Source: Candidatus Woesearchaeota archaeon
GTDB lineage: Archaea > Nanobdellota > Nanobdellia > Woesearchaeales > GW2011-AR4
DNA: 40,540 bases
Assembly: GCA_016184145.1 (NCBI GenBank)
Contig: JACPDF010000033.1
Coordinates: 1 to 40,540 of the forward strand
Direction of reading: 5' to 3'
A model generated the notes under the pieces. The model did no database searches. It was not told the DNA's origin and saw only the letters and a list, made by a program, of their open reading frames with translations. Each line of letters starts with the position of its first letter. Position 1 is the stretch's first letter. The position numbers and the translations under genes are program-made. This document shows positions 1 through 40,540 of this stretch, piece by piece.

Positions 1-4
1 AAAA

Positions 5-556
5 ATGGCAGAAGAATATTCTTACGAACTGAAGATTCCAAGGGAAAGAGTAGCGGTTTTGATAGGAAGAGAAGGAGAAGTGAAGAAAAACATAGAGGCG
101 GACACAAATACGAGCATAAAAGTCGATTCAAGGGAAGGCGATGTGTTTGTCTATGGAAAAGATGCCCTTGGCTTATACACCTGTAGGGAAGTCATAAGGT
201 CTATAGGCAGAGGCTTTAATCCCGAGATTGCAAAACTATTGCTAAAGCAGGATTATGTTTTTGAAGTCATTTCATTAAATGATTACACAGGAAAATCAAA
301 AAATACCTTATTGAGGCTAAAGGGCAGGGTGATAGGCACGGAGGGGAAATCCAGAAAACTGATAGAAGAGCTTTCAGAGGCGTATGTCTCCGTTTACGGC
401 AAAACTATCGCGATAATTGGGCTGCCTGAGTCAGCTTCAATGGCAAAGACTGCTGTTGAATCTTTATTAAGAGGAAGCACGCACGCAAACGTTTATAAAT
501 GGCTTGAAAAAAGAAGGCGGGAGCTGAAAAGAAGGAAGATTACGGAGATGATATGA
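5..556 (+). CDS. KH-domain RNA-binding protein (archaeal Krr1/Pno1-like rRNA processing factor)
   Basis: KH motifs (IPRERVAVLIGREGEVKKNIEADT; GRVIGTEGKSRKLIEELSEAYVSVYGKTIAIIG); sits directly upstream of top6B. Confidence 0.9.
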   Translation: MAEEYSYELKIPRERVAVLIGREGEVKKNIEADTNTSIKVDSREGDVFVYGKDALGLYTCREVIRSIGRGFNPEIAKLLLKQDYVFEVISLNDYTGKSKNTLLRLKGRVIGTEGKSRKLIEELSEAYVSVYGKTIAIIGLPESASMAKTAVESLLRGSTHANVYKWLEKRRRELKRRKITEMI

Positions 557-2203
557 GTGCAGAAGGAAGAAACGCCAATTGCAGTTGAATTAGCCAAAAA
601 GCAGAAAGAAATCTCAGTAGCAGAATTCTTTACAAAAAACAGGCACCTTCTCGGATTTGACAATAAAAGAAAAGCGTTGCTTATGGCAGTCAAGGAGGCT
701 GTTGACAACTCTTTGGATGCGTGTGAGGAGGCAAGAGTCCTGCCGGAAATAAGCGTTGAAATTATCCAAATGAGCGAGTATAGATACAAGGTAATTATTG
801 AAGACAACGGTCCGGGAATAGTCAAAAAGCAGATTCCAAACATTTTTGCAAAACTTTTGTACGGAAGCAAGTTCCACACCCTGAAGCAGGCAAGAGGCCA
901 GCAAGGCATCGGCATTTCAGCGGCAGTTCTTTATGGCCAGCTGACAACGGGCAGGCCTGTAAAAATCACTTCAAGAATATCCAAAAAAGAGCCTGCGCAT
1001 TACTATGAGCTTCATATAGACACCCAAAGCAACAAGCCTTCAATTGTCAAGGAAGAAATAGCCGAATGGGCAAAAGAGCATGGCACGAAAGTTGAGATTG
1101 ACCTTGAGGCAGAGTACCTTAAAGGCAGCCAGTCTGTAGATGAGTACCTGAAGCAGACAGCTGTAATAAATCCGCATGTTACAATAATTTACACAAATCC
1201 AAAATCAGAGCAGGTAATCTATGCCAGAGCTACTGACAAATTACCAGCGCAAGCTCAAGAAATCAAGCCGCATCCTTACGGAATAGAGCTTGGGATGCTG
1301 ATGGACAAATTAAAATGGACAGAGTCAAGGACCCTGCAGAGCTTTTTAACTTCAGAATTCTCGAGAGTGGGCCCAGGAACAGCAAAAGAAATCTGCGAGC
1401 ATGCTGCTATCCTTCCGAACGCCAAGCCAAGCCATATAACCAGGGATATTGCCGAAAAATTGCTGCAGGGAATCCAAAAAACAAAAATAATCTCTCCGCC
1501 AACAGACTGCCTGAGCCCAATCGGCAAGGAATTGCTTGAGAAAGGCTTGAGGAAAGAAATCAAAGCTGAATTTTACTGCGCAACTTCAAGAGCGCCATCT
1601 GTTTACAGGGGAAATCCGTTTATAATAGAGGCAGGTGTTGCCTATGGCGGCGAAATTCCAAAAGAGGAAAAAGCCAACATTTTGAGGTTTGCTAACAGGG
1701 TTCCTTTATTGTACCAGGAAGGGGCATGCGCAATGGCAAAGTCCATTATGGAGACTAACTGGAGGCCTTATGGGCTGCAGCAATCCGGAGATTCTGTGCC
1801 AATCGGGCCTGTTGTTATTGTTGTGCATATGTCCTCTGTATGGGTCCCGTTTACAAGCGAAAGCAAGGAAGCAATCGCACATTATAACGAGATTATCAAA
1901 GAAATAAAGTTAGCGCTGCAGGAATGCGGAAGATTATTGGGGTCTTATGTAAGGAAAAAAACAAGAATAACAGACCAGATGGAAAGGGCAAATATGTTTG
2001 AGAAATATATCCCAGAGGTTGCAGATTCGCTGTCTGTTTTAGCGGGGGTAAAAAAAGACAAGATTCTGGAGAAACTGCAAAAAATGCTTGCCAAGCCTGA
2101 AATTAAGCAGGAAATCCTTAATGAGAATTCTGACGATAAGTTATACAGGATGGAGTTTAAAAAATCATCTCAAGGCTATGAAGCAGAAAAAGAAGCAGAT
2201 TAG
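557..2203 (+). CDS. top6B: DNA topoisomerase VI subunit B
   Basis: GHKL ATPase motifs ([37 protein letters not shown]); GTG start right after the upstream stop. Confidence 0.96.
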
Positions 2204-2291
2204 GTCAAAATTTATAACTATCTTAGAGTAGTTTAAAAAAAAAGATTTAAATATTCTTAATTGCTCCTACCCCCTATAAAACTATAATAAA

Positions 2292-3191
2292 ATGCAATCA
2301 GCAACAGCAGGACAATATAAAGATCAAGGAAGTTCTTTAATGCCTCGGGAGATAGAGACACTTTTCCCGGGATTGCTCCAATTGAAAAATAATGGGTTAG
2401 GAAAGGATGTTTATAGATTAATAAAAGAGGATTTTGGACGTGATAATCGAGTTTTATTTAATGTTGATGTGCCTGAGAACACGCCAGTCAAAGGCTCTAA
2501 TCCGTATATGAGGTGGGCTGTTGGGCCTAGACTAAGAAAGCTCTGCACGGATTATTATGGTTATGATGTTGAGCTTTTAAAGCCTGCAGTTTCTGAATAT
2601 GCCTTAAACATTGACAGATTGGCAGATGTTGCAAGCACATATGAAGATTTGGGACTGGTAGTTTATAGCTTGAATCACTCGAATGACAGATTAGCGCAGC
2701 GTTTGGTAAGCCAAGCAAAAGAAAGAGGAATAAGTATAGAATTACCTATGGTTTTCTATCATCTTAAAACTGTAAAAGACAGCGAATTTCCAGATGGATT
2801 AACGTTTGATTTAGACGATATCGCAGTGGCTTATCATGTTCCAATACTCTTACAAATACTCTTACAAAAAGAAAACATTGGAGACTTTGACGCTAATGAC
2901 CCGCAACTTCTCATAAGCGGATTCCCAAGTGAGTTGGGCAAAGGCGGCAGAACATTATTCGCAGCAAAAGAGGGCTTAAAGAGGTTCTTTCGCGATAGAC
3001 ACTATCTCAGCGCTGATAACAACAATCTGTCTAGCTCGACTGACTCTGGCCGGATAAGTTTTGTTAAAAAGGGCGCACCAACGCAAAATTTGGAAGCCCA
3101 TATTATAGATGCAGTAAATGCAGAAAGAGAAAGACAAAGGCAAATAGCAGAAGTAGAAGCTTGGGCTACACGCTTGCATACGCCTGCCTAA
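2292..3191 (+). CDS. Hypothetical protein between top6B and top6A
   Basis: 299-aa ORF; no family recognised. Confidence 0.6.
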   Translation: MQSATAGQYKDQGSSLMPREIETLFPGLLQLKNNGLGKDVYRLIKEDFGRDNRVLFNVDVPENTPVKGSNPYMRWAVGPRLRKLCTDYYGYDVELLKPAVSEYALNIDRLADVASTYEDLGLVVYSLNHSNDRLAQRLVSQAKERGISIELPMVFYHLKTVKDSEFPDGLTFDLDDIAVAYHVPILLQILLQKENIGDFDANDPQLLISGFPSELGKGGRTLFAAKEGLKRFFRDRHYLSADNNNLSSSTDSGRISFVKKGAPTQNLEAHIIDAVNAERERQRQIAEVEAWATRLHTPA

Positions 3192-3276
3192 GAGTACAAA
3201 TTGTCAATACTGCTAAATTCATTAAAAAGCAAAACAATTAATTATATAAATCAGTATACAGAACCCTATCTCTCAA

Positions 3277-4365
3277 ATGCCAAAGCAAGAGAAGAAGCCA
3301 GTTAAGGAATTGGAAGAATTTGGAAAAAAGCTTGTGGTTGACATAGAGAAAGGGAGGAACCCAAGCATAGAATTTTCTTTGAGAAGCTTGTCTAATGTCG
3401 TGTTCGACAAGGAAACCAGGACTTTGGGGTTAGGAGAAAAACAGCAAAAGAGAACTTTCTTCAATGTAGGCCATGCAAAAAAATTTCTGCAGACGCTTGA
3501 AGTGGCTAAAATAAGCAAGAACCTCCTTGATGTGCAAAAGCATGCAAGCTTAAGGGATGTTTTCTACATGGCAAAAAGAACCATACCCCAGTCCAATATA
3601 AACGTAGTTGATGAGCAGTCAGAAAGCGACAAAGCCCTGGAGGACTTGGAGCTGATAACCGAGCTTTCAAGAGAGCAATTAAACATAAACGCAAACAAGA
3701 TGGGAAGTGTTGCGGGAAATGTGACAATTGAGGATGCCGGAGACGCAATAAACTGGGCTAAATTGGGAAGCGGAGGCTGGAGCATCCCATCCAATGTGGA
3801 GAACATAGAATTCAAGAGCGTTAAAGCAGAATATATAATCTACATGGAAAAGCAGGCTGTATGGGAAAGGCTGCATGAGGACAAGTTCTGGGAAAAGCAA
3901 AACTGCCTTATTGTCACATCGCAAGGCCAGACAACAAGAGGCATTAGAAGATTGCTACAGAGGCTTAATGAGGAAAACAAGCTGCCGATTTATGTCCTTG
4001 CTGATTTTGATCCCTGGGGGTTTTATATCTACTCTGTTCTTAAGTTCGGTTCTATTAATCTGGCGCATATGTCAGGAACGATGACATTGCAGGATGCAAG
4101 GTTCCTTGGAATCACCGCGGATGATGTTGCCAATTATGACCTGAAAAAGCACTTTATTAAATTCAAGGATGTTGATATGACAAGGCTCAAGCAAATTTCA
4201 GGTTATGACTGGTTTAAGAAGAACAAGGAATGGCAAAGGCAATTTAAGATGATGAAAGACTTCGGCGCAAAGCTTGAAATCCAGTCCTTGTCTTCAAAAG
4301 GCATAACATTTATATCCGACAAATATTTGCCGGAGAAAATAAAGAAAAAGGAGTTTTTGGATTAA
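3277..4365 (+). CDS. top6A: DNA topoisomerase VI subunit A (Spo11-like)
   Basis: Catalytic Tyr region (LRDVFYMAKRTIPQ) and Toprim region (LPIYVLADFDPWGFYIYSVLKFGS). Confidence 0.96.
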   Translation: MPKQEKKPVKELEEFGKKLVVDIEKGRNPSIEFSLRSLSNVVFDKETRTLGLGEKQQKRTFFNVGHAKKFLQTLEVAKISKNLLDVQKHASLRDVFYMAKRTIPQSNINVVDEQSESDKALEDLELITELSREQLNINANKMGSVAGNVTIEDAGDAINWAKLGSGGWSIPSNVENIEFKSVKAEYIIYMEKQAVWERLHEDKFWEKQNCLIVTSQGQTTRGIRRLLQRLNEENKLPIYVLADFDPWGFYIYSVLKFGSINLAHMSGTMTLQDARFLGITADDVANYDLKKHFIKFKDVDMTRLKQISGYDWFKKNKEWQRQFKMMKDFGAKLEIQSLSSKGITFISDKYLPEKIKKKEFLD

Positions 4366-4366
4366 A

Positions 4367-4537
4367 ATGGAAGAAACCAAACCTAGCGGGAAAAAATCAG
4401 ATGCGCCTCCTGTCTGCAACGGCTGCGTCAGATGGGAGCGGTTCGGGAAAAACTGCTATTATTACTGGGAAGGCAAGAAGCACTGCACTATGTGGACATC
4501 TGACTGGGAAGAAGCTGCTATGCAGCAGCCTTTATAA
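4367..4537 (+). CDS. Small cysteine-rich protein (MEETKPSGKKSDAPPVCNGCVRWERFGKNCYYYWEGKKHCTMWTSDWEEAAMQQPL)
   Basis: 56-aa ORF immediately after top6A; C-x2-C...C...C pattern; not in the supplied ORF track. Confidence 0.6.
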   Translation: MEETKPSGKKSDAPPVCNGCVRWERFGKNCYYYWEGKKHCTMWTSDWEEAAMQQPL

Positions 4538-4584
4538 TTCTGAAAGGTTTATAAATGATTAATAACTCTTCTAAATAATTTGTT

Positions 4585-4685
4585 GGGCCAGTAGCTCAGC
4601 TTGGATAGAGCGATAGCCTTCTAACGACTGGTTGATCTGGGAGTAAGCAAGCTATAGGTCCGGGGTTCAAATCCTCGCTGGCCCG
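4585..4685 (+). tRNA. tRNA-Arg(TCT), intron 4624..4649 in the anticodon loop
   Basis: Acceptor GGGCCAG/CTGGCCC, D-stem GCTC/GAGC, anticodon stem ATAGC/GCTAT, loop CTTCTA|A, T-arm CGGGGTTCAAATCCTCG, discriminator G; mature 75 nt. Confidence 0.93.
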
Positions 4686-4771
4686 TATATTATTTGCTAT
4701 AGCCACTAAAAAATTCTACACATTGCAATATTCCAATAATCTTTTATTGTCAAAGCAATTTTATCCCGGCA

Positions 4772-5461
4772 ATGGAAAAAATAATCACTAATGACGGCTC
4801 TGTAACTTTCCGTAATTTGCAGTATAATGAAACCTATCATTCTGTTTCCGGGGCTTTGGAGGAGGCATTTGAGAAGTTTGCCAGGCCTTGCAAGCTAAAA
4901 AATGGAATGAAGGTTTTGGATATTTGTTTTGGGTTGGGTTATAATAGTTTAGCGGCTATTAGCCTGGCCAATGTGGAAATTGTCGCATTGGAAAACGACC
5001 CAATAATATTAAAGCAAATAAAAAATATAAAAATGCCAATAAACTATAACATTAGCAATAATGCAATAAAAAATACCAATAATTATAATAAAAATTACCC
5101 TATATTAGATATACTAAACAATAATTATGAAAAGATAAGAATTGCTGCAGAAAAGCTGAATTATGAAGACGATAAAATAAAATTAAGGATAATTATTGGA
5201 GATGCTAGAGAAACTATTAAAAAACTTGATGGCAAGTTTGATGCTGTGTTTCTTGATCCTTTTTCCCCTAAGAAATGCCCTGAGCTGTGGACAAAGGAAT
5301 TTTTTGAGGATATCAGGAAATTAATGAGAATCAATTCTGTATTGGTGACTTACTCCTGCGCAAGGATTGTGAGAGATAATATGATGAATACAGGCTTTAA
5401 TGTTAAAGACGGGCCCAGCATAGGAAGAAGAGCGTCTTCAACAATTGCATACGCCTTATAG
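4772..5461 (+). CDS. MnmC/MnmD-like SAM-dependent methyltransferase
   Basis: Pattern SVTFRNLQYNETYHSVSGALEEA, LDICFGLGYNSLAA, DAVFLDPFSPKKCPELWTKEFFEDI, GRRASSTIA. Confidence 0.82.
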   Translation: MEKIITNDGSVTFRNLQYNETYHSVSGALEEAFEKFARPCKLKNGMKVLDICFGLGYNSLAAISLANVEIVALENDPIILKQIKNIKMPINYNISNNAIKNTNNYNKNYPILDILNNNYEKIRIAAEKLNYEDDKIKLRIIIGDARETIKKLDGKFDAVFLDPFSPKKCPELWTKEFFEDIRKLMRINSVLVTYSCARIVRDNMMNTGFNVKDGPSIGRRASSTIAYAL

Positions 5462-5497
5462 AAAACTTTTTAAACAATCCTTCCAATAGTTTTAGGC

Positions 5498-5986
5498 ATG
5501 GCTAGGATCAGCAAAATAATGAATGTAAATCCGCTTACAGTAAAAAAAGAGGCAACGATTTCTGAAGCGGCAAAGCTTATGGCAAACAAGCCGCACGGCT
5601 GCGTCATAGTGACAGAGAACAAAAAGCCTATTGGCATAATCACAGACTCAGACCTGGTAAGAAACCTGGCCTACAAAAAAATAAATCCCGAAACCAAAGT
5701 TGGCCAGATAATGAGCTCTCTGGTGACTTCAATAATGTATAACTCGAAGCTGGAAAATGCAAACAAGATAATCGATACAAAGGGATTTAGGAGATATCCT
5801 GTTGTGGACAAAGAAGGCTATCTGGTGGGATTACTAAGCGAGAATGATGTTGTTCAGGCTATAAGCGACGATATGAGGTTCCACAGGAGCCTGCAGAATA
5901 CAGTGCTTATATTATTTGTCGTATTTGAGTTTTTTGTTTTCATTTTATACCGTTATATGATTAATTACTTCCCGTTTTTGAGATAG
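5498..5986 (+). CDS. CBS-domain pair protein with C-terminal TM segment
   Basis: Two CBS repeats (IMNVNPLTVKKEATISEAAKLM; IMSSLVTSIMYNSKLENANKII) and hydrophobic C-terminus. Confidence 0.87.
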   Translation: MARISKIMNVNPLTVKKEATISEAAKLMANKPHGCVIVTENKKPIGIITDSDLVRNLAYKKINPETKVGQIMSSLVTSIMYNSKLENANKIIDTKGFRRYPVVDKEGYLVGLLSENDVVQAISDDMRFHRSLQNTVLILFVVFEFFVFILYRYMINYFPFLR

Positions 5987-5990
5987 AAAA

Positions 5991-6470
5991 ATGATAAGGG
6001 CAAAAACAATCATGACAGAAAACGTTGTAACAGTAAATGAAACAGCAAGCCTAAAAGAAGCGGCAAATTTAATGCTCAACAAGCATGTAAGCACATTGAT
6101 GGTGACAAAGGACAACAAGCCAATAGCCATTTTAACCGAAAATGACATAGCCAAGAGCTTTGCCAGCAAAAAAGCAGCCAAAGTGAAGGATGTAATGAGC
6201 AAGAACTTTCTTACGATAAGTCCCGAGACTGCTTATACATTCATAATCAAAAAACTGAAGGAAGAAAAAATAAGATTGTTCCCTGTTATCCAAAACAACA
6301 AGCTTGTTGGGATAATAACGGAAACAGACATTGTGGATGCAACCAGAGACTTTACGAGGTTCCATCAGATAATGCAGGAAGTGATTTTGGCGGTATTTGG
6401 CCTGGTAACAGCCTTTTTCCTCTTATTCTTCAGCCCTCTTGGGCAGTCATTAAGGAGTTCTCTGGCTTAA
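5991..6470 (+). CDS. CBS-domain pair protein with C-terminal TM segment (tandem paralog)
   Basis: Two CBS repeats (IMTENVVTVNETASLKEAANLM; VMSKNFLTISPETAYTFIIKKL); same architecture as 5498..5986. Confidence 0.87.
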   Translation: MIRAKTIMTENVVTVNETASLKEAANLMLNKHVSTLMVTKDNKPIAILTENDIAKSFASKKAAKVKDVMSKNFLTISPETAYTFIIKKLKEEKIRLFPVIQNNKLVGIITETDIVDATRDFTRFHQIMQEVILAVFGLVTAFFLLFFSPLGQSLRSSLA

Positions 6471-6521
6471 GCGTCAATAGCAATATTTTTATATGGGCAG
6501 TTTTACTTTCTGCTGCTTACA

Positions 6522-6691
6522 GGGCCCGTGGTCTAGTGGCTATGACGTCGCCTCGACAAACTGTAACCCTTTTGGTTTACTGCTTGGATCGGCGGAACCG
6601 ATAAGCTGATTATTGGCGCCAGGGTCAAGGGTTCAACTATCCCAGAGGGAGACCACAAATCCCTCAGGATTTGGGAGTCCCTTCGGGCCCA
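6522..6691 (+). tRNA. tRNA-Val(GAC) with three introns (6559..6589, 6597..6622, 6638..6677)
   Basis: Acceptor GGGCCCG/CGGGCCC + A73; D arm GTC/GAC; after splicing: GGGCCCGTGGTCTAGTGGCTATGACGTCGCCTCGACACGGCGGAGGTCAAGGGTTCAACTCCCTTCGGGCCCA (73 nt, full cloverleaf). Intron 2 has a canonical BHB (GGCG/CGCC central helix, bulges GAA and AGG, helix CCGATAA/TTATTGG). Confidence 0.87.
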
Positions 6692-6802
6692 TTTAATTTT
6701 TTCCTAATTGGCTATTTTTTCTTTTCAATCTGAAAAACCATAATGTTTATATAACAAGAAAAAAAATTATTTGCAGTTATAACTCCGTTCAACAACAATA
6801 AA

Positions 6803-7867
6803 ATGGACCAGAAACTTTACCAAAAAGCATTTTTTGCCATTATTTTTTTGACTTTGATTGCTGTGTCTTTCCTTATAATAAAGCCATTTCTTACTGCTTT
6901 GCTTACAGGAATAGTCTTCTCATACATATTCTATCCAGTGTACAAAAGAATACTCAAAAGAATCCCAAATAAAAATGCCTCTGCTTTTATTGCTTCAATA
7001 CTTGTAATTTTAGTGATAACAATGCCCTTGTTTTTCGTTTTAAACACAATATCAAAAGAGGCATATGCCACATACATACTTTCAAGGCAGAAAGCATCAA
7101 ATGCGCAGCTTCTTTCATCAGAATGCCAGCCTGCAGACAAGTCAGCATGCAAGATAATGAATTATATTGCGGAGAAGGCAAATGACCCGCAGATAAAGTA
7201 TTACCTTGATACAACAATAAAAGGCGCTGCAACCAGAATAACAGGCAAAATATCCGATATATTGAGATCGATACCTATTTTTATGCTGCATATGTTTATT
7301 ACTTTATTTGTCATGTTCTTTCTTTTTAAGGACGGCAATCTTTTAATAAACAAGATTGGAAGGCTTTTGCCTTTAAAAGAGAAGCATAGGGACAGGGTTC
7401 TTAAGAAATTGAATGATATGACCTCTGCAGTAATCTATGGAAGCATAGCAATAGCAATCATACAGGGAACTTTAGGCGGCATAGGATTTTTTATACTTGG
7501 CTTGCCAACACCTTTGCTGTGGGGCTTAGTTATGATGTTTGCTTCCCTCATACCTTATGTAGGCTCATCAATAGTATGGCTACCTGCAGCTTTGCTGCTT
7601 ATACTTAACGGCTATATAGATGCTGACCCCACTTTCATTATAAGAGGAATTCTTCTTATTGTTTACGGCATTTTTGTAGTCGGGACTATAGACAATATAC
7701 TTAAGCCAAAGATTATAGGGGAAAAAGGCGGCTTGCATCCTGTACTTGTACTGCTTGGGGTTGTTGGCGGCTTGCAGCTGCTTGGATTTATAGGTGTTAT
7801 AATAGGGCCTATATTACTGGCTCTGCTTGTGGCCTTTGTAAATATATATGAAGAGGAAAAAGGATAG
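6803..7867 (+). CDS. AI-2E family transporter (UPF0118-like membrane protein)
   Basis: Multiple TM helices; GLPTPLLWGLVMMFASLIPYVGSSIVWLPAAL and ILKPKIIGEKGGLHPVLVLLGVVGGLQLLGFIGVIIGPI motifs. Confidence 0.9.
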   Translation: MDQKLYQKAFFAIIFLTLIAVSFLIIKPFLTALLTGIVFSYIFYPVYKRILKRIPNKNASAFIASILVILVITMPLFFVLNTISKEAYATYILSRQKASNAQLLSSECQPADKSACKIMNYIAEKANDPQIKYYLDTTIKGAATRITGKISDILRSIPIFMLHMFITLFVMFFLFKDGNLLINKIGRLLPLKEKHRDRVLKKLNDMTSAVIYGSIAIAIIQGTLGGIGFFILGLPTPLLWGLVMMFASLIPYVGSSIVWLPAALLLILNGYIDADPTFIIRGILLIVYGIFVVGTIDNILKPKIIGEKGGLHPVLVLLGVVGGLQLLGFIGVIIGPILLALLVAFVNIYEEEKG

Positions 7868-7882
7868 GTTTCTACTTGGAAA

Positions 7883-8028
7883 ATGAGACTCAAAATCAAA
7901 GACAATAAAAAAATCAAAATTTTTTTAAGCCTTTGATTTTGTAATCTATAACAAAAATGAAACTCAAAATCAAAGACAATGAAAATGGAATTTTCAAGCC
8001 TTTGATTTTCAAGGTGATAAGCAAATGA
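7883..8028 (+). repeat. Two imperfect upstream copies of the deoA 5' end, each part of a hairpin and each a short ORF
   Basis: ATGAGACTCAAAATCAAAGACAAT (7883) and ATGAAACTCAAAATCAAAGACAAT (7957) resemble the gene start ATGAAATTGAAAATCAAAGACATG (8025); each upstream copy is followed by AAGCCTTTGATTTT, complementary to AAAATCAAAG. Confidence 0.85.
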
Positions 8029-9512
8029 AATTGAAAATCAAAGACATGGACATTGCAACCGGAGGGCCATTAGTTGCTGTTATGAATAATAAAGACGCTA
8101 TGAAGTTTGACATACATCATCTTGACAGGATAAAGATAAAAAAAGGAAAGAAAGTAGAGACAGTGGTTGTGGGTATAGCGGAAAGCAGCAAAGCGATGCC
8201 GGAAGGAAGAATAGGTGTGTATGAAGAAGTCGTGGATTCTTTAAAGCTGAAGAATAATGACAAGGTAAGCATAATGCTTGCCAGAAAGCCCCTTTCCATA
8301 GAATTTATAAGAAAAAAACTTGATGGCAAGACATTAAACAAGAATGAGATAGACCAGATCGTGTGGGATATTGTCCATAACAAGCTCAGCGAGTCAGAGC
8401 TTACCTTCTTTGTTGCAGCCTGCTATACAAACCTCATGTCAATAGACGAGACAATTATGCTTACAAAGGCTATAGCAAAGCACGGAGCTACATTAAAGCT
8501 TGGCAAATACCCTGTAATTGACAAGCATTCTATTGGCGGAATTCCAGGAAACAGGACCACAATGGTTTTAGTGCCTATTATTGCAGCAGCCGGCCTTACA
8601 ATGCCCAAGACGTCAAGCAGGTCGATAACAAGCCCCGCAGGAACTGCTGACGCAATGGAGGTTCTTGCAAAAGTCTCATTTCCCATCAATAAGATGAAAG
8701 AGATAATTATGAAAACAAACGGGTGCATTGTATGGGGCGGCTCCCTGAATCTGGCCCCTGCTGATGACAAGATAATTACTGTCGAAAGAACCCTGGAGAT
8801 TGACGCCGAGAGCCAGCTGCTTGCTTCAATAATGGCGAAGAAATACTCCGCATCAAGCACTCATATTTTGATAGATATCCCTATTGGTAATGGAGGCAAA
8901 GTAAAAAACAAAGAAGAGGCATTAAAGCTTAAACAGGCTTTTGAGGAAGTTGGAAAAAGGCTTAGGAAGCATGTGAGGGTCATGATTACAGACGGGAAGC
9001 AGCCTATAGGCAACGGCATAGGCCCGGCATTGGAAGCAAGAGATGTTCTGTGGGTTTTGAGGAGGGACAAAAGGAGGCCCTTGGATCTTGAGAGAAAATG
9101 CATAGCGATGGCTGCTGAGATTCTCAAGATGACAGGAATCAAAGACAGCAAAAGCAAGGCTATGGAGATTTTAGAATCAGGCAAGGCTTATAAAAAAATG
9201 AAAGAGATAATAAAAGCCCAGAATGGAAAGATTTTTGATCCTGACCGCATAAGAATAGGGAAATTTGAGCTGGATATCAAGGCAGGAAAAAGCGGTGTTG
9301 TAAAGGGAATTGACAACAGGACAATTGCAAGATTAGCAAGGGTTGCTGGAGCACCGGCAGATAAAGGCGCGGGAATATATCTGTACAAGCATGTAAATGA
9401 TAAAATAAAAAAAGGAGAAAAGCTTTTTACAATCTATTCAGAAAGCAAACACAAGCTCAGGTTTGTGAAAGAAGCTATAAAAAAACTTCCAGGCACTATT
9501 GCAATAAAGTAA
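8025..9512 (+). CDS. deoA: AMP phosphorylase (archaeal thymidine-phosphorylase-like family)
   Basis: Glycosyltransferase family 3 motifs (DKHSIGGIPGNRTTMVLVPIIAAAGLTMPKTSSRSITSPAGTADAMEVLA); archaeal N-terminal domain. Confidence 0.93.
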   Translation: MKLKIKDMDIATGGPLVAVMNNKDAMKFDIHHLDRIKIKKGKKVETVVVGIAESSKAMPEGRIGVYEEVVDSLKLKNNDKVSIMLARKPLSIEFIRKKLDGKTLNKNEIDQIVWDIVHNKLSESELTFFVAACYTNLMSIDETIMLTKAIAKHGATLKLGKYPVIDKHSIGGIPGNRTTMVLVPIIAAAGLTMPKTSSRSITSPAGTADAMEVLAKVSFPINKMKEIIMKTNGCIVWGGSLNLAPADDKIITVERTLEIDAESQLLASIMAKKYSASSTHILIDIPIGNGGKVKNKEEALKLKQAFEEVGKRLRKHVRVMITDGKQPIGNGIGPALEARDVLWVLRRDKRRPLDLERKCIAMAAEILKMTGIKDSKSKAMEILESGKAYKKMKEIIKAQNGKIFDPDRIRIGKFELDIKAGKSGVVKGIDNRTIARLARVAGAPADKGAGIYLYKHVNDKIKKGEKLFTIYSESKHKLRFVKEAIKKLPGTIAIK

Positions 9513-9539
9513 CTTTTTTATAATAAAAGCGCAATTTTC

Positions 9540-11672
9540 ATGGAAATGGAAAAAAGAGGGATATTTTTTTTATTCTGCATGCTTATTCTGCTTATTTTAG
9601 CACCAAATGCGCTTTCCATCTACGAAGAGCTTCTGTTTTCAGATACTGTTGAAGATGGTGATGCAGTAAATATATCGGGAAAGGAATTTGAGTTTAGGAT
9701 AGACTACCAGAGCAGCAAGGTGTTCATAGAGATTGACGTTTCCGGATTAATAGTGGAAAGCGGACACTGCCAGATAAAAGACAACCTTCACATATGCGTG
9801 CAGAATGTTTCTTTCTCATACCGCAATTATGATCCTTGGTATGATGTCTACAAGGCTGAAGTAGAGATTTACCAGATAAAATCAAGTCTGGATGTAACGC
9901 ATACAATAAGCAAGGAGAACCTGTTGATAGACGAAGAGGCTACCGGAGTGCTGTCTTTTGATAATACGGCTGATATATCTGCAAAAGATGTCACGGCAAC
10001 TATGCCAATACCTTCAAATCTGATAATTACAGAAATAGAAGGCTGCAAGCAGACTGAAGGAATTATTTTGTTTAAGAATGATGTCACTCCAAGACAAATA
10101 AAGACATGCACCTACAAGGTCAAAGGCGTTTCTGGCGGTGATTATGAGCTTGGGGCGAATGTAACCTATTTTAATGGAGTGGAAACAGAAAGCATAATTC
10201 CCGGAGCCATAACAGGGAAGGTCTATAATTATTCCCTTAAAATAAAATATAATGCAAAGAGCAGCATGTTCAACATCTACGAAAAATTCAATCTAACTAT
10301 AGCGGCAGAAAACACTAATGACGAGCATGATCTTACTGTTACTGCATTAAGCGTAAAGATACCTGAAAGGCTGCTACTGGTCAAAGAGCCCAAGGAAATG
10401 ACCGGAACAAATAAGCTGCTGAGCTGGAGCGGACCTTTGAAGGCAAAGGAAAGCAGGAATTTCACAATGGAGCTGCAGTCATCGACAACTGGGGACTTTT
10501 CAATTATTGCTGATGCGAGCTATAAGATAAGCAAGTTTTTGCTGGAAACAGAGGAAAGTTTTGACGTTAAGGTTGACTGCCAATGCCCTTACATTGAGCA
10601 TGATTTCTCGCAGAATATTGTTGTTGCAGGACAGAGAGCAGTGCTTATAGCAGACCTCGTTAATCCAGGACCCAATGGTTTCAAGAATGTTAGGCTGAGT
10701 TATGTTACAGATGTTCCTGGAATAGAGCCAAAATCAACTACTTATAGCAGCATTAGGGCAGGAGAAAGGATAAGGGTGTTTGATTCTTCTGTAATTGCTC
10801 CTGGTTTAGGAGAGGCATATTACTTTAACGTGACTTCAGTTTATGAGTCGTCAGCAAACGAGGTTTTTATCAAAAAGAAAAGCATACAAATTGGAGTAAA
10901 CATTGCAGAAGTCGAGACAGAAGAAGAGGACCAGCAGCAAAATGAAGAGCAAATAGAAGAGAAAAAAGAGGAAAATGTCTCCTTGACTTCTGAAAAAATT
11001 GAGGAAATAAAGGAAGAGAAAGAAGAAGAGAAAAAAGAAGGAAAAAGCGAAGGAATGCCTGCGGTAACAATACAGGACGAGAAAAAAACGCCTTTTGTGG
11101 CATTTTTTGCCATCGCCTTTATTTTAGGCTTGGTACTATTTCTGGTTTTTCTTATTAGCCTGAAGAAGAAAAAGGGTTTGGTAAAAATAGGAGGGCCAGA
11201 ATCTATGGGTAAAAAAAGAGAGCGGCTAGAACAGGAGATAAAAGAATTTTTATCAAGTACTGCTGCAAAAAAAGAGACTAAGGTAAGACCCGAAATGGTC
11301 AATGATATTTTGAAAACGAGCGCTGACGACCTCTACGAGCTTGTTAAATCAAGGGAAAAAATTTCTGTCGAGGAAGCTGCCAAGCTGCTCAGGATGCCGA
11401 TAAATACTGTGCATGCATTGGTTGATTTTCTTGTTGAGGAGAAGATGTTTGGTATAGAGTACAAGTTTACCACTGCTTATATCTATATAAGCCAAGAACA
11501 TCCAAAAAGTGGAGAATCTTTCCAAGGCAGCTTCGCAAAAAACATGGCAGCAAAAGAGGAGACGGAATACGAAAACTTGGCAAAGCAGACGAGAGAAATT
11601 GGAGAAACCTTTGAAAAAGAAGAGGAACCAAAGAAAAAAGGATTTCTTGGAAGAGTCTTTAGGAAAAAATAA
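9540..11672 (+). CDS. Secreted/membrane protein with extracellular repeat domains, one TM helix and a C-terminal wHTH-like domain
   Basis: Signal sequence; DUF11/CARDB-like segments; Lys/Glu-rich linker; TM FVAFFAIAFILGLVLFLVFLISL; helical C-terminal SVEEAAKLLRMPINTVHALVDFLVEEKMFGIEYK. Confidence 0.72.
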   Translation: MEMEKRGIFFLFCMLILLILAPNALSIYEELLFSDTVEDGDAVNISGKEFEFRIDYQSSKVFIEIDVSGLIVESGHCQIKDNLHICVQNVSFSYRNYDPWYDVYKAEVEIYQIKSSLDVTHTISKENLLIDEEATGVLSFDNTADISAKDVTATMPIPSNLIITEIEGCKQTEGIILFKNDVTPRQIKTCTYKVKGVSGGDYELGANVTYFNGVETESIIPGAITGKVYNYSLKIKYNAKSSMFNIYEKFNLTIAAENTNDEHDLTVTALSVKIPERLLLVKEPKEMTGTNKLLSWSGPLKAKESRNFTMELQSSTTGDFSIIADASYKISKFLLETEESFDVKVDCQCPYIEHDFSQNIVVAGQRAVLIADLVNPGPNGFKNVRLSYVTDVPGIEPKSTTYSSIRAGERIRVFDSSVIAPGLGEAYYFNVTSVYESSANEVFIKKKSIQIGVNIAEVETEEEDQQQNEEQIEEKKEENVSLTSEKIEEIKEEKEEEKKEGKSEGMPAVTIQDEKKTPFVAFFAIAFILGLVLFLVFLISLKKKKGLVKIGGPESMGKKRERLEQEIKEFLSSTAAKKETKVRPEMVNDILKTSADDLYELVKSREKISVEEAAKLLRMPINTVHALVDFLVEEKMFGIEYKFTTAYIYISQEHPKSGESFQGSFAKNMAAKEETEYENLAKQTREIGETFEKEEEPKKKGFLGRVFRKK

Positions 11673-11673
11673 A

Positions 11674-11819
11674 CGCCGACGCCCGGACTTTCACCGATTT
11701 TTGGAAAAAATCGTTTTGAACCGAGATACCCTTGCGGGAACCAGCTTGCTAGTTGCCGTAAATTCGCAAAGCGAATTTAAACTCAAGGCTAGCGCAATGC
11801 CAGGTTATGCGACGTCGGC
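11674..11819 (-). tRNA. tRNA-Ser(TGA), class II, with introns at 11747..11781 (anticodon loop) and 11688..11714 (T-loop)
   Basis: Minus strand: acceptor GCCGACG/CGTCGGC + G73; anticodon stem CTAGC/GCTGG; long variable arm TTCCCGCAAGGGTAT; T-stem CTCGG/CCGGG; spliced T-loop TTCAAAT; mature 84 nt. Confidence 0.87.
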
Positions 11820-11918
11820 ATAAGAGAAAATAATAAAATTCGATTTAATATTAAATAGTTTTCGTATATTTAGTAGCGGACATAAATTATAGTTTATGAA
11901 TATTCTAGAATTAAAGCC

Positions 11919-12125
11919 CTATTTCTTCCCTTTTGTTTGCTTAGGAGGCAGTAAAACAGGTATTCCTTCCCTTATTGGGTATTTTTGGCTGCATTTAACG
12001 CATACAAGGCCTTTTTTGTCTTTAGTGTACCTTAAGTCAGCTCTGCAGAGCGGACAGGCCAAAATATCGAACAAATCCTTTGGAATCGGGTCCTTCATCG
12101 TGGTAAAGCTCTTAATTTTCAGCAA
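11919..12125 (-). CDS. Trm112 family zinc-binding protein
   Basis: FDILACPLCRADLRYTKDKKGLVCVKCSQKYPIREGIPVLLPP; real start may be the internal Met (MKDPIP). Confidence 0.85.
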   Translation of the reverse strand: MLKIKSFTTMKDPIPKDLFDILACPLCRADLRYTKDKKGLVCVKCSQKYPIREGIPVLLPPKQTKGKK

Positions 12126-12277
12126 ATTTTATATACTAATCGAAATATTTATATAATAGTGGTGTTTCCTCTTTATAAATATTGTTATACTTTGATTGTT
12201 ATATCCAATATTATTTTTATTGAAGGGGTGGATGTATATTAAATTTTTGATAAACATAATCGTAAGGAGGTATCAAA

Positions 12278-13207
12278 ATGCCCGAATTAGTCAAAAAATG
12301 CCCTGAATGCGGCGGAATAAACCTTAACTGGAATAAGGAAAGGGGAGAAATAATCTGCAAAGATTGCGGTCTAGTCATAGAAGAAAAGATGGTTGACTTT
12401 ACGCAGGAATGGCGCGAGTTTGATTCTGAAGGCGGAGAAGCAAGGCGCAGAGCAGGCGCTCCTATGACATATACACAGTATGATCATGGCTTAGGCACAG
12501 AGGTAGGCCAGAAAGCTGATTTGTTTAAATTAGGAGGCAAGGAGAGGAACAAATTCTTCAGGTTAAGGAAATGGCAGTATAGGATTTCAACTGCTATTGA
12601 AAGAAACCTGAAATTGGCTTTAGCTGAGCTAAAGAGAGTAAGCTCTTATTTGAAATTGCCAAAATCTGTTGAAGAGGAATCAGCCAGAATCTATACTTTA
12701 GCTGTCCAAAGAGGCTTGGTTAGGGGAAGGAGCATGGAAAGCGTAGTTGCAGGAGCTTTATATGCAGCTTGCAGGAGGCATGATGTTCCCAGGACTTTAG
12801 ATGAGCTTTCAGAGGCTTCTGGCATTGAAAAGAAAGAAATAGGAAGGACTTACAGGTTCGTAACCCGTGAATTGGGCATTACAATTTTGCCGTCTAATCC
12901 AGCAGACTATATTGCAAGATTTGCCTCATCTTTAAAGTTAAGCGCAGAAAGCCAGAGCAATGCCATTGAGATATTAGAGAAAGCGCAGAAAGCTGAACTG
13001 ACTTCGGGAAGAGGGCCAACAGGAATAGCGGCTGCCGCTTTGTACGTATCTGCCTTGCTGCATGGCGAAAAAAGAACTCAAAGGGAAGTTGCTGATGTTG
13101 CCGGTGTAACAGAAGTTACAATAAGAAACCGCTATAAAGAGCTTCTTGACGAGCTAAGCCTTGACAAAGAAATCAAGAAAAAGAAGAAAGGAAAGAGAAG
13201 GAAATAA
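12278..13207 (+). CDS. tfb: Transcription initiation factor TFB
   Basis: N-terminal zinc ribbon CPECGGINLNWNKERGEIICKDCG; two cyclin-fold repeats; SD AAGGAGGT upstream. Confidence 0.97.
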   Translation: MPELVKKCPECGGINLNWNKERGEIICKDCGLVIEEKMVDFTQEWREFDSEGGEARRRAGAPMTYTQYDHGLGTEVGQKADLFKLGGKERNKFFRLRKWQYRISTAIERNLKLALAELKRVSSYLKLPKSVEEESARIYTLAVQRGLVRGRSMESVVAGALYAACRRHDVPRTLDELSEASGIEKKEIGRTYRFVTRELGITILPSNPADYIARFASSLKLSAESQSNAIEILEKAQKAELTSGRGPTGIAAAALYVSALLHGEKRTQREVADVAGVTEVTIRNRYKELLDELSLDKEIKKKKKGKRRK

Positions 13208-13224
13208 TTTCTTTTTATTTTATT

Positions 13225-13530
13225 CTATCTTATTTTCGTAATTATTCTTTTTTTATCTTCAATCCTATTGTTTTTGATTTTAATGCCCTCTTTCCTCAGC
13301 ATTCTGGCTTTGGCTTTTAATCCATGGGCAAAACCATGCAAGTGTCCCTGAGAATTAACAACCCTATGGCACGGCACTTTAGGCGCATAGGGATTCTTGT
13401 TTAATGCCTGGCCTACTGCCCTGTAAGCTTTAGTCCTCATTGCTTCTGCTATTGCTTTGTAAGTTACAACTCTGCCTTTCGGGACTTTGCTGCATAATTC
13501 GTATACTCTGTCTTGGAATTTTGTCGGCAT
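13225..13530 (-). CDS. ogt: Methylated-DNA--[protein]-cysteine S-methyltransferase, DNA-binding domain only
   Basis: VPKGRVVTYKAIAEAM, NPYAPKVPCHRVVNSQG (intact PCHR active site). Confidence 0.9.
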   Translation of the reverse strand: MPTKFQDRVYELCSKVPKGRVVTYKAIAEAMRTKAYRAVGQALNKNPYAPKVPCHRVVNSQGHLHGFAHGLKAKARMLRKEGIKIKNNRIEDKKRIITKIR

Positions 13531-13533
13531 TTT

Positions 13534-14727
13534 TTATTTTATCTCGCTAATTATTTTATTTAAATTATTTTTATTGATTCTTTTTTTGTAATTTTTCGCA
13601 TTGGCTATCATTTTTTTATTACTGATTTTTATCCTATTGTTTTTTAATAATTGCAAAATTCTTTTTGAAATGAGGAAATCGCAAAACTGTGTGACATTTC
13701 CGGGGTTTTTGATATAGTGGGATCTTTCAAAATCCAGCAATACGGGCCTGTTTTTATTGCTTATTATCACATGCTTTACGGGATGGGACATCTCTTCCTT
13801 ATTAATATTTAATTTATCCATTTCAAATAATTGCTCAAAAATATTTTTTATTGCCTTTAACACTCCTTTTTTATCGGCTTTTTTGCTTTCCAAAAATTCC
13901 GTAAATGCGATGCCATCAACAAACTCATATACGAGGAAATCTTGTCCATGGAACAGTAATCTAGGGCCGATATTTTTTTTATTTAGGACCTTCAAAAAAT
14001 TGGCTTCGTTTTCTATCCTTAAAATGGCCTCGCTTCTTGGATTCTTTGTTTTTATAGCAATTTTTTTGCTTTTATACCTGCCAATGAAAATAAAGCCCCT
14101 TTTTCCTTTTGCAAAATATCTTATGTTTTGTATTTTCTTGCTTTCTAATTTTTTCAATATTGGAGATTTTTTAATTAAATACGCATATAATTCCTCAAAG
14201 AAAATCTTTTGCGTTTCCAACAATTCAAAATCCAATAAATTTTTCCTTATGAATTCGTCAACTTTGTCTTTTTTTGTCAATGAGGAGAAAACAATCAAAA
14301 TTATTCCGTCTGCTTTCAGATAATTATTAGCTTGATTCAAAAATTTTTCAATGGTTTCATATCCTTTTTTTCCGCCTTCTACAGTAAGGTCTTTCAGCCT
14401 TATGTCTTCCGGCAGGTAAGGGGGATTGAATGTTATAGTGTCAAATTTCCTGTTTTTTAAGCTTTTATTTTCTTCAAAGATTTTAAATAAATCTGAAACT
14501 AAAAATTTAATTTTCTTATTAACAATATTTTTTTTGCAATGCTCAATTACTTCTTCCTGCACATCTAATGCAATCACAGACTTTACCTTATTATTATGGG
14601 AAGCAGTTATTGCCTGTATTCCGAAGCCGATTCCCATGTCCAGAACAAGGCCTTTAGCATGCTGCCTAACATATTTCTCTAACAAAGTGGAGTCTTCTCT
14701 TGGTTCATATATGGGGCAATTTGGCAT
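13534..14727 (-). CDS. Fusion: HemK/Mtq2-like N5-glutamine methyltransferase + C-terminal kinase-like domain
   Basis: N-terminal EPREDSTLL..., LDMGIGFGIQA, FDTITFNPPYLP; C-terminal RGFIFIGRYKSKKIAIKTKNP...ENEANFLKVLNKKNIGPRLLFHGQDFLVYEFVDG...VLLDFERSHY. The ORF-track start (14775) runs into a tRNA, so Met at 14727 is preferred. Confidence 0.83.
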   Translation of the reverse strand: MPNCPIYEPREDSTLLEKYVRQHAKGLVLDMGIGFGIQAITASHNNKVKSVIALDVQEEVIEHCKKNIVNKKIKFLVSDLFKIFEENKSLKNRKFDTITFNPPYLPEDIRLKDLTVEGGKKGYETIEKFLNQANNYLKADGIILIVFSSLTKKDKVDEFIRKNLLDFELLETQKIFFEELYAYLIKKSPILKKLESKKIQNIRYFAKGKRGFIFIGRYKSKKIAIKTKNPRSEAILRIENEANFLKVLNKKNIGPRLLFHGQDFLVYEFVDGIAFTEFLESKKADKKGVLKAIKNIFEQLFEMDKLNINKEEMSHPVKHVIISNKNRPVLLDFERSHYIKNPGNVTQFCDFLISKRILQLLKNNRIKISNKKMIANAKNYKKRINKNNLNKIISEIK

Positions 14728-14732
14728 TATAA

Positions 14733-14882
14733 TGGACCCGCCGAGACTTTCAAGCCATGTCTGGGACAAGGGCATTTGAACTCGGAGTTACTTCCCCGTT
14801 CGGCGCTTTGCGGCGAACGCCAGCGAATCTTTGATTCTAGCGCGTGCGAAGGAAGTGTCATGCCGGATTAGACCACGGGCCC
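14733..14882 (-). tRNA. tRNA-Ala(CGC) with introns at 14797..14844 (anticodon loop) and 14747..14774 (T-loop)
   Basis: Minus strand, spliced: GGGCCCGTGGTCTAATCCGGCATGACACTTCCTTCGCAGGGAAGTAACTCCGAGTTCAAATCTCGGCGGGTCCA (74 nt); contains G3:U70; canonical BHB at anticodon intron (TTCG/CGAA) and TTCA/TGAA helix at T-loop intron. Confidence 0.92.
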
Positions 14883-14916
14883 AACAAGAAACAGTTATTT
14901 TATTCTGTTTTTAATT

Positions 14917-15465
14917 TTATTGCTTTAGTTTGTCAATTACCAACTTTACTAGTTCTTTAGGGTCTTCAGAATAAACAATATTTTCCTTTTCATCGGTTTT
15001 GTTACAGATATCAGCAATTTTCTCTATTATCTCTGTTATGCCTCCGGAACCCTTGAGGATTCCTATTATTTTGTTTGCGTGAAATGCAAATGTAAATTCA
15101 TTCAAAGTCCCAATCTGGCCGGAAATAATGATGATAGCGTCCCCTTCCTTGACTAGTGGGTAATTTCTTCCAGGTATGCCAAGACCCGTAAATTCTATTT
15201 GGGTATGGCTGTCAGTCGGGAATTTATATTTGTTAATATGCTCTTTTTCATCCTTGGCAGGGCTTATCCCCATTACTTTCCCATTATTGGAAAAAGCCCC
15301 TTTTGCAGCTGCTTGAGGGTAGCCATAAGTTGCTCCAGTCAGTACTAAAACATTGTTCTCTGCCAGGGCTTTGCCAATTTCAAAAGCTTTCTTTTTTGTT
15401 ATCTCATCATTTGCACTTTCACTGGCACCGCAAACTGCTATTTTCATAGAAAAAAGAGTTATCAA
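14917..15465 (-). CDS. LOG/TIGR00725-like Rossmann-fold protein
   Basis: MKIAVCGASE...GKALAENNVLVLTGATYGYPQAAAKGAF...GQIGTLNEFTFAF; likely real start at internal Met ~15447. Confidence 0.78.
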   Translation of the reverse strand: MITLFSMKIAVCGASESANDEITKKKAFEIGKALAENNVLVLTGATYGYPQAAAKGAFSNNGKVMGISPAKDEKEHINKYKFPTDSHTQIEFTGLGIPGRNYPLVKEGDAIIIISGQIGTLNEFTFAFHANKIIGILKGSGGITEIIEKIADICNKTDEKENIVYSEDPKELVKLVIDKLKQ

Positions 15466-15483
15466 TCATTATTTAAACTTTTA

Positions 15484-16185
15484 TTATTGCCTCAAAGCCT
15501 TTACCATATCCTTTGCCGCTTTATTAATATCCTTTGCATTGTATAAAGCCCTTCCAACGATGGCATGCCATTTGCTGCCAGCGGCTTTCGCGCTTTCAGT
15601 TATATCGCCCCCTTGCGCTATCAATCCTGGAGAATAGAAAACAGGCTTTATGCCTCTTGCCTCCAAAAAAGCCTTGTAGAGCCTTATCTTTTCCGGCTTG
15701 TTTCCTGGAACCACAAAATCCCTAATGCCGTTTTCAGCAGCAATTTCATAAATTTTTAGGGATTCCTTGCCGCTAATAAACCCGCCTTCATCCTCTGAAA
15801 AGGCTTTATGCGTCATTTCACCGCCTACAATTACCCCTAGCCTAGCTTTTTTGCAGGCTTTTATCCACTCTTTCTCTGTTTCCGGGCCTGCCAGCGGGAA
15901 TAAAATGACTGCATCAACGCCTTTAACTGCCTCCGCAAATTTTTCCCCCAATTCCGGAATGTCGGTTGCAGCTTTCTGGTGGTCATAGATTATAGGCAGC
16001 TTAGTATGCTTTCTTATTTCCTTTACAACTGCCGGGATTCCGTACTTTAGGCATAATTCCAAACCTATCTTATAGGCTCCAATACCATCAACAGAACAAG
16101 TTCCACTTATGAGTTTTTTCAAGCTTTTCAAATCAGAAACATCGCAGCTTGGTATTATACTTTTGTTTGAATTTATTATATCCAT
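15484..16185 (-). CDS. pyrF: Orotidine 5'-phosphate decarboxylase
   Basis: IIYDHQKAATDIPELGEKF motif; PGLIAQGGDITESAKAAGSKWHAIVGRALY. Confidence 0.91.
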   Translation of the reverse strand: MDIINSNKSIIPSCDVSDLKSLKKLISGTCSVDGIGAYKIGLELCLKYGIPAVVKEIRKHTKLPIIYDHQKAATDIPELGEKFAEAVKGVDAVILFPLAGPETEKEWIKACKKARLGVIVGGEMTHKAFSEDEGGFISGKESLKIYEIAAENGIRDFVVPGNKPEKIRLYKAFLEARGIKPVFYSPGLIAQGGDITESAKAAGSKWHAIVGRALYNAKDINKAAKDMVKALRQ

Positions 16186-16186
16186 T

Positions 16187-16789
16187 TTATTTGTTTTGCT
16201 TTAAATACAGTAAAATTTCATTTAGCTTATCATCATCAATCATATCCTTATTTTTCATATAATTCAATAATTCTTTTAATGTTATCAGCGAATGCAGTTT
16301 GATGCCTTCCTTTGCCAAAGCCTCTGTGCCGCCTTGCTCGCGGTCCAAAACAATGACAACATCCTTAATAATGCCTCCTGCGTGCTTTATCCCCTCAACA
16401 AAGTTTAATTTGGAATAAGCATTTGTTGCCATATCATCCACTAATACAACTTTCTTGCCTTTTTCCAAAACACCCTCCACCATGTCCATCGTCCCATAAT
16501 TCTTTGGCTTTTTCCTTACATAAATCATGGGTATCCCTGTTTTTAAGGAGATGGCGGTGGATAATGGAATCCCTGCTGTCTCTGCCCCTGCAACTATATC
16601 CGGCTTTAGTTTTTTTACAAGCTTTGAGAGCTCATCCGAAACAGCTTCCATCGATTCGGGATAGGAAGGCAGAACCCTTAAGTTAACATAGATAGGGCTT
16701 TTCATTCCAGAAGCTAATGTAAATTCCCCAAACCTTATAACATTTGCATCTGCAAGCGCTTTTGCAACCTTTTCATTCATCGTAAGCAA
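16187..16789 (-). CDS. pyrE: Orotate phosphoribosyltransferase
   Basis: FGEFTLASGMKSPIYVNLRVL; PRPP motif KKVVLVDDMATN. Confidence 0.93.
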   Translation of the reverse strand: MLTMNEKVAKALADANVIRFGEFTLASGMKSPIYVNLRVLPSYPESMEAVSDELSKLVKKLKPDIVAGAETAGIPLSTAISLKTGIPMIYVRKKPKNYGTMDMVEGVLEKGKKVVLVDDMATNAYSKLNFVEGIKHAGGIIKDVVIVLDREQGGTEALAKEGIKLHSLITLKELLNYMKNKDMIDDDKLNEILLYLKQNK

Positions 16790-18005
16790 CCTCTTTGGCT
16801 TTTATATTATTAACTTTTCCATTATCAAAAACAATATTGCCGTTTACTATGGTCATTGCAGGCCAGCCTTTAAGCTTCCAGCCGTCAAACGGGCTCCATT
16901 TGCACTTTGTAAGCAACTCATCATTTTTTACTTCTTTTTCTAAATTCAAATCAATTATTGCCAAGTCAGCGTCATAGCCTTCTTTTATACGGCCTTTGTT
17001 TTTTATCCTGAAAATTTCAGCGGGGTTTTCGCAGCATAATTGCACTATTTTTTTTAATGTTATCTTTTTTTCGTTCATTGCATTTAATAATAATGGAAGC
17101 ATTGTTTCGCATCCAGGGACACCATAAGGGTAATTTTCCTGCATCTTCTCCTCTTTTGTATGCGGGGCATGGTCTGTTGCTATTGTATCTATTCTGCCAT
17201 TATATAAGCCTTGCCACAATGCTTTTTGATCTTGTTTTGTTTTTAATCCCGGCTTCATTTCTGCAAAGCTGCCAAGCTTATTTATGTCTTTGGCTGTCAA
17301 GAACAGATAATGAGGGCATGTTTCAACAAAAACCCTGCCTACGGAGTTGGTGCCGGACTTCGTCCGAGCATTTTTTATCTTATGCCTTTTGGCATAATGC
17401 AGCTCTTCCTTTGAGCTTACATGGCAAAGATAAAGATGGTTGTGAGCATGCTGTATGAGCTCTATTGCCTCCAGTATGTTTTCATTCTCCCCATGCACAG
17501 ATATTGTTTTGTTGCTGGTGAATATTTTTTTCAGGACATCAAGCTTATCAAGCTTTAAATCTCCAGTAGTGAAGTCCATATAGACCTTTACTGAAGCCAC
17601 ATTCTTTGCTTTCTCTATCTCTGGCATGTTGTCATTGGTCGAGCCAAAGTGGAAGCCATAGTTTACAATGCTTTTTTTTGCCAATCTCCTTTTTTCCTCT
17701 AATCTTTGCAGGTTGGTTGTTGCTGGATTGGTGTTTGGCATGTCCAGCACAGTTGTTATTCCGCCTGCGGCTGCTGCCATGCTTCCAGTAAGAAAGTCTT
17801 CCTTATGGGTTGCTCCTGGCTCGCGGAAATGCACATGAGAGTCTATAAGCCCCGGAATCACTATTTTGTTTTTCGCATCAATTGTTTTTTCGGCCTTTAA
17901 ATCCTGGGAAGTTATTTTATCTATTTTATGGTTTTTGATGAAAATATTTTTTCTAGCCAAAGCTCCGTTCTGGTAGATTTTTCCGTTTTTTATTAGTAAG
18001 GACAT
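16773..18005 (-). CDS. pyrC: Dihydroorotase
   Basis: VIPGLIDSHVHFREPGATHKEDFLTGS; ETCPHYLFLT; DTIATDHAPHTKEEK. Confidence 0.95.
   Translation of the reverse strand: MSLLIKNGKIYQNGALARKNIFIKNHKIDKITSQDLKAEKTIDAKNKIVIPGLIDSHVHFREPGATHKEDFLTGSMAAAAGGITTVLDMPNTNPATTNLQRLEEKRRLAKKSIVNYGFHFGSTNDNMPEIEKAKNVASVKVYMDFTTGDLKLDKLDVLKKIFTSNKTISVHGENENILEAIELIQHAHNHLYLCHVSSKEELHYAKRHKIKNARTKSGTNSVGRVFVETCPHYLFLTAKDINKLGSFAEMKPGLKTKQDQKALWQGLYNGRIDTIATDHAPHTKEEKMQENYPYGVPGCETMLPLLLNAMNEKKITLKKIVQLCCENPAEIFRIKNKGRIKEGYDADLAIIDLNLEKEVKNDELLTKCKWSPFDGWKLKGWPAMTIVNGNIVFDNGKVNNIKAKEVAYDE
17338..17371. repeat. Double-hairpin element copy 1, inside pyrC
   Basis: CCTACGGAGTTGGTGCCGGACTTCGTCCGAGCAT; 31/34 identical to 32085..32118; CGGAC/GTCCG hairpin. 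Confidence 0.75.
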
Positions 18006-18049
18006 TTTAAATTTGAGATTTTATCAAATATATAAAATTTGTCAATGTC

Positions 18050-18421
18050 TTAAGGCTCTTCCCTCAGTATATCCAAATCATCGAAATCTTTATCATAACT
18101 GACAAAAGCATTGCAATTATTAATCAGAGCGCAGGAATAATGAATTAAATCAAAAATGGAAAGATTGCTGCTATTTGCCCTTTTTAAGGCTTCAAAAACC
18201 AAATTTACATCAACATCAGCAATTTGAATATTGGATTTTAAAATGCCTTTTATGGATTTCTGAGCAATTTCCCTGCTGGTTTCTTTTTCGATTATAAAAA
18301 AAGCTTCAATTAAGTTAAAAGTATCAATTAAGCCACCTTCTCTTATTGTTTTTTGGCATTTTAGAGTGCGGTCATTATTATAAAATGCAAAAGCAAGTAT
18401 ATTGCTATCCAAGAATTTCAT
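18050..18421 (-). CDS. vapC: PIN-domain ribonuclease, VapC-type toxin
   Basis: MKFLDSNILAFAFYNND start; LSIFDLIHYSCALINNCNAFVSYDKDFDDL C-terminal acidic motif. Confidence 0.88.
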   Translation of the reverse strand: MKFLDSNILAFAFYNNDRTLKCQKTIREGGLIDTFNLIEAFFIIEKETSREIAQKSIKGILKSNIQIADVDVNLVFEALKRANSSNLSIFDLIHYSCALINNCNAFVSYDKDFDDLDILREEP

Positions 18422-18650
18422 GTTCTGCCAGTTCGTCCATTTGTTTTGCTGTCAGCTTATGCTTGGGCAAAATTTTCCTTGCATTATCAAATAGCCTATC
18501 TAAATCCTCTTCAATGGGCTGAATTATTATCTTATTTTGTTTTTTAATTATATCTACTTTACTGCCCGCTTTCAGCTTTAAATCCTTCCTAAATTCTGAA
18601 GGTATTGTTATTTGCTGCCCTTTGCTTATTTTAACTATCATTTTAATCAC
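18405..18650 (-). CDS. vapB: AbrB/VapB-type antitoxin
   Basis: VKISKGQQITIPSEFRKDLKLKAGSKVDIIKKQNKIIIQP; overlaps vapC start. Confidence 0.88.
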   Translation of the reverse strand: MIKMIVKISKGQQITIPSEFRKDLKLKAGSKVDIIKKQNKIIIQPIEEDLDRLFDNARKILPKHKLTAKQMDELAEHEILG

Positions 18651-18707
18651 CTAATGCTTAATTAATCATTAATAATTAAAGTATATAAAGTTTTCGATGA
18701 GTTTCTG

Positions 18708-19526
18708 TCAAATATGCATTGCATGGTACTCATGCAAACTTACTCTTTTTCCTGTTTTTGCTCTTGCAAAATTCCCAAATTCCGGCATATTATTTAGCTG
18801 CTTTAAATTGAAGACAGGCCCATCCATGCATACTATTTTGTCATTGCACATACATGCTCCGCATATTCCGAATCCGCATTTCATCATTCTTTCCAATGAT
18901 GCTTCGCAATCAACTTTGTATTTATTGCAAATCTCCAGGATTTTTTTCATCATTATTTCCGGGCCGCAAGCATAAACAATTCTAATCTTATTTTTTTTAT
19001 TGTTAATTAATAATTCATTCAGCACATCAGTTGTATAGCCTTTCTTTCCAAAGCTGCCATCATCAGTAGCTATCAGCATTTTTTTGTATCTTTTAAGATA
19101 GATTAAATGCTCTTTGCTTCTTGCACCGTTGATTATTATCGGGTTTTTTAATGTGTCAATCAAAGTAGACACAGAGGCCATTCCAACTCCCCCGCCAACA
19201 ACGCATGCATTTTGCCCAATGGAGAAGCCGTTTCCATAAGGGCCTCTTATGCCTACCTTACCACCTTTTTTCATTAAGTCAAGAGCTTTAGTAAATTTTC
19301 CGACAACCTGGGATGTTATTGCAAACTCATTTTTATTATAGTAAGAAATGGCCATTGGCTTTTCATCTACATCCGGAATCCAGAGCATGATAAACTGGCC
19401 TGGCTTCGAATGAATATTTTCTTTAAAGAAAAAGGATTTTTGGCCTTTGCCTTCACTGACTACTCTGCTTATTTCCATTATTTGAGGGATTTCATTTCTT
19501 ATTGGCTCGTTATTTTGCATTTTCAT
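18708..19526 (-). CDS. pyrK: Dihydroorotate dehydrogenase electron-transfer subunit
   Basis: FAD/NAD domains and C-terminal 2Fe-2S ligands CGFGICGACMC...C. Confidence 0.9.
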   Translation of the reverse strand: MKMQNNEPIRNEIPQIMEISRVVSEGKGQKSFFFKENIHSKPGQFIMLWIPDVDEKPMAISYYNKNEFAITSQVVGKFTKALDLMKKGGKVGIRGPYGNGFSIGQNACVVGGGVGMASVSTLIDTLKNPIIINGARSKEHLIYLKRYKKMLIATDDGSFGKKGYTTDVLNELLINNKKNKIRIVYACGPEIMMKKILEICNKYKVDCEASLERMMKCGFGICGACMCNDKIVCMDGPVFNLKQLNNMPEFGNFARAKTGKRVSLHEYHAMHI

Positions 19527-19629
19527 TGGTTTTTAGCTTTTATCCTATGCTATCAACTATTTGTTATTTCATCAGTTTATTTCACATGCTATATTTTTCG
19601 GGCATCGAAAAAATAATTATTTATTACCT

Positions 19630-19666
19630 GCGTTTTTGCCTTCTTGCTCTTTTATTGCAAAAACGC
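19630..19666. repeat. Inverted repeat GCGTTTTTGC...GCAAAAACGC between pyrD and pyrK
   Basis: 10-bp perfect arms (19630..19639 / 19657..19666). Confidence 0.7.
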
Positions 19667-19767
19667 CGGTTATTATTTTTTATTTTTATTGCCTTTTTTA
19701 TTAAATTGTAAATCCAGGCTGATTTTAATCAAATAATTATAAACTTAGTTGTGAACCTTATTGTTAC

Positions 19768-20671
19768 TTACTTATGAGCAATCCCCCTTATTTCTTCCAA
19801 ACTCTTTATTTTGTTCTTTTTCATCCATTGCTCCATTTCATCGCAGACTTTTTTGAAGACGTCAATTCCCCTGTAGTATATTGCAGTTCCTATCCCGACA
19901 GCGGTAGCCCCTGCCATTATCATCTCTATTGCGTCCTTCCCGTAAGTAACTCCTCCGGTGCCTATTATGGGGATTTTTACTGTTTCATGGATTTCATAGA
20001 CGCACCTTACTGCAATAGGCTTTAAAGCAGGCCCTGAAATTCCTCCTATTTTATTTGCAAGGATTGGTTTTTTTGCATCTATATCTATAGCCATGCCTGT
20101 AGCGGTGTTAATGGCAGTTATTGCATCTGCTCCTGCTTTCTCTGCTGCATGCGCTATTTCCTTTATATCATAGACATTCGGGCTTAACTTTATGCTTACG
20201 GGTATTTTTGCAGAGTTTTTCTTTACCTCTTTTGTGACTTTTGCAGCAAGCTCGGGATCTGCATAATAAGGCTTGCCATAATCCATGTGCGGGCAGGATA
20301 TATCTACTTCAATCATTGCAGGCTTTAAAGATGCGATTTTTTTAGCAACTTGGCCAAACTGCTCTATTTTGTAGCCGTAAATGCTGCCTATTACTGGCAC
20401 GCTTAAATCATCCAATCTTTTGAAATCTTTTAATGCATTGTCTATGCCTTGTCCAGGCAAGCCAACAGCGTTGAAGAAAACAGAATCATAGCCAAACATT
20501 ACAGGATTTGCATTTCCAGCCCTCTCTTCATGGCATAATGATTTTAGTGTAACTGCTCCTGCGCCTGACTTGCCGACTTTTTCCACAGAAGCCTTTGTTA
20601 CTCCGAGAATTCCAGAAGCTAGTATGGTAGGGTTGCGCAGCTTTATCCCGCACAGGCTTACAGACAACATT

Positions 20672-20679
<8 letters not shown>
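19768..20679 (-). CDS. pyrD: Dihydroorotate dehydrogenase catalytic subunit (class 1B-like)
   Basis: GIKLRNPTILASGILG, CPHMDYG, GTGGVTYGKDAIEMIMAGATAVGIGTA. Confidence 0.94.
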
Positions 20680-22116
<1,437 letters not shown>

Positions 22117-22204
22117 TCAGAAAATAGTTTAGCACTAGGCAAGGCCTAATATATAAAGGGAGAGGTTTTAGTTTATAAGTTTTTTGGTATATTAGTAGAT
22201 AAGG

Positions 22205-22844
22205 TCAGGTTAAGCATGGTACACCTCTGATACCATTGTGGTATCTGATATTGTTGTACCAAACAGACCATGCATTAATCTTGTCTTTGACCTTATCCTT
22301 AAAGGTTCTATTAAAGCGTTCAACATAATTCCTCTTGCCGCCATGCACTTCCTTATGCTTAATGTGCAATAGCCTGCAAGCCCATGGATACCATCCTGCG
22401 CCATCCGTTATTATACAAACTTTCTTCTTGTTCTTGCACTTTGTAAGAACATCCTTGATGAACCAAATGGCTACAGCTCCATTTCTTAGCCAGCTTACTT
22501 CTATGGCTATTAACTCTCTTGTATTAACGTCGGCAGCACACCATAAAAAAGCCCACTTGCCGTTTATCTTAATCTTGGTTTCATCTATGGCTATTACCTT
22601 TCTAGCCTTCTTTGGAGTGGTTTGTATGTACCCCATAACCTCTTGCCACTTAGCAATCCACTCATTGACAGACTGCTTTGCAATCTGTATTCCTCTTGTG
22701 TGGAGCAACTTTACAATGCTGCCTTGCGTTGCTCATGCAAACATCTGCAAGCAATAGAGTATCTTATCCTCTACTGCTATCTTGCGTTCTCTCACAAAAA
22801 TATTTAAGGCAGCACATATATTTGCTATTTGTGTGTATATCAAA
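22205..22844 (-). pseudogene. DDE transposase (IS6/IS240-like), interrupted by an in-frame TGA at 22733..22735
   Basis: Downstream part has D...D...E (AIDETKIKI, CIITDGAGWY, NYVERFNRTFKDK); upstream in-frame reading LIYTQIANICAALNIFVRERKIAVEDKILYCLQMFA*ATQGSIVKLLHTRGIQ. Confidence 0.75.
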
Positions 22845-22851
22845 TGTAACA

Positions 22852-22889
22852 CCTCCTTTTGTTATAGCCTCTAGCTATTCAAAAGGAGG
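22852..22889 (-). promoter_or_regulatory. Hairpin sequestering the transposase Shine-Dalgarno
   Basis: CCTCCTTTTG (22852..22861) pairs with CAAAAGGAGG (22880..22889), inner stem ATAGC/GCTAT; on the minus strand the 3' arm is CAAAAGGAGG, just upstream of the likely start. Confidence 0.65.
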
Positions 22890-23005
22890 CTTATATTCTT
22901 AACCTGACTCTATCAAGGAATAATCAATAAACTTTTTAAATAAGGCTTTTATCCCCGTTATAGTTCTAATTTTATTTTAAAAAATTAGTTCGGGAGGTAA
23001 TTATT

Positions 23006-23518
23006 ATGGCAAGCTTTAAGCTTAATATAGCAACTAAGGAAGGAAAATGCTACAAGACAGAGGTAAAGGACCAGCATGCAGCCCCGTTAATGGGCTTGAA
23101 TATCGGGGAAAAAATAGAAGGCAATAAGCTGGGCCTTGAAGGCTATGAGTTTCAGCTGACTGGCGGCATGGATTATTGCGGCTTTCCGATGAGAAGCGGC
23201 ATTTTAGGGCAAAGAAAGAAGATTTCCATCTACAAAAGCGTAGGATTTAGGGGAGCTTTGAAAGGGATCAAGAGAAGAAAGACTGTATGCGGCCATAAGG
23301 TAAACGAGAAGATTTCTGCTATAAACCTTAAGGTGCTGAAGGAAGGCACAAAAAAGCTCGCTGACATGTTTGGCAAAGAAAAATCAGGAGAAAAAGAAGC
23401 AAAGAATGAAGAGAAAGCTGAGGTAAAACAGGAGAAGAAAGAAAGCAAGACGGCAAAGCATGAAGACAAGAAGGAAGCAAAGCCTCAAGCAGAGGAAAAG
23501 AAAGAGGAGAAAAAGTAA
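23006..23518 (+). CDS. rps6e: Ribosomal protein S6e with Lys/Glu-rich C-terminal tail
   Basis: FQLTGGMDYCGFPMRSGILGQRKKI; SD GGGAGGT upstream. Confidence 0.94.
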   Translation: MASFKLNIATKEGKCYKTEVKDQHAAPLMGLNIGEKIEGNKLGLEGYEFQLTGGMDYCGFPMRSGILGQRKKISIYKSVGFRGALKGIKRRKTVCGHKVNEKISAINLKVLKEGTKKLADMFGKEKSGEKEAKNEEKAEVKQEKKESKTAKHEDKKEAKPQAEEKKEEKK

Positions 23519-23522
23519 AAAT

Positions 23523-24773
23523 ATGCCCCGTGCCAAAAAACCAGCAGCAGATGAAAAAATTATACAGCCTGAGCTTAACATAGGCATGGTAGGTCATGTT
23601 GACCATGGAAAAACAACTTTGCTGGAGCGCTTATCTGGAGTATGGGCTGACACGCATTCTGAGGAAATAAAGAGAGGCATAACAATAAGGCTGGGTTATG
23701 CGGATACTGTTTTCTACAAGGAAGACGGCATTTATACAACAAAGCCAAAAGACGAGTCAAAAGCGGAGTTTTTAAGGAAGGTCAGCTTTGTTGATGCGCC
23801 GGGGCATGAAAGCCTGATGGCAACAATGCTTTCAGGAGCCACTATAATGGACGGCGCCTTGCTGCTTATAGCTGCAAACGAAACATGCCCTCAGCCCCAG
23901 ACAAGAGAGCATTTAATGGCCCTTGGGATTATAGGCATAAAGAATATTGTTATTGTGCAGAATAAGATTGATTTGGTTGATGAGAAAGGCGCTCTAAAAA
24001 ATTATGAGCAGATAAAGAGTTTTGTAAAAGGAACAAGCTATGAAAATTCCCCCATAATACCTGTTTCTGCCCAGCATAATGTTGGCTTAAGCTCTTTGAT
24101 AAAGGCTGTTGAAGAGACAATAACTACGCCTAAAAGAGATACTGGCAAAGATCCTATGTTTCTTGTTGCAAGAAGCTTTGACATAAACAGGCCTGGAGCA
24201 TTGCCAAAAGACCTGGCAGGCGGCGTCTTGGGAGGAACAATGAAGCAGGGCATATTAAAAAAAGGCCAAGAGATAGAGATAAGGCCAGGCAGGAGCTTAA
24301 TGGAAAAGAACAAAGAAGTCTGGAGGCCCATAAGGACAAAAATTGCTGACTTGAAATACGGAGGCGCATCTGTAGATGAAATATCTCCAGGAGGAACAGC
24401 AGGAATATTGACCTCTTTGGACCCTTCGATCGTAAAATCAGACCAGCTCCTGGGCTCAATTGTTGGGTTGCCTGGGAAGCTTCCGCAAGTGCTCTTTGAA
24501 ATCGCATTAGAACCTCATCTGCTGGAGCGCGTAGTAGGCACAGAAGAAGAGCTTAATGTTGATCCCATAAAGATGAACGAGACTCTCATGCTTAATGTGA
24601 ACTCAGCGACTACAGTTGGCATAGTAATAGGCACCAAGAAAAAAAATGTAGCATGCAGGCTAAAGATACCTGTATGCGCGGAAATAAACTCAAAAGTGAC
24701 TATATCAAGGAGGATAGGCAATAGGTTCAGGCTTATAGGCTACGGTAATATTATAGAAGGAAAATCCCAATAA
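23523..24773 (+). CDS. eif2g: Translation initiation factor aIF2 subunit gamma
   Basis: NIGMVGHVDHGKTTL, VDAPGHESLMATMLSGA, NKIDLV; ATG at 23523 preferred to the longer ORF at 23460. Confidence 0.95.
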   Translation: MPRAKKPAADEKIIQPELNIGMVGHVDHGKTTLLERLSGVWADTHSEEIKRGITIRLGYADTVFYKEDGIYTTKPKDESKAEFLRKVSFVDAPGHESLMATMLSGATIMDGALLLIAANETCPQPQTREHLMALGIIGIKNIVIVQNKIDLVDEKGALKNYEQIKSFVKGTSYENSPIIPVSAQHNVGLSSLIKAVEETITTPKRDTGKDPMFLVARSFDINRPGALPKDLAGGVLGGTMKQGILKKGQEIEIRPGRSLMEKNKEVWRPIRTKIADLKYGGASVDEISPGGTAGILTSLDPSIVKSDQLLGSIVGLPGKLPQVLFEIALEPHLLERVVGTEEELNVDPIKMNETLMLNVNSATTVGIVIGTKKKNVACRLKIPVCAEINSKVTISRRIGNRFRLIGYGNIIEGKSQ

Positions 24774-24826
24774 GGCCATAACCCTAAATAGAAAAACTCA
24801 AGCGCGCATCATATTTGCATGCACTT

Positions 24827-24955
24827 TCATTCTGTGCTTATTCCCCTTTTTCCCTTTTCCTGCCTGTATTTTTCAGGGAATGCATTGTATTCCTCTTCTA
24901 TAGCATCCCATATCTCGCGTATGTCCCTGAAGCTATGCCAGTCTTTGCTGTACAT
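24827..24955 (-). CDS. Small protein MYSKDWHSFRDIREIWDAIEEEYNAFPEKYRQEKGKRGISTE
   Basis: 42-aa ORF with SD GGAGGTG just upstream; not in the supplied track. Confidence 0.55.
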   Translation of the reverse strand: MYSKDWHSFRDIREIWDAIEEEYNAFPEKYRQEKGKRGISTE

Positions 24956-25227
24956 GCTACCACCTCCGTATAGCTCCTATGTTATAGAACTCCCTCTTTT
25001 ACGCTGCAGTAAGATTATTATTTTTATATAGCTTTCCCTTAAAGTTTATAAAACCTTTAATGTTTATATAAAAAAGAAAAGTTTATATATGTATTATAAT
25101 CTACCTTAATGCAATACAAAGACTAAGGGGTGTATTTATATAAGCTTATAATTCGTTATTTTTTATATTTTAATTGCCTTATTTATAATATGCTTATAAT
25201 ATACTTAAATTTTAATGGGTGGTTTAA

Positions 25228-26104
25228 ATCAAAAGAAGAGTTATACAGATAGCCAACAGCACGCAATTGATTTCTTTGCCCAGAAAATGGTCTCAGCAGT
25301 TCAACATCAAGAAAGGCGATGAGCTGGAAGTGGAGGAGGATAAAAGAGATAGATGTGGATGTGAGTGGTTTAACTCCTAGATTAGCAGACAGGTTTATAG
25401 CAAGGTCTTATCAGAAAGGTTATGACACAATCATAGTAAGGTATGATAATCCTGAATTAGCAATCGCTATACAGAATAAAGTCAAAGAGCTTCTTGGATT
25501 TGAGGTAATGGAACAAACTAAAGATACTATAATAATCAACAGCATATCCCAAAAGCTTAACATCGATTTCGACTCCAGCCTGAGGAAATCTTTTTTAATA
25601 ACATTGGACATGGCAAATACGTGCCTAGAAGCATTTTCCAAAGGCGACAAGAAAACTCTGGAAAATCTCTACCATAAGGATTTTGATTTGAACAAATTTT
25701 GTTATTTCTGCCTGAGGTTCATAAATAAGGAATTCCACGGCAAGTTCGGGACATATATTCTTTATTATTTGATTGAGAACCTGGAGGATGTTGGTGATGA
25801 GTATAAGGCATTAGCTAAGTATTTAGCGAATGTGGATACTAAAAGAAGGAAAAGTTTCAGCAGCGTAATTGCCAAGGTAAATGAATTGACAAAATTAGCC
25901 TATGAGTTCTTTTACAAACCGGAAAAGGAAAAAGCTGTCAGGAGCATCACGCTTTATAATGAAGTAAGAAAAGAAATCAATAAGATGCTTTCAACTAGAG
26001 ATATAAATGAAGCCGCAGCATTGAATTCTCTGGACACAATAGCAAGAATAGTATACCATTATCCTACAATGAGACTGGATACATTAAAGGGTTTGGGTGG
26101 TTGA
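25228..26104 (+). pseudogene. AbrB-PhoU fusion regulator, start lost and frameshifted
   Basis: Frame 25228: (I)KRRVIQIANSTQLISLPRKWSQQFNIKKGDELEVEED then off-frame; ORF 25319 continues as IKEIDVDVSGLTPRLADRFIARSYQKGYDTIIVRYDNPEL...; SD-like GGGTGGT upstream of an ATC where a start is expected. Confidence 0.7.
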
Positions 26105-26121
26105 GTTCAGGTTAAGTTCAT

Positions 26122-27411
26122 TTAACCCTTTAAAATGAAAGAACCAACATAGTTGCCATCTGGTAGGTAACGTTCTCCATCTAAAGCATGTTTCAACATA
26201 TTTGGTTTTGTTCCATTAATCACTTGCACTGCCCTTAAAGACCTAGTAGTATATTTTAAAAAGGTTAGCGCACCGGTTTCAATCAAATGCTCTCCTTGAC
26301 CTTCAGAATCTTGCCTATTTATAACGCCATTTAGTATATCTGATGCGTATATAAAAGGAAAAAAACGATTAGGCGCTACCCGTGTTAATTCTAAAGACCA
26401 TAAGATAACCCTTATTCTGCGAGGCTCTGTCCATGGATCCCTTTCATAAATTCCATCTGTATGTTTTGCAAAAATTACTTTGTATAATTTTTGTTTTTCT
26501 CCTGTCGCAAGGGTATGTGTATCTGACTCATGCTCCAGTAAATATGGCAAACCACTTAAAGATATAACGGGGATTTTGTCTGTCAGATATTCTCTACTAA
26601 AGCTCATATTTTTCATCTTTTCTGGTGGGACATATTCTGCTACATTTCCAAGAATTTCTACTATGCGCCTTGCCTGCGTCTGTAAAATTTCTCCTGATGC
26701 TGGGGATGTTCCGTATGTAGCGCTAAGATCTTTCTCTATATCATGTGAGGGGCCGCCTCCTGATGTTAACATTATAGGATAGCCTGCATTGTGGAGAGAA
26801 TTTACTTTGCTAACTAAATTCATTAAAACGTCAGGATTTTTTTTATAAAGATCAAAAATACTCCCGCCTATTTTTATAAGGGAAGGTTGGCTCAAATATG
26901 ATTCTATATGTTTAGCCAATCTCGCAACTAACTTTTTATATTCTGTACCTCTGTCAGAACCTTCTTCTGGCCTGTTATATTTAGGAACCAAATGCTTATT
27001 AATAGAGGATTGTAATGGCAGCATCTGAGGGCTAGACATCGCAGATTGACTGAGTAACAAAACTAGTTCGCTGTCAGGGAATTTCTCCCTAAGAGCCTTT
27101 ATCTTTCCCCTAACAGCAGAATAGTTTCCCAAACCTTGAGTATCAACAAAGTAAAAATTTTGAGGATTGTAATCACTTGCCACATCATCTATAGTTAAAT
27201 TTCTAACATCAAAATCCCTCTTGATCAACTCACCACCAAGAGTTTCTATTAAGGCAGAATCAGGACTGATAATGCCGACTTTATTTCTTTTTCTCGGACT
27301 ATGTCCATTATTTAGTTTAGGCTCTAAATGAGAAGTGTTGGTACCGTTTCTACCATTTACACCATTGGCACCGTTCCCGTTAGCTAACATTTGTCCTGCT
27401 TGTTCTATCAT
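26122..27411 (-). CDS. Amino-acid-kinase superfamily protein (UMP kinase/MoSto-like) with N-terminal receiver-like domain
   Basis: SLIKIGGSIFDLY..., PIMLTSGGGPSHDIEKDL, VIFAKHTDGIYERDPW; N-terminal KVGIISPDSALIETLGGELIKRDFDV...FYFVDTQGLGNY. Confidence 0.72.
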   Translation of the reverse strand: MIEQAGQMLANGNGANGVNGRNGTNTSHLEPKLNNGHSPRKRNKVGIISPDSALIETLGGELIKRDFDVRNLTIDDVASDYNPQNFYFVDTQGLGNYSAVRGKIKALREKFPDSELVLLLSQSAMSSPQMLPLQSSINKHLVPKYNRPEEGSDRGTEYKKLVARLAKHIESYLSQPSLIKIGGSIFDLYKKNPDVLMNLVSKVNSLHNAGYPIMLTSGGGPSHDIEKDLSATYGTSPASGEILQTQARRIVEILGNVAEYVPPEKMKNMSFSREYLTDKIPVISLSGLPYLLEHESDTHTLATGEKQKLYKVIFAKHTDGIYERDPWTEPRRIRVILWSLELTRVAPNRFFPFIYASDILNGVINRQDSEGQGEHLIETGALTFLKYTTRSLRAVQVINGTKPNMLKHALDGERYLPDGNYVGSFILKG

Positions 27412-27743
27412 TTTTCTCTTTATTTTAAGTTTTATTCCATTAGTCTTACATACTGGTATTCATTCACCACCTTTTTAAAAAAAACAAAGACCTTATTAAA
27501 AATAAATGACTGTTAATGCCAAGAAGTAATCCAAACACTGCATTAAATATTTCTTATTTTTTACTTGTTTCATGGTTCCGACTCTTGTAAGGCCGTATGT
27601 AAGCAAATTCCTTATTTAAATCTATCGCTTTTATATAAATTATATAATTTAGATTTAACAATAGTTAAGATTTAGCAGAAATTCATGCATAGCTTGATTA
27701 AATCCAAAAAAATTTATAAACTGGCAGAATAATCAATTCACCT

Positions 27744-27893
27744 ATGGCAAGGGGAAAAAGGGCATCGCTGGCAAGAATAGTTTATTTTGTAATTTTTGTT
27801 TTAGCAGTCGTATTGCTGGTTTTCCTGATAAAAAACAAGTGGAATGTAAATGCGGCAATTGATGATATGCTGAGTTTATTGAGGTTGAAGTAG
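27744..27893 (+). CDS. Small single-TM membrane protein
   Basis: MARGKRASLARIVYFVIFVLAVVLLVFLIKNKWNVNAAIDDMLSLLRLK. Confidence 0.55.
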   Translation: MARGKRASLARIVYFVIFVLAVVLLVFLIKNKWNVNAAIDDMLSLLRLK

Positions 27894-28016
27894 AAGCTAT
27901 GCAATTTTCTTTTTAATTACGCTGTTTTTACTTCTTGTAGAATCCATACACCTCCTATTTTTATCAAAATTTAGCTATGATTTAATTATTATGTTTTTAG
28001 ATTTATGCCAAAGATT

Positions 28017-28757
28017 TTATTTTTTGCCTACAAAGATAAACCCCCCGCTCAGCAGCTTAAACAAGCCCTTACGGTAGTCATCCTGAGCTAGATTAAGGTA
28101 GGCTTTTTTTATGATTTTCAAATTTGCCGAGTGGAACATTTGAGCAAGCTCTCTTTTGGTAAAATAGTGTATAAATGTGTTGCCAAGCCCTTTGCCGTGG
28201 AAATATATTTCGTCTCCGGGTTCCATGTCAGGCCCGTGCCAGGCATAAGTCTTAAGAACAAGCAGCGTATCTTTCAGGTTATCATGGAAAATACTGTGCG
28301 CATGCATTACCAAGATGCCATCTGGCTTAAGCACCCTTGCCAGCTCTTTCATCGCTATCCCGCGATTTTTCCTTTTAGGAATGGAGCCCATGCTGTGATA
28401 CATTAAAATCACATAATCAAATGAATTATTTTTTATCTTTGACAGGCCCTGTATGTCATAATGGTATAATGTAGCTTTCAGATTTAGTTTCTTCAAATCA
28501 TTCCTTACAGAATCCACCATGCTCTTATTATAGTCGTTGCCGTAAACTTCAAAACCCTTTTTTGCAAAATGGATGACATGCCTGCCCCTGCCCATTGTAG
28601 CGTCAAACAGCTTCCCCTTCCGCTTAAAGATGCCGTCAAGAAAATCCGTATCAAGCCTGAAAAGCGGGCTTAAATCAGCTTCCTCCTTGTAATAATTCAG
28701 CGCATACTCTTTGCTTGTCCTCTCTGCTTTTACTGCCTGCCTAATCCTCTCGCTCAT
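28017..28757 (-). CDS. SAM-dependent methyltransferase (class I)
   Basis: GKLFDATMGRGRHVIHFAKKGFEVYGNDYNKSMV; FDYVILMYHSMGSI. Confidence 0.85.
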   Translation of the reverse strand: MSERIRQAVKAERTSKEYALNYYKEEADLSPLFRLDTDFLDGIFKRKGKLFDATMGRGRHVIHFAKKGFEVYGNDYNKSMVDSVRNDLKKLNLKATLYHYDIQGLSKIKNNSFDYVILMYHSMGSIPKRKNRGIAMKELARVLKPDGILVMHAHSIFHDNLKDTLLVLKTYAWHGPDMEPGDEIYFHGKGLGNTFIHYFTKRELAQMFHSANLKIIKKAYLNLAQDDYRKGLFKLLSGGFIFVGKK

Positions 28758-28803
28758 GAAAAAAAAGTTTAAGCTGCCTTATTTAAATTTTCCGACTTGT
28801 ATC

Positions 28804-28826
28804 AAAAATCTGCATTGCAGATTTTT
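28804..28826. repeat. Palindrome AAAAATCTGCATTGCAGATTTTT (terminator-like)
   Basis: Perfect 11-bp arms around a single T; A/T-rich outer arms. Confidence 0.65.
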
Positions 28827-28836
28827 AAGTGTGCCG

Positions 28837-28892
28837 AAAATTCCGATTGCTTACTCCATGCTAAAGCGATGAGTGTGCGCAATCGGAATTTT
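28837..28892. repeat. 14-bp inverted repeat AAAATTCCGATTGC...GCAATCGGAATTTT with structured loop
   Basis: Perfect arms 28837..28850 and 28879..28892. Confidence 0.7.
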
Positions 28893-28916
28893 CCAGCATA
28901 TCAAACAGAAAAATTA

Positions 28917-29795
28917 CTATAACCCCTTGAAAAACTTATAACCTATGAGCTTGTAAATAAGCTTTGCTGCGGTAAAATCCGAGCTTGCCTCTTTTTCATT
29001 TGGGCACAGCTCGACAACATCAAAACCAATTACATTCCTCTTATTAAACACTTTTTTCAGAAACCTAAGGGTTGGGTAATATTGCATGCCGCCAGGCTCA
29101 GGAGTGCCTACCGAAGGCATGATGGAAGGGTCAAAGCCGTCCAAATCTATGGTTATGTAAACATCATCCGAAAGCCTCGCTATCGCATCATCATGCCATT
29201 CATCATTATCATATACATCCTTTGCCCAGAATATCTTTATGCCATTTTGAGCTGCAAACTCCACTTCCTCCATAGTTGTGCTCCTTATCCCCACAGGAAT
29301 GATTTTCCTTGTTATCTCAAAGCACCTCCTTAATGCGCATGCATGGCTGTATTTAGTCCCGTCCCACTCATCTGCTAAGTCAGTATGGGCATCAATCTGC
29401 AAAACAGACAAATTATCATATTTATCGGAAAAAGCCTTTATGCACGCTGGGGTTATTGAGTGCTCCCCTCCAACAATGACTGGAAATTTGCTGTCATGGG
29501 CTAATTTTTTTATTTTATTGCAGATGTTTTCCATCATTTCTTCTGGCTCTTCCCCTGCCTTTAGCGGCTTTAATGTGCATATTCCGGCTTCGCAGATGTT
29601 CTTCTCCATTTCCTCGTCATAAGGCTGCACTTCCACCGAAGATTTCAGGATGGCCTTAGGACCGTTCTTTGTGCCGCGCATGAAAGTTGTTGTTTTTTCG
29701 TATGGCACCTGCAAAATCACGGCTTTGGAGCTTTCATAATTTGACAGCGGATCGACAAGCCCAAAGAAATTGTCAGGATAGCTTACATATTCCAT
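28917..29795 (-). CDS. speB: Agmatinase / ureohydrolase family
   Basis: VGGEHSITPACIKAF, QIDAHTDLADEWDGTKYSHACALRR, TIDLDGFDPSIMPSVGTPEPGG. Confidence 0.93.
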   Translation of the reverse strand: MEYVSYPDNFFGLVDPLSNYESSKAVILQVPYEKTTTFMRGTKNGPKAILKSSVEVQPYDEEMEKNICEAGICTLKPLKAGEEPEEMMENICNKIKKLAHDSKFPVIVGGEHSITPACIKAFSDKYDNLSVLQIDAHTDLADEWDGTKYSHACALRRCFEITRKIIPVGIRSTTMEEVEFAAQNGIKIFWAKDVYDNDEWHDDAIARLSDDVYITIDLDGFDPSIMPSVGTPEPGGMQYYPTLRFLKKVFNKRNVIGFDVVELCPNEKEASSDFTAAKLIYKLIGYKFFKGL

Positions 29796-29819
29796 TTTGA
29801 AAAAGAAACTTATGCCTAT

Positions 29820-30713
29820 TTATTTATTTTTTGATATCGAGAACAGAACTTCTTCCTTAATTTCCTCAGGGTAGAATTTCTTCTTAAAATCCAGCAAAGA
29901 TTTGTCTGACTGGCCAAGATTCACATGCTCATAGCCCTTGCCCTTAAGCAGATTGAATTCCTCTATTACGCCGACTTCCCCAATGCCCTCAAACTTGTAG
30001 TTAAGCAGGCCTAATGCAGAATAATAGCTGCTGCTTTTGGGTATTTTCCAGCCTCCGCTTATTGTACATGGAATGCCGTCAACCACAAGGGACCTTGCAT
30101 TCTCTATGCCCTCGAAATTGTTTTCCAGCACATTGTCATAAAACTGCTCCTGCCACAAGCTGTCTGCTGCATTTCTCCTTTTTTTCCAGGAGTGCAAAAT
30201 TTCCCTTAATTTCTGCTTACCAATATTCCTGCATGGAACAAATTCAGCTTTATGCTCAGAATAAAGCTTATTCCTGAGGTTCCTGAGCTTTTTCCACTTC
30301 TTTCCAGGCATTGCCCTGTCCCAATCCCTCAGATTGTAAACCGGCAGGTAAAATTTCCTGGAATACTCGGGAATTTTGTATTTTTTCATGGTTTTTATCT
30401 TCTTCCTGTATTCCACAGAGTCCTGAACAAACACTTTCTTTGGATTTTCCTCGGCAAAAAGGCAATCCAAAAATTTCTCCAGAACCCAAAGCCTTTTTTC
30501 CTCAGGAGCCAGGATTCCTGGCAGCATTTCCCATATTCCTGAATAATTGATGCACATTATGCCCATGCCTTTGTCCTCAAAAAAGACGCTTTTTGTCCCT
30601 TTGCCATCAAGATACTTCAGGTTCCAGTAATTATGCTCAACACCATGTCCGTATTTTTTTATAGAATCCTCAATAAGCTTCTTCTTTCCTTTAATGTCAA
30701 AAATCAGCTGCAT
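29820..30713 (-). CDS. DUF2156-like / GNAT-fold acyltransferase
   Basis: C-terminal GIGEVGVIEEFNLLKGKGYEHVNLGQSDKSLLDFKKKFYPE typical of this group. Confidence 0.6.
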   Translation of the reverse strand: MQLIFDIKGKKKLIEDSIKKYGHGVEHNYWNLKYLDGKGTKSVFFEDKGMGIMCINYSGIWEMLPGILAPEEKRLWVLEKFLDCLFAEENPKKVFVQDSVEYRKKIKTMKKYKIPEYSRKFYLPVYNLRDWDRAMPGKKWKKLRNLRNKLYSEHKAEFVPCRNIGKQKLREILHSWKKRRNAADSLWQEQFYDNVLENNFEGIENARSLVVDGIPCTISGGWKIPKSSSYYSALGLLNYKFEGIGEVGVIEEFNLLKGKGYEHVNLGQSDKSLLDFKKKFYPEEIKEEVLFSISKNK

Positions 30714-30778
30714 TCTTATGCCAGAATAGGAAATAGTATTAAAATATTCTTAAATTCCCAAAAAATAGAATGAGGGGC

Positions 30779-31180
30779 TTAAGACTTAATGTAGATATAG
30801 TCAGGATGGCTTCTTGGGAAATCCATGCCGCGCTTTATTACTTTCTTGGTGAATTTTTTTGATTCAAAAACATTGGTGAGCAATTCCGCTGCGTGCTCGA
30901 CATCAAAATTCTTGCAGGAGAATATATCAATAAAGGCGTAGTCTTTTTCCGGGAAAGTGTGTATGCTTATGTGGCTTTCCGCTATCATGACAAAGCCGGA
31001 AACGCCGGGAATGGTTGCCCCAGGATCCAGCCACTTAACCACATGCGGCAGAATCATCTTAGTCATGCCAAGCTTTTTCGGCAGCTGATCCAGAATATCA
31101 TAAACGAGACTGTGGTCCGTTAACTTTTTCCTATCACACTGAGAAGCATCAATTGTCAGATGCTGGCCAAATTCCCTCAT
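30779..31180 (-). CDS. speD: SpeD/AdoMetDC-family pyruvoyl decarboxylase proenzyme (possibly arginine decarboxylase)
   Basis: MIAESHISIHTFPEKDYAFIDIFSC cleavage region. Confidence 0.9.
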   Translation of the reverse strand: MREFGQHLTIDASQCDRKKLTDHSLVYDILDQLPKKLGMTKMILPHVVKWLDPGATIPGVSGFVMIAESHISIHTFPEKDYAFIDIFSCKNFDVEHAAELLTNVFESKKFTKKVIKRGMDFPRSHPDYIYIKS

Positions 31181-31254
31181 TTTTATTTTTTAACAAATTC
31201 ACCTTTTTTGTCAAAAATTTTATTTCAAAAGAAGTATTTAAACCTTTCTATTTG

Positions 31255-31992
31255 CTAGGTTTGTCGTCGGAATTTTGCGCTGAAAATTTGCAAAAATTTT
31301 CCTTTAAAAAAACGAAACAAAACCGCAAAGCTTACCAAAAAAACAATTGCAGACGATAAAATTGTTTTTGAGATTATCTTTGCAAAAGCGTCAGAAAATA
31401 AACTTTCCGGATAAAGAACAACAATCCTCTCAAATTCGGGATTGAAGGTGTAAGTGCCGACAGGGAAAAAAGTTTTGTGCAGCAGGTAAAAAGCAAAACC
31501 AAAATCAGTTTTTGAGATGACAAAAAGCAAAAAAGCAATAACCAAAGCTAAAATGCTTCCAAAAAGCAGGATTAAAAGAAATCTTTGCAGGATAACTTTT
31601 GGATCAAAGCCCAGCAAAAATACCAGTGATGCGGACAATATCAGGAATAAAATTATGGAAACGTAATAAATATTAAGCTCCTTATGAACAAGGTTTTTCA
31701 CATCCAGCAGATGCGCTTTTTCCCTCTCGTTAAAAAAATTGTTTTCTATCAGTGCATTATTTTTTTCTCCCTTCAAATAATTTAAAACCTCATTATTTAT
31801 ATTGTCAACATCATAATCTTGAAAAGTATTGTAAACGCCGTATTCCAGAAATTCTTTTTTGTAAAACTCCCTCTCAAATGCAACAGAATTAAAGCTATGC
31901 CCATAAATCATTATAGGAACTAATAATGCCATAGCAACAGAAATAACAAGCAAAGCTAGATTTTTATAATCCATAAAAGAGGAATTATTCAT
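31255..31992 (-). CDS. Integral membrane protein, DUF1461/TIGR01906-like
   Basis: Four TM helices and extracellular segments (EREFYKKEFLEYGVY...NEREKAHLLDVKNLV). Confidence 0.7.
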   Translation of the reverse strand: MNNSSFMDYKNLALLVISVAMALLVPIMIYGHSFNSVAFEREFYKKEFLEYGVYNTFQDYDVDNINNEVLNYLKGEKNNALIENNFFNEREKAHLLDVKNLVHKELNIYYVSIILFLILSASLVFLLGFDPKVILQRFLLILLFGSILALVIAFLLFVISKTDFGFAFYLLHKTFFPVGTYTFNPEFERIVVLYPESLFSDAFAKIISKTILSSAIVFLVSFAVLFRFFKGKFLQIFSAKFRRQT

Positions 31993-31998
31993 GGAAGT

Positions 31999-32520
31999 TT
32001 AAATATCTTCTTCCTGCTCTTCAAAGAAAATTGTTCTTCTTATCTTCCTTAGCAGCAGGACATCCTCAAACTCTATCTTCCTAACCAACGCAGTTGGTGC
32101 CGGACTTTGTCCGAGCATCTTCTTCCTTGAGACTTCCATTTGCGCATTCTTTATTTCCTCCAATGCCTCTTTGGTTGCCCTGCCAGCAAATGCTTTTGTG
32201 ACTTTTTCAGGAACAATAGTTCTCTCATCATTCCTTCCAGATCCATCAGAAGCAACAAATGAGCTAGGTACGTAAAAATCCATAGGAGGTCCGTTTAAGC
32301 TTTCCCTTATATCATTAAGGTTGTGATAGCCGGCTTCAAAGTTGCCGTATTTTATTGATGTTACAAACTCATGCTCGCTTGGGCTGTAGAACATCGCAGC
32401 ATAGTCAGGAAAATCATTTGTTATCAAATAGGATGCAGCGCTGCTTAAGCTGTTATGCTCGAAGCTGTAGCCAGACTTGCTTAAAACCTCGTATCCGGGG
32501 GTAAAGGGATTCTTATACAT
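31999..32520 (-). CDS. Hypothetical protein
   Basis: 173-aa ORF, tightly spaced after 32522..32953; contains the double-hairpin element. Confidence 0.6.
   Translation of the reverse strand: MYKNPFTPGYEVLSKSGYSFEHNSLSSAASYLITNDFPDYAAMFYSPSEHEFVTSIKYGNFEAGYHNLNDIRESLNGPPMDFYVPSSFVASDGSGRNDERTIVPEKVTKAFAGRATKEALEEIKNAQMEVSRKKMLGQSPAPTALVRKIEFEDVLLLRKIRRTIFFEEQEEDI
32085..32118. repeat. Double-hairpin element copy 2, inside a hypothetical gene
   Basis: CCAACGCAGTTGGTGCCGGACTTTGTCCGAGCAT; hairpins CCAAC/GTTGG and CGGAC/GTCCG. Confidence 0.75.
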
Positions 32521-32521
32521 T

Positions 32522-32953
32522 TTAATCTATGAAAATTGTTTTCTTTTCCTCCTTTATTGCCTTGTTTATCGCTTCCTCTATTGAGCTATGATGCTTTTTA
32601 TTTTTCTTCTTGTTTTCTTCCTGCTGCATATGTTCCGGTCTGAATTCGCTTTTTATGCTTTTGAAAAATCCTTCTTCCTCTTCCTGTTGCTGCTTTTCTT
32701 CCTTTTTTTCCTCTTCAGCTATCCTGTCCGCTATACTATCTTTTTCTTTTTCCTTGTCTTTATCTTCTTCTGCATTATTGGCAGGCCTATAATCATCTTT
32801 TAACTTATCGGCATCGTTTTTGGAAGAGCCGTACATTGCGCTTTTATGGTAATGCTCGGGTTCTTTGCTTTTTCCATCTCCGTGCCCCGCATAGCTGCCG
32901 CTGCCATGTATATCCCACTTATCCTCGTCCCATATATTATGCCTTTTGTACAT
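32522..32953 (-). CDS. Hypothetical highly charged low-complexity protein
   Basis: 143-aa ORF, Lys/Glu/Gln-rich. Confidence 0.55.
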   Translation of the reverse strand: MYKRHNIWDEDKWDIHGSGSYAGHGDGKSKEPEHYHKSAMYGSSKNDADKLKDDYRPANNAEEDKDKEKEKDSIADRIAEEEKKEEKQQQEEEEGFFKSIKSEFRPEHMQQEENKKKNKKHHSSIEEAINKAIKEEKKTIFID

Positions 32954-33045
32954 TTTTAATCGCTATTCTAAAGAGTTTAACGGCAATCTTAGGCATTTTT
33001 GCATTTATAAATCTTTCTATTTTTAACTACTTAAAAGTAACAAGA

Positions 33046-33552
33046 TTAATATCGGATAAGGTACTTGCCCTTGCCAAGGTCCATGTCTATAAATTCGTCT
33101 GCTGTTTCCTTCAGCTTTCCTGAGCATGAAGGCCCAAATGCTATTACCTCTACCCTGCACCCCATTGCCCTTCTAAGGTGCTCGACCAAAGGCACAAAGT
33201 CGCCGTCTCCTGACACCAGGATTATTGTATCCAGCTTATTTGCCAGCTCTATTGTATCCATCGCTATGCCAATATCCCAGTCTCCTTTTTTCGCTCCGCC
33301 TGGAAATGTCTGCAGGTCTTTTGTCTTGACCTCATAGCCTATTGCTTCAAGTGCGTCGTGGAAGTTCTTCTCTTCCTTTATATCCGCTTTTATTGCATAT
33401 GTTATTGCCCTCACAAGCTTTCTTCCCCTTACGGCTGTCCTGAGCACCTGGGCAAAATTCACTTTTGCGTTATACAAATTCTTTGCAGAATAATACAGGT
33501 TCTGCACATCTACAAAAACCCCCACTCTTTGCTCCTTGTTTACCCTCATCAT
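33046..33552 (-). CDS. NYN/LabA (DUF88) family PIN-like protein
   Basis: VGVFVDVQNLYYSAKNLY; KKGDWDIGIAMDTIELANKLDTIILVSGDGDFVPLVEHLR. Confidence 0.9.
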   Translation of the reverse strand: MMRVNKEQRVGVFVDVQNLYYSAKNLYNAKVNFAQVLRTAVRGRKLVRAITYAIKADIKEEKNFHDALEAIGYEVKTKDLQTFPGGAKKGDWDIGIAMDTIELANKLDTIILVSGDGDFVPLVEHLRRAMGCRVEVIAFGPSCSGKLKETADEFIDMDLGKGKYLIRY

Positions 33553-33705
33553 TTATATCTCACCTACATTTTGTTCAAAACCGCATTCAGAGCATATTAT
33601 TTTTCCATGTTCATACTTTAAGCTTAGCTGCCCACACCCTGGGCATTTCTGCACAACTTTAACCTTATCAAGCTGCTTTTTCCAGTCCCCATCATCAGGG
33701 CTCAT
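33553..33705 (-). CDS. Small zinc-ribbon protein (MSPDDGDWKKQLDKVKVVQKCPGCGQLSLKYEHGKIICSECGFEQNVGEI)
   Basis: CPGC...CSEC zinc ribbon; the longer ORF to 33945 reads through hairpin-rich, probably noncoding DNA. Confidence 0.65.
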   Translation of the reverse strand: MSPDDGDWKKQLDKVKVVQKCPGCGQLSLKYEHGKIICSECGFEQNVGEI

Positions 33706-33787
33706 AGCCCTAAAGTTTCGATAATTGTATTTAAATCTATCTGATAAATAATAGGCGATATTAATTTTAGGACGAAACTTCAATCCG

Positions 33788-33915
33788 TCGCTACGCGACA
33801 AAAGATAGTCTCGGCGAAAATCTTTCCTGACAATAGATTTTCGCCTCGGATTCATTGACAATAAATAGCGAGGCGGAGCGTATGGCAAGAGAGCGACGCC
33901 TCGCACTATAGTTGC
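33788..33915. repeat. Cluster of three hairpins upstream of the zinc-ribbon/NYN genes
   Basis: GTCGC/GCGAC; GGCGAAAATC/GATTTTCGCC; GCGAGGC/GCCTCGC. Confidence 0.6.
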
Positions 33916-34041
33916 GGAGCAGATTGAAAAATAAGATATAATCAAAATTCATTGTCCAATTACTAATATCCCTAATTTATATCTCTGACTAATGCTTAAA
34001 AACACCCAAATTTTATAAAGCGGCAAAACATTCCTGCAATT

Positions 34042-36495
34042 ATGGAAAAGATAAGGTTTTACCCCTTGGATGTAACCTACAAGGTAATGAATGAAAAGCC
34101 TGTAATACATCTATTTGGCAGAACCCTGGATAATAGGCAGATTTGCGTGCTTTATGACAGCTTTGAGCCCTATTTCTACGCAATACCAAAGCAAAATGCC
34201 GACATAACCAATGAGCTGAAGAATTTTAGGGTCACAATAGGCGACGAAGCTATAGCTATAACAAGAGTAGAGCCAGTAAAAAAAAGCTATCTTGGCAAGA
34301 ATGTCAATGCAATAAAGGTATTTGCAAAGCTTCCCGGCCATGTTCCCATAATAAGCGGAGAGATAAAGAACTGGAATGACATCGAATCAGTAAATGAGAA
34401 TGACATCCTTTTTGTGAGAAGATTCATGATAGACAACGGCATAATTCCCCTGACGTTATACGGGGCTGAAGGCGATTTCACAGGCATGCAGCTGAAAGTC
34501 CCTGCATTCAAAGCAGAAAAAATAGAGGCTGTTGAAGGCGAGAATTTTGTAAAGCCGAGAATGCTTGCTGTTGACATTGAAACTTACACTCCAAGCTATA
34601 AGGAGATAGAGCCGGAAAAAAACCCCATCATAATGATTGGTTTTTATGGGGAAAACTTCAGCAAGGTATTTGTATGGAAGCGCTTTAAGACAGCTCTTGA
34701 TTATGTCGAGCATGTTGACAGCGAAGCCGAGCTTATAAAAAAATTTAAGGATGTCATTGAGGCGTATAAGCCTGATATAATTACAGGATATTTCTCTGAC
34801 GGTTTTGATTTTCCGTACATAAAAACAAGGGCCGATAAATATAAAGTAAAGCTGGACCTTGGCCTTGATTTCTCGGAGTTAAGGGTTAAAAAAAACATGG
34901 CTGTGACAGCGCAGATTACGGGCATAATCCATCTTGACATATTCAAGTTCATAAGAAAAATAATGGCCGGTACCTTGGATACGGACAAGTACAACCTGAA
35001 TGCTGTTGCTTCTGAAATGCTTGACGAGAAAAAGAATGATATTAACTTAGACGAGCTTTCAAAGGCATGGGACAACAATGCGGAGAACATGGATGCTTTC
35101 TGCGAATACAATCTCAACGACGCAAAGCTTTCTTATAAGCTTGCTGACAAGCTCATGCCCACCATCAGCGAGATTGTTAAGATAACAGGCTTAACAATAT
35201 ATGATGTGAACAGGATGGGCTTTTCCCAGCTTGTGGAATGGTATTTGTTGAGGCAGGCTTCCCAGTTTAACCAGATAGCCCCTAACAAGCCAAGCAATGA
35301 CGAGCTGATGAGAAGAAGGCTGAGAAGCCTTAAAGGCGCTTTTGTCTTTGAGCCAAAACCAGGCCTGTATGATAATATAGTTGTTTTTGACTACCGCAGC
35401 TTGTACCCTACAATAATAAGCTCCCATAACATTGGTATAGGGACAATGAACTGCAGCTGCTGTGGGGAAGAGGCGAAAAAAGTCCCTCTGGAAGATGAAA
35501 ATATGTGGTTCTGCGAGAAAAGGAAAGGATTCATCCCGACGATGATAGAAGACCTGATAACAAGAAGGATGAGGATAAAGGAGATAATAAAGGACCAAAG
35601 CGAGGAAAAGTTTGCGGTTTTGGATGCGAGGCAAAATAGCCTCAAGCTTCTTGCAAACTCTTTCTACGGCTATCTTGGCTTTTATGCCGCAAGATGGTAT
35701 TCATTGGAATGCGCGCAGGCAACAACCGCTTACGGAAGATATTACATAAGACAGGTAATTGAAAAAGCGCAGAAGGATGATTTCAAGGTTATTTATTCTG
35801 ACACTGACTCAGTATTTTTGACTCTTGACGGGAAGAAAGAGCAGGATGCCTTAAGGTTTGTTGAAAAAGTAAACCAGGAGCTGCCAGGATTGATGGAGCT
35901 TGAGTTTGAGGGTTTCTACCCTTCTGGGATTTTTGTGTCTGCAAAGATGGGAGATTTTGGAGCAAAGAAAAGGTATGCCCTGATATCAAGGGAAGGAGCG
36001 GTAAAAATAAAAGGCTTTGAAAGCGTAAGAAGGAATACTTCCCTTATTGCAAAAGAGACCCAGGAGAAGGTCTTTGAAATAATACTTAAGGAGCACGACA
36101 ATGACAGGGCTTTGAAGTATGTAAAGCAGGTTGTTGATGACTTAAGATGCAAAAAAGTCCCGCTTGACAAGGTTATAATCAATACGCAATTGCAGAGGGA
36201 CATTTCAGATTATGATTCCAAAGGCCCCCATGTGGCAGTTGCCCAAAGGCTGAAAAACAGGGGCATAAATGTCGGCCCTGGCTCTGCAATAAGATTTGTT
36301 GTAACCCAAGGCAGCGACATAATAAGGAACAGGGCAAAGTTGCCGGAAGAAGTCAAGGAAAAAGATTATGATTCTGATTATTACATAAACAACCAAGTCA
36401 TACCGGCAGTTGAGAGGGTATTTAATGTATTAGGCTACAGGAAAGACGAGCTATTAGAGGCAAAAGAGCAGACAAAGCTTGAGGGGTTTTTCTGA
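34042..36495 (+). CDS. polB: Family B DNA polymerase
   Basis: Exo I DIETYTP; DYRSLYPTIISSHNIG; LKLLANSFYGYLG; YSDTDSVF. Confidence 0.97.
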   Translation: MEKIRFYPLDVTYKVMNEKPVIHLFGRTLDNRQICVLYDSFEPYFYAIPKQNADITNELKNFRVTIGDEAIAITRVEPVKKSYLGKNVNAIKVFAKLPGHVPIISGEIKNWNDIESVNENDILFVRRFMIDNGIIPLTLYGAEGDFTGMQLKVPAFKAEKIEAVEGENFVKPRMLAVDIETYTPSYKEIEPEKNPIIMIGFYGENFSKVFVWKRFKTALDYVEHVDSEAELIKKFKDVIEAYKPDIITGYFSDGFDFPYIKTRADKYKVKLDLGLDFSELRVKKNMAVTAQITGIIHLDIFKFIRKIMAGTLDTDKYNLNAVASEMLDEKKNDINLDELSKAWDNNAENMDAFCEYNLNDAKLSYKLADKLMPTISEIVKITGLTIYDVNRMGFSQLVEWYLLRQASQFNQIAPNKPSNDELMRRRLRSLKGAFVFEPKPGLYDNIVVFDYRSLYPTIISSHNIGIGTMNCSCCGEEAKKVPLEDENMWFCEKRKGFIPTMIEDLITRRMRIKEIIKDQSEEKFAVLDARQNSLKLLANSFYGYLGFYAARWYSLECAQATTAYGRYYIRQVIEKAQKDDFKVIYSDTDSVFLTLDGKKEQDALRFVEKVNQELPGLMELEFEGFYPSGIFVSAKMGDFGAKKRYALISREGAVKIKGFESVRRNTSLIAKETQEKVFEIILKEHDNDRALKYVKQVVDDLRCKKVPLDKVIINTQLQRDISDYDSKGPHVAVAQRLKNRGINVGPGSAIRFVVTQGSDIIRNRAKLPEEVKEKDYDSDYYINNQVIPAVERVFNVLGYRKDELLEAKEQTKLEGFF

Positions 36496-36560
36496 AATAG
36501 TTACTTTTAAGTGATTAATAATAGAAAAGTTTATAAAGCTCATACAGATTATTTAAAGCT

Positions 36561-36878
36561 GTGAAAACTACTTTTGTAACAAGACACACAAAAGATGGAA
36601 ATGTCGTTGCACTTATAATTAAATACAACGTGCCCTGCCCCCCAATTCAAGTTTATAAGGTGGAAAATGGCAAGTTGGTAAGAATACTGCCGGGCTGGCC
36701 TGAATTAAAGCCGTTTAGAAAAGCTAAGCAGGATTGCGGAGAATTAGAAAGTGCCATGCTGAGACAAGGCAGACGTCAATTAGAGAAGAAGGACCCCTAC
36801 ATGGAAATTACAGACATAACAGAAAAGTTTAATCCTGGTGATTATATTACTAACATTCATGGGGAATATGAGTTCTGA
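36561..36878 (+). CDS. Hypothetical protein
   Basis: 105-aa ORF downstream of polB. Confidence 0.5.
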   Translation: MKTTFVTRHTKDGNVVALIIKYNVPCPPIQVYKVENGKLVRILPGWPELKPFRKAKQDCGELESAMLRQGRRQLEKKDPYMEITDITEKFNPGDYITNIHGEYEF

Positions 36879-36960
36879 ATCCTATAAGTTTCTTGGATTT
36901 TAATCGCAACCTTTAAATACCCTTAATCTTATTTTATAATTCTATATAATATTTTATAAG

Positions 36961-37110
36961 ATGGAAGAGAAGTTTCTCAGGATAATAAGGAAGACAGGAA
37001 CAAGCTTGGGGATAAACATACCTACAGAGATCATCAAGCTTTTGAAATTAAAGGAAAATGATATGGTAAGGGTTTCTATAGAGAAAATAAAAAAGGGTGG
37101 TAAGGATTAA
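36961..37110 (+). CDS. Small AbrB/SpoVT-like protein
   Basis: MEEKFLRIIRKTGTSLGINIPTEIIKLLKLKENDMVRVSIEKIKKGGKD; not in the supplied track. Confidence 0.65.
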   Translation: MEEKFLRIIRKTGTSLGINIPTEIIKLLKLKENDMVRVSIEKIKKGGKD

Positions 37111-37627
37111 TGTTGAGGAGATAAAAGGCAGCTTGGAAGAATTGCATCAGCATAATATTGTTTTTGAGGAGTTAGACAAAGGCTTATTTGAAGAAAGCTT
37201 GGCTTATAATCATGATTATGCTAGATTCGGGATGATTATTTCTGAAATAAAGGGGAAAAAAAGCATAGTAAGCAGGCTTAAGAGCCTAGAACATAATGTT
37301 GGCTTATTAAGTGGCATAATATCGGCAAAAAGCGGGCAAAAGCATCGGCATTTTGTAACAAGAATAATTGAAAATAACCTAAACTGCATGAACTCTGTAA
37401 TTGGGGACTTAAGCCTGTTAAAAAATAATTTAGAGGAGCTTGAAAATTTGAATAGCAGCTTATTAAGCAGCAGACTGCCCTTAGACATCAAAATTTTATT
37501 GGAGCAGAATTATGGGAGAAAGCGCAAAAAGCTGGATGAGATTTACGCAAAGCAAAAAGCTGTATTGGTGAATTTGAGCAGCATATTCATTAAGCTTGCA
37601 AAAAAATCAGCATTCAGCAGGAGATAA
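37097..37627 (+). CDS. Hypothetical coiled-coil protein
   Basis: 176-aa ORF overlapping the AbrB-like gene; start codon uncertain. Confidence 0.55.
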   Translation: MVRINVEEIKGSLEELHQHNIVFEELDKGLFEESLAYNHDYARFGMIISEIKGKKSIVSRLKSLEHNVGLLSGIISAKSGQKHRHFVTRIIENNLNCMNSVIGDLSLLKNNLEELENLNSSLLSSRLPLDIKILLEQNYGRKRKKLDEIYAKQKAVLVNLSSIFIKLAKKSAFSRR

Positions 37628-37661
37628 ACATTTAAAAAAGGCCAAATTTTCTCCTCATCCA

Positions 37662-40540
37662 ATGGAAAAATACGATCCCTTGAAGCAGGAAAAGGAAATA
37701 TTGAAGTTCTGGAAAGACAATAAGCTGCATGAAAAGGCTAGCCAAAAAAATGCGAAAGGCAAAAAGTTCTATTTCTGCGATGGGCCTCCATACACCTCAG
37801 GCAAGGTTCATTTAGGCACTGCCTGGAACAAATCATTGAAAGATTCTATTATGCGCTATAAGAGAATGCAGGGCTTTAATGTGCTAGACAGGGCCGGATA
37901 TGACATGCATGGCTTGCCGACAGAAAATGCCGCAGAAAAGGAGCTAAAGCTGAAGACCAAGGAAGACATAGCTAAATTTGGCGTTGACAAGTTTACCAAA
38001 GCCTGCAAGGAACTGAGCATAAGGAACCTTAAGATAATGAACAAGGATTTTATGCGCTTGGGCGTATGGATGGACTTCGAGAATGCATACCAATCCGTAA
38101 CAAAGGAATACATTGACGGCGAGTGGTGGCTTGTAAAGAAAGCGCATGATGCTGGAAGATTATACGAAGGCCTGAGAAGCATGGCATGGGACTGGAAAAA
38201 TCAGACAGCATTGGCAAAGCACGAATTAGAGTACAAAGATGTAAAAGACAAGTCGATTTTTGTAAAGATGCAGGTAAAGGGAAAAAGCGATGAATTCCTG
38301 ATAATATGGACAACTACACCATGGACAATCGCCTTTAACCTGGGAATTATGGTCCATCCTGATTTTGAGTATGTAAAATGCAAAGTTAACCGGGAGCATT
38401 GGATCGTTGCAAAAGCGCTGGCTTCTGTTTTCATAGGTTCTGTTGCAGGAAAGAAATTTGAGGTCGTTGAGGAATTCAAGGGCAAAGAGCTGGAAGGCAT
38501 GGAATATATACACCCATTTTACAATGAACTGAAGGAGCACTATGAGAAAATAAAGTCAAAGCATCCAAAAACGCACACAGTTGTTTTATCTGAGGAATAT
38601 GTTGACACCAGCTCAGGCACAGGCTTGGTCCATATGGCGCCTGGCTGCGGCCCCGAGGATTATGAAGTAGGCCACAGAAACAATATTCCGCCATGGAATT
38701 TGGTTGAGGAAGACGGTGTTTATGGAAGAGAGATGGGAAAGTTTGCAGGAAGGCATGCAATAAAGGACAATCACAGCTTTGTTGAGGATTTGAAGGAAAA
38801 AAATGCGGTTGTTGGAGAAACAGAAGTTGAGCATTCCTACCCGCATGGCCAGAGAAGCCATCACCCTGTAATCTTCAGGACAACAAAGCAGTGGTTCTTC
38901 AAGGTAGAAGATATCAAGCAGAAGATGATAAAAGAGAACAACGAGATAAAATGGGTCCCTCAGGCAGGCTATAATGCGTTTAATTCCTGGCTGGAAAATT
39001 TAAGGGATAATTCCATTTCTAAGCAAAGGTATTGGGGGACTCCTATTCCCGTCTGGAGAAATGTCGGGGATGAGGATGATTGCATGGTCATCAGCTCTAT
39101 CAAAGAGCTTGAAGAGCTGTCAGGAAAAAAAGTGGATGAGCCCCATATACCGTGGATTGATAAGATTGTGATAGAAAAAGACGGCAAAAAGTACAGAAGA
39201 GTTCCTGACATCCTTGATGTATGGGTGGATGCAGGGACAGCTTCCTGGAACTCATTAGATTTTCCGCAGAATAAGGAGCATTTCAAGAAATATTATCCTG
39301 CAGATTTCATTCTTGAGGGAAAAGACCAGATAAGAGGCTGGTTCAACCTGCTGCATGTTGCCTCAATGATAGCTTTCGGCAGGAAAAGCTTTGATGCTGC
39401 CTATATGCATGGCTTCATCAATGACGCCTTGGGCAGGAAGATGAGCAAAAGCCTTGGAAATTATATTTTGCCGGAGGAAGTCATAGAAAAATACGGAGCT
39501 GACACTTTAAGGTATTACATGATCACGGGAGCAAATCCTGGCTTGGACTTAAACTATAATTTTGATGACATGAAGGTAAAGTACAGGAACCTTACTGTCT
39601 TGTGGAACATACATAACTACCTGATTGACATGGCAAGGAACGCTAATCTCAACCCAAAAGATATTAGGCTAAAGGCTAATGAGCTTTCTGTAGAGGAAAA
39701 ATACATCTTCTCAAAGCTTAATTCCGCAATAAGGAAAGTAACAAAGCTATATGATGAATACAAATTAAATGAGGCACCATTGGTTGTTGAGGGCTTGTTT
39801 TTGGCTTTAAGCAGGGTCTATATCCAGCTTACAAGGGAGAAGTCGGCAAGTGAGCAAAAGAATGTTGTTTTGTATGCAGTGTTTAATGTTCTTATGGAAA
39901 CGCTGAAATTATTCGCCCCTGCTGCCCCTTTCATAACAGAATCCATGTACCAAAACATTAAGAAAGAATTTTCTTTGGAAGAAGACAGCATACACCTTTA
40001 TAGCTGGCCAAAATATAATGAAAAATTAATTGCTCATGATTTGGAAGATGAGATGGATGCAATAAGCGATGTTACACAGGCAATCTTGTCATTAAGGGAA
40101 AAGATAAATATGGGCCAAAGATGGCCGTTGCAGGAAGCTGTTGTTGTTGCAAAGGATGAAAAGACTGTAAAGGCAGTTGAGAAATTAAAAAATATAATAA
40201 AAAAGCAGACAAACATCAAAGAGCTTGATGTTCAGCAGTCATTGCCAGGCATCAAAGTTTCCATTAAGGCTGATTACTCGCAATTAGGGCCTGACTTCGG
40301 CAAGAAGGCTCCTGAGATAATTGCAAAGCTGATGGCAGAAAGCCCCGAGACTGTTTTAGAGCATATAGATAAAGAAGGCAAATTCCCCTTAAAAGTTGGA
40401 AAGGAAAAAGTGAATATTGTAAAGGAGCATTTGATTGTAACAAGAAAAGTCCCTGAGCCTTATGTTGAAAGTTCCTTTAAATCCGGATTTGTCTATTTGA
40501 ATAAGGAAGTTGACGAGGAATTGGAGGCAGAAGGCTATGC
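37662..40540 (+). CDS. ileS: Isoleucyl-tRNA synthetase (C-terminus beyond window)
   Basis: FCDGPPYTSGKVHLGTAWNKSLKD (HIGH region), TTTPWTI, GRKMSKSLGN (KMSKS); open to the window end so absent from the ORF track. Confidence 0.95.
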   Translation, partial: MEKYDPLKQEKEILKFWKDNKLHEKASQKNAKGKKFYFCDGPPYTSGKVHLGTAWNKSLKDSIMRYKRMQGFNVLDRAGYDMHGLPTENAAEKELKLKTKEDIAKFGVDKFTKACKELSIRNLKIMNKDFMRLGVWMDFENAYQSVTKEYIDGEWWLVKKAHDAGRLYEGLRSMAWDWKNQTALAKHELEYKDVKDKSIFVKMQVKGKSDEFLIIWTTTPWTIAFNLGIMVHPDFEYVKCKVNREHWIVAKALASVFIGSVAGKKFEVVEEFKGKELEGMEYIHPFYNELKEHYEKIKSKHPKTHTVVLSEEYVDTSSGTGLVHMAPGCGPEDYEVGHRNNIPPWNLVEEDGVYGREMGKFAGRHAIKDNHSFVEDLKEKNAVVGETEVEHSYPHGQRSHHPVIFRTTKQWFFKVEDIKQKMIKENNEIKWVPQAGYNAFNSWLENLRDNSISKQRYWGTPIPVWRNVGDEDDCMVISSIKELEELSGKKVDEPHIPWIDKIVIEKDGKKYRRVPDILDVWVDAGTASWNSLDFPQNKEHFKKYYPADFILEGKDQIRGWFNLLHVASMIAFGRKSFDAAYMHGFINDALGRKMSKSLGNYILPEEVIEKYGADTLRYYMITGANPGLDLNYNFDDMKVKYRNLTVLWNIHNYLIDMARNANLNPKDIRLKANELSVEEKYIFSKLNSAIRKVTKLYDEYKLNEAPLVVEGLFLALSRVYIQLTREKSASEQKNVVLYAVFNVLMETLKLFAPAAPFITESMYQNIKKEFSLEEDSIHLYSWPKYNEKLIAHDLEDEMDAISDVTQAILSLREKINMGQRWPLQEAVVVAKDEKTVKAVEKLKNIIKKQTNIKELDVQQSLPGIKVSIKADYSQLGPDFGKKAPEIIAKLMAESPETVLEHIDKEGKFPLKVGKEKVNIVKEHLIVTRKVPEPYVESSFKSGFVYLNKEVDEELEAEGY

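Follow-up and report, generated by a model that had tools for sequence, protein, structure and literature searches.

The multiple-intron tRNA genes of the Thermoproteales (Sugahara 2008; Fujishima 2010), in the secondary accounts of PMC4090602 and PMC4033280, carry BHB introns at canonical and non-canonical sites, up to three in one gene, with similar introns recurring across tRNA isotypes. Large-scale intron transposition is described for the same order (Fujishima 2010, as presented in PMC4090602 and PMC4033280). Position 59/60 is listed among the known archaeal intron sites, and the Nanoarchaeota are named as a rich source (PMC4090602). The accessible text of PMC11291895 describes Atabeyarchaeia and Freyarchaeia as non-thermophilic archaea in which most tRNA genes are interrupted, often non-canonically and several times; it reports neither intron transposition nor the type of endonuclease. 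Among splicing endonucleases, alpha4 EndA is reported to accept canonical BHBs only (PMC6379350, PMC4033280), and CSL/ASL-bearing enzymes accompany diverse introns (PMC6379350, PMC12397907, PMC4033280). Within the broad DPANN group, Nanoarchaeum equitans has disrupted tRNA genes and an (alpha-beta)2 EndA, Nst1 has an alpha4 EndA described as cleaving canonical introns only (both PMC4033280), and ARMAN-2 has an epsilon2 EndA, a three-unit protein with an ASL loop (PMC12397907).

The lineage described here, from Woesearchaeota, shares with the Thermoproteales genes the sites 20/21, 29/30, 53/54 and 59/60 (listed in PMC4090602), up to three introns per gene and similar introns in different isotypes. 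It also recalls the Atabeyarchaeia and Freyarchaeia, which unlike the host are Asgard archaea. It differs from the Thermoproteales, as those accounts present them, in belonging to the DPANN, in a single EndA gene without the Crenarchaea-specific loop and in at least 14 tRNA genes interrupted at 59/60; from N. equitans in an alpha4-like EndA gene; from Nst1 in combining such a gene with many non-canonical introns; and from ARMAN-2, likewise a small DPANN archaeon with an EndA of the same superfamily, in a 192-aa single-unit gene that has no ASL-sized insertion relative to Methanocaldococcus jannaschii EndA. No description of tRNA introns in Woesearchaeota was found in the open-licence papers searched, and priority is uncertain. 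The kind of intron is already known; the genomic setting of the gene is the interesting part. We think it very probable that the locus is a functional single-copy tRNA-Ser(UGA) gene, that its introns are spliced by the single EndA and that its T-loop intron stems from a lineage-wide invasion of site 59/60.

Structure of the tRNA-Ser(UGA) gene

The host genome (1.02 Mb in 38 contigs, 97% complete) is that of an archaeon which we take to be a tiny symbiont. The window, meaning the whole 40,540-nt stretch that was analyzed (contig C36), encodes a TFIIB up to 99% identical to Woesearchaeota MAG proteins. On the minus strand, positions 11819..11674 begin with GCCGACG and end with CGTCGGC and G73; these are the ends of a tRNA gene, and the coordinates are exact. 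Judged by its sequence, the locus is a single-copy class II tRNA-Ser(UGA) gene with two introns. Its 5′ part reads GCCGACG TC GCAT AACCTGGCA TTGC G CTAGC CTTGAG up to the 37/38 intron, which is followed by A GCTGG TTCCCGCAAGGGTAT CTCGG TTCAAA, the 59/60 intron and T CCGGG CGTCGGC G. The features are, in the direction of the gene:

11820..11881, minus strand: upstream region with the TATA-like box CGAAAACTATTTAAT, a putative promoter by sequence comparison, common to orthologues G001, G006 and G007
11782..11819, minus strand: exon 1, tRNA positions 1-37 (acceptor 5′ strand, D arm, anticodon-stem 5′ strand CTAGC, loop CTTGAG with the TGA anticodon), matched by orthologues over q1-38
11747..11781, minus strand: anticodon-loop intron at 37/38, 35 nt, TTTAAATTCGCTTTGCGAATTTACGGCAACTAGCA, absent from intronless orthologues reading CTTGAGAGCTGG
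11715..11746, minus strand: exon 2, positions 38-59 (A38, anticodon-stem 3′ strand GCTGG, variable arm CCC-GCAA-GGG, T-stem 5′ strand CTCGG, T-loop TTCAAA), from the orthologue alignment
11688..11714, minus strand: T-loop intron at 59/60, 27 nt, ACGATTTTTTCCAAAAATCGGTGAAAG, absent from intronless orthologues reading GGTTCAAATCC
11674..11687, minus strand: exon 3, positions 60-73 (T60, T-stem 3′ strand CCGGG, acceptor 3′ strand CGTCGGC, G73)
11664..11673, minus strand: T-rich trailer TTTATTTTTT, a putative terminator, directly 3′ of G73

The acceptor stem is paired at 7 of 7 positions and the T-stem at 5 of 5 across the T-loop intron. The variable stem CCC/GGG has a GCAA loop, and G18G19, U33, the anticodon UGA and G73 are present, giving the 7-bp acceptor stem, G73, long variable arm, TTCRANT T-loop, U33 and NGA anticodon of an archaeal class II tRNA-Ser. 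CCA is not encoded at the 3′ end.

At the level of sequence, comparison with orthologues is the decisive evidence for the gene, more so than the fold score (z = -3.7 for the whole gene relative to dinucleotide shuffles, with 1 of 200 shuffles as good). As a BLAST query, the spliced 84-nt sequence matched 58 of the 59 genomes (the host and its relatives; best E = 2e-26); several of the matches run unbroken across both junctions, and the exons are up to 98% identical to intact orthologues. In an intron-aware alignment, intronless orthologues (e.g. G025, G022, G031 and G007) read GCCTTGAGAGC and GGTTCAAATCC, with CTTGAGA followed by GCTGG at the anticodon-loop junction. Because these orthologues read through both junctions, the exons are fixed to the base at 37/38 and 59/60.

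An earlier note, made from the DNA alone, had proposed a minus-strand class II tRNA-Ser(TGA) with a long variable arm, G73 and a perfect 7-bp acceptor stem, as the sequence and the orthologues bear out, and had put introns in the anticodon loop and the T-loop, where the orthologue readings CTTGAGA and TTCAAAT now locate them exactly. The 3′ strand of the anticodon stem, absent from that note, is placed at GCTGG (11745..11741). The ORF at 11509..11823 (+) that it called spurious most likely is so; it overlaps the end of a 710-aa ORF and the tRNA. A second intact tRNA-Ser(UGA) gene, which the note said would count against its reading, was not found in the 97%-complete genome; a match on contig C31 is tRNA-Ser(CGA) and a fragment match on C13 is not a tRNA. 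ARAGORN did not detect the gene in the window, and Rfam RF00005 missed it at the gathering threshold and at a permissive one.

The distance from the gene to the divergent TFIIB gene is 459 nt; at least 11 relatives have a tRNA-Ser-like gene at 445 to 1293 nt from theirs, in conserved orientation. Between the two in the window, 11919-12098 (-) holds a 59-aa ORF (MKDPIPKDLFDILACPLCRADL...) that is Trm112-like by eye. The ORF at 22205-22708 (-) looks by eye like a fragment of an IS-type transposase.

T-loop introns in the genome and among relatives

In this genome at least 14 tRNA genes carry a 59/60 intron, as found from weak Rfam matches and a search for the 59/60 pattern: Ser-UGA, Leu-UAA, Leu-CAG, Gly-CCC, Asp, Pro-GGG, Gln-CUG, Phe, Ala-GGC, Glu-CUC, Ala-CGC, Cys, Lys-UUU and Arg-CCU, with isotypes partly assigned by reading the sequence. 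All 14 have a T-stem of 5/5 and an acceptor stem of 7/7 pairs, and 13 have a central helix of 4/4. The stem pairings are independent evidence; the central-helix agreement is not, because the pattern with which most of these genes were found covers part of the intron 3′ end. ARAGORN called none of the 14 in unaltered form and 12 once the T-loop intron was taken out, compared with about 10% when random stretches of equal length were removed. Among the matches listed, the Rfam search placed 8 tRNAs of the genome above threshold; the count per genome ranged from at least 6 to at least 22 in the family and from at least 9 to at least 42 elsewhere in the order, in genomes that differ in completeness. 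The generic T-arm pattern GGTTCRANNC failed to tell tRNAs from background, and 59/60 pattern counts over 58 genomes were too noisy to map the trait by themselves.

Other interrupted genes were observed. The sole Rfam tRNA match in the window is a tRNA-Arg(UCU), read from its anticodon loop, at 4585-4685 (+), interrupted at 37/38 by an intron of about 26 nt. At 14733-14882 (-) the tRNA-Ala(CGC) gene, which has no ARAGORN or Rfam match in the window, carries a 48-nt anticodon-loop intron (placed by ARAGORN after T-intron removal) and a 28-nt 59/60 intron. In addition to the one at 59/60, the tRNA-Cys gene (L009, G000:C26) has an apparent intron of 13 nt at 8/9, with GAGG/CCTC as its central helix; the tRNA-Phe gene (L215) has an apparent third intron in the variable region.

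Between relatives, intron gain or loss is seen at 20/21, 29/30, 37/38, 53/54 and 59/60. The 59/60 intron of the host's own tRNA-Lys (TATCCCGGAGGGCAGC...) recurs in the congener G001, both in tRNA-Ser(UGA) and in a tRNA on its contig C1 read as Gly(UCC) from the anticodon loop CTTCCA...; the two G001 introns are identical at 38 of 39 positions, and the host tRNA-Lys intron is identical to that of G001 tRNA-Ser at 36 of 39. A 103-nt intron of the host tRNA-Arg is identical at 92 of 103 positions to one in tRNA-Ser(GGA) of G015, a different genus; it has relatives among the 59/60 introns of G013 and G018, and its first part resembles 53/54 introns of tRNA-Ser(UGA) in G001 and G002. In shared introns the similarity ends at the intron borders. 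The lineage has the near-identical introns in different isotypes that mark transposition in the Thermoproteales, and the intron sequences indicate that in related species introns have moved from one tRNA gene to another. No copy of either of the two introns of the host tRNA-Ser(UGA) was found in another tRNA; its T-loop intron, too, would have arrived by transposition.

The 59/60 intron would accordingly be one member of a lineage-wide invasion, in which introns copied from one tRNA gene to another reach this site and later diverge or vanish. The alternative that survives best, and which we nonetheless consider improbable, is that the clustering at 59/60 reflects ancient, vertically inherited introns. 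Several tRNA-Ser 59/60 introns do share ends, such as GGTGAAAG or ATGCAAG. However, the two congeners have tRNA-Ser(UGA) 59/60 introns with no relation to each other (17 of 45 aligned positions), many orthologues are intronless, and the G001 tRNA-Ser intron matches, as given above, the introns of another tRNA of its own genome and of the host tRNA-Lys.

Two further observations concern these introns. The tRNA-Ser(UGA) genes of G001, G029 and G016 (L105, L098 and L114) have T-arm introns at both 53/54 and 59/60, with only the six exon bases TTCAAA between them. A core like TTGCCTGACTTAACA occurs across genera in 59/60 introns of L126, L198 and pattern matches in G002, G010, G014, G019, G025 and G033, including two introns from tRNA-Ser(GGA)-like genes; this points to a conserved function or to a family of mobile introns.

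Geometry of the exon-intron junctions

The 59/60 intron of tRNA-Ser(UGA) has the 4-bp central helix (TTCA/TGAA, 4/4) and the two 3-nt bulges at the exon borders (AA|A and AG|T) of a BHB. Its inner helix has 8 bp, with one extra G adjoining; the earlier note had correctly described this 8-bp hairpin (CGATTTTT/AAAAATCG) and the GTGAAAG with which the intron ends. The hairpin that it saw in the anticodon intron (TAAATTCGC/GCGAATTTA) is also present, with 9 bp rather than 8, and the intron is, at 35 nt, longer than the hairpin. The relaxed central helix noted there holds as well: CTTG/CTAG has a T.T mismatch and 3/4 pairs, short of a strict 4-bp helix, and the inner helix is not directly stacked. 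In relatives, the 37/38 site holds introns of 12-38 nt in 12 other tRNA-Ser genes, and this relaxed form recurs in 11 of them.

Pairing was assessed in tRNA-Ser genes located by exon homology alone and compared with that in shuffled introns. At 59/60, 46 of 52 central-helix positions were paired (shuffled mean 21.6); 7 of 13 introns had a perfect helix and the other six, a related group, one mismatch each. At 53/54 the figures were 20 of 20 (shuffled mean 7.0), with 5/5 introns perfect, and at 37/38 they were 36 of 52 (shuffled mean 22.6), with 1/13 perfect. None of 20,000 shuffles was as good as the observed pairing at any of the three sites, a significance that is optimistic since the introns compared are partly related by descent. 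Across the family, the 37/38 introns have the relaxed form, and most T-arm introns are BHBs of strict or near-strict geometry.

All three placements of the anticodon intron remove 35 nt and leave a 7-nt loop, and after T-intron removal ARAGORN puts the cut at 35/36. A cut there (anticodon UGC) or at 36/37 (loop CTTGAAA) is nevertheless very unlikely: the CTTGAGA of intronless orthologues is reproduced by 37/38 only, and the class II shape and G73 fit serine, not the alanine of UGC. A decoy CTAGC inside the intron also matches the anticodon-stem 5′ strand. Pairing the 5′ anticodon strand with it gives a perfect 5-bp stem, but 10 nt then precede the variable stem and U33 is missing; the decoy was therefore rejected as the anticodon 3′ strand, the orthologues having GCTGG or an equivalent there. 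The tRNA-Gln(UUG) and tRNA-Ala(UGC) that ARAGORN called on some artificial splices go against the class II form, G73 and the orthologues.

A still smaller chance attaches to the locus being a decaying pseudogene with insertions, another tRNA reading UCA codons. The lack of ARAGORN and Rfam detection and the imperfect BHB of the anticodon intron would fit decay, but the stems are all intact, the exons match intact orthologues at up to 98% identity, the 97%-complete genome yielded no other tRNA-Ser(UGA), and the T-loop insertion site is repeated in 13 other tRNA genes. Least probable of all is retention of the T-loop insertion in the mature tRNA, which no tool result favors, since among orthologues the insertion varies from 13 to 111 nt while TTCAAA and T60 are constant, and its 3′ end can pair with T54-A57, which a BHB requires. 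Such an enlarged T-loop would disturb the D-loop/T-loop contact. With high confidence, the sequence comparisons identify the gene and both introns as real.

Splicing endonuclease and wider meaning

Searches of the genome with Pfam PF01974 and at the protein level turned up a single EndA gene (C4:28269-28844), coding for 192 aa. Aligned with the M. jannaschii alpha4 enzyme (1a79), its product shows 1-residue gaps only and no insertion at the CSL/ASL site, and Y128, H138 and K169, the catalytic Tyr-His-Lys, are invariant in 7 relatives. One gene, single-unit length, no CSL/ASL insertion and an intact catalytic triad make it resemble, by sequence, the alpha4 type; the closest solved EndA by sequence is the N. 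equitans alpha subunit (3iey_A). No recognizable homologue of a second (beta) subunit or of a three-unit EndA was found by the same genome searches. A second subunit would have been detectable, because several other genomes, among the 187 of the class scanned with PF01974, yield two matches each. An AlphaFold model of EndA (7 sequences) was confident only for the N-terminal domain and poor in the catalytic domain.

In the mechanism we favor, tRNA-Ser(UGA) would have a promoter of its own and give a precursor transcript of about 146 nt, the single EndA-type endonuclease would excise the BHB introns at 37/38 and 59/60, and ligation of the three exons would yield an 84-nt tRNA with anticodon UGA, T-loop UUCAAAU and G73. 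Of this, the sequences show the exons and their junctions (by comparison), the BHB pairing, the recurrence in the genome and the near-identical introns in different tRNAs of relatives. The T.T mismatch in the 37/38 central helix and the inner helix that is not directly stacked count against the full explanation, as does the canonical-only specificity reported for alpha4-type EndA. The lineage looks like an exception to the link between EndA type and intron position; the T-arm BHBs, most of them strict, might suit a narrow enzyme, and the relaxed 37/38 introns are the harder case for one.

The chances seem evenly balanced that mobile BHB introns, many of them at 59/60, have invaded the tRNA genes of this Woesearchaeota family much as in the Thermoproteales, with the family relying on a single alpha4-like EndA that lacks CSL and ASL. 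If so, either non-canonical positions need no broad-specificity endonuclease or the host EndA is broader than its type suggests, and the family would run against the current model of intron/endonuclease co-evolution. The system puts to the test the accepted association of intron diversity with endonuclease type. The gene itself illustrates how essential DPANN tRNA genes escape standard tools, with 8 listed by Rfam above threshold in this 97%-complete genome and at least 14 more hidden by T-loop introns. This lineage would join those in which copying between genes multiplies tRNA introns, and it is one whose close relatives catch gains and losses in the act.
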